Shown one piece after another: positions 1 through 37,561 of a stretch of 37,561 bases of DNA. Within the stretch, counting starts at the first letter, position 1. Each line of letters begins with the position of its first letter. The stretch is taken from contig PLXJ01000033.1 of the NCBI GenBank assembly GCA_003151395.1, forward strand, positions 1 through 37,561, read 5' to 3'. Origin of the DNA: Actinomycetota bacterium. Its GTDB lineage: Bacteria; Actinomycetota; Actinomycetes; Nanopelagicales; Nanopelagicaceae. Both the position numbers and the translations under genes were made by a program. The notes beneath the pieces were generated by a model. It searched no databases. It saw only the letters and a program-made list of their open reading frames with translations, and was not told the origin of the DNA.

Positions 1-308
1 GGCGTTCTCAAATGATACAAGCAGCCAAGAATCCCAATGTTTATGCCAAGGTATCTGGTTTGTATCATGGCACTGCCCCGATGAATTCATCGGCCGACGC
101 TATTCGCCCATTCATTCTTCAAGCGCTGGACATCTTTGGATCAGAACGATTGATGTACGGGGGTGACTGGCCAATCTCCATTCTCGCTGGGGATTATGAG
201 TACGTCTTTTCCAATTTCTCCGAAGTTATATCCGAACTCCCAGAGCGTGATCAAATCAATGTACTATCGGATACCGCCAAAAACTTCTATGGACTACAGA
301 TCAAGTAA
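1..308 (+). CDS. L-fuconolactonase-like amidohydrolase, 3' part only
   Basis: The reading frame is open from the window edge to TAA at 306-308, so only about the last 100 residues of the protein are present. The stretch 'KVSGLYH' and the C-terminal 'YGGDWPIS' match the amidohydrolase-2 (TIM-barrel lactonase) family, where the Asp of 'GGDWP' is a metal or acid-base residue. Five L-fucose catabolic genes follow on the same strand, so the expected reaction is hydrolysis of L-fucono-1,5-lactone to L-fuconate in the cytoplasm. The family call is firm; the substrate is inferred from the neighbours. The first ATG, at 12, is almost certainly internal, since the family is usually near 280 residues. 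The next gene starts 12 nt after the stop. Confidence 0.8.
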   Translation, partial: RSQMIQAAKNPNVYAKVSGLYHGTAPMNSSADAIRPFILQALDIFGSERLMYGGDWPISILAGDYEYVFSNFSEVISELPERDQINVLSDTAKNFYGLQIK

Positions 309-319
309 GGAAAAATTAA

Positions 320-1318
320 TTGAAGACAAAGAACGTTCGGGGTCGCGTCACACTGACAGAAGTCGGAATCGGGTGCGCGCAGTATGGAAACTACAACACT
401 CCGGTTTCAGAGGAGGACACTCTCCTTGCTACACAAACCGCGTGGGACCAGGGAATTCGATATTTTGATACCGCACCACATTATGGCTTGGGATTATCTG
501 AAGAGCGCCTAGGTAGAGCGGTTGCTGGTTTGCCACGCGATCAGGTGGTGATTTCAACAAAAGTGGGTCGTGTACTCATTCCCTCGCCCGAACGCGCACA
601 TCTCATGGATGATGGGGGGTTTGCGGTTCCTGCGGCTTATCGTCGTGAATTCGATTTCTCCCGTGATGGCATTTTGAAATCCTTTGAAGATAGTTTAAAG
701 CGTCTGAACCTTGATTACATAGACATTCTCTATTTACATGATCCCGATAAACATTGGGAAAGCGCATCCACTTCCGGTATTCAGGCCCTCATAGAACTTC
801 GAGACCAAGGTGTTGTAAAAGCTATTGGTGCTGGCATGAACCAATGTGAGATGTTGACTCGATTCATCAAAGAAACCGATGTGGATTTGGTAATGCTGGC
901 TGGTCGATTTACATTACTTGAGCAGAAAGCGCTCGATGAACTTCTGCCGGCTGCAATTGACAAGAACGTTGGAGTCGTCTGTGTTGGGGTTTACAACTCC
1001 GGGATATTAAGCCGAGATCGCCCTAATTCAACCCTGAGTTACGATTATGCTCCAGCATCAGAAGCTCTCATTCAAAGAGCCAATCACATTGCAGATATCT
1101 GCGAAAGATACGGAGTGAGTCTTCCCGAGGCCGCCATCCAGTACCCCCACTCCCATCCAGCCGTTGTTTCGACTGTTGTTGGAGTAAGAAGCAGAGAACA
1201 CGTACTTGAAAACTTGAGACGATTTCGCAAGGAGATCCCCCATAAACTTTGGCAGGAATTAGATGCTCAAGGACTTTGTGCCGACCTCAGCGCCTTTGTT
1301 CAAATAGAGGAGAAATGA
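320..1318 (+). CDS. Aldo/keto reductase, probable L-fucose 1-dehydrogenase
   Basis: This is a 332-residue aldo/keto reductase. The catalytic tetrad is visible as Asp50 and Tyr55 (in 'YFDTAPHYG'), Lys81 (in 'STKVGR') and His140 (in 'YLHDPD'). Members in fucose clusters oxidise L-fucose to L-fuconolactone with NAD(P)+, which here would feed the lactonase upstream. The start is TTG at 320, chosen because AAGGAA (307-312) sits 7 nt before it and no better start lies nearby. The stop TGA (1316-1318) touches the start of the dehydratase gene, implying translational coupling. Other aldose or pyridoxal dehydrogenases of the family cannot be excluded from sequence alone; the operon favours L-fucose. 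Confidence 0.85.
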   Translation: MKTKNVRGRVTLTEVGIGCAQYGNYNTPVSEEDTLLATQTAWDQGIRYFDTAPHYGLGLSEERLGRAVAGLPRDQVVISTKVGRVLIPSPERAHLMDDGGFAVPAAYRREFDFSRDGILKSFEDSLKRLNLDYIDILYLHDPDKHWESASTSGIQALIELRDQGVVKAIGAGMNQCEMLTRFIKETDVDLVMLAGRFTLLEQKALDELLPAAIDKNVGVVCVGVYNSGILSRDRPNSTLSYDYAPASEALIQRANHIADICERYGVSLPEAAIQYPHSHPAVVSTVVGVRSREHVLENLRRFRKEIPHKLWQELDAQGLCADLSAFVQIEEK

Positions 1319-2649
1319 TGCCTAAAATCACGGCGGTAAAAGTTTACGATATTCGATTTCCAACCTCTCTTACTCAAGACGGCTCAGACGCCATGAATAA
1401 AGATGGCGATTATTCAGCCGCTTACGTGGTTCTGGAAACCAGCGATCCCACCCTCAGCGGATATGGTTTCACCTTCACCATTGGGCGAGGTAATGACCTC
1501 TGCGCGGAAGCTTCTCGGCAGCGTGGCAAGCCCCTCGTTGGCTTAGATGTTGCAGAATTGAGTCAAAATCTCGGTACGGTCTACCGCCTCCTGAAATCAG
1601 ATTCACAATTGCGTTGGCTCGGGCCAGAAAAAGGCGTTGTGCATCTAGCGATGGCAGCGGTCATGAATGCGGTCTGGGACCTGGCTGCGCGCTACGAAAA
1701 GAAACCGCTCTGGAAATTGGTCTGCGATATGACACCGGATCAACTCATCGACGTGATTGACTTTCAGTACATCACCGATGCGCTGACGCCGATAGAAGCG
1801 ATATCGATGCTAGAGAACGTGGCTCCGGGACGTGAGGCGCGAATAAAGGTGATCGAAGAATCTGGCTATCCCTGCTACACAACCAGCGCTGGATGGCTGG
1901 GCTACAGTGACGAGAAACTTCGATTTTTACTCAGTGAGGCGATGTCCCAGGGCTATCGCCATGTAAAGCTAAAAGTCGGGGCGAATCTTGAAGAAGATAT
2001 CCGCAGATTGACCATCGCTCGAGAGGTCATTGGCTGGGACGCTAAATTGATGATTGATGCAAATCAAATTTGGGACGTAGATCAAGCCATCGAATGGATC
2101 TCTCATTTAGCAAAATTTGAACCATTTTGGATGGAAGAGCCAACTAGCCCAGACGATATTTTGGGTCACGCTCGAATTCGCAAAGCTATCACCCCAATCG
2201 GTGTCGCTTCGGGAGAACACGGGATGAATCGCGTTCTCTTCAAGCAGATGTTTCAGGCTGGAGCCCTAGATTTTTGCCAACTTGATTCAGCGCGGCTGGC
2301 AAGTATCAATGAAATTCTCGGCGTTTATTTGATGGCCAAGAAATTTAACGTACCTGTCTGTCCGCATGCTGGAGGTGTCGGGCTCTGTGAGTTAGTCCAA
2401 CACCTTTCCATCATCGATTATGTGCTCATATCGGGCACCCTAGAAAACAGGGTTACCGAATATGTAGATCACCTCCACGAACATTTTGTGGATCCCTGCA
2501 TTGTTGAAAATGGCGCCTACAAGATTCCTAATCAGGCGGGCTATAGCGCCCAACTGCATGATCAATCTGTGGCTGACTATTCATTTCCGAACGGAAACTA
2601 TTGGAGCAAGCGATTCTCTGAACAAACGTTAGGCGCCATCAAAGGATAA
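1318..2649 (+). CDS. fucD: L-fuconate dehydratase (enolase superfamily)
   Basis: This 443-residue enolase-superfamily protein dehydrates L-fuconate to 2-keto-3-deoxy-L-fuconate. The catalytic Lys pair is K217/K219 ('VKLKVG'), the Mg ligands are D247 ('MIDANQ'), E273 ('WMEEPTSP') and E300 ('SGEHG'), and the general acid/base is His350 ('CPHAGG'). As I remember the Xanthomonas fuconate dehydratase, the same residues lie one position later. The N-terminal 'DGSDAMN...DYSAAYVVL' and 'FTIGRGND' are also typical of this enzyme rather than of rhamnonate dehydratase. A longer reading from 1249 runs inside the preceding gene. I chose ATG 1318 because AGGAG (1308-1312) lies 5 nt upstream; ATG 1315 is possible but sits too close to that site. 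Confidence 0.93.
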   Translation: MPKITAVKVYDIRFPTSLTQDGSDAMNKDGDYSAAYVVLETSDPTLSGYGFTFTIGRGNDLCAEASRQRGKPLVGLDVAELSQNLGTVYRLLKSDSQLRWLGPEKGVVHLAMAAVMNAVWDLAARYEKKPLWKLVCDMTPDQLIDVIDFQYITDALTPIEAISMLENVAPGREARIKVIEESGYPCYTTSAGWLGYSDEKLRFLLSEAMSQGYRHVKLKVGANLEEDIRRLTIAREVIGWDAKLMIDANQIWDVDQAIEWISHLAKFEPFWMEEPTSPDDILGHARIRKAITPIGVASGEHGMNRVLFKQMFQAGALDFCQLDSARLASINEILGVYLMAKKFNVPVCPHAGGVGLCELVQHLSIIDYVLISGTLENRVTEYVDHLHEHFVDPCIVENGAYKIPNQAGYSAQLHDQSVADYSFPNGNYWSKRFSEQTLGAIKG

Positions 2650-2675
2650 ATTCCCTCCACCCGTAAGGAATTAAA

Positions 2676-3428
2676 TTGCAGAATTTTAAAGATCTCGTGG
2701 TTGTCATCTCTGGCGCCTCATCGGGTATCGGGCTAGCAACCGGTAAAGCCTTCGTTGCGGAAGGGGCTCAAGTTTATAATTTAGATTTAGTGAATTCTCC
2801 CGATGCCGACGAATTCCATTACATTCCCACCGACATAACCAATACGAACTCCGTCAACACCTCAATTGCCCGCATCGATAGCGAATGTCAACGGATCGAC
2901 GTATTAGTAAATAATGCGGGAATCAGCTTCGTCGGAACTGTTGAAGAAACAGGTGAAGATGATTGGAAGCGAGTATTTGATGTGAATGTCTTTGGGATGG
3001 CGCGATTATCGTCCGCGGCCATGCCCCTTCTTCGAAAGTCAAAAGTTCCAAATATCGTCAATCTTTGCTCGGTTGGAGCTCTCAATGGTCTTCCGCAGAG
3101 AGTGCTCTATGACGCCACCAAAGGTGCAATCCTCTCCATGACTCTCGCGATGGCAACAGATCATGTGCGCGAAGGAATCAGAATTAATTGCGTCAGCCCC
3201 GGCACTGTTCGAACGGCCTTCGTTGACAAGATGGTTCTGAAATTCCCGGATCCCGAGAAGGAGCGAGCCGCCTTGAATGCGCGGCAAGCCACGGGTCGAA
3301 TGGTCACTCCGGAGGAGGTTGCTGGTGCCATCCTCTACCTCGCTGATCCGCGGTCTGCCTCAACCACGGGAACCTCCCTCGAAGTAGATGGTGGGATGCA
3401 TAACCTGAGAATGCGACCAGTTCAATAG
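2676..3428 (+). CDS. SDR oxidoreductase, probable 2-keto-3-deoxy-L-fuconate dehydrogenase
   Basis: This 250-residue short-chain dehydrogenase has the cofactor motif 'SGASSGIG' (residues 12-19), 'NNAG' (79-82), Asn104, Ser132 and the catalytic pair Tyr145/Lys149 in 'YDATK'. Its place after fuconate dehydratase and before an FAH-family hydrolase suggests NAD+-dependent oxidation of 2-keto-3-deoxy-L-fuconate to the 2,4-diketo acid. It starts with TTG at 2676, with AAGGAA at 2665-2670. It is the second TTG start in this operon. L-fucose dehydrogenase activity is an alternative, since SDR enzymes can do either step, but the aldo/keto reductase already fills that role. Confidence 0.85.
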   Translation: MQNFKDLVVVISGASSGIGLATGKAFVAEGAQVYNLDLVNSPDADEFHYIPTDITNTNSVNTSIARIDSECQRIDVLVNNAGISFVGTVEETGEDDWKRVFDVNVFGMARLSSAAMPLLRKSKVPNIVNLCSVGALNGLPQRVLYDATKGAILSMTLAMATDHVREGIRINCVSPGTVRTAFVDKMVLKFPDPEKERAALNARQATGRMVTPEEVAGAILYLADPRSASTTGTSLEVDGGMHNLRMRPVQ

Positions 3429-3458
3429 AAGTTCAAATAAGAGAGAGCGTGTGAAGAG

Positions 3459-3782
3459 ATGAAACGTATCGCATCCGTTATTGGAATTCATACCGAGAAT
3501 ATCGCTCGCTATGAGGAACTCCACTCGGCCGTTTGGCCAGAAATATTAAACCGCTTGACCGAATCTCACGTGCACAACTATTCGATATATCGATTTGAAA
3601 ACACTCTCTTCGCATATATGGAGTATCTGGGCGATGACTTGGAGGCCGACATGGCTGCAATCGCTGCCGACCCAAAGACTCAAGAGTGGTGGAAACTCTG
3701 CGTTCCGCTGCAAGATCCTATCCCCGGCCGCAAAGAGGGAGAATGGTGGATGGAGATACCAGAACTATTCCATCTTGATTAG
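3459..3782 (+). CDS. L-rhamnose/L-fucose mutarotase (COG3254 family)
   Basis: The protein is 107 residues, the normal size for this small family, which interconverts alpha and beta anomers of 6-deoxy sugars. The catalytic His22 in 'HSAVWPE', the Tyr-rich 'YSIYRFENTLFAYMEY' segment and 'EWWKLC' are family hallmarks. The family is often annotated as rhamnose mutarotase, but here every neighbour is a fucose-route enzyme. It probably supplies the beta-anomer of L-fucose to the dehydrogenase. ATG at 3459 follows a purine-rich stretch rather than a strong ribosome site. It is fourth or later in the operon, 30 nt after the SDR gene. Confidence 0.88.
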   Translation: MKRIASVIGIHTENIARYEELHSAVWPEILNRLTESHVHNYSIYRFENTLFAYMEYLGDDLEADMAAIAADPKTQEWWKLCVPLQDPIPGRKEGEWWMEIPELFHLD

Positions 3783-3820
3783 TCTTTATTTAATTAATTT
3801 ATCGAAAGGATAGTTGTTCT

Positions 3821-4672
3821 ATGAAAATTGGCCGCGTTGGAGAATTTGGAAAAGAACGCCCCGTAGTTTTTGAGAATGGCCTTGCCTACTTTGTGGATTC
3901 TGTGATTCCAGATTGGAATAGAACTACTTTGGAGCAGGATGGATTTAATCTTGTTAAGCACTCCCCATGGTCAAGTTTTCCTAGTACTAAAATCGAAGCA
4001 CAACGTCTGGGTTCTCCTGTTGCGAGACCAACAAAATTGATTTGTGTCGGTCTCAACTACCTCAAACATATTGCCGAATCAAATGCACAAACTCCCCCTG
4101 AGCCGGTCATCTTTATGAAAGCTCCAGATACCCTCATTGGGCCGAACGATGACGTTGTTATTCCACCTGATTCAAAGAAAACTGACTATGAAGTCGAATT
4201 AGCCATTGTCATTGGAAAACACGCGCTCTACCTGGATAAAAGTGAGAAGGTCGATGATTACATATTGGGTTACTCAATCTCGCAAGATGTGAGTGAGCGA
4301 CATTGGCAATTGGAGCGAGCCGGACAATGGGTCAAGGGAAAGTCATTTCCAAGTTTCAATCCAATGGGCCCATGCATCGTGACCCCAGATGAGCTTGATG
4401 CTCGAAATGTAAGACTCTGGTGCTCTGTCGATTCAGAGAAACGCCAAGATTCAACCACAGCCGATTTACTCTATGGCCTCGATCATCTCGTCTGGTACAT
4501 ATCCCAATTTATGGAGTTATTTCCGGGTGACATCATCAACACCGGAACCCCTAGCGGCGTTGGTATGGGATTTACGCCAACCAAGTACTTAGAGCATGGG
4601 CAAATAATTGAAACCGGAATTGAATCAATTGGCACAATGCGCAGCAGGGTAATTCAATTCGCTAGAAGTTAA
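3821..4672 (+). CDS. FAH-family 2,4-diketo-3-deoxy-L-fuconate hydrolase
   Basis: This 283-residue fumarylacetoacetate-hydrolase-family protein has metal ligands Glu124 and Glu126 ('DYEVELAIVIG') and Asp156 ('SISQDVSER'). It also has the family motifs 'CVGLNYLKH' (75-83) and 'TGTPSGVGMG' near residue 245. It completes the non-phosphorylative fucose route by splitting the 2,4-diketo-3-deoxy acid to pyruvate and lactate. AAAGGA 9 nt before the ATG supports the start. It is the last gene of the operon and is followed at once by a hairpin shared with the convergent nrdJ. No sugar transporter or regulator for the pathway is inside the window; they presumably lie upstream of position 1. Confidence 0.87.
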   Translation: MKIGRVGEFGKERPVVFENGLAYFVDSVIPDWNRTTLEQDGFNLVKHSPWSSFPSTKIEAQRLGSPVARPTKLICVGLNYLKHIAESNAQTPPEPVIFMKAPDTLIGPNDDVVIPPDSKKTDYEVELAIVIGKHALYLDKSEKVDDYILGYSISQDVSERHWQLERAGQWVKGKSFPSFNPMGPCIVTPDELDARNVRLWCSVDSEKRQDSTTADLLYGLDHLVWYISQFMELFPGDIINTGTPSGVGMGFTPTKYLEHGQIIETGIESIGTMRSRVIQFARS

Positions 4673-4686
4673 CGGCGCTTCTAGCG
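4660..4686. terminator. Bidirectional hairpin between the fucose operon and nrdJ
   Basis: CGCTAGAAG (4660-4668) and CTTCTAGCG (4678-4686) form a perfect 9-bp stem with a 9-nt loop. The left arm covers the last codons of the hydrolase gene. It sits exactly between two convergent genes, which fits a shared terminator. There is no strong T tract on either side, so termination may be weak or protein-assisted. Confidence 0.6.
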
Positions 4687-4700
4687 AGACCGAACTCGAA

Positions 4701-7553
4701 TCAAGAACAACCAGACGTGTTTCCACACCCTTCGCAGACGAAGCATGAACCGGCCATACGCATCTTGGTTCCGCAGGTCATGCAGAGTGGTGCATCAGAT
4801 GATTGTCCGCTCATCCTTTCGAAGAGTTCCATTGAGGAACCAACTCCGTCAAGGCTATTGAGAGGCTTTGATCCGATCTTTACCTCTGCAACTGGCTTAC
4901 TTGCAACCGCACTCGCTGCCGCAGGAGCAGCTGGTGCTTTTGGGAGTGAATCCTCATCTTGGGTGTATTCACCTGACTCCAAAGCGCGAGCGCGCTCTGA
5001 TGCGGTGTACAAGCCCATTGCTGAACGAGTATCAAATGGTAGGTAATCAAGTGCCAAGCGACGGAAGATGTAATCCATCATCGATTGCGCGATACGAATA
5101 TCCACATCATCTGTCATACCGGCTGGCTCGAAACGAAGGTTTGTAAACTTTTCGACGAATGTTTCTAGCGGTACGCCATATTGTAGACCGATCGACACTG
5201 CAATCGAGAAGGCATCCATCACACCAGCAAGCGTTGAACCCTGCTTACCTAGCTTCAGGAAGACTTCACCGAGTGCGCCGTCCGCGTAAGCGCCAGCGGT
5301 CATGTAACCCTCTGCGCCACCAACTGCAAATGATGTTGTCTTTGATGGGCGTGACTTAGGAAGACGCTTGCGAGTTGCATGCGCCGGACCTGCAGCGACA
5401 GTTGCCTTATTGGCATCCTCACCCTTGTTATCGCCCTTACCTGTCGAAAGTGGTTGCCCCACCTTGCAGTTATCGCGATAGACAGCAAGTGCCTTGAGTC
5501 CAAGTTTCCAACCTTCGTAGTAGACCTCTTCGATCTCCTCAACGGTGGCATCGGATGGCAAGTTAACGGTCTTTGAGATCGCACCTGACAAGAATGGTTG
5601 GCAAGCAGCCATCATGTGAACGTGGCCCATTGCACTGATCGAACGGATACCCATAGCGCAGTCAAAGATGTCATAGTGCTCTGGCTTGAGGCCAGGAGCA
5701 TCAACAACATTTCCGTTTGCTCCGATGAATTCGACGATCGCCTCTACGGTCTCTTCGGTATACCCGAGCTTACGAAGCGCCATTGGGATGGTCTGGTTAA
5801 CGATCTGCATTGAACCGCCGCCGACCAACTTCTTGAACTTAACAAGTGCTAGATCAGGCTCGATACCAGTGGTATCGCAATCCATCATCAAGCCGATCGT
5901 TCCGGTTGGGGCTAGAACGGATGCCTGCGCATTGCGCCAGCCGTTGCGAGCGCCAATTTCTAGGTTCTTGGACCACTCATTGTTGGCAACCTGCCAGACA
6001 TCTGAGTCCAAGGTCGTTACTGAGCGAGCGCTGGCCGATGCATTGGTGTGCTTCTGCATCACGCGGGTGTGGGCCTGCGCGTTGCGGGAATAGCCGGCAT
6101 AAGGTCCAACGACACCAGCAAGTTCTGCTGAGCGACGGTATGAAGTACCAGTCATGAGCGAGGTGATTGCGCCAGCGAGTTGGCGTCCGCCATCAGAATC
6201 ATAGGCAAGACCAGATGCCATCAAGAGTGCACCGAGGTTTGCATACCCGATTCCTAGTTGACGGTAGTCGCGCGTTGTATGCGCAATTGGCTCTGTTGGG
6301 AAATCAGCGAAGCAGATTGAGATATCCATTGCGGTAATGATTAGTTCGACAGCTTTTACAAAGGTCTTGGTGTCAAAGGAACCATTACCCTGCAAGAACT
6401 TGAGCAAGTTCAGTGATGCCAAGTTACATGATGAGTTATCAAGTGACATGTACTCAGAGCAAGGGTTAGAGGCATTGATGCGACCGGTCTCTGGGTTGGT
6501 GTGCCAATCATTGATGGTGTCGTCATATTGAATTCCTGGGTCAGCGCAAGCCCAAGCGGCCTCTGCCATCTGACGGAACAACTTGCGAGCCTCAACGGTT
6601 TCGATAACTTCTCCAGAGGCACGACCCACTAAACCAAAGTCTTCGTTATTTTCATATGCGCGCATGAACTTATCTGATACGCGAACCGAGTTGTTTGCAT
6701 TCTGATATTGAACAGAGATGATGTCCTTGCCACCCAAGTCCATATCAAAGCCCGCATCACGTAGTGCACGGATCTTGTCTTCTTCGCGAACCTTGGTCTC
6801 AATGAATTCTTCGATATCTGGATGATCAACATCAAGCACAACCATCTTTGCAGCGCGACGCGTTGCGCCACCTGACTTGATGGTTCCGGCAGATGCATCT
6901 GCTCCACGCATAAATGAAACCGGACCTGATGCGGTTCCACCGGACTTGAGTAGTTCCTTGGATGAACGGATACGAGACAAGTTAAGTCCAGCTCCAGAGC
7001 CACCTTTAAAGATCATTCCTTCTTCGCGATACCAGTTAAGGATCGAATCCATAGTGTCATCTACCGACAAGATAAAGCAGGCGCTTACTTGCTGTGGCGC
7101 ATTGGTACCAACGTTAAACCAGACGGGGGAATTAAAGGAGAAGACTTGGTGCAAAAGCATCCAGGTGAGTTCGTGTTCAAAGACCTCTGCATCAGCATCT
7201 GTTGCAAAGTATCCAAACTCTTTACCGGCCTTGGTGTAGGTAAGAACGACGCGATCAATTACCTGCTTGAGTGACCACTCACGGTTGTCGTACCCCACGG
7301 CACCGCGGAAATATTTAGTTGTAACGATGGTCGACGCATTGACTGACCAGAAGTCAGGGTATTCGACACCCTTCTGTTCGAAGATAACTTCGCCAGATTT
7401 CCAGTTGGTCTGCACGACATCACGATGTTGCCATGTGACCTCGTCATAGGGGTGAACGCCAGCAGAGGTATAGATGCGTTCAATGGTTAAACCCTTACCC
7501 AAAGATTTCTGTGATACTTCTGCGGCCTTGGATGGGCGATCGACGATGGACAT
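4701..7553 (-). CDS. nrdJ: Vitamin B12-dependent (class II) ribonucleoside-diphosphate reductase
   Basis: This 950-residue enzyme reduces ribonucleotides to deoxyribonucleotides using adenosylcobalamin to make the thiyl radical, without oxygen. Visible active-site features are Cys159 in 'SACFILS', the 'NPCSEYM' motif with Asn363, Cys365 and Glu367, and Cys376 in 'SSCNLASL'. 'SGAGLNLS' near 187 and 'PTGTIGLMMD' are also typical. The C-terminus carries a Cys-rich tail ('CMTCGTKM', then 'CFVCEGCG' and a final Cys), consistent with the redox/zinc tail of the large actinobacterial NrdJ type. It lies 12 bp downstream of nrdR and is very likely co-transcribed with it and repressed by NrdR. The start is ATG at 7553. 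It is well conserved with no sign of damage. Confidence 0.97.
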   Translation of the reverse strand: MSIVDRPSKAAEVSQKSLGKGLTIERIYTSAGVHPYDEVTWQHRDVVQTNWKSGEVIFEQKGVEYPDFWSVNASTIVTTKYFRGAVGYDNREWSLKQVIDRVVLTYTKAGKEFGYFATDADAEVFEHELTWMLLHQVFSFNSPVWFNVGTNAPQQVSACFILSVDDTMDSILNWYREEGMIFKGGSGAGLNLSRIRSSKELLKSGGTASGPVSFMRGADASAGTIKSGGATRRAAKMVVLDVDHPDIEEFIETKVREEDKIRALRDAGFDMDLGGKDIISVQYQNANNSVRVSDKFMRAYENNEDFGLVGRASGEVIETVEARKLFRQMAEAAWACADPGIQYDDTINDWHTNPETGRINASNPCSEYMSLDNSSCNLASLNLLKFLQGNGSFDTKTFVKAVELIITAMDISICFADFPTEPIAHTTRDYRQLGIGYANLGALLMASGLAYDSDGGRQLAGAITSLMTGTSYRRSAELAGVVGPYAGYSRNAQAHTRVMQKHTNASASARSVTTLDSDVWQVANNEWSKNLEIGARNGWRNAQASVLAPTGTIGLMMDCDTTGIEPDLALVKFKKLVGGGSMQIVNQTIPMALRKLGYTEETVEAIVEFIGANGNVVDAPGLKPEHYDIFDCAMGIRSISAMGHVHMMAACQPFLSGAISKTVNLPSDATVEEIEEVYYEGWKLGLKALAVYRDNCKVGQPLSTGKGDNKGEDANKATVAAGPAHATRKRLPKSRPSKTTSFAVGGAEGYMTAGAYADGALGEVFLKLGKQGSTLAGVMDAFSIAVSIGLQYGVPLETFVEKFTNLRFEPAGMTDDVDIRIAQSMMDYIFRRLALDYLPFDTRSAMGLYTASERARALESGEYTQDEDSLPKAPAAPAAASAVASKPVAEVKIGSKPLNSLDGVGSSMELFERMSGQSSDAPLCMTCGTKMRMAGSCFVCEGCGNTSGCS

Positions 7554-7565
7554 GCGTGGTGCTCC

Positions 7566-8108
7566 TTATTTAGATGCTGATGAAAATGATGCGTCGGGGG
7601 TGGTGCCAGCTGGGGTTGCTGTGTTGGAGCGGCTAGAGAGGGTGTTACTAATTTCTAAACTAGAAGGCGCTGCGCGCAGCAATGCGATCTCGCCTTCAAA
7701 ATCCTCAAGTGAAGAAAAGTTACGGTAGACCGAGGCATAACGTAGGTAGGCAACTTCATCGAGTTCGCGAAGTGGCGCGAGGATCGCCATCCCTACTTCT
7801 TGTGCTTCGACCTCTGCCTGGCCATCCGCGCGAAGGGTTTCCTCCACGCGTTGGGCCAAGAGTGCAAAATCATCATCATCGACCGGGCGACCCTGACAGG
7901 CCTTGCGGACACCGTTGATGACTTTTTCACGGCTAAAGGGTTCGGTAGCTCCAGAGCGCTTGATGATCAATAAGACCGAGGTCTCACTGGTCGTAAAGCG
8001 GCGGCCACATGAGGTGCACTCGCGACGGCGGCGAATGAGGGTGCCTTCTTCTGCAGGACGCGAATCAACGACTCTAGAGTCATCGTGGCGGCAGAATGGG
8101 CAGATCAT
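7566..8108 (-). CDS. nrdR: Transcriptional repressor NrdR
   Basis: NrdR senses the dNTP/ATP balance through an ATP cone and represses ribonucleotide reductase genes. The N-terminal zinc ribbon has Cys3, Cys6, Cys31 and Cys34 ('ICPFC' and 'CTSCG'), followed by the ATP-cone domain from about residue 47 to 137. The reading frame extends 27 nt further upstream, but ATG at 8108 starts exactly at the zinc ribbon and has AGAGG about 8 nt before it. The product is 180 residues, some 30 longer than the usual 150 because of a low-complexity Ser/Thr/Ala tail. It is the first gene of the nrdR-nrdJ operon and two likely NrdR boxes lie upstream. Confidence 0.96.
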
Positions 8109-8194
8109 GTGAATTACCTCTGAACTTTCTCTCAATATTGGCTTTCACAGCCAGAGCGGCGACTTTACCGCGGAGCGCTGACATTAGTGGAAAA

Positions 8195-8241
8195 ACACAA
8201 CTTATGGAACATAAATCGCGTTCGACCCCTAGATGTTGTGC
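8195..8241 (-). promoter_or_regulatory. Tandem NrdR boxes upstream of nrdR-nrdJ
   Basis: Read in the direction of nrdR, GCACAACATCTAGGGG (8241 to 8226) and GTTCCATAAGTTGTGT (8210 to 8195) each match about 10-11 of 16 positions of the known NrdR consensus acaCwAtATaTwGtgt. Their starts are 31 bp apart, about three helical turns, the spacing known for paired NrdR boxes. This predicts autoregulation of nrdR and control of nrdJ. The exact -35/-10 elements could not be fixed. Confidence 0.65.
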
Positions 8242-8362
8242 CAACCATACACCCGTACTTTAGGGTTTGCAGGATGAGTATCGGCGTGTCGCAGGGATTT
8301 CACAGGAAAGGGCATTCTGACCCGATAAAGAGGGTCTGAGTCCCCTGCCGACCTCTTGGGTC

Positions 8363-8767
8363 CTAACTGACCCCAGTCACCACTGGCGCATCAGCCAGGA
8401 TTGCCCATTCGGCATCGCTATAAAGCCGGGATCTAATCAAAAATCTTTTCCCCTCTGGCGCCTCCAAAGAGAACCCACCACCCCGACCATCCACGACATC
8501 AACCGTCAGATGAGTGTGTTTCCAATATTCAAACTGTGACGCCGACATCCAAAAATCAATCGGCTCTGCAATTCCCGGAACAATCAAAGATTGCAGCAGC
8601 AGATCTTGTCCCCCGGTTTTAAATTCACCTGCTAGGTAACACATAGGAGATGACCCGTCGCAGCAACCACCTGACTGATGAAACATCAGCGGTCCATGAG
8701 CCCCGCGAAGTATGCGCAGCAACACTGCAGCGCCCTCCGTGAAATCCACGCGCGACGGGTTCTCCAT
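8363..8767 (-). CDS. DUF779 family protein, aldehyde dehydrogenase partner
   Basis: This is a 134-residue protein with the DUF779 signature: 'FHQSGGCCDGSSPMCY' near residues 49-64 and 'FWMSASQFEYWKHTHLTVDVVDG' region near 92-114, which carries conserved His and Asp residues. The family is found almost only next to acetaldehyde/aldehyde dehydrogenases of the AcoD/ExaC/AldA type and has no proven biochemical role. The Cys and His residues could bind a metal, which is inference. ATG at 8767 has AAGGAG 6 nt upstream. It lies 24 bp after the dehydrogenase gene, in the same operon. Confidence 0.88.
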   Translation of the reverse strand: MENPSRVDFTEGAAVLLRILRGAHGPLMFHQSGGCCDGSSPMCYLAGEFKTGGQDLLLQSLIVPGIAEPIDFWMSASQFEYWKHTHLTVDVVDGRGGGFSLEAPEGKRFLIRSRLYSDAEWAILADAPVVTGVS

Positions 8768-8791
8768 TACTTACTCCTTAACGGGTACGGC

Positions 8792-10315
8792 TTAAAAGAA
8801 TCCAAGCTTGTTTGGATTGTAAGAAACTAGCAGGTTCTTGGTCTGTTGGTAATGATCAAGCATCATCTTGTGATTTTCGCGGCCAATGCCCGATGCCTTG
8901 TAGCCACCGAAAGCAGCGCCCGCTGGATAAGCGTGATAGCAATTTGTCCAAACACGACCAGCTTTGATTTCGCGACCAGCACGGTAAGCCGTATTCATAT
9001 CCCGAGGCCAAACTCCAGATCCCAATCCATACATGGTGTCATTTGCAATTTCCATTGCCTGATCAAAACCATCGAACTTGGTAACGGATACAACGGGACC
9101 AAAGATTTCTTCCTGGAATATCCGCATCTTGTTATTACCTTCGAAAATTGTTGGCGTGACGTAGTAACCGCCAGCCAACTCTCCATCGAGGTGAGCTTGC
9201 GTGCCACCAGTAATAACTTTTGCTCCCTCTTTCTTACCAATCTCTATGTAAGAAAGAATCTTCTCTAGTTGATCATTGGATGATTGAGCACCGATCATCG
9301 TCGATAGATCAAGTGGGTGCCCTTGTTTAATCGCCTTGACGCGAGCCGTGGCATCCGACATGAATTTGTCATATATCCCGCTCTCCACAAGAGCACGCGA
9401 TGGGCAGGTACAGACTTCACCTTGGTTCAAAGCAAAGAGAGCAAAGCCCTCTTGCGCCTTGTCATAGAAGGCATCATCGTGCGCTGCGACATCGTTAAAG
9501 AAGATATTTGGCGACTTTCCGCCGAGTTCTAGCGTTACCGGAATGATGTTCTCTGATGCATATTGCATGATCAAACGTCCTGTGGTGGTTTCCCCGGTGA
9601 ATGCGATCTTTGCAATACGTGGACTAGATGCAAGTGGCTTACCTGCCTCCACGCCAAAGCCATTAACGATGTTGAGCACACCATCAGGCAGGAGGTCATG
9701 AATCAAATCCATTAAGAACATAATTGATACTGGCGTCTGTTCTGCTGGCTTGAGCACGATGCAGTTACCTGCAGCGAGCGCAGGTGCTAACTTCCAGACC
9801 GCCATCAAAATTGGGAAGTTCCACGGAATAATCTGTCCGACTACGCCAAGAGGTTCATGGAAGTGATAGGCAACAGTGTCATCATCCAATTCACCGAGTG
9901 ATCCTTCCTGCGCACGAATCGCTCCAGCAAAATACCTAAAGTGATCAATCACAAGTGGAATGTCCGCGTTTAAAGTTTCCCGGATTGGCTTTCCGTTGTC
10001 CCATGTTTCAGCAACTGCAACCGCCTCAAGATTTTGCTCAATGCGATCGGCAATCTTGTTTAAAATTATTGCGCGCGCCGTTGTCGAAGTCTTTCCCCAT
10101 GCTGGGGCCGCCTTGTGTGCCGCATCAAGTGCCAAATCAATATCCGCTGCGTTACCGCGTGCAACTTCGCAAAAAACTTTTCCGGTTACTGGTGTGACAT
10201 TTTCGAAATATTGCCCAGATGTTGGGGCGACATATTTGCCACCAATCCAGTGGTCATACCTACTCTTAAAAACTGCTTTGCTGCCGGGCAATCCCGGCGC
10301 AATGTAATCGGTCAT
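8792..10315 (-). CDS. NAD+-dependent aldehyde dehydrogenase (AcoD/ExaC type)
   Basis: This 507-residue soluble aldehyde dehydrogenase oxidises short aldehydes, probably acetaldehyde, to the acid. The catalytic Cys302 lies in '[11 protein letters not shown]', a variant typical of the AcoD/ExaC/AldA subgroup. The general base is Glu263 in 'ELGGKSP', and the NAD-binding 'PWNFP' (164-168) and 'FTGETTTG' (239-246) motifs are present. The frame runs on to 10390, but I chose ATG 10315: AAAGGAG (10321-10327 on the complement) is 5 nt upstream and the family begins there. The DUF779 partner follows. A small-aldehyde source in the fucose or alcohol dehydrogenase routes is possible but not shown by the sequence. 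Confidence 0.94.
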
Positions 10316-10331
10316 CTTCTCTCCTTTGAGT

Positions 10332-10359
10332 GCGACAGCACCGTCGCGTCCTGGGACGC
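10332..10359 (-). promoter_or_regulatory. Overlapping hairpins in the aldehyde dehydrogenase leader
   Basis: Just upstream of the ribosome site, GCGTCC (10346-10351) and GGACGC (10354-10359) form a near-continuous palindrome. GCGAC (10332-10336) and GTCGC (10343-10347) form a second stem that shares bases with it, so the two RNA folds would compete. The role is unknown; an operator or leader control is possible. Confidence 0.35.
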
Positions 10360-10441
10360 TACGCCTAGAGAGTTGCTTTGTAATGCCCAAAGTCGTGGGC
10401 TAACACTCACGTATCCTGAGTAAGTGCTGAACCGGCAATAC

Positions 10442-10825
10442 CTAAGAAACTAGTAATTCCGCCCCCGGCGTCTTCCGAGCGAGCTTCTCGTCAAAAGTCA
10501 GCAACGTCAATCCCTTATCAATCGCGGTGGCGGCAATCAAGGCATCTGGCAATTTAATCTTGGTCGCGGCGCGCATTTGAGCAGCTTTTGTCGCAATGGA
10601 AACAGTGACATCAACAATTTCGTCTACGAACGTCATAATTGCTTCAGACATTGCACCGTAATTGTTTTTTTCAAATGGGTAGACCAACGCCTCCGAATAG
10701 CTCACAACCGAAATGCTCAAACGAGCTTTGCTCTGAAGTAAGCGTTTCTTAATGCTTTTATGATGGATATCATCACTATTCATAATTGCCAACAACGCAT
10801 CAGAATCTAGAATTAATCCGGCCAT
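10442..10825 (-). CDS. vapC: PIN-domain toxin, VapC family
   Basis: This is a 127-residue PIN-domain RNase. The expected acidic residues are present: Asp7/Asp9 in 'LILDSDALL', Glu45 in 'YSEAL', Asp94 in 'LPDALIAATA' and Asp112 in 'TFDEKLA'. VapC toxins cleave tRNA or rRNA when released from their antitoxin. The start ATG at 10825 overlaps the end of the antitoxin gene by 13 nt, the normal coupling of such pairs. The target RNA cannot be predicted. The active site is complete, so the toxin is probably functional. Confidence 0.88.
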   Translation of the reverse strand: MAGLILDSDALLAIMNSDDIHHKSIKKRLLQSKARLSISVVSYSEALVYPFEKNNYGAMSEAIMTFVDEIVDVTVSIATKAAQMRAATKIKLPDALIAATAIDKGLTLLTFDEKLARKTPGAELLVS

Positions 10826-11109
10826 GCATCTGCACGTTCTGCCGCGAAGTCATAACCATCATAAAAACCATTGAGGCTTGCGATCCACTCGAGCAGATCA
10901 ACCCGTTTCTTCGTGACAATTATCTTTTTACCCTCAACGTTAAAAACCAACTCATCCCCCACTTTGAGACCAACCTCCCGCAACACATCGACTGGAATCG
11001 TCACCTGATGCTTGGAACTTAACCGAGAAGAATTGCCCCGACCCTTGCGAGTCGACTTAACTGTGGACACGCCAGTCCCAGAATCCTTATCCTTTACTAA
11101 ATCGCCCAT
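10813..11109 (-). CDS. vapB: AbrB/MazE-type swapped-hairpin antitoxin, VapB
   Basis: The protein is 98 residues from ATG 11109. Residues about 30-70 hold a SpoVT/AbrB DNA-binding fold ('SSKHQVTIPVDVLREVG', then 'VGDELVF'), and the C-terminal acidic/aromatic tail should bind the toxin. It would neutralise VapC and autoregulate the operon. No ribosome site precedes it. Instead TAGCCT lies on the minus strand at 11121-11116, exactly 6 nt before the ATG, which suggests a leaderless transcript and rules against the in-frame TTG at 11115. Confidence 0.87.
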   Translation of the reverse strand: MGDLVKDKDSGTGVSTVKSTRKGRGNSSRLSSKHQVTIPVDVLREVGLKVGDELVFNVEGKKIIVTKKRVDLLEWIASLNGFYDGYDFAAERADAWPD

Positions 11110-11115
11110 AAGCAA

Positions 11116-11121
11116 AGGCTA
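11116..11121 (-). promoter_or_regulatory. Leaderless -10 element of vapBC
   Basis: TAGCCT ends 6 nt before the vapB ATG and there is no Shine-Dalgarno sequence. The same hexamer and spacing precede the secreted protein gene at 25246 and the small gene ending at 20821. Confidence 0.5.
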
Positions 11122-11146
11122 ACACGCTCAAGCCAACCAATGGAGC

Positions 11147-11455
11147 TTATTTAGCAGGAACCCAAATCCGATCCCCCGCAGCCAAATCAGTCGATTGAAG
11201 CTGATTAGCATCCACGATCTCTTGCTCTACAGCCCCTACAGAACCGCTACCAGCCACCATCGAAGCAATGGACCACAAGGTTTCACCGGGTGCAACTACA
11301 ACCCGTACATAACCAGATGATGCCGGCGTTGACGGAACGCCTTTCTCTGATGCATTACCGACAGCGCTAAAACCAGCGCCAATCACTATCAATAGCGATG
11401 CGACAGCAGTGCCACGTACAACATTGCGACCACGAGCAGTTAATTTGGTAGCCAT
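11147..11455 (-). CDS. Membrane-anchored LysM protein, SOS-regulated
   Basis: This 102-residue protein has one N-terminal membrane segment or uncleaved signal (about residues 16-34, 'VASLLIVIGAGFSAVG') and a C-terminal LysM peptidoglycan-binding domain ('VVVAPGETLWSIASMVAG' to 'GDRIWVPAK', about 52-102). It would sit at the outer face of the membrane bound to cell wall. In other Actinobacteria a LysM protein divergent from lexA (the Rv2719c and DivS context) acts as an SOS-induced division inhibitor or wall hydrolase. That role is inferred here from position and the SOS box. ATG 11455 has AAGGAG 9 nt upstream; an in-frame GTG at 11473 precedes that site and is rejected. Confidence 0.85.
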   Translation of the reverse strand: MATKLTARGRNVVRGTAVASLLIVIGAGFSAVGNASEKGVPSTPASSGYVRVVVAPGETLWSIASMVAGSGSVGAVEQEIVDANQLQSTDLAAGDRIWVPAK

Positions 11456-11498
11456 GGGGGAAAGCTCCTTCACGTACTAAACGATGTTCGAGGGGATT

Positions 11499-11512
11499 CG
11501 AACACCTGTTCT
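11499..11512. promoter_or_regulatory. LexA (SOS) box, LysM-gene side
   Basis: CGAACACCTGTTCT matches the actinobacterial SOS box CGAAC-N4-GTTCG at all but the last position. It lies just downstream of the -10 of the LysM gene promoter, over the likely transcription start, where a bound repressor would block initiation. Confidence 0.85.
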
Positions 11513-11519
11513 AAAAAGA

Positions 11520-11548
11520 ACAATACATCCCCCCACCGACATCTGCAA
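11520..11548 (-). promoter_or_regulatory. Promoter of the LysM gene
   Basis: On the minus strand TTGCAG (11548-11543) and TATTGT (11525-11520) are separated by 17 bp, a good sigma-70-like arrangement. The SOS box at 11499-11512 overlaps the expected start point. Confidence 0.65.
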
Positions 11549-11556
11549 GATTATTT

Positions 11557-11570
11557 CGAACATATGTTCG
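11557..11570. promoter_or_regulatory. LexA (SOS) box, lexA side
   Basis: CGAACATATGTTCG is a perfect palindromic actinobacterial SOS box, extended by T and A to a 16-bp palindrome (11556-11571). It covers the expected -35 region of lexA (TTCGAC at 11567-11572), so LexA should repress its own gene. Confidence 0.92.
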
Positions 11571-11590
11571 ACTTTTTACCCATCTTGCCT

Positions 11591-11596
11591 TACCCT
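11591..11596 (+). promoter_or_regulatory. Leaderless -10 element of lexA
   Basis: TACCCT stands 6 nt before the lexA ATG with no Shine-Dalgarno in between. TTCGAC, 18 bp upstream inside the SOS box, could be the -35. Together they suggest that the lexA mRNA begins at its start codon. Confidence 0.55.
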
Positions 11597-11602
11597 TAAT
11601 CC

Positions 11603-12286
11603 ATGACCAAAAAGGATGCCAACACCAAGCCTGCAACCGTCTCTGAACTGCCAGATGGCCCGGCCGATGACAATGGCCTCACCACCCGCCAGCAGTTGAT
11701 CCTTGATGTCATCAAGCAAGCGATCCTCACCAACGGCTATCCCCCTTCCATGCGAGAGATCGGACAAGCAGCTGGCCTCGCCTCCCCCGCCTCGGTCAAA
11801 TATCAGATCGAAGCCCTGGTCGACAAAGGTTTTATCCGCAAAGACGCCTCCAAGGGCCGCGCCTTTGAAATCACCGACCCCAACGATGCCGATTCCATCA
11901 AGCCCGAAAAGACCGTCAACATCCCTCTCGTAGGTAGAATTGCTGCAGGCGGGCCGATCCTCGCCGAACAGCATGTTGAAGACATCTTGACTCTCCCTGA
12001 ATCCATAGTTGGTCAGGGAGAGTTATTTCTCCTCAAAGTCATCGGAGATTCTATGATCGATCTAGCAATCTGCGATGGCGATTACGTCGTAATCCGTTCC
12101 CAAAAGAGCGCCGAAAAGGGCGAAATCGTCGCCGCCATGATCGATGGCGAAGCCACCATCAAAACGTTCTCAAAGAAAGACGGCCACTACTGGCTCCTAC
12201 CCGCCAACGACAACTACGCCCCGATCCCTGCAGATGATGCGGAGATATTGGGCAAGGTGACCGCGGTACTTAGGAGTGTTAGGTAA
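11603..12286 (+). CDS. lexA: SOS repressor LexA
   Basis: This is a 227-residue LexA with an N-terminal winged helix-turn-helix ('PSMREIGQAAGLASPASVKYQI', about 48-70) and a C-terminal S24 self-cleavage domain. The scissile bond is Ala115-Gly116 in 'GRIAAGGP'; the catalytic dyad is Ser150 ('GDSMID') and Lys187 ('ATIKTF'). On DNA damage RecA-ssDNA stimulates self-cleavage and derepresses SOS genes. Two SOS boxes lie in the 147-bp divergent promoter region shared with the LysM gene. The N-terminus has an extra disordered 25 residues before 'LTTRQQ', as is common in Actinobacteria. The start is ATG at 11603. Confidence 0.97.
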   Translation: MTKKDANTKPATVSELPDGPADDNGLTTRQQLILDVIKQAILTNGYPPSMREIGQAAGLASPASVKYQIEALVDKGFIRKDASKGRAFEITDPNDADSIKPEKTVNIPLVGRIAAGGPILAEQHVEDILTLPESIVGQGELFLLKVIGDSMIDLAICDGDYVVIRSQKSAEKGEIVAAMIDGEATIKTFSKKDGHYWLLPANDNYAPIPADDAEILGKVTAVLRSVR

Positions 12287-12567
12287 CTTACTTAGCGATT
12301 CGATATTGCAAGGTAAAAAGCCTGAGGCATTCTCTATGCGCCCCATCGCAACAATCAACCAACAAAATGTCCAACTTGGTCGTGTGCTATTTTCGATAGT
12401 AGTCGCAAATAATTTGAGCCACTCTGATGTTGATTCGACCCTTTGGGCTAGCCTAGGGCAATGACTCGAGGGTGGACCCAAAATCTAGGTCTTGCCTGGA
12501 ATCCTCTAACCAAGTGTTATAAACATTTGGTCATTCGAAAAAAATTACTTGGGGAAGATTTCGTTAG
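12287..12567 (+). promoter_or_regulatory. lexA-helicase gap with a probable promoter
   Basis: No convincing gene lies in these 281 bp. TTGCCT (12492-12497), a 17-bp spacer and TGTTAT (12515-12520) form a plausible promoter for the helicase gene, giving a leader of about 40 nt. GGGGAAG lies about 10 nt before the helicase ATG and may be its ribosome site. No SOS box was seen here, so the defence module does not look LexA-controlled. This gap is the left edge of the accessory region; no repeat shared with the right side was found by eye. Confidence 0.5.
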
Positions 12568-15500
12568 ATGCCCTTAATCGATAACAAAAATCAAACCATG
12601 CAAATGGCATTAAGAAACGCACTTAGCAATGCTGATCGTGTAGATATTTCAGTGGGTTACTTTTATTTTTCGGGCTTTGAGGCGTTGGCTGATGAACTCA
12701 AGGACAAGCACGTGCGAATTCTCGTCGGAATGGAATTAGATCCTGTTTGCATTCCAGACATAGTGCAGTTCTGCAAAGAATCTGATGAGGATCTTTCGCG
12801 TTGGCAGCCAAGACAACCCACCCGATCATCACTCGGGCTAATACAAAACTACACGGATAGCTTAGTTGGATTTCTGAACGACAGTGACACATTTGATGAG
12901 CCAAAGGCCGAAGAAGCTTTTGATTCGTTTATTGAAAAATTGCGAGATGGATCTCTTGAAATTCGTAAAACCCTGAGTAATGAGCACGGAAAGTTCTATC
13001 TGGTTTACAATAAAGTTGAGAACTCGCAAGGCGGCGATTTCCCCGGCACTGTTTTTAGTGGCTCGAGCAACATGACCTACAGGGGTTTAATCGGTCAGGG
13101 TGAATTGAATGACTCTCATCGTGACAAATCAAAGTTTGAAGAATATGAGAGTAAATTTAGAGAGTTGTGGGATCCATCGAAGTCTGTCGCAATTGCCGAC
13201 CGGCATAACAAACTTAATTTCATTCGTGAACTTGAGACGCGAGTTTGGAAGTATCAGACGCCATCACCGTACGAGATGTACATTCGAGTCCTTCATGAGC
13301 TTTTCAATCATGAAGAAACTGAAGCAATACTTTCACCCGGAAAGATTACGGGGGGACAGTTCTCTGATTTGAAGTACCAACTTGATGCAGTTCGGATGGG
13401 TATTGATAGGCTGTTTAAGTTTGACGGAGTCATTGTTGCAGACGTCGTTGGTCTTGGAAAGAGCATTATCGCCTCATGTATTGCCCGCAACTTGGACATG
13501 AACACTATCATTATTGCGCCTCCGCACCTTATTCCTCAGTGGGAAGACTACAAAGAACAATTTGGAATTCGCGGCTCGCGCGTCTTCAGTTCCGGCAACA
13601 TTGCGCAAGTCTACGAGCGATATCGAGACTCTAAAGAGCCGATTTTGATTATCCTCGATGAAGCTCACAGGTATCGCAACGAAGACACTAATGATTACAA
13701 GTTGCTCCACCAAGTTTGTCGAGGCAACCCAAACAATAAAGTGATAGTTCTCACTGCGACGCCTTTTAATAATGCTCCCCGAGACGTATTCGCATTAGTC
13801 AAACTTTTTCAAACTCCCGGACAGTCAACGATCAAATCTGTTGATAATCTAAGCCTCAGATTCCGTGAACTCATAGATAGATACAAAAAACTCCGTAAGG
13901 CGATGACTAAAGGTCTTGGCCAAGACCAGATCGACAAAGAAGCTGAGGAGATATCTCAAGAGCAAAGAAGACTCATTGAAAGTGTTGTTATTAGGCGTTC
14001 TCGGCTTGATCTCAAGAGGATCACCCGTTATCGCGAAGACTTGGAACGACAACACATTGATTTTGCTGAAGTGGTGGGTCCCGAATTAATGGAATATGAC
14101 CTTGGAGGACTGCTAGACCTCTACCTTGAAACGCTCAATGCCATTAGTGCATCGGATGGAGGCGAGGGGTTTATCGGGGCTCGATACAAGCCGGCGGTGT
14201 ATATAAATGATAGAAAAGAGTTTTTAGAGAGATTTGGTGAGTATCTAGATGAAACCGATCTAAGAACAGCTCAAGTTAATCTTGCAGACTTCATGCGGAA
14301 ATTATTGGTGATGCGCTTTGAAAGTTCTAAGTATGCTTTTCAAAGCACTCTCAACAAAATGATCCAAACGAATCAACTCGTGGAACGCTGGTGGGAAGAA
14401 CTTGGTCGAGTACCCATCATGAAGAAGGGACAAATACCTGACCCAGATGATCTCTCGGATTATGACGAGGATGACGCAGAAAATCACAGCGCTCTTGATG
14501 AGGAACTTGAACAGCTTAGGGACGATAAGGGATTAATTTCGATCCCAAAGGAATTAATTGACCTTAAATTTATTGAAGATGTTCGAAAGGACACGAATCT
14601 TCTTGTCAACATACGATCCCGTTGGTTTGATGATCCTGTTATTAGAGATGAGGATCCCAAGACAGATGATTTGGCAAAGAGAATTGCAGCATTGCTAGCT
14701 CAAGACCCCAACAGGAAGATAATAATTTTTTCTGGGTATGCAGATACAGTCAATTATCTGTACGGCGAATTACGTAACCGTGGATTTGAAAGGCTGTTTC
14801 ACTATACGGCCGCAGATGCAAGCATAGCGACCAGAAGGGTCATCAACCTGAATTTTGATGCTTCAGTGCCCGAAGCTCAGCAAGTGAATGATTTCGACGT
14901 TCTTATAGCCACAGATGCTTTAAGCGAAGGCTATAACCTTCATAGGGCCGGAGTCGTAATTAACTATGACATTCCGTACAATCCAACACGAGTAATTCAG
15001 CGAGTGGGACGTATAAATCGAATAAACAGGAAAGTATTTGATCAACTATTTGTTTTCAATTCATTTCCAACCGCCATCGGAGAAGCGATAACTCGAATTC
15101 AGCAGATTTCAACACTGAAAATTAAGCTTATCAATGCAATTGTTGGAAGTGATACCAAAACACTTACAGACGATGAGTTGATTCAGAGTTACTTCAAAGA
15201 TGAATACGACGTTGCGGAAGCCCAAAGTGAGATCATCTCGTGGGACGCCGAGCATAGAGACGTCTATTTCAAAGCGCTGGAGAATGAAAAAATTATTTCG
15301 AACGTTTTAAAGATCCCTCGCCGTGCAAGAGTTCTCCGAAAAGACCAAGATGAGTCAGTCGTTGTTGTCTTTGGAAAAAAGGGTGACCAGGCAATCTTTA
15401 CACTTGCGGACGGTGTTTTTGAACCCTGTGTCGTGAGCGCCGAGAGAGCCATACCTTTATTTGCAGCGACGGTTGAAGAACAAAGTTTCGAAGTACAAGA

Positions 15501-15855
15501 TAAGTTTGCCCCTATCTTTAACAAGGCCAAGGAAAAGTTGTTTGCTAAACATCCTCTGCCTGCAATCAAAGGGCGAAGGCAAGATGCCATCAAGAATCTT
15601 ATGGTAGTAAAGGAAACGATACCCGAATCCGAAGGTTACTGCACGGACCTTATTAAAGTCATCAAGGAATATGATGATGTTAGTGAAGGCACACTTAAAG
15701 ACATCGTTCAAATTGAAATGCGAAATATTGAACAAACCTACGAACAATTGCTAGAGCTTGTTCCCATTCAATTCATACGAAATGTCATAGATCGCGCCCA
15801 CCGAGCAGCTGAAGGCAGGGAACTCCTCCTGCTTGCACAGGAGCAAGAAAAATGA
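12568..15855 (+). CDS. SNF2-type helicase with N-terminal phospholipase-D-like domain
   Basis: The protein is 1095 residues. Residues 1 to about 220 resemble a PLD-type nuclease: 'HGKFYLVYN' from His140 gives the H-x-K pair, and 'GSSNMTYRGL' near 170 is typical. The Asp expected to complete HxK-x4-D is a Tyr, so catalysis is uncertain. A superfamily 2 (SNF2/DEAH-like) motor follows with Walker A 'GLGKS' near 295, 'DEAH' near 362, 'LTATPFNN' near 397 and 'QRVGRINRINR' near 810. The middle (about 420-680) is charged and coil-like. It probably translocates on DNA for restriction. Its stop overlaps the methyltransferase ATG by 4 nt. Similar helicases occur in DISARM (DrmD) and other restriction-like systems; no exact family is claimed. 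Confidence 0.85.
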   Translation: MPLIDNKNQTMQMALRNALSNADRVDISVGYFYFSGFEALADELKDKHVRILVGMELDPVCIPDIVQFCKESDEDLSRWQPRQPTRSSLGLIQNYTDSLVGFLNDSDTFDEPKAEEAFDSFIEKLRDGSLEIRKTLSNEHGKFYLVYNKVENSQGGDFPGTVFSGSSNMTYRGLIGQGELNDSHRDKSKFEEYESKFRELWDPSKSVAIADRHNKLNFIRELETRVWKYQTPSPYEMYIRVLHELFNHEETEAILSPGKITGGQFSDLKYQLDAVRMGIDRLFKFDGVIVADVVGLGKSIIASCIARNLDMNTIIIAPPHLIPQWEDYKEQFGIRGSRVFSSGNIAQVYERYRDSKEPILIILDEAHRYRNEDTNDYKLLHQVCRGNPNNKVIVLTATPFNNAPRDVFALVKLFQTPGQSTIKSVDNLSLRFRELIDRYKKLRKAMTKGLGQDQIDKEAEEISQEQRRLIESVVIRRSRLDLKRITRYREDLERQHIDFAEVVGPELMEYDLGGLLDLYLETLNAISASDGGEGFIGARYKPAVYINDRKEFLERFGEYLDETDLRTAQVNLADFMRKLLVMRFESSKYAFQSTLNKMIQTNQLVERWWEELGRVPIMKKGQIPDPDDLSDYDEDDAENHSALDEELEQLRDDKGLISIPKELIDLKFIEDVRKDTNLLVNIRSRWFDDPVIRDEDPKTDDLAKRIAALLAQDPNRKIIIFSGYADTVNYLYGELRNRGFERLFHYTAADASIATRRVINLNFDASVPEAQQVNDFDVLIATDALSEGYNLHRAGVVINYDIPYNPTRVIQRVGRINRINRKVFDQLFVFNSFPTAIGEAITRIQQISTLKIKLINAIVGSDTKTLTDDELIQSYFKDEYDVAEAQSEIISWDAEHRDVYFKALENEKIISNVLKIPRRARVLRKDQDESVVVVFGKKGDQAIFTLADGVFEPCVVSAERAIPLFAATVEEQSFEVQDKFAPIFNKAKEKLFAKHPLPAIKGRRQDAIKNLMVVKETIPESEGYCTDLIKVIKEYDDVSEGTLKDIVQIEMRNIEQTYEQLLELVPIQFIRNVIDRAHRAAEGRELLLLAQEQEK

Positions 15856-18800
15856 TTTCAGTGTTATCAGAAAAATATAGTCGAAAATTATTCTTGGAAT
15901 TGGCAGAAGGTTTCTTAACTGACGTAAACAGAGATACGAGAACAGTTTCAAAAGTGTCTTCAAATTTTGAAGCGGTCACTTCACTTGGATCCTCTTTCCC
16001 TCTAGATCTTCAATTATTCGAAGTAAAAGTTTCCGGATCTTTAGACAAGCGAGTTGCCATAGCATCAGATGCCTTCAAACTAATGAAGCACACCGCGTCC
16101 TATAGATCTCTGGTCGCGTTCTACTCTGAAGACACCGACCAATGGCGGCTTTCGCTTCTAACGGCGAAACCAACTCTCGACAATGGCAAGGTTGTGACAA
16201 AACTTTCTAGCCCACGTCGTTTTTCCTACTTGTTGGGACCGGGCAGCAAACTCACGACTCCATCCAAACAACTTATAGCTAAAGGTAAAGTCAAAGATTT
16301 CGAGGATCTTTCAAATCGTTTTGCAGTCGAAGTTGTAAACAATGAATTTTATAGTGAGATATCAAAGCTCTATGATGAACTTGTCGGAAGCGATACGGTC
16401 AAACCGTCCCTTCGCTACCCGAATTCGGGTGAACCCAGTTACGAATTCGCCGTGCGGTTAATCGGCAGAATAATCTTTTGCTGGTTTCTACGAGAGAAAC
16501 GAAGTTCAAAAGGCATACCTCTGATTACGGCAAATACTTTGTCTCGTGCAGCAGCATCCTGTAAGAATTATTATCATTCGATACTTGCGCCACTCTTCTT
16601 CGAAGTTCTAAACAAACCGCTCATTAACCGTGAGGCGCGATTTCAAGAAGATAACTTTGTTTCAATTCCATATCTCAATGGCGGTTTATTCAATCCAGAC
16701 AACGATGACTTCTACAAATTTAATAGAGTTTCACAACAATCCACTTCGGATAGTGTTCACGTGCCAGACGTGTGGCTTCGAAAGTTTTTTGATTTACTGG
16801 AACTTTACAATTTCACGGTTGATGAGAACACTAGTTATGACATTGACCTATCAATAGACCCGGAAATGCTGGGTCGCATTTTTGAAAATCTTCTTGCACG
16901 AATCAATCCTGAAACAGGTGAAACCGTAAGAAAGGGTACCGGTAGTTTCTACACACCAAGAGAAGTTGTAGAATACATGGTTGATGAGAGTTTGAAAAAA
17001 TATTTAACGAACTCAACAAGTATTTCAGAAGACAAGATAAAAGCTCTAATCAGCTACGACCAAGTGGATGACTTGGAGCATCCACTGACCAAAACGGAAG
17101 AATTGAAGGTAATTGAGGCATTCGCATCGGTTCGAATATTGGACCCGGCTTGTGGTTCAGGAGCTTTCCCGATTGGTATTCTACAAAAGATAGTATTTGT
17201 GCTTCAGCAAATTGATCCAGATTCTAGACAATGGCTTACAAAACAACTTGCCGGGGCTGGTCCTGAACTGAGAAATCACCTCGAGCAAGAGTTTCAAAAT
17301 AAAAATTTTGATTATCTTCGCAAGCTCGGAGTCATTAGAGAAAGTATTTATGGTGTCGATATTCAACCAATCGCTACTGAAATTTCGCGCTTGCGTTGTT
17401 TTCTCACTCTTGTTGTCGAACAATCCGTCCATGATGATGATCTAAATAGGGGTATAGAGCCCCTTCCAAATCTCGATTTTAAATTTGTTACAGCCAACAG
17501 TTTGATCAAATTAGAAAGCAAACGTAGAGATGGCTCCCGCCAAACCGGTCTTTTCGAAGATACGTCAGGAATTTCTGAATTGAAGGAATTGAGAAACGAA
17601 TACTTTGGAACACACAATTCCACGAGGGATAGTTTGAAATTGCGTTTTTCTCAAAGCCAAAATCAAATGTTGCAACGGATGATGTTACAGAGCAGTAACG
17701 GTTATGCAAATTTGACCAAAAAGATTTCCACTTGGAATCCCTTCAGTCATCACACTACAGACTGGTTCGATGCGGAGTGGATGTTTGGAATTGCAGATGG
17801 ATTCGACATTGTTATTGGGAATCCGCCTTACTACAAGGAAAATGACGACAAGGAGAGATTTGAACATTTGAGAGACCTGGAGTGCTACCAGGGAAAAATG
17901 GATGTCTGGTACCTCTTTGGTGCCTTAGGGATTGATATTTTGAAAACTAACGGAATTCTTTGTTTCATTGCAACAAACAATTGGACCACGAATTTTGGTG
18001 CGTCTAAATTCAGAAACAAAGTTTTAGATGAATGTAAAATCTTACAACTGGTGGATTTCGGAAGTTATTTCGTCTTCGAGTCATCCTCGATACAGACAAT
18101 GGTGATGTTATTCGAGAAGATAAAGCAAGCACAATACAACTTTGATTATAGGAAGATTCACATCGAAAAACCCGTTGTTCAAGACATGATCGATGCCCTA
18201 AGTCATAATTCTAGCGATCGCGTAACTTATTTCGAACCTACTATTGAGGTCGCTAAAAGCAAAAATGCTTTGCTCACCTTTTCGGACAGTCAAGGAGAAG
18301 AACTTCTCGCTAGGATTTATAAACATGGCCAAATACGTTTGACTCCAAAAGAAGTAGCTCAAGGAATTGTTTTCCCACAAGATGTTGTTAATAAAAAGTC
18401 TGCGGAAAAACTTGGTTCCGTAGGTAAGGTTGGAGATGGCGTATTTGTCCTAAGCCATGCGGAACTAAAATCATTAAAGCTTTCAAGCTATGAGAAGGAA
18501 CTTATTAAGCCGTACTACACGAGTAAGCAAATTAAGAGATATGCGGCTGACCCCTCAAACTTGGAATGGGTTATATATACCGATTCAAAATTCAAGAGTC
18601 CCGACAGTATGGGTGATTTCCCAAAACTCAAGATGCATCTCGATCGTTTTAACGAGGTTATCACTTCAAGTAATGCACCTTATGGTTTGCACCGAGCTCG
18701 AGAGGAGAGATTTTTCAGAGGTGAGAAGATAATGGCGCTGAGAAAGAGTGTGGGAAGACCAATTTTCAGTTACGTGGATTTTGATTGCTACGTTTCAGCC

Positions 18801-19118
18801 ACTTGGTTTGTTATCAAACCAGTAAGAATTGATGTTATGTATCTAACGGGTTTGCTTAACTCAAAGCTAATGTCTTATTGGCTCAAGAACAAAGGGAAAA
18901 TGCAAGGTGGTAATTATCAGGTTGATAAGGAACCCTTACTGGGGATGCCGATTGCCAGTTCTGGTTCGGCGATCGAATTTCAGATAGCGAAGAAAGTTAA
19001 TGAGATCTACAAATATCCCGAACGCCAAAAGGTGCTGGAGTCTGAGATTGATCAGTTTGTCTATGAAATCTATGAACTGACTCCGATGGACATAAAAGTG
19101 ATTGAAGGTCTCCAATGA
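15852..19118 (+). CDS. Large Eco57I-like adenine-specific DNA methyltransferase, possible restriction-modification fusion
   Basis: The protein is 1088 residues. The methyltransferase core has SAM motif I 'DPACGSGAF' near residue 430 and catalytic motif IV 'GNPPYY' near 656, the NPPY form of N6-adenine methylases. About 700-1088 probably contains the target recognition region. Residues 1-200 resemble the leading domain of type IIG enzymes; 'DLQLFEVKV' (52-60) offers an Asp and an E-x-K, a possible weak PD-(D/E)xK nuclease core, but this is inference. Eco57I-like and PglX/DrmMI-like methylases share this layout. It is translationally coupled to the helicase gene (ATGA overlap), so the two should work as one complex: methylation for self marking and helicase-driven restriction. 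Confidence 0.87.
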   Translation: MISVLSEKYSRKLFLELAEGFLTDVNRDTRTVSKVSSNFEAVTSLGSSFPLDLQLFEVKVSGSLDKRVAIASDAFKLMKHTASYRSLVAFYSEDTDQWRLSLLTAKPTLDNGKVVTKLSSPRRFSYLLGPGSKLTTPSKQLIAKGKVKDFEDLSNRFAVEVVNNEFYSEISKLYDELVGSDTVKPSLRYPNSGEPSYEFAVRLIGRIIFCWFLREKRSSKGIPLITANTLSRAAASCKNYYHSILAPLFFEVLNKPLINREARFQEDNFVSIPYLNGGLFNPDNDDFYKFNRVSQQSTSDSVHVPDVWLRKFFDLLELYNFTVDENTSYDIDLSIDPEMLGRIFENLLARINPETGETVRKGTGSFYTPREVVEYMVDESLKKYLTNSTSISEDKIKALISYDQVDDLEHPLTKTEELKVIEAFASVRILDPACGSGAFPIGILQKIVFVLQQIDPDSRQWLTKQLAGAGPELRNHLEQEFQNKNFDYLRKLGVIRESIYGVDIQPIATEISRLRCFLTLVVEQSVHDDDLNRGIEPLPNLDFKFVTANSLIKLESKRRDGSRQTGLFEDTSGISELKELRNEYFGTHNSTRDSLKLRFSQSQNQMLQRMMLQSSNGYANLTKKISTWNPFSHHTTDWFDAEWMFGIADGFDIVIGNPPYYKENDDKERFEHLRDLECYQGKMDVWYLFGALGIDILKTNGILCFIATNNWTTNFGASKFRNKVLDECKILQLVDFGSYFVFESSSIQTMVMLFEKIKQAQYNFDYRKIHIEKPVVQDMIDALSHNSSDRVTYFEPTIEVAKSKNALLTFSDSQGEELLARIYKHGQIRLTPKEVAQGIVFPQDVVNKKSAEKLGSVGKVGDGVFVLSHAELKSLKLSSYEKELIKPYYTSKQIKRYAADPSNLEWVIYTDSKFKSPDSMGDFPKLKMHLDRFNEVITSSNAPYGLHRAREERFFRGEKIMALRKSVGRPIFSYVDFDCYVSATWFVIKPVRIDVMYLTGLLNSKLMSYWLKNKGKMQGGNYQVDKEPLLGMPIASSGSAIEFQIAKKVNEIYKYPERQKVLESEIDQFVYEIYELTPMDIKVIEGLQ

Positions 19119-19454
19119 AATTTTCCGTGAAAGCGATCGGAACCTTCATCCCCGTCGCATTTTTCTCAAATATTAAATCGAATTTCGAGTTTGCACCATT
19201 CGTTAAGCAGTGAAAACAGTTCTCCGTTCTCGGATCTTGTGTCAGCAGACGGTTCCTCGTGTGGCGGTTTTTCCGTCGCGAATAGTGACTTTATCTGGTA
19301 ATCGACTTTCCTATCGAGTCTAGTGACGACGGAGTGAACTTATGCGCGAATCGATGCGGCATCGCTGACATGCTTCGCCGAATGTCTTCAAAACCACTGG
19401 AATCAAGTGAACCCAGTTCTTCCACACAATCCACTTTGCCGATAGCTTTCACCT
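19119..19454 (+). other. 336-bp gap between methyltransferase and HNH genes, with inverted repeats
   Basis: No gene longer than a few codons is visible. Two structures stand out: an inverted repeat CCGTCG (19273-19278) / CGACGG (19327-19332) enclosing a 7-nt direct repeat TAGTGAC, and a compact palindrome CGATGC-G-GCATCG (19352-19364). Either could be a protein-binding site or part of a leader RNA for the HNH gene. No terminator with a T tract was seen after the methyltransferase gene. Confidence 0.4.
19443..19448 (+). promoter_or_regulatory. Leaderless -10 element of the HNH gene
   Basis: TAGCTT is 6 nt before GTG 19455. The TAG is also the in-frame stop just upstream of the gene, so GTG is the first usable start. 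No ribosome site is present. Confidence 0.5.
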
Positions 19455-20348
19455 GTGATCTCGGCGATTGAACTTGAAATCAGCAGACGCCTTGACGCCT
19501 GGAACCTCCTGCAAAATTCACCGAATTGGCCGCTAGTGTCGGCTGGAGAAGTGCGGGATTTAAGGCTTTACGGCGGCGCATCAGGCGTTTGGGTTGATAA
19601 AGAAACCACAACTGCAATTGCCCAAGATGGAGTCGCTGTTGGGTTACTTCACACTGGTCGCCATTATGACGATGATGTAGATGAATCCGGAATTCTGTAT
19701 CACTATCCGACTACTGAAAGAGCTGCCTCTCGTGACGCAAATGAGATTCAGGCTATCAAAAATGCAAAAAAATTTGGGGTTCCTATCTTCGTGATTCGAA
19801 ATATCGGTTCCGCAAAGCGAGTTGAACTTGCATGGTTGAACGACTTCGATGACGAATTGAGGATTTGCGTTTTAACCTTCCATGGAATCCTGCCAACACA
19901 GAATCCGTTCGTGATCGATGATCATTCAGGCCAAGGAACTCCCATTCTGTTCGGCACTCACAGGAGAACCAAGCGAGAAATCGAACGAGCAGAAAGAGAT
20001 CCGCTCTTTAAATTTAGCATTCTCAGGCGCTTTGAAGGCAAGTGTCTCCTTACCTCACTCGACGTTACTGAGATGTTGGATGCAGCCCACATCATTCCGG
20101 TTACTAGTGGAGGTACCGAGGACCCAAATAATGGCCTATTGCTTTCGGCCAGTGCACATCGTGCGTTGGATGCGGGACTCTGGGCCATTAATCCAAAATC
20201 TTTAAAGTTAGAAACCCGCCAGCATGGACCAAATTCGTTGAGAATGAAACTTGAAAAGGTAGATCTTTCCGCCTCTGCACATTTATTAAATAGAGAAGCG
20301 CTTCAATTCAGATATGAAAAGCTATTTCTACTAGGCAAGAAGAAGTAG
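19455..20348 (+). CDS. HNH endonuclease with N-terminal sensor-like domain
   Basis: The protein is 297 residues and starts with GTG. The C-terminal third is an HNH nuclease: Cys near 197 in 'GKCLLTSL', 'DAAHIIPV' with His212, 'NNGLLLS' near 225 and 'SAHRALDAG' with His near 235. The N-terminal region (about 25-150) contains 'GGASGVWVDK', 'LLHTGRHYDDDV' and 'LYHYPTTERAASRDANEI'. This resembles the recognition half of McrA-like or SRA-like modification-dependent enzymes, which is my inference. It may be a type IV restriction enzyme or the nuclease arm of the preceding helicase-methyltransferase module. The gap and its own leaderless start argue for separate expression. Confidence 0.82.
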   Translation: MISAIELEISRRLDAWNLLQNSPNWPLVSAGEVRDLRLYGGASGVWVDKETTTAIAQDGVAVGLLHTGRHYDDDVDESGILYHYPTTERAASRDANEIQAIKNAKKFGVPIFVIRNIGSAKRVELAWLNDFDDELRICVLTFHGILPTQNPFVIDDHSGQGTPILFGTHRRTKREIERAERDPLFKFSILRRFEGKCLLTSLDVTEMLDAAHIIPVTSGGTEDPNNGLLLSASAHRALDAGLWAINPKSLKLETRQHGPNSLRMKLEKVDLSASAHLLNREALQFRYEKLFLLGKKK

Positions 20349-20512
20349 CAAAGCAACGATCAGGATAAGTGCAGAAGTTGCCCTCCAAACTTCAATCAAT
20401 TTTTTGATGAAAATTGGCGCTCGAGAGGTTATTTCACTAAACCTGACGTTACTCACAGCTGCGTCATCCGTGCAATTGTGCAGATAGAACTAGCAGTAAT
20501 ATTGAGTTGATT

Positions 20513-20821
20513 TCAGTAGGCGTACTCACTGAAGTCTCTTAGGTGAGTTAAGTAACTCCGTGCTTGATTAGCCGGATGCAGATCATCATAAAATTCCCAC
20601 CGACCGTTCAAACGGAGTTCAACGGCCAACACAGCATCATGTCGGATTGCAACGGAATTCATGACGTGATACATGGCATTGCCTAAGGAGTTTCTCCATG
20701 GGCTGTATTCAGCAGGACCGACTCGAAGGTGTAGGTGCTTGTAAACCGCATCGTTTACCTTGTCCTCGATATTTGGGGCGTCGATAAGGAACTGTCCCTT
20801 AGTTGCAAGATATGCAAGCAT
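20513..20821 (-). CDS. Small uncharacterised protein, possibly a remnant of a larger nuclease or ATPase
   Basis: The product is 102 residues and I do not recognise the family with confidence. The stretch 'RVGPAEYSPWRNSLGNAMYHVM' region (about 33-54) followed by 'AVELRLNG' resembles the N-terminal segment of DUF2075-like proteins ('SW.NSL', then 'EYR'), which would make this a truncated gene. Against that, it has a good leaderless start: TAGCCT at 20833-20828 on the minus strand, 6 nt before ATG 20821. Composition is protein-like and the opposite strand has no competing gene. Confidence 0.5.
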   Translation of the reverse strand: MLAYLATKGQFLIDAPNIEDKVNDAVYKHLHLRVGPAEYSPWRNSLGNAMYHVMNSVAIRHDAVLAVELRLNGRWEFYDDLHPANQARSYLTHLRDFSEYAY

Positions 20822-20935
20822 GAGTCGAGGCTAGCGTAAATCAAGAGCGAGGCCATTAGCCGACATAATCTATTTTGGATGTTCCGATGAGTGTCCCCTC
20901 TCTACTTTTACGTCAATGCAGTTCGGACGTTGGCG

Positions 20936-20941
20936 TAGATT
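20936..20941 (+). promoter_or_regulatory. Leaderless -10 element of the DUF6767-like gene
   Basis: TAGATT lies 7 nt before ATG 20949 and no Shine-Dalgarno is present. This selects ATG 20949 over the in-frame upstream ATG at 20916. Confidence 0.45.
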
Positions 20942-20948
20942 CATCACT

Positions 20949-21146
20949 ATGTCGGGGCTGAATAACTTTCCGGGGTTGGCAAAGAATGTAAGCACAAGGG
21001 CGGCATGTCCATTGCAACCAGGGCAACCGTGCAGCTTATGCCATCCCGATGCGTATAACGGACCACAAGATTGCCCTTTGGTTGCAATCGTTTTAGATGA
21101 TGATGCTCTTCGGGAACTCATGCGCGAAAAGAGAGTTGAACATTAG
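20949..21146 (+). CDS. Small Cys-rich actinobacterial protein (DUF6767-like)
   Basis: This 65-residue protein has the block 'CPLQPGQPCSLCHPDAYNGP' followed by 'QDCPLVAIV', giving four closely spaced Cys plus a His. I recall this pattern from short conserved actinobacterial proteins of the DUF6767 type. The C-x8-C-x2-C spacing suggests a small metal or Fe-S site, which is inference. Function is unknown. Its leaderless promoter places it in its own transcription unit, divergent from the small gene ending at 20821. Confidence 0.65.
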   Translation: MSGLNNFPGLAKNVSTRAACPLQPGQPCSLCHPDAYNGPQDCPLVAIVLDDDALRELMREKRVEH

Positions 21147-21181
21147 GCCACGAAGATTTAAAAAGTTTCCGTTTGACTCTC

Positions 21182-22234
21182 TTAAAGTTTTGAGGGATCA
21201 ATAATCGTTATACCGCCAGTGGGTGCACTTGTTAGCTCTCCCATCGTGCGAAGGGCAACTACCCCATCGGCGAGACCGACTATTCGTTCCACTAATAAAT
21301 CTGGACGCAGAATCCCTGACGCAACCATTTCAAGCATCTGCGGGTAGTCCTTGGCTGCCATTCCATGGCTCCCTAAAATGTCCAACTCGTAGGCGATAAC
21401 GCGCGCCATCGGTTCTGGAGTTAAACCATCCGGGGTCAGCAATAATCCCAATTGTAAATGGCGACCGCGACGACGCAAGGACAAGATAGATTGCGAAGAA
21501 GTTGCTTGGGAGCCTAATGCATCGATCGCAACATCAGCGCCCTCACCAGTGATGTCTGCAATCTGGACCAGGGCATCTTTTTCAGTAGAGTTAATCGTGA
21601 CATCAGCACCTAATTGAGTTGCTTTAGCTAGCGCGACAGGTGAAATATCTACCGCGATTACTCGCGCACCAAGGGCCTTAGCGATCATGAGTGCGGATAG
21701 ACCAACTCCCCCGCATCCAAAGATTGCGACCCATTCACGTGATTGCAGGCGCGCCCTCGCAGTCAAGCCACGAAATGCAGTTGCAAATCGACACCCCAGA
21801 GCGGCTGCGGTTGAGAATGATATTGCACTAGGCAAAGCAACCAGATTGAAATCAGCGTTCTCGATTGAAACATAATCTGCAAATGAACCCCACTGGGTGA
21901 AACCGGGCTGTGTTTGGCTAGGACAGACCTGAGCGTTTCCACTTATGCAGTATTGGCACTTGCCGCACCCATTTACGAAAGGAACTGTGACTCGATCTCC
22001 TACAAAAAACTTGGTTACACCTGGTCCAATGGCTGAAACGACCCCAGCTAGTTCGTGGCCCGGCACATGAGGTAAAACCACATCAGTGTCGTGTCCCATC
22101 CACGCATGCCAATCGCTGCGGCATAGTCCCGTCGCTCTGACTTCGATGATAACCCCATCGGTTGAGGTAACTGGCATTGGCACATCGATTATCGATAATT
22201 CGTCACCGAAATCAGAGAAGTAGATTGCGCGCAT
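21182..22234 (-). CDS. Zinc-dependent alcohol dehydrogenase
   Basis: This is a 350-residue medium-chain dehydrogenase. The catalytic zinc ligands are Cys38 and His60-Glu61 ('GHE'); the structural zinc site is complete, with Cys90, Cys93, Cys96 and Cys104. The Rossmann motif 'GCGGVGLSA' near 174-182 binds NAD(P)+. It oxidises a primary or secondary alcohol or reduces an aldehyde; the substrate cannot be set. It starts at ATG 22234, behind TAGTCT at 22246-22241 (6 nt away, minus strand), so it is probably leaderless and transcribed alone. Confidence 0.92.
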   Translation of the reverse strand: MRAIYFSDFGDELSIIDVPMPVTSTDGVIIEVRATGLCRSDWHAWMGHDTDVVLPHVPGHELAGVVSAIGPGVTKFFVGDRVTVPFVNGCGKCQYCISGNAQVCPSQTQPGFTQWGSFADYVSIENADFNLVALPSAISFSTAAALGCRFATAFRGLTARARLQSREWVAIFGCGGVGLSALMIAKALGARVIAVDISPVALAKATQLGADVTINSTEKDALVQIADITGEGADVAIDALGSQATSSQSILSLRRRGRHLQLGLLLTPDGLTPEPMARVIAYELDILGSHGMAAKDYPQMLEMVASGILRPDLLVERIVGLADGVVALRTMGELTSAPTGGITIIDPSKL

Positions 22235-22240
22235 AGATAA

Positions 22241-22246
22241 AGACTA
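22241..22246 (-). promoter_or_regulatory. Leaderless -10 element of the alcohol dehydrogenase gene
   Basis: TAGTCT is 6 nt before the ATG, with no ribosome site. The identical hexamer and distance precede the DUF262 gene starting at 24489. Confidence 0.55.
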
Positions 22247-22320
22247 GACGTCAATCACATATCAAATTGTAATTTTTATGATAGTCAATAGTTCGGGAAA
22301 GCGCTTTGAATTCTTGCCAA

Positions 22321-24489
22321 TTATTCATCAACATTGTCAGCGTCATCACTCTCGTCCTCAACTTCGGCAAGGCCAATCATGTCTCTATATTCTTCACGGA
22401 GATCAGCCATTGATTTCCTAGTACCCTCGTCAATAAGCCAATAGGTCCAACCATTAGTGCTTCGTTTTTGAACTTGGAATCCCGCCAATGACAAGGAATT
22501 GAAGGTTACTCCTCCCACTTCGACCCTTCCATCGTCTAGGATTTGGGCGAATTTTCCTTCAGGATTATTCCTTTTTGGGAACAGCATCTGACCAGCGGAA
22601 ACAAGGCCCGCTGAAATCAAGTCAATTACCTCAACTTTAAGTGGTTCCTCACCCTTAACTTGAACCACATGGGATTTATGACCCTCCGGCACGGGCCATA
22701 TCGAGATGATAACGTCAATCAAATGTGAAGTGCGATCGATAATACTTTTTTCATTCCAACCATCCGCACCCGCTTCTTGAATCTGCTTATTCATGAGCAG
22801 AACATCGTGTTTCGTCAGCTCAGCATTTTTCAACTTCCAAGGACCGTTGGATATGGAACTATTGAGTTTTGTTGTCAGTAAAGTAAGGTTTCCCAGAGTT
22901 TGCAATAGCACTTCACGTTCTTCTTCGGATTTATCTACTAATGGCCAGTTCAATTGCCACGACTGTGGCAGCAAGTGCTCAATGACATAGGATCCGCGCT
23001 TCACGCGCATTCCAGCTTTTGAACCGGCCACTCCTATCCAACCACGTTTGTAATCTTCTACGGCTTCGAAAATCATTCGAATACGGGATTTGTAGAGCGT
23101 TCTATAAATTTGTCTTTCAGAAACTACACCTCTTATTTCGGCATCATCTGGCCAATATGAACTACTACTATTTTGTTCTTTAAAGTATTTCTCGAGTTGA
23201 CTACTCGCATTTGATCGATCTTTCTTAACCACTTGAACCATTTCAACAACTAATTTGTTGTAATTAGAGTTTGTTGCACGCACCAAAAGGCGCCGTATCA
23301 TCCAACTTTCAATAATCGCCAAAGATTTTTCTATTTCACTTTCATTAATTGTAGATTCTTCAGGATCAGTTAAACATATCAATATTGGTCGCAGGACATC
23401 AAGCTCCATAGAATTCAATCTATAAGCGAAAAGTTCTAAAGGCGATAAAGTTTTGTCCTTGTCTTCTGCTGCAAGGATAATTTCTTCATACCGCTTTGCA
23501 GCAGAGTGCAATTGTTCGATAAGTTGCAGCATCGAACATTTACTATCGTAATCAGCAAAATTCTTAAAAGTTGAAAATATCTCGCGATTTAACACCTCTT
23601 CGCCAATTTTAGATATTAGCCAGTGATTAATAAACAGTGAAGACCTCTGAAATTTGATTCGGCCGTAACTGATTTCCTTTTCCCAAAACGAAGATTCGAA
23701 TTCCTTCCAGTACTGATCATAAATCTTCTCGAGATCAGTCTTCTCTTCAAGTAGTCGTTGAAAAACAAAATTTTTGATTAAATCTGCCGCGGTTAAGACT
23801 GCTCCACGAGCATTTAGAGTTTCAAAGATTTCTTGTGCGTTTTCGTTGAAAGCCAAATCGATGACAACTATTTGAAAAAGATCGCGGCAACATTTGTCTA
23901 AAACCTCGGCCCTTAGCAGTGAATTTTCTTCTCCCGCCCCAGCAAGCCATAGCTTACAACTTTCAGAGAAGAACTCGTGTGCCAAAGCCATCTTTGATTT
24001 TGAATTCTTGAGAGCCCCATAATTTACAGGAATAGGCGCTGCTAATACTTCGTGAAATGCCGGGCGATCTTTATTAGTTGGCCAAATCTTAAATTTATCT
24101 TCCGGTTTGGCGCAATATGCTTCATCATTTTCTATTAGTTTTAACAATCTGGCAGCTGGCATTTTCGCTCCCATAAATTCCAATTCAGCGTGTATCGCAT
24201 CAAACATCAATTGCAACGTTGTAAGTCTTTGTTGGCCATCAATGATTGTCCGTTGTTGCATTTCCCCAACAGGGCTTTGTAATTGTTGGAGAACAACCGC
24301 TCCTAAAAAATGAGGTTCATGATTTGCGTCCGGTTGGGCGAGATACCGTTCTAGGACTCGCTTTAAGTCTCTCCAAAGGGGATCCCAATGCAATTCTCTA
24401 TTCCAAACGTAAGCTCGTTGGAATAGCGGAACTAGGAGTCGTTGCTGAGTATTGAAAATCTGTCCAGGGCTGTAAATATCAGTTCTCAC
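22321..24489 (-). CDS. DUF262/DUF1524 GmrSD-like nuclease with RAMA-like C-terminus
   Basis: The protein is 722 residues. The N-terminal DUF262 domain carries 'VPLFQRAYVWN' (20-30) and the nucleotide-handling motif 'DGQQRLTT' (84-91). The DUF1524 HNH-like domain has 'IEHLLPQSW' near 503 and 'LGNLTLLTTKLNSSISN' near 535. Residues about 615-690 ('LVSAGQMLFP', 'GGVTFNSLSLAGFQV', 'TNGWTYWLI') look like a RAMA/DUF4357-type base-recognition domain. GmrSD enzymes are NTP-dependent type IV restriction enzymes that cut modified phage DNA. The start GTG 24489 has TAGTCT 6 nt upstream that overlaps the stop of the prenyltransferase gene. The gene looks AT-richer than its neighbours, consistent with acquisition. 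Confidence 0.85.
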   Translation of the reverse strand: MRTDIYSPGQIFNTQQRLLVPLFQRAYVWNRELHWDPLWRDLKRVLERYLAQPDANHEPHFLGAVVLQQLQSPVGEMQQRTIIDGQQRLTTLQLMFDAIHAELEFMGAKMPAARLLKLIENDEAYCAKPEDKFKIWPTNKDRPAFHEVLAAPIPVNYGALKNSKSKMALAHEFFSESCKLWLAGAGEENSLLRAEVLDKCCRDLFQIVVIDLAFNENAQEIFETLNARGAVLTAADLIKNFVFQRLLEEKTDLEKIYDQYWKEFESSFWEKEISYGRIKFQRSSLFINHWLISKIGEEVLNREIFSTFKNFADYDSKCSMLQLIEQLHSAAKRYEEIILAAEDKDKTLSPLELFAYRLNSMELDVLRPILICLTDPEESTINESEIEKSLAIIESWMIRRLLVRATNSNYNKLVVEMVQVVKKDRSNASSQLEKYFKEQNSSSSYWPDDAEIRGVVSERQIYRTLYKSRIRMIFEAVEDYKRGWIGVAGSKAGMRVKRGSYVIEHLLPQSWQLNWPLVDKSEEEREVLLQTLGNLTLLTTKLNSSISNGPWKLKNAELTKHDVLLMNKQIQEAGADGWNEKSIIDRTSHLIDVIISIWPVPEGHKSHVVQVKGEEPLKVEVIDLISAGLVSAGQMLFPKRNNPEGKFAQILDDGRVEVGGVTFNSLSLAGFQVQKRSTNGWTYWLIDEGTRKSMADLREEYRDMIGLAEVEDESDDADNVDE

Positions 24490-24495
24490 GGCAAA

Positions 24496-24501
24496 AGACT
24501 A
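24496..24501 (-). promoter_or_regulatory. Leaderless -10 element of the DUF262 gene
   Basis: TAGTCT on the minus strand is 6 nt before GTG 24489. It overlaps the last codon and stop of the upstream gene, so the nuclease would have its own promoter although it lies only 9 nt downstream. Confidence 0.5.
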
Positions 24502-25161
24502 GTGTGACCGCAGCATTGCAACCAGACCGGCGGAAAAAAATGTCACAACTGCCATCCATAAGCTTAATTTTCTACCGATCTTCTGTGGCAACCCTAAAAC
24601 GTTTTGATGTCGATCCCACTCCAAGTCCTTGATCACATTCAAAAAGTGAAACGAGAGCGAAACCAAGATGAAATCAACATAAAGCCAAACGGGTGGATGC
24701 TTCCCGGCGGCTAAATAAATAGCCCAGGGCAGCGCGCCAAAAGCAATTGCGTACGGCAAGGGCGAAAACAAGGTCCCTTTAACTCCGAAGTTGTAAGCCG
24801 TGGCGCTGCCGATTCCGAGCATATGTAGCAGTCCCCCTTTTACTCCAAGGGGACCCAAAAATGAAAGGAGGATCGCGGCCGCCAGAGCAATCCTCACACC
24901 AATCTGTAATTCTCTTCGAGAGACAGCTTCATGAACCAAAGGTTTCTTCATCCGACCGGCGGCATGATCCCTGGGATGGTCAACTAAGTCATTGGTCCAG
25001 CCAACAACACATTGACCAGCCAAGATTGCCAGCGCGATTTCAAAGGATTTCGGAAAAGACATTTGGCTAATTGCAAGGCAGAAAGAAATAGTAACTACGA
25101 GGAGCATCGGTCCAAAGTGAGTGGCCTTGGCCATCCCAATTGCATTTAACCGCGTCAACAT
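24499..25161 (-). CDS. UbiA-family prenyltransferase
   Basis: This is a 220-residue integral membrane protein with about six to seven hydrophobic helices. Both Asp-rich motifs of the family are present: 'NDLVDHPRDHAAGR' (57-70) and 'KDLEWDRHQN' (about 178-187), which bind Mg-prenyl diphosphate. It would attach an isoprenoid chain to a soluble ring or quinone precursor; the acceptor is unknown. It is shorter than the usual 280-300 residues, though both active-site motifs and the intervening helices remain. The start ATG 25161 has a CATAGT hexamer 6 nt upstream on the minus strand and no ribosome site. It is divergent from the secreted protein gene. Confidence 0.85.
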   Translation of the reverse strand: MLTRLNAIGMAKATHFGPMLLVVTISFCLAISQMSFPKSFEIALAILAGQCVVGWTNDLVDHPRDHAAGRMKKPLVHEAVSRRELQIGVRIALAAAILLSFLGPLGVKGGLLHMLGIGSATAYNFGVKGTLFSPLPYAIAFGALPWAIYLAAGKHPPVWLYVDFILVSLSFHFLNVIKDLEWDRHQNVLGLPQKIGRKLSLWMAVVTFFSAGLVAMLRSH

Positions 25162-25233
25162 GAATCAACTATGGCATGTGTTCAACTTACTTGTCGCCTA
25201 GGAGTGGTCATTGTTAAGTGAAGGAGTGCCAAG

Positions 25234-25239
25234 TAGCCT
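25234..25239 (+). promoter_or_regulatory. Leaderless -10 element of the secreted-protein gene
   Basis: TAGCCT is 6 nt before GTG 25246. A GAAGGAG motif at about 25220 is too far away to act as the ribosome site for that start, so the leaderless reading decides it. Confidence 0.5.
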
Positions 25240-25245
25240 TCTTGT

Positions 25246-26541
25246 GTGAACCAGAAAAGAAAATTGGCACTTGTTTTCAGTATTCTAATTTTTGGATTAT
25301 CTGTTCCCACCGCCAGTTCTGCCGTTATTTCCAACGGATCCAAATGTCCTCACCCTGGCGTTACCATAAAAATTTCCGGAGTTACTTATAGCTGTACGGC
25401 GAAAAATTCACACTTCCTTTGGATGAAACTAACCAAAAAATCCAAGACAAACAAATCTACAAGCACAGTAGCGCCGACTTCATGGTACAAAGCATTCGCT
25501 CAGCCCGGGATTCTTGCTGGGACTTGCTTAAATGACTCTAGTAGTAATTTGCTGCTTATTGATGCCTCGACCGGAAAAACAATTGCGCAGCACACCGTAC
25601 CCGCTACCATGCATGAACCTACTCTGGGTTCGGTTAATTTTTCTTTGTGTGATGGTCCAAACTCAGATGATGGCGCATCAAATCTTTATATACGACAACA
25701 GTTCAGCCCAGATTTTTCAAAATTAACTTTCACGAGCGCACCTCAAAGTGACGGATCTGTCCACGTTGGATATCTTGATATTGCCACGAATAAATTTACT
25801 GACCTCACAGCTCAATCCATAACCATGGGATTCAGTGCCAACATCCCAATTGATGTTAATCCCATTTTTGATCCAAAAAATGGGATGTTATGCTTTGTGA
25901 GAACATCCGCAACACCAGGTCTGGTGGGATCCGATCCGGCGAACGGATCCAATGAAATTCATTGCAATAATCTCAGTACTCACGCAGATGTCATTGAAGG
26001 TGGCGTGATTAACTCTCCAAGTAACGATGTTAATAACTACTTCTTAACGATTCAAAATGGAATTTTTGTAACAGGCGACCATTTGGTAAGTCCTGATTCG
26101 AATTTGTTCACGGTAACAGCTCCGACGGTTTTGGGACGTGTTCTCTTTGCCCCCACAATTGCGGGTATTGCAAGTTTCATGTGGGATGCGTCAAAACCTT
26201 TGCCTAATGGCACATATTTCGATGTGCCATTTAACACTTTGAGCGCTGACGTATTTGCATGGTTGAACAATTCCAATCTACTTATGTCATTTAGAGGAAG
26301 TTCTGGAATCTATATGATTCCACCTAGTTCCTCACACGAGCTAGATGCAACGCCCTTGGACATAATTCCCACTAATAATGCTGCGAATACGAATGTAATC
26401 GTCTCTCCAAGTGGAACTAATTTGGCATTTATTCATACATTGTTATCCGTTTCAGATTTATTCATTACGCCAACAGCAGCTGGATCGACACCAACGAAAC
26501 TTTTACATAACTTCTCAGCACGACTGATTGAGTGGCAATAA
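25246..26541 (+). CDS. Secreted beta-propeller-like protein
   Basis: This 431-residue protein starts at GTG with a clear Sec signal peptide (basic 'NQKRK', hydrophobic 8-20, probable cleavage after 'ASSA' near 26). Next comes a short domain with two Cys ('KCPHPGVTIKISGVTYSC') ending in 'FLWMKLTKK', a module often seen at the start of secreted acI-type proteins. The rest contains spaced segments such as 'FSPDFSKLTFTS', 'YLDIATNKFTDLT' and 'VSPSGTNLAFIH' that resemble TolB/PD40 propeller blades. Function is unknown; an extracytoplasmic binding role is possible. No catalytic motif was recognised. Confidence 0.7.
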   Translation: MNQKRKLALVFSILIFGLSVPTASSAVISNGSKCPHPGVTIKISGVTYSCTAKNSHFLWMKLTKKSKTNKSTSTVAPTSWYKAFAQPGILAGTCLNDSSSNLLLIDASTGKTIAQHTVPATMHEPTLGSVNFSLCDGPNSDDGASNLYIRQQFSPDFSKLTFTSAPQSDGSVHVGYLDIATNKFTDLTAQSITMGFSANIPIDVNPIFDPKNGMLCFVRTSATPGLVGSDPANGSNEIHCNNLSTHADVIEGGVINSPSNDVNNYFLTIQNGIFVTGDHLVSPDSNLFTVTAPTVLGRVLFAPTIAGIASFMWDASKPLPNGTYFDVPFNTLSADVFAWLNNSNLLMSFRGSSGIYMIPPSSSHELDATPLDIIPTNNAANTNVIVSPSGTNLAFIHTLLSVSDLFITPTAAGSTPTKLLHNFSARLIEWQ

Positions 26542-26555
26542 CACCTCTTTTGAAG

Positions 26556-26626
26556 AAAATGACCTCTCTTAGGCGTTTCCATTATCGTTTGAAGATTTTG
26601 AGGTCGTTTTGACTTCGACGAACGCC
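26556..26626 (+). terminator. Long stem after the secreted-protein gene, possible pseudoknot
   Basis: AAAATGACCTC (26556-26566) pairs over 11 positions (one G-T) with GAGGTCGTTTT (26600-26610). The A tract before and T tract after fit a bidirectional terminator, though the loop is long (33 nt). GGCGTT in that loop (26572-26577) can also pair with AACGCC beyond the stem (26621-26626), a pseudoknot layout. Confidence 0.5.
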
Positions 26627-26802
26627 ATTGTTTAACTATTGCAGAAACATTTGCAATTAACAGAAGTTAACTATTGAGTGTTGGCACTTGTGTTAAATGT
26701 AGTTTTGATATTTCTTTTTTATGCAAATGGGTGTAGAAATTAGTTGTGCGATGAAAAGAGAGTCCATTTGAACTCCTAGTCCTCTCGCACAGGAGAAATA
26801 CC
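26627..26802 (+). promoter_or_regulatory. hsp20 promoter and leader region
   Basis: A 10-bp direct repeat TTAACTATTG occurs at 26632-26641 and 26667-26676, 35 bp apart, followed by the palindrome AGTG-TTGG-CACT. These could be binding sites for a heat-shock regulator; they do not match the CIRCE or HAIR consensus as I know them. The ribosome site AGGAG (26791-26795) can pair with CTCCT (26773-26777) or TCCT (26780-26783), which would hide it in a hairpin. Confidence 0.4.
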
Positions 26803-27249
26803 ATGAACGCGAAGGAAATCTCGACGAAAGAAACTCTTGACTGGCCATTCATGCCAGACTTCCCTTCCCTTAGGGACTGGTTTGAAGATTTTGCACCAGA
26901 AAGGTTCGCTTGGATTAACTCCAGTAAACACGCCATCAAAGTAGAAGAGTTGATCCGTGAAAACGAGATTGTAGTAAGGGCCGAATTGCCTGGAATAGAT
27001 CCTGACAAGGATGTTCATATTCATGTAAACAACGGGATGTTAACCATTACAGGTGAGCGTACTGAGGAGGAAAAGTCCGAGAAGCGCTCAGAATTTTTCT
27101 ATGGCAGCTTTACTCGAACGATCCCACTTCCCGCTGGAACTACAGACAAGGGCGTGAAGGCTATTTATAAAGATGGGATCTTGGAAGTACATGTTCCAAC
27201 GCCTGAACTAACAGAAATGCCAAAGCGGATACCTATCCATAAGATGTGA
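26803..27249 (+). CDS. Hsp20/alpha-crystallin small heat-shock protein
   Basis: This 148-residue ATP-independent chaperone binds unfolding proteins. The alpha-crystallin domain spans about residues 45-138 with 'VRAELPGIDPDKD' and the signature 'GVKAIYKDGILEVHVP'. The short N-terminal arm has 'LRDWFEDFAPERF', and the C-terminal 'RIPI' supplies the I-x-I-like motif used for oligomer assembly. ATG 26803 has AGGAG 7 nt upstream. The leader can fold over that site, so temperature control of translation is possible. It is probably monocistronic, with a hairpin following at 27304-27341. Confidence 0.95.
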   Translation: MNAKEISTKETLDWPFMPDFPSLRDWFEDFAPERFAWINSSKHAIKVEELIRENEIVVRAELPGIDPDKDVHIHVNNGMLTITGERTEEEKSEKRSEFFYGSFTRTIPLPAGTTDKGVKAIYKDGILEVHVPTPELTEMPKRIPIHKM

Positions 27250-27303
27250 TGGTATTTAGCGCTTAGATGCAGCAGGTACGTTTGGGATAGCTCCAAGATA
27301 CAT

Positions 27304-27341
27304 AACCACCGGCGATTCGGATTTAGGAACCGTCGGTGGTT
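27304..27341. terminator. Bidirectional terminator between hsp20 and the DUF805 gene
   Basis: AACCACCGGCG (27304-27314) pairs with CGTCGGTGGTT (27331-27341): 11 positions with one G-T, loop 16 nt, followed by TTT on the + strand and preceded by A/T-rich sequence on the other side. The stop codon of the convergent DUF805 gene is in the loop. Confidence 0.7.
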
Positions 27342-27661
27342 TCATTTGTGAAACCAAATTCATTTGCTGGTCCAGATGGTTGGATCAAGAAGTAAATGTT
27401 TATAAAAGGAATGATTAGCCACCAGCCGCGCTTGCCGACATCGTGCATCCGACGTGTACCCGTTGTTATAGATGGGATGAATAGGAAGATATCCACCAGA
27501 TTTTGAAGATAAGCGTAATTATTAAAAAATCCAGCATCGATGATTTCGGCAGCGCCGGAAATGATGATGGTGAAGAGCCAGAAGAGCCAGTAGTCACGGC
27601 GTATTGTGCGACCGCGGAACACGGCGTAATTCTGGAATGCGAGTCTGACGGCGTTGTTCAT
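27323..27661 (-). CDS. DUF805 family membrane protein
   Basis: This 112-residue protein has the usual DUF805 features: an N-terminal 'YAVFRGRTIRRDYWLFWLF' (about 12-30) with the R-x-Y-W start of the first membrane helix, three to four hydrophobic segments and the conserved 'TGTRRMHDVGKRGWW' (67-81). The family is inner-membrane and of unknown function. The start ATG 27661 has GATACT (27673-27668, minus strand) 6 nt upstream and no ribosome site, again a leaderless arrangement. It is convergent with hsp20. Confidence 0.88.
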   Translation of the reverse strand: MNNAVRLAFQNYAVFRGRTIRRDYWLFWLFTIIISGAAEIIDAGFFNNYAYLQNLVDIFLFIPSITTGTRRMHDVGKRGWWLIIPFINIYFLIQPSGPANEFGFTNETTDGS

Positions 27662-27717
27662 AAACCAAGTATCGCTTAACTTCCCCCAGGCAGTGAGTCT
27701 TTTGAATATCTAAATGG

Positions 27718-28947
27718 CTAATTCCCCGCTTTTACGTCATTGTTTGCAAGAATTTCCGAAAGTTCCAACAAGAATCCACCTACGAAGGTATCTCCCAATC
27801 CGATCGTTGTAGGTGAATCACAATTCACCTCAAAAGCCGGTAGCAGGCATCCCCAATCGGAGATCTGCCGATTAACTTCTGACTCAATCTTTGAAATGAG
27901 TTGATTGCGGGGGCTGGCGCCCACCTCTTGAAAATTAGCAACGGTAAAATTATCACCATAGATATACCGAGTCGTCGCCATAGTCATCCCAGAAATAGCA
28001 CAACTCACATATTTCTCGTAATCCTTACCGATGATCACCGAATAGTCTTTCGTATGAATAATCAAGATGGGAACGTCGATTAACGAGAGAATGTCCGTTA
28101 GAGCCGAAACCACGCTCCGCGAGTCATGATAATCAACCTTTCGATCGAGGTATCTTTGTAACTCTTCCTCATTCATGCTGTAGAAGGTTGTCAATGCGGC
28201 GATACTCTTCATCACAGCGCCACGAAATTCATCGCGATGGTATCCCGCATCTTCAAAGAAAATAACTGCGTTATCTGGACAGGAGCGCGAATAGTCCGCA
28301 ATCTCCACTAGACGTTGCTCAAGAAGTGGTCTTTCGTGAATTGAGTTGAAACCGGAAATTAGAAAGATGCGTGACTTTTCGAGCACGCGCGGTAGTTCAT
28401 GGCTCAATTTGAGGATCTCGTTCGGTGGATCACATGTCAGGATCAAGCGGTCAGGTTTGGTTGTTGCTATAACTACACCCTCGACCCGGACACGTGCGCG
28501 GGAATCAAATTGAACGATCAGGTGCGGATCCAAAGTATCGTGATCCGCACTGCTGATGTATTTCGTACCCTCTGGAAGCATTCTTCGAACATTGTCATCA
28601 ATGCTCACTAGGTGCTGCAACGTCGTTTGCCCAAACTTCTTCATGGCGATTGCGGCTCGAACTCCAGTGCCCCCGAGAGTAATTCGCTTGGCAAATCTTT
28701 CACTAAAAGTTTTAACAATTTCTGAGTCACTTACCTGGGTTTCCCCACCGCAAGAATCTCTAAAGTGGGCGAGAATGTTGCAGACTAACTCGCGTTCAGA
28801 CTCGATCACAATGCTCTTTTGGATCTCTCTCAGCGATATGCCGTAAGAATCCACAAGGCGTTGAAAAACCTCGTTACTCCACACTATTTCGAAATCAATC
28901 GTGCCCCCCAGACCCAAAACGACTTCTTCGGCGGGGAGATAGCTCAT
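27718..28947 (-). CDS. ADP-dependent phosphofructokinase/glucokinase-family sugar kinase
   Basis: This protein of about 409 residues belongs to the ADP-dependent branch of the ribokinase fold. It has an N-terminal 'LGLGGTIDFEIVW', 'LGGTGVRAAIAMKKFG' in the sugar-binding region, 'VIFFEDAGYHRDE' and 'YSMNEEEL' (the family's E and N-x-E segments), and the terminal 'GLGDT' (383-387) with catalytic Asp386. Archaeal homologues phosphorylate glucose or fructose-6-phosphate using ADP. A TTG at 28992 would extend the frame into the aldolase gene; ATG 28947, 4 nt after the aldolase stop, is preferred as a coupled start. Here it should phosphorylate the transported sugar or its ketose phosphate. Donor and substrate are inferred. 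Confidence 0.78.
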   Translation of the reverse strand: MSYLPAEEVVLGLGGTIDFEIVWSNEVFQRLVDSYGISLREIQKSIVIESERELVCNILAHFRDSCGGETQVSDSEIVKTFSERFAKRITLGGTGVRAAIAMKKFGQTTLQHLVSIDDNVRRMLPEGTKYISSADHDTLDPHLIVQFDSRARVRVEGVVIATTKPDRLILTCDPPNEILKLSHELPRVLEKSRIFLISGFNSIHERPLLEQRLVEIADYSRSCPDNAVIFFEDAGYHRDEFRGAVMKSIAALTTFYSMNEEELQRYLDRKVDYHDSRSVVSALTDILSLIDVPILIIHTKDYSVIIGKDYEKYVSCAISGMTMATTRYIYGDNFTVANFQEVGASPRNQLISKIESEVNRQISDWGCLLPAFEVNCDSPTTIGLGDTFVGGFLLELSEILANNDVKAGN

Positions 28948-28951
28948 GGGA

Positions 28952-29812
28952 TTAGTAGAGGTCAGCTTTTCCGTCGGCTTTGAAGAGTTCAATCTTGGAG
29001 CGCGCTACCAACTTCATGGCAGCGATAGCTTCGGGTTGAACAACATTTGGCTCGCGTAGTTTCTTATTGCTAAGAACTTCCCGCATTTTGTCCTGGTAGG
29101 CAACCTTGATATCACTCGAAATATTGATCTTGTTGATGCCGTACTTAACGGCCTCGGCGAGCTCGCTCTCGGCATTGCTCGATCCGCCGTGCAGCACCAA
29201 AGGAATACCTAGATCACTCTTGATCTCTTTTAGCAGATCAATGCGCAACTTAGGCTTCATATCCGCAGGGTACAAGCCATGGCTGGTTCCGATGGCGATT
29301 GCAAGGCTATCTACGCCAGTTTGCTCGACGAACTTACGAGCATCAGCGGGGCTGGTATAAATGATTTCGGCTGCTCCAGCCTCTCCGTAGCTGTCGTTGG
29401 CGCCAATTGTGCCCAATTCTCCCTCAACAGAGAGATTAACCAGCTTCAAGGCGTCTACGGTCTTCTTTGTGATGGCTACATTCTCTTCGAATGAAAGCAA
29501 TGATCCGTCAATCATCGCGGAGGTAAACCCGGTGTGGATCGCCTCCATCATATGAGCATAGGTTGTGCCGTGGTCGTAGTGAATAATGACCGGAATTGAC
29601 GCTTTATGGGCTTTAGCAATAACCGAGTAGAGGACGTCCGAGCCGATATGGGCAAGTTCATCGGGATGAATAGCCACGATAAGCGGCGCTCTTAATTCCT
29701 CACTTATCTCGAAGACGCCATTGAGCATGGCGTAATCGCTGATATTGAATGCGGGAATCGCAAAGTTATGCTTATTTGCTACATCGAGTAAAACTTTTCC
29801 ATTTACTAACAT
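28952..29812 (-). CDS. Class II (zinc) ketose-bisphosphate aldolase
   Basis: This 286-residue class II aldolase has Asp80-His81 ('YDHG') as catalytic acid and zinc ligand, Glu132 in 'EGELGTIG', zinc ligands His178 ('GTSHG') and His208 ('LHGGSS'), and the phosphate-binding 'INKINISSD' (226-234). It cleaves a ketose (bis)phosphate to dihydroxyacetone phosphate and an aldehyde. The form is closer to the GatY/KbaY/FbaA group of catabolic operons; the substrate is unknown. ATG 29812 has AAAGGAG about 6 nt upstream. It lies between the ABC permease genes and the kinase gene of the same operon. Confidence 0.9.
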   Translation of the reverse strand: MLVNGKVLLDVANKHNFAIPAFNISDYAMLNGVFEISEELRAPLIVAIHPDELAHIGSDVLYSVIAKAHKASIPVIIHYDHGTTYAHMMEAIHTGFTSAMIDGSLLSFEENVAITKKTVDALKLVNLSVEGELGTIGANDSYGEAGAAEIIYTSPADARKFVEQTGVDSLAIAIGTSHGLYPADMKPKLRIDLLKEIKSDLGIPLVLHGGSSNAESELAEAVKYGINKINISSDIKVAYQDKMREVLSNKKLREPNVVQPEAIAAMKLVARSKIELFKADGKADLY

Positions 29813-29854
29813 TATTGCTCCTTTTGGTGACTGTTTATTGAACTTTGTGTGCGA

Positions 29855-30700
29855 TTAGGCTTTGACGGATCCGGAAGTCAACCCCCCAACGAAATACCTC
29901 TGGAAGAACAGGAATAGGACAAGCACGGGCAGGCAGCCGAGCGCGCTCATTGCCATCATTTCGTTCCATTTGTAAGCATGTTGACCCATGAGAAGCTGGA
30001 TGCCCACGGGGACGGTTCGCATCTCATTTGTTTTGGTCAAAGTGAGAGCAAAGAGGAACTCATTCCAACAAATCATAAAATTGTAAATACCCACCGTGAC
30101 GATTCCGGGAATGGCGATCGGCACCAAGACTTTCCAGAGCGCCGTCATGGCATTGCCCCCGTCAATCTTCACTGCCTCGTCCAATTCGCGGGGCAAAGTG
30201 TTGAAGTATCCAGTGAGCATGATGATTGCGTAAGGCAAAGTAAATACCATATAAGTCAAGATCAAGCCTTGGTAGGTATTGTAAAAATGCAATTTAACGA
30301 TCAAAGCAAAATAAGGAATCATCAAAGTAATAGGCGGAATCCCTTGCAGACTAATAATGATCCCATTGAGAGTCTTTTTGAATCTAAATTCAAACCGACT
30401 GAACGTATATGCAGCTGGAATCGAGACGAGGAGCGTCAAAATAGTTACTGCGATTGCAATTCCGTAACTATTGATGAAGAACCGCACCTTTTCAGAATCA
30501 CCAAAGATTGCAGAGTAAGCGCTCCATGAAAATGTCTTTGAGAATAATTTTGGTGGGTAAGCAAAAATATCGGAATTGCTCTTAAAGGAATTGGAGAACA
30601 TCCAAAGTACTGGGAATCCGGCAAATAGCGCTCCAGGTATTAGGGCGAGTATTACCAACGTTTTCTGACGGCGGCGCGCCCTTTGTTGAACTTTTCTCAT
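29855..30700 (-). CDS. Sugar ABC transporter permease, MalG type
   Basis: This 281-residue inner-membrane protein has about six transmembrane helices and the cytoplasmic EAA loop 'ELDEAVKIDGGNAMTALWKV' region near residues 187-206, which contacts the ATPase. It forms the second half of the permease pair for the sugar bound by the protein encoded at 31746-33029. The start codon lies 1 nt after the stop of the first permease gene. No ATPase (MsiK/MalK type) is encoded in the operon, so a shared ATPase elsewhere is expected, as is usual in Actinobacteria. Confidence 0.93.
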   Translation of the reverse strand: MRKVQQRARRRQKTLVILALIPGALFAGFPVLWMFSNSFKSNSDIFAYPPKLFSKTFSWSAYSAIFGDSEKVRFFINSYGIAIAVTILTLLVSIPAAYTFSRFEFRFKKTLNGIIISLQGIPPITLMIPYFALIVKLHFYNTYQGLILTYMVFTLPYAIIMLTGYFNTLPRELDEAVKIDGGNAMTALWKVLVPIAIPGIVTVGIYNFMICWNEFLFALTLTKTNEMRTVPVGIQLLMGQHAYKWNEMMAMSALGCLPVLVLFLFFQRYFVGGLTSGSVKA

Positions 30701-30701
30701 C

Positions 30702-31652
30702 TTAATCCCGCCTTCTTTGGAGTCGGCTATAGATCACAGAGAGAAATATTGAGAAAAGCAGGAGCAGGACTGCGCTGGTGGATGCTAACGCAAACTCATA
30801 TCGTCCAAATGCTTGCTGGTAGGTGTAAATACCAATCATTTGGGTGCTTGTGATCGGTCCCCCACCTGTCGTCATCCAGACCATGGCAAATTGCTGAGAT
30901 GTCCAAATGATGTCAAGAATTGACATGCTTATGATGATCGGCTTGAGCTGTGGCAACGTAATGTTGAAGAACGATTGCCACCATGAAGCTCCATCGACTC
31001 TTGCGGATTCATAAAGATCTTTACTAATCCCTTGGATTCCAGCCAACATACTCATCATGTAAAAGGGATAACCGGCCCAGATATTTATGACGGTGACCGC
31101 GATTAGCGCGGTCTTCGGACTAGAAAGCCATTGCACCCCAACGTGAATCAGTCCAAGCCTTATCAGCAAATAATTGAGAACTCCCACGGGGTCTAACAAC
31201 ATCCGCCACAGAATTGCAACAATCGCTACGGTAAATATCCACGGCAAGATGTAGATCATCCGAAATATCGAGCGAGAAAATTTTCCGAGTGAAGGTGAAT
31301 TAAGTAAAACGGAAAATCCGAGTCCCAGAACTAAGTGCGCAACGACACTTCCAAGGGTGAACCAAATTGTATTTTTGATTGCGATCTGGAAGGTGGGATC
31401 TTGCAAGACGGTTAAATAGTTACGTAGCCCTACAAATTTGGGAAATTGAGTGATGATCACATTGTCAAAGAAGGAGTACTGAACAACCAAGTAAACTGGG
31501 ATAACCATCAAAACGAGAAGCAAGATGATCGTCGGCGAGAGGTAGAGCAGTGGCTCGAAACTGCGTTTTGCGTGCTTCCGCTTCATAAATGATTTTACTT
31601 CCGTTGCAGGAGGCTCGTGCATTTTTTCTGCTTTAATTGCAGTAATACTCAT
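30702..31652 (-). CDS. Sugar ABC transporter permease, MalF type
   Basis: This 316-residue protein has an N-terminal basic segment, six predicted membrane helices and the EAA loop 'LYESARVDGASWWQSFFNI' near residues 211-229. It pairs with the MalG-type permease encoded downstream. The ATG at 31652 is preceded by GGGGAGGG about 11 nt away, a wide but possible ribosome site. A strong 10-bp hairpin lies between this gene and the binding-protein gene upstream and may set their different expression levels. Confidence 0.93.
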   Translation of the reverse strand: MSITAIKAEKMHEPPATEVKSFMKRKHAKRSFEPLLYLSPTIILLLVLMVIPVYLVVQYSFFDNVIITQFPKFVGLRNYLTVLQDPTFQIAIKNTIWFTLGSVVAHLVLGLGFSVLLNSPSLGKFSRSIFRMIYILPWIFTVAIVAILWRMLLDPVGVLNYLLIRLGLIHVGVQWLSSPKTALIAVTVINIWAGYPFYMMSMLAGIQGISKDLYESARVDGASWWQSFFNITLPQLKPIIISMSILDIIWTSQQFAMVWMTTGGGPITSTQMIGIYTYQQAFGRYEFALASTSAVLLLLFSIFLSVIYSRLQRRRD

Positions 31653-31691
31653 TTATGCCTAGCCCTCCCCGCTTTATGTGGAGAACGAGCA

Positions 31692-31723
31692 CCGTGTTGC
31701 ACACCCCTCGTGATGCAACACGG
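31692..31723 (-). promoter_or_regulatory. Intercistronic hairpin between binding-protein and permease genes
   Basis: CCGTGTTGCA (31692-31701) and TGCAACACGG (31714-31723) form a perfect 10-bp stem with a 12-nt loop. There is no T tract after it on the coding strand, so it is more likely a 3' mRNA stabiliser or partial attenuator that favours the binding protein over the permeases. Confidence 0.65.
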
Positions 31724-31745
31724 CAACTCATCCATTGTTCGGTGG

Positions 31746-33029
31746 TTAGAAGTCAGCCAACCAACTCTTTTGAGCAGTCGCCAACAATTGATCAACCGTT
31801 ATTTGGCCACTTAGGTAGCTCTGGAACGGAGTGTCGAACTTCAGCATCAAGTCATCGGCCTTTGGAAGACCTGTGAATTCATTTGCTGGGTATCCGCTTT
31901 GGTAGATCGTGAATGCAGTCTTGAACATTGGATCCGTGGTGACCCATGTTGGGACTGAAGTCGTGTTACCGGGGAAGGCATGCCCAAGGTCAGATAACTT
32001 TGTATTAACTGCTGCGCTCATGAGGTAAGCGACAAGCTTTGCAGCCTGTGCAGGATACTTAGATGTCTTTGCAATTCCAATGCCCCATGAAGCGTATGGA
32101 ATTCCGCCCTTGCCGGTGTAACCATCGGCGACAGGTAGCGCGTGGATACTGAAGTGAAGCGCTGGATCAGCAGCCTTGATCTGGGTGATGTGCGAGAGTG
32201 AATCGATCATCATTCCTGCACGACCGTTTGTAAATTCTGTGACCTTATCTGGCTCAGATAGGGTGAATGCTCCTGGCGTGATTGAACCAGCGTCCCACAA
32301 GCTCTTGACGTAGGTGACAACCGACTTCACGGCAGCGTTATTGGTGAGATTTGGCTTTCCACCTTTAAGCATTGATCCGCCAGAAGCCCATACCAATGAC
32401 ATGATGTCATTCTGGATTCCATTTGGATTTGTCTGAGAGAGCGGAATAACCCAACCCTTAACATTTCCACCAAGTCCAGAAATCGCCTTTGCAGCAGCGG
32501 CGAATTGGGTTCGGTTGGTTGGAGCTGAAGTTACGCCAGCTTTTGCAAGGAGGTCATCATTTGTGAAGAGTGGGTAAATGTAATTAACAACAGGAATCAT
32601 GTACGTCGAGTTATGAATCTTGATCTTTCCCGCTAATTGAGCGACTGGAAATTTAACTCGAGCAAGAGAGTTATCAAGATTGGCAAGCGCGCCTTGATTT
32701 ACCAAGTCGCTTACCCAAGCTCCATCAAGTCCAACGACATCTGACATGGTGCCTGTGGCTGCGCCGGCAATGGTCTGGCTCTTGGTGGCTGAATATGGGC
32801 CACTTACAAGCTTTACCTTGATTGTTGGATTTTGAGTTTGAAAGGTATTGATAAGGGCTTGAAGAGCACCGGTTGGAAGCTCAGGCTCCCACCATTGTGA
32901 GAAAGAGATAGTGACTACTGGCGCAGCTTGGGCAGGGGCTGAGTAACCCAGTGCCATGGCGGCTGTTGCAATAAGAGTTAAAGTCACGGCTTTGCGTGAA
33001 GCTAAGAACCCTTTTCCTTTACTACGCAT
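31746..33029 (-). CDS. Sugar ABC transporter substrate-binding protein
   Basis: This 427-residue extracellular solute-binding protein of the SBP family 1 type starts with a long signal peptide (basic 'RSKGKGFLASRK', hydrophobic 14-28, likely cleavage in 'AQA-AP' near 35). The mature part begins 'VVTISFSQWWEPEL', typical of sugar-binding proteins, and has further family segments 'VVGLDGAWVSDLVNQGALANL'-like near 95-115 and 'PYASWGIGIAKTSKYPAQAAKL' near 310. Unusually for a Gram-positive bacterium there is no Cys after the signal, so no lipid anchor. AGGAGG 5 nt before the ATG is the strongest ribosome site in the window. The sugar is unknown. Confidence 0.92.
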   Translation of the reverse strand: MRSKGKGFLASRKAVTLTLIATAAMALGYSAPAQAAPVVTISFSQWWEPELPTGALQALINTFQTQNPTIKVKLVSGPYSATKSQTIAGAATGTMSDVVGLDGAWVSDLVNQGALANLDNSLARVKFPVAQLAGKIKIHNSTYMIPVVNYIYPLFTNDDLLAKAGVTSAPTNRTQFAAAAKAISGLGGNVKGWVIPLSQTNPNGIQNDIMSLVWASGGSMLKGGKPNLTNNAAVKSVVTYVKSLWDAGSITPGAFTLSEPDKVTEFTNGRAGMMIDSLSHITQIKAADPALHFSIHALPVADGYTGKGGIPYASWGIGIAKTSKYPAQAAKLVAYLMSAAVNTKLSDLGHAFPGNTTSVPTWVTTDPMFKTAFTIYQSGYPANEFTGLPKADDLMLKFDTPFQSYLSGQITVDQLLATAQKSWLADF

Positions 33030-33046
33030 AATTCCTCCTGTAAGTT

Positions 33047-33078
33047 ATAATGCATAATAAATCGTTTTTATGCATTAT
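33047..33078. promoter_or_regulatory. Long perfect inverted repeat, probable DeoR operator
   Basis: ATAATGCATAA (33047-33057) and TTATGCATTAT (33068-33078) are perfect 11-bp arms with a 10-nt spacer. Each arm also contains the palindrome ATGCAT, so two dimer sites lie about 21 bp apart, on one DNA face. It sits just before the binding-protein gene and overlaps its likely promoter. Confidence 0.75.
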
Positions 33079-33085
33079 TTTGCTG

Positions 33086-33161
33086 TAACGGAAAAGTAAC
33101 TATGAGGCGAGGATAAGTCAAGCAAATGGCGCAAAATCTGTGAAAATAACGGAATCGTTAT
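33086..33161. promoter_or_regulatory. Second operator-like palindrome and repeated half-site
   Basis: ATAACG (33146-33151) and CGTTAT (33156-33161) form a 6-bp inverted repeat with a 4-nt spacer. Its half-site TAACGGAA occurs again at 33086-33093, 61 bp away. This may be a second regulator site facing the deoR-type gene. It differs from the ATGCAT repeat, so it may serve another protein. Confidence 0.4.
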
Positions 33162-33269
33162 ATTTCTCTCGTTTTGGTGCGTCCAAAAAGTAGATAAGTC
33201 ATGCTGTTTCTTGCAAGAATAACCTGTTGTTGGCTCGCCAAAGCTGCACCGAATGGAGATAATTAGAAA

Positions 33270-34094
33270 ATGATCAAGAAGAGTGCCAAAGCTTCCCCAA
33301 GCGAAGGGGCCAGCCGACGACTTGCGATCACGCGTAAAACCGAGATTGGCAAGTTTGTTAATGCCACCGGAGAAGCGACTGTTGCAGAATTGGCTAGCAA
33401 ATTTGAGGTTTCTTTGGACACAATTCGACGTGATCTCACTGAGTTAGAGGCCGAAAAGATTCTAATTAAGACGCACGGGGGTGCCGTTCGAGACAATTTT
33501 GTCCCTCTGGACTCAAGTATCGATCTCCGCTTAAAAGTGCAAATAGCCGCAAAAGCAACTATCGGAACGCTCGCCGCCACGTTGATACCGAGCGATTCGG
33601 TAATAATGATTAATGCGGGAACCACCACGCTTGCTTTTGCCAAACAACTGCAAGATCACATTGGTTTAACAATTGCCACAAATAACCTACTCATTCCAAA
33701 AGAACTCTCTCCCAAGGTTTACCGATCACTTCATATATTTGGGGGCACGTTGCTTGGAAGTTCAAATGCAACTATCGGAAGCATTGGCTTCTATAACAGC
33801 CAAGAAAAAGAATTCTTTGATATCAAAGCGGACTGGGGAATTTTCTCAGTAGGCGCCGTATCAACGGATAAGGGATTTAGCATCAGCAATTTTTCAGAAG
33901 CTTCAATGCTTCGCGACATGATTCACCATTGCTCAAAAGTTGTGATACTCGCTGACTCATCCAAGTTTCAGAGAGATCTCTTTGTCCAGGTAGCCGAATT
34001 AGGGGAAGCAACGTACCTAGTCACCGATGCACCACCACCGGCAGAATTAGCAAAGGCACTTAAAGCAGCTTCAGTGCATCTCGTTACACCCTAG
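33270..34094 (+). CDS. DeoR/GlpR-family transcriptional regulator
   Basis: The protein is 274 residues. The N-terminal winged helix-turn-helix (about 25-75) contains 'TVAELASKFEVSLDTIRRDL' and the wing 'ILIKTHGGAV', the DeoR signature. The C-terminal DeoRC sugar-phosphate sensor domain has 'NAGTTTLAFAKQL' (about 113-125) and 'ADSSKFQRD' (about 229-237). It is divergent from the sugar ABC/aldolase/kinase operon and should repress it until a phosphorylated sugar from that pathway binds. The start ATG 33270 follows GGAGAT. The regulator type fits an operon whose intermediates are sugar phosphates. Confidence 0.93.
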   Translation: MIKKSAKASPSEGASRRLAITRKTEIGKFVNATGEATVAELASKFEVSLDTIRRDLTELEAEKILIKTHGGAVRDNFVPLDSSIDLRLKVQIAAKATIGTLAATLIPSDSVIMINAGTTTLAFAKQLQDHIGLTIATNNLLIPKELSPKVYRSLHIFGGTLLGSSNATIGSIGFYNSQEKEFFDIKADWGIFSVGAVSTDKGFSISNFSEASMLRDMIHHCSKVVILADSSKFQRDLFVQVAELGEATYLVTDAPPPAELAKALKAASVHLVTP

Positions 34095-34107
34095 CAATTA
34101 CTAGAAG

Positions 34108-35727
34108 TTACAGATCAGAAACCATCTCGATTGCACTTGCAGGACACTCACTCACGCACATTCCGCACCCTTTGCAGTAGTCCAGATTGATTTCAAAGCC
34201 GAGGCCGGGACCGAGTTTCTTTATTGCGTTATCTGGGCAGACTCCAAAGCAGTTGTCGCATTCGAAGCAATTCCCGCAGGACATACAGCGACGTGCTTCG
34301 TAGAGGGCGGTGGATTCATCGAGGCCTTGGACGACTTCACTGAAGTCATAGACGCGGCGAGATGCAGCTAAGCGTTCACGAACGGCAGGTGGAGCGTCGG
34401 TGTAGTACCAAGTGTTGAGGTCTTCGAAGGCAACGGCAGTTTTTTCAACCTTTGGTTCGATTTTTGTTTGGCGGAGCCAGGCGTCGATGTACTTGGCAGC
34501 TTTCTTGCCGTGACCGATGCTCGTTGTAACGGTGCGGTCACCATCGACCATATCGCCACCGGCAAATATGCCGGGGTGAGTCGTCATCATGTTGGCGTCA
34601 ACATCCATGACACCACTTTTGACATCGAGGTCGACGTTATTGCCTAGGAGTGAGAAATCAACTTCTTGTCCGAGAGCAAGGATCAGTGAATCAGCTTCTA
34701 GAGTTTCAAACTCACCTGTTGGTTGCGGAAAGCCTTTCTCGTCTAACTCCATCTTTTCGATCATCATGTCGTCTTCGCCCATGTATTTGACCGTCGATAA
34801 CCATTTGATCAAGACGCCTTCTTCTAGGGCTTCCTCGATATCTTGGTCGTTCGCTGGGGACTTGTCGCGGGTGCGGCGGTAGACGATGATCGCTTCTTCT
34901 GCCCCTAGGCGCTTTGCAGTACGGGCAACATCCATTGCAGTATTCCCACCGCCATACACGACGACCTTGCGACCGAGCATTGGGGTCTGGCCGTCTTCAA
35001 AATGATGCAGTACTTGAATTGCATCCAAGATCCGTGCGGATTCACCTGCCGGGATGTAGGCACGCTTTGAAAGTTGAGCGCCAATCGCCATGAAGACAGC
35101 ATCGAAGCCTTCGTCGAGTGCGTCGTGCACATCATCAACGCGAGTGTTGAGTTGGAAGATGATTCCCATATCTTTAATGCGATTGATCTCTGCATCCAAA
35201 ACTTCGCGGGGCAGGCGATACTTTGGAATTCCATAACGCATCATGCCGCCCGGAGCGTGGGTTGCGTCACGGATGACTACTTGGTGACCCATGCGCCGCA
35301 AGTGGTATGCAGCAGATAAACCTGCGGGGCCGGAGCCAATGACCAGGACGGCGAGACCGGTTTCGTGATCAGGTGGATCGATCTTCCAACCCTTTTCAAG
35401 TGCGTGATCTCCCAAGAAACGTTCAACTGAGTTAATACCGACTGCTTCGTCCAAGAAGGTGCGGTTACATGCAGTTTGGCAAGGGTGGTAGCAGACGCGC
35501 CCCATGATGGCGGGGAAAGGATTTTCCTTAATGAGCTCGCGCCAGGCATGCTCGTAGGAACCATCTTCTGCGATGTAGAGCCAGTTCTGGACGTTTTCAC
35601 CGGCAGGGCAAGCTTGATTGCAAGGTGGCATGCGGTGGATGTACTCGGGATGTTCTACGCGCCAAGACCCGGTGTGGTTGGCGAGGCTTGATCCGACGGT
35701 CAAAGTAATTGCATATGGCTTGTCCAC
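34108..35727 (-). CDS. GltD-like FAD/NAD(P) oxidoreductase with added ferredoxin domain
   Basis: The protein is 539 residues. The N-terminal Cys set ('CNQACPAGE', then 'CYHPCQTAC', about 36-88) is the two-cluster domain of glutamate synthase small subunit and NfnB/PreT proteins. FAD binds at 'VIGSGPAGLSAA' (about 128-139) and NAD(P)H at 'VYGGGNTAMDVA' (about 255-266). The C-terminus adds a Cys-rich ferredoxin: 'CMSCGNCFECDNCFGVCP' and 'CKGCGMCVSECP' (about 470-530), two 4Fe-4S clusters. It lies 2 nt after the 2-oxoacid:ferredoxin oxidoreductase beta gene, so it likely takes electrons from that enzyme to NAD(P)+ or back. This pairing is inferred from the operon. Confidence 0.88.
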   Translation of the reverse strand: MDKPYAITLTVGSSLANHTGSWRVEHPEYIHRMPPCNQACPAGENVQNWLYIAEDGSYEHAWRELIKENPFPAIMGRVCYHPCQTACNRTFLDEAVGINSVERFLGDHALEKGWKIDPPDHETGLAVLVIGSGPAGLSAAYHLRRMGHQVVIRDATHAPGGMMRYGIPKYRLPREVLDAEINRIKDMGIIFQLNTRVDDVHDALDEGFDAVFMAIGAQLSKRAYIPAGESARILDAIQVLHHFEDGQTPMLGRKVVVYGGGNTAMDVARTAKRLGAEEAIIVYRRTRDKSPANDQDIEEALEEGVLIKWLSTVKYMGEDDMMIEKMELDEKGFPQPTGEFETLEADSLILALGQEVDFSLLGNNVDLDVKSGVMDVDANMMTTHPGIFAGGDMVDGDRTVTTSIGHGKKAAKYIDAWLRQTKIEPKVEKTAVAFEDLNTWYYTDAPPAVRERLAASRRVYDFSEVVQGLDESTALYEARRCMSCGNCFECDNCFGVCPDNAIKKLGPGLGFEINLDYCKGCGMCVSECPASAIEMVSDL

Positions 35728-35729
35728 GA

Positions 35730-36722
35730 CTACTCCCCCATCAATTGATAGCGTTCAATATTTTTATCTGCGATCCGTTGCAAGTGATCGATGACTTCGT
35801 CATTGCGTTGTGGAGAAAATAAGTGGGAATAGCGAGTCTGTAGTTTGAGGTATTCCTCAACTGGGACGCGCTTGCGAATCTTGCTCGAAGCAACGAATTC
35901 ACCGTTGATCGCTTCAAACACAGGGAACAAGCCACTCTGGGTCGCAAGGCGTGCAATCTTGATTGTGTCGCACGACGCAGAGCCCCAACCAAGTGGGCAA
36001 GGAACCAATATATGGAGGTAGCGCGAACCGCGAATAGTCATGGCGCGTTCGACCTTAGCTTCTAGATCGCGCAGATCGGCGATGGTTGCGGTAGCAACAT
36101 ATGGAATGTCATGAGCCATGGCGATCTTTGGAAGGTACTTTCCTTGACCAAAGACATTACCGGGATGTGCGCCAACCGCCTGTGTTGTTGCGGTACGAGC
36201 TGCAGGAGGCGTGGCACCGGAGCGTTGAACGCCGGTGTTCATGTATGCCTCATTGTCATAACAGATGTAGAGGACATCGTCGTTGCGCTCAAACATTCCG
36301 CTGAGTGCGCCGAGTCCTATATCGACAGTTGCGCCATCGCCACCTTGGGCTACCACGCGAGTGATGGTGTCGCCCTTGGCTTTTAATGCGGCTGCTACGC
36401 CTGTTGCTACTGCAGGAGCATTACCAAACAGGGAGTGCAGCCAAGCGATGCGCCATGAACTTTCTGGGTATGGTGTTGAAAAGACTTCTAAACATCCCGT
36501 GGCGTTTACGGCGATTATCTGATCACCAGTTGCGCGCATAGCAGCGTCTAGTGCATATCTAGCGCCTAGAGCTTCCCCGCAGCCTTGGCAGGCGCGGTGG
36601 CCGGAGGTCAGTGCATTGGTGCGATCTGGATCGGATTGAACAGAGCGTTCATCATCGCGCAAGAGGCGATTTCCAACAGCAAATGAGCCGACTTGATAGA
36701 ACTTAACTGCCGAAGTGCTCAT
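35730..36722 (-). CDS. 2-oxoacid:ferredoxin oxidoreductase, beta subunit
   Basis: The 330-residue beta subunit binds thiamine diphosphate. 'CQGCGEALG' near 45-53 supplies iron-sulfur Cys, and 'GGDGATVDIGLGALSG' with 'NEAYMNTGVQ' forms the TPP/Mg site. With the alpha subunit it decarboxylates pyruvate, or another 2-oxoacid, to acyl-CoA and passes electrons to an Fe-S carrier. The start overlaps the alpha gene stop by 4 nt (ATGA). PorB of the pyruvate enzyme is the most likely identity, but 2-oxoglutarate or 2-oxoisovalerate types cannot be excluded. Such enzymes are often oxygen-sensitive. Confidence 0.9.
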   Translation of the reverse strand: MSTSAVKFYQVGSFAVGNRLLRDDERSVQSDPDRTNALTSGHRACQGCGEALGARYALDAAMRATGDQIIAVNATGCLEVFSTPYPESSWRIAWLHSLFGNAPAVATGVAAALKAKGDTITRVVAQGGDGATVDIGLGALSGMFERNDDVLYICYDNEAYMNTGVQRSGATPPAARTATTQAVGAHPGNVFGQGKYLPKIAMAHDIPYVATATIADLRDLEAKVERAMTIRGSRYLHILVPCPLGWGSASCDTIKIARLATQSGLFPVFEAINGEFVASSKIRKRVPVEEYLKLQTRYSHLFSPQRNDEVIDHLQRIADKNIERYQLMGE

Positions 36723-37561
36723 CGCAGCGCCCTCTCTTTTGCTAATTCGATATCGATCGTCTCGACTTCAAGATCCAGGAAGGTGAGCCGTTGAATCTGT
36801 TCCACCATCGCAGCTTCGAGGTATTTCCGGAGCGATGCGATTGTGATGGGGCGACCACCAAGACCAGCGATGAGAGTGAAATCCTTAACTCCCATACCCT
36901 CGATAGCGCGTGCAACATCTTGAGTGACGATTCCACCTGTCCCGGTTGAGAATGCCTTCTCTAAAATGATCACGCGCTTTGCATCTTTGAGGGCTTCCCC
37001 GACTGCGTCATACGGGAAGGGCCTAAATGATGTGAGTCCGACAAGTCCAATGGAATGACCGTCGAGTTGAAGTTCATCGACGACATCTTTGAGAGTGCCG
37101 ATGACAGAACCGAGTGCGAGGACGATCGTTTCGGCTCCATCGGTGCGATAGCAGCGCAACAAGCCGCCCGTTCTACGACCAAATTGCATTTCAAAATCTT
37201 CGGCAACTTCATACACTTTTTCTAACGAATCGATCATTCGTTGATGCGCCAAATATTTAACTTCCATAAATGACTCTGGACCAACCATGGCGCCGATCGA
37301 AACCGCCTCCAACGGACTTAATACTTGGCGCGGGTTGAATGGAGGTAAGAATAGTGAGACTTCTTCTGTGCTTGGAATATCAACCTGTTCGTAGGCATGA
37401 GTCAAAATAAAGCCATCCATGCAGACCATAACTGGGATCGACATCTCTTCTGCGATCCTAAAGGCCTGGATGTGAAGGTCCACGGCCTCTTGATTGTTCT
37501 CTGCATATAGTTGCAACCATCCGGAGTCACGCTGCGACATTGAATCGCTGTGGTCGTTCCA
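36719..37561 (-). CDS. 2-oxoacid:ferredoxin oxidoreductase, alpha subunit, 3' part
   Basis: The reading frame is open to the window edge. The first visible residues, 'WNDHSDSMSQRDSGWLQ', are the alpha-subunit (PorA) segment that normally lies near residue 100, so about 100 residues are missing. Later segments 'EEMSIPVMVCMDGFILTHAYE' and 'DVARAIEGMG' also fit PorA. ATG at 37540 is an internal codon, not the start. The gene is co-transcribed with the beta subunit gene (4-bp overlap) and the GltD-like gene. A gamma/delta subunit gene, if present, lies outside the window. Confidence 0.9.
   Translation of the reverse strand, partial: WNDHSDSMSQRDSGWLQLYAENNQEAVDLHIQAFRIAEEMSIPVMVCMDGFILTHAYEQVDIPSTEEVSLFLPPFNPRQVLSPLEAVSIGAMVGPESFMEVKYLAHQRMIDSLEKVYEVAEDFEMQFGRRTGGLLRCYRTDGAETIVLALGSVIGTLKDVVDELQLDGHSIGLVGLTSFRPFPYDAVGEALKDAKRVIILEKAFSTGTGGIVTQDVARAIEGMGVKDFTLIAGLGGRPITIASLRKYLEAAMVEQIQRLTFLDLEVETIDIELAKERALR

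Follow-up and report, generated by a model that had tools for sequence, protein, structure and literature searches.

Organisation of the locus

The DNA analysed here (the window) is a stretch of 37,561 nucleotides from a member of the Nanopelagicaceae (Actinomycetota; contig PLXJ01000033.1). Three consecutive genes are located on its forward strand: HEL (12568..15855; an ORF of 1095 amino acids), whose domain profiles are those of a PLD nuclease joined to an SNF2 translocase, the predicted restriction and motor chain; MTA (15852..19118; 1088 amino acids), whose profiles correspond to an N6-adenine methyltransferase of the Eco57I class that carries a specificity domain of its own; and a gene coding for an HNH endonuclease (19455..20348; 297 amino acids), which is judged to be a neighbour outside the HEL+MTA unit. 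The profile scores of the domains assigned to the three proteins are above the curated cut-offs and the two-gene layout recurs in dozens of distant genomes, so the arrangement observed is not due to chance.

HEL and MTA overlap by 4 nt (ATGA), and direct reading revealed a ribosome-binding-like site, AGGAG, within the 3' end of HEL (15839..15843, forward strand), 8 bases before the MTA start. This combination is a usual sign of coupled translation, which is thus suggested for both genes. The HNH gene starts 336 nt downstream of MTA on the same strand. The ORF coordinates, the overlap and the gap had been given in an earlier note on this DNA, and all of them were confirmed by ORF reading. The G+C content is 0.43 for HEL, 0.40 for MTA, 0.46 for the HNH gene and 0.49 for the left flank of the unit. 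Promoter and terminator scans gave no excess over shuffled sequence.

The HEL and MTA proteins

HEL contains an N-terminal PLD nuclease domain (Pfam PLDc_2, residues 17-201; 12616..13170, forward strand), characterised by the motifs H140-x-K142 and G165-S-S-N168 and by E179, followed by an SNF2-type ATPase (13450..15027, forward strand; Pfam SNF2-rel_dom, residues 361-483, and Helicase_C, residues 705-820) with Walker A (G295..K298), D364-E-A-H and motif VI (Q811-R..R815..R818). The PLD residues H140, K142, S166, S167, N168 and E179 and the ATPase residues K298, D364, E365, Q811, R812, R815 and R818 are identical in all 76 full-length HEL sequences, and no full-length HEL was found in phage records. 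The HKD motif is not classic in HEL: the segment reads HGKFYLVY, without the acidic residue at the usual position (in SauUSI, the E of HxKx4E). RE_NgoFVII, the profile of a PLD restriction enzyme, matches 4 of 8 HEL relatives. It has been reported that in SauUSI and BfiI one active site is built from two PLD domains, each providing its HxK motif (PMC7913695), so a single PLD domain per HEL chain would be enough. The PLD-SF2 chain of SauUSI is also capable of both translocation and cutting (PMC7913695).

MTA, of which the host genome contains one copy, is composed of an N-terminal domain (residues 1-170; 15852..16361, forward strand), a methyltransferase core (17142..18077, forward strand; Pfam Eco57I, residues 497-742) with motif I D431-PACGSG and the catalytic N657-P-P-Y660, and a TaqI_C target-recognition domain (residues 887-1034; 18510..18953, forward strand; Pfam). 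D431, N657, P658 and P659 are identical in 58 of 58 sequences. The N-terminal domain, predicted to dock onto HEL, has no recognisable nuclease. A structure model of residues 1-360 reached a pLDDT of about 90 over residues 1-130, and a fold search of this model against the PDB returned nothing at E<=0.001, the best hits (E 0.03) being unrelated enzymes. D53, E58 and K60 are the sole D/E/K positions of this region able to form a PD-(D/E)XK site, and they are kept in only 22, 19 and 15 of the 58 sequences, respectively; no D/E-x-K is conserved.

Conservation, distribution and mobility of the pair

An alignment of HEL was scanned against 84,980 species genomes and the best 80 loci were taken, which come from many bacterial phyla and from one archaeon. 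An MTA relative is present on the same strand, at most four genes away, in 71 of these 80 loci (downstream of HEL in 57 and upstream in 14), the commonest spacing being a 4-nt overlap. MTA was undetected at the remaining 9, and in three of these (L063, L067 and L102) the contig ends next to HEL. In the reverse search, carried out with 392 genomes of the phylum and excluding the window, 10 of 14 MTA-like places adjoin a HEL match, the helicase being matched only weakly at one of them (G022); the four remaining places lie on other contigs. The forward and reverse searches together indicate that HEL and MTA form a real, conserved two-gene unit and not a chance meeting. The earlier note had described a compact helicase and adenine methyltransferase unit resembling restriction-modification systems and lacking drmABC, and had pointed out that absence of the pair as a conserved unit in other genomes would speak against it; the distribution found here, with the pair conserved without drmABC, supports that description.

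Within the genus, a single genome out of 32 has HEL. The left flank, from nrdJ to lexA, is syntenic in relatives, and the content after lexA is variable. Given these two observations, the pair is mobile.

The HNH gene and the candidate nuclease

The HNH protein has an intact HNH_2 domain (Pfam, residues 197-246) and weak matches to McrA/HNH modification-dependent enzymes, and its N-terminus is suspected to be SRA-like. A single-sequence structure model gave a mean pLDDT of 30 and no usable fold. No HNH relative was found beside HEL+MTA at the 80 other loci examined. A relative is present in 1 of 295 other genomes of the phylum, where the stretch examined around it contains neither HEL nor MTA, and another one from Bradyrhizobium also lacks such a neighbour. 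The HNH gene thus appears to be a separate passenger beside the pair.

The earlier note had included the HNH gene in the module and had proposed three places for the nuclease activity: the PLD-like domain, the methyltransferase N-terminus or the HNH protein. The invariant catalytic residues and the RE_NgoFVII matches favour the PLD domain of HEL, which is likely to be the nuclease of the pair and is its best candidate, because the MTA N-terminus is devoid of nuclease signs (neither conserved catalytic residues nor a significant fold match) and the HNH gene is not tied to the pairs; the latter two proposals, together with HNH membership of the module, were not borne out.

Co-variation of MTA segments with HEL

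For 57 pairs, the pairwise distances of each MTA segment were correlated with those of HEL, using 999 permutations. The correlation is highest for MTA residues 1-170 (r=0.92; permutation maximum 0.18) and decreases along the protein (r=0.74 for residues 170-360, 0.69 for 360-545 and 0.46 for 545-760; permutation maxima around 0.2), whereas the specificity domain varies independently of HEL (r=0.08). Divergence alone cannot explain this contrast, since the mean distances of the N-terminus and of the specificity domain are similar (0.76 and 0.79, respectively). As MTA is mostly located downstream of HEL, linkage might mimic such a gradient. However, in the loci where MTA is upstream, whose specificity end lies nearest to HEL, the N-terminus still gives the highest value (0.92 versus 0.53 for the specificity domain, n=11; 0.95 versus 0.46, n=8, when doubtful members are removed). 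Linkage as the sole cause was consequently rejected, although on small numbers of loci. Co-variation does not prove contact, but from this pattern it may be proposed that the N-terminus of MTA (approximately residues 1-170) docks onto HEL.

Exchange of specificity in Prevotella

In Prevotella nigrescens (L163), HEL and MTA are followed by two pieces on the opposite strand and then by an invertase of the Mpi family. Both pieces start at the same methyltransferase motif and bear other specificity parts, and an inverted repeat of 47 nt (96%) links the NPPY codons of MTA with the start of the first piece. Another Prevotella (L119) has an inverted repeat of 48 nt with the same placement at the NPPY codons. 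For the P. nigrescens strain DSM 13386, three tiny circular "plasmid" records consist of the HEL+MTA locus of this species, with both ends at about the NPPY repeats; alternative arrangements that left their mark in the assembly are the likeliest explanation for them. In the window only weak pairs of inverted or direct repeats were detected, none of them with a Prevotella-like pattern, and specificity cassettes were absent from the host genome.

The Pin17FIII locus of P. intermedia 17F has been described as an RM gene of 1117 amino acids with a methyltransferase piece on the opposite strand and an SNF2-family helicase upstream (PMC5608340). The large gene alone, expressed in E. coli, produced m6A at GGYGAB, and the motifs GGNYAG and CCNYAG of this strain were left without an assigned enzyme (PMC5608340). 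That this locus is homologous to HEL+MTA is suggested by its arrangement and by a near relative from Prevotella, which shares 25-26% identity with the window, and by analogy the inversion of specificity cassettes would explain the motifs of P. intermedia 17F. Exchange of cassettes at the NPPY codons would be safe only if HEL depends on MTA to read its target.

Proposed mechanism and alternative explanations

Based on the sequence evidence described above, it is considered probable that HEL and MTA constitute one ATP-dependent restriction-modification enzyme, made up of a restriction and motor chain and of a methylation and specificity chain, docked through the N-terminus of MTA. The target-recognition domain of MTA would pick an asymmetric site and MTA would methylate an adenine there, protecting the host, while its N-terminal domain (around residues 1-170) would dock HEL and so bring it to the site. 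If the site is unmethylated, the SNF2 motor of HEL would be turned on and travel along the DNA, which would then be cut by the N-terminal PLD domain, presumably working in dimeric form like those of BfiI and SauUSI. The pair would in this way form a complex, translocate, cleave and restrict phages, and it probably cuts foreign DNA without the methyl marks of the host. Such a pair would work on the same principle as a type ISP or type III enzyme, with other protein families. The missing acidic residue at the usual HKD position of HEL and the 9 loci at which MTA was undetected weigh against this model.

Alternatively, the pair could be what is left of a bigger DISARM- or BREX-related complex, or its central part; such a complex would block phage DNA, possibly with no cleavage involved. 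HEL does resemble the DISARM protein DrmD (130.9 bits) and MTA the BREX protein PglX (69.5 bits), and in type-2 BREX-related systems an N6-methyltransferase accompanies the HKD-SNF2 helicase (PMC12839542), but these scores are far under the equivalog cut-offs (610 and 500, respectively) and HEL+MTA is conserved alone. The DUF499 ATPase (PF04465) is absent from the host genome and, among the 26 other carriers, was found in one, far from HEL+MTA; the DrmB-type MZB/DUF1998 domain (PF09369) gave no match in the host genome (a MAG 93.6% complete) and was found in 3 of 27 carrier genomes searched, never near HEL+MTA. This explanation is therefore regarded as very unlikely. Very unlikely, too, is a self-sufficient type IIG enzyme consisting of MTA with an N-terminal nuclease, HEL being independent or accessory. 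The best PADLOC match of MTA is indeed REase_MTase_IIG (252 bits), and the predicted order of strands and helices in its N-terminus is loosely like a PD-(D/E)XK core; nevertheless, the poor conservation of D53, E58 and K60 and the fold search argue against it, the same domain co-varies with HEL, and MTA relatives rarely occur without HEL. The conserved partner itself speaks against MTA working without ATP and a helicase.

A module of three genes in which the HNH protein acts as the effector nuclease would agree with the strand, the proximity and the intact HNH_2 domain of this gene, but it is made highly improbable by the lack of HNH relatives at the 80 other pairs, by the two relatives without HEL or MTA neighbours and by a G+C content above that of the pair. 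The same low probability is given to the pair being an epigenetic regulator, where MTA methylates and HEL has lost restriction: the switching of specificity in relatives recalls phase-variable regulatory methyltransferases, but every PLD and ATPase residue is kept in the 76 sequences, and selection would not keep them in an unused nuclease.

Beyond this locus, the restriction-modification enzyme proposed here may represent an unnamed two-chain class that crosses phyla, in which a sequence-blind HEL is led by the N-terminus of MTA, the half of MTA from the NPPY codons on is freely swappable, and some members switch by DNA inversion. This wider reading is held tentatively, at somewhat less than even chances. 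If it is true, inversion would give one lineage several restriction specificities and would account for the three related motifs of P. intermedia 17F. The unit itself, if read correctly, would be one more common barrier to foreign DNA, a restriction system whose specificity can be exchanged; it would correct type IIG calls and offer a testable answer for the unassigned methylation motifs of Prevotella and, judging from similarity, of Rikenella. In public annotation HEL is a "helicase-related protein" and MTA an "N-6 DNA methylase", and PADLOC points MTA to type IIG, so the whole unit is easily missed or mis-typed.

Comparison with known systems

No paper describing a named system that matches HEL+MTA was found, subscription journals and REBASE being outside the scope of the search. 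The pair shares an SNF2 helicase (DrmD) and an adenine methyltransferase (DrmMI) with class 1 DISARM, but here the PLD domain is fused to the helicase, the host genome has no DrmB-type domain, and neither drmA nor a separate PLD protein, drmC, has a candidate in the neighbourhood. The reduced, DISARM-like system of the earlier note is consequently not supported. The type-2 BREX-related (DUF499) systems have the same fusion of HKD nuclease and SNF2 helicase and an N6-methyltransferase, with a DUF499 ATPase and DUF3780 as further components (PMC12839542); unlike them, HEL+MTA is found without DUF499. In type IIG enzymes nuclease and methyltransferase belong to one chain, which is not the case of MTA. 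The type IIG-like alternative of that note thus holds for the methyltransferase chain and fails for the pair.

SauUSI (type IV) also has a PLD nuclease, dimeric in its active site and with an HxK motif, fused ahead of an SF2 ATPase, but it reads 5-methylcytosine with a domain of its own and has no methyltransferase (PMC7913695), whereas here target reading and protection would be held by MTA. CglI and NgoAVII are ATP-dependent PLD restriction enzymes as well, and the RE_NgoFVII matches recall them; in these enzymes, however, the PLD nuclease is linked with a B3 DNA-binding domain, and the helicase is supplied by a different chain (PMC5737866). Type I systems have a separate HsdS; here the specificity domain is inside MTA and no hsdS was found among the neighbours. 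The division of labour between Mod (beta-class) and Res in type III fits, but MTA is of the Eco57I class and HEL is a PLD-SNF2 protein. The type ISP enzymes LlaGI and LlaBIII combine, as proposed here, a nuclease, an SF2 motor, an adenine methyltransferase and a specificity domain that act jointly on an asymmetric site, although in a single chain with an Mrr-family nuclease (PMC4666363, PMC5737866), instead of two ORFs with a PLD nuclease and an SNF2 motor.

P. intermedia Pin17FIII is alike in its SNF2 helicase upstream of a 1117-aa m6A methyltransferase with an opposite-strand methyltransferase piece, but it was reported as type IIG, and neither a role of the helicase nor specificity switching is part of that account (PMC5608340). 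The general composition of ATP-dependent restriction-modification systems, that is, a motor, a nuclease and a cognate methyltransferase with a specificity domain in one operon, is found in HEL+MTA, which can be classed neither as DISARM nor as a simple type IIG enzyme.

Predicted specificity switching in Prevotella nigrescens

In the Prevotella nigrescens relative of the locus (L163), a 47-nt inverted repeat has its copies at positions 13592-13638 and 16283-16329, both of them on codons of the NPPY catalytic motif, one in the adenine methyltransferase gene (MTA) and the other in a silent cassette. An Mpi-family invertase is encoded near this repeat, and from the layout of repeat, cassette and invertase specificity switching is predicted. 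Strain DSM 13386 of P. nigrescens has three "plasmid" records (L165, NZ_CP133467.1; L166, NZ_CP133468.1; L167, NZ_CP133466.1), circular and 2.6-2.7 kb each, which are parts of the specificity locus of the translocase (HEL) and MTA pair, with both ends lying approximately at its repeats. Two of the three represent one circle with an offset of 21 nt, and all three are probably assembly products rather than plasmids.

Neighbouring genes in the window

The N-terminus of the HNH protein (19455-19900) contains the pattern GRHYDDDVDESGILYHYPTT...N.A...G.PIFVI, found by eye, and by the same inspection it resembles an SRA domain, for which profile searches gave no confirming match; on account of this likeness, the HNH gene may encode a modification-dependent (type IV) enzyme. 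A second defence gene near an m6A methyltransferase encodes a GmrSD-type restriction protein of 722 aa (22321-24489, minus strand), which has GmrSD_N and GmrSD_C and, at its C-terminus, a RAMA domain suspected of recognising DNA modifications. A PIN-domain protein and a small ORF upstream of it (10442-11115, minus strand) are likely a toxin-antitoxin pair, with no counterpart at the same place in syntenic relatives. The 431-aa protein at 25246-26541 (plus strand) matched no Pfam or NCBIfam profile.

Comparison with type I operons

Extra genes, named by eye, recur in several HEL and MTA loci between or next to the pair: DUF1016-like (L059, L092, L107 and L037) and AlbA_2/Schlafen-like ATP-binding genes (L070, L092, L101 and L126). 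Passenger genes are placed likewise in type I operons.
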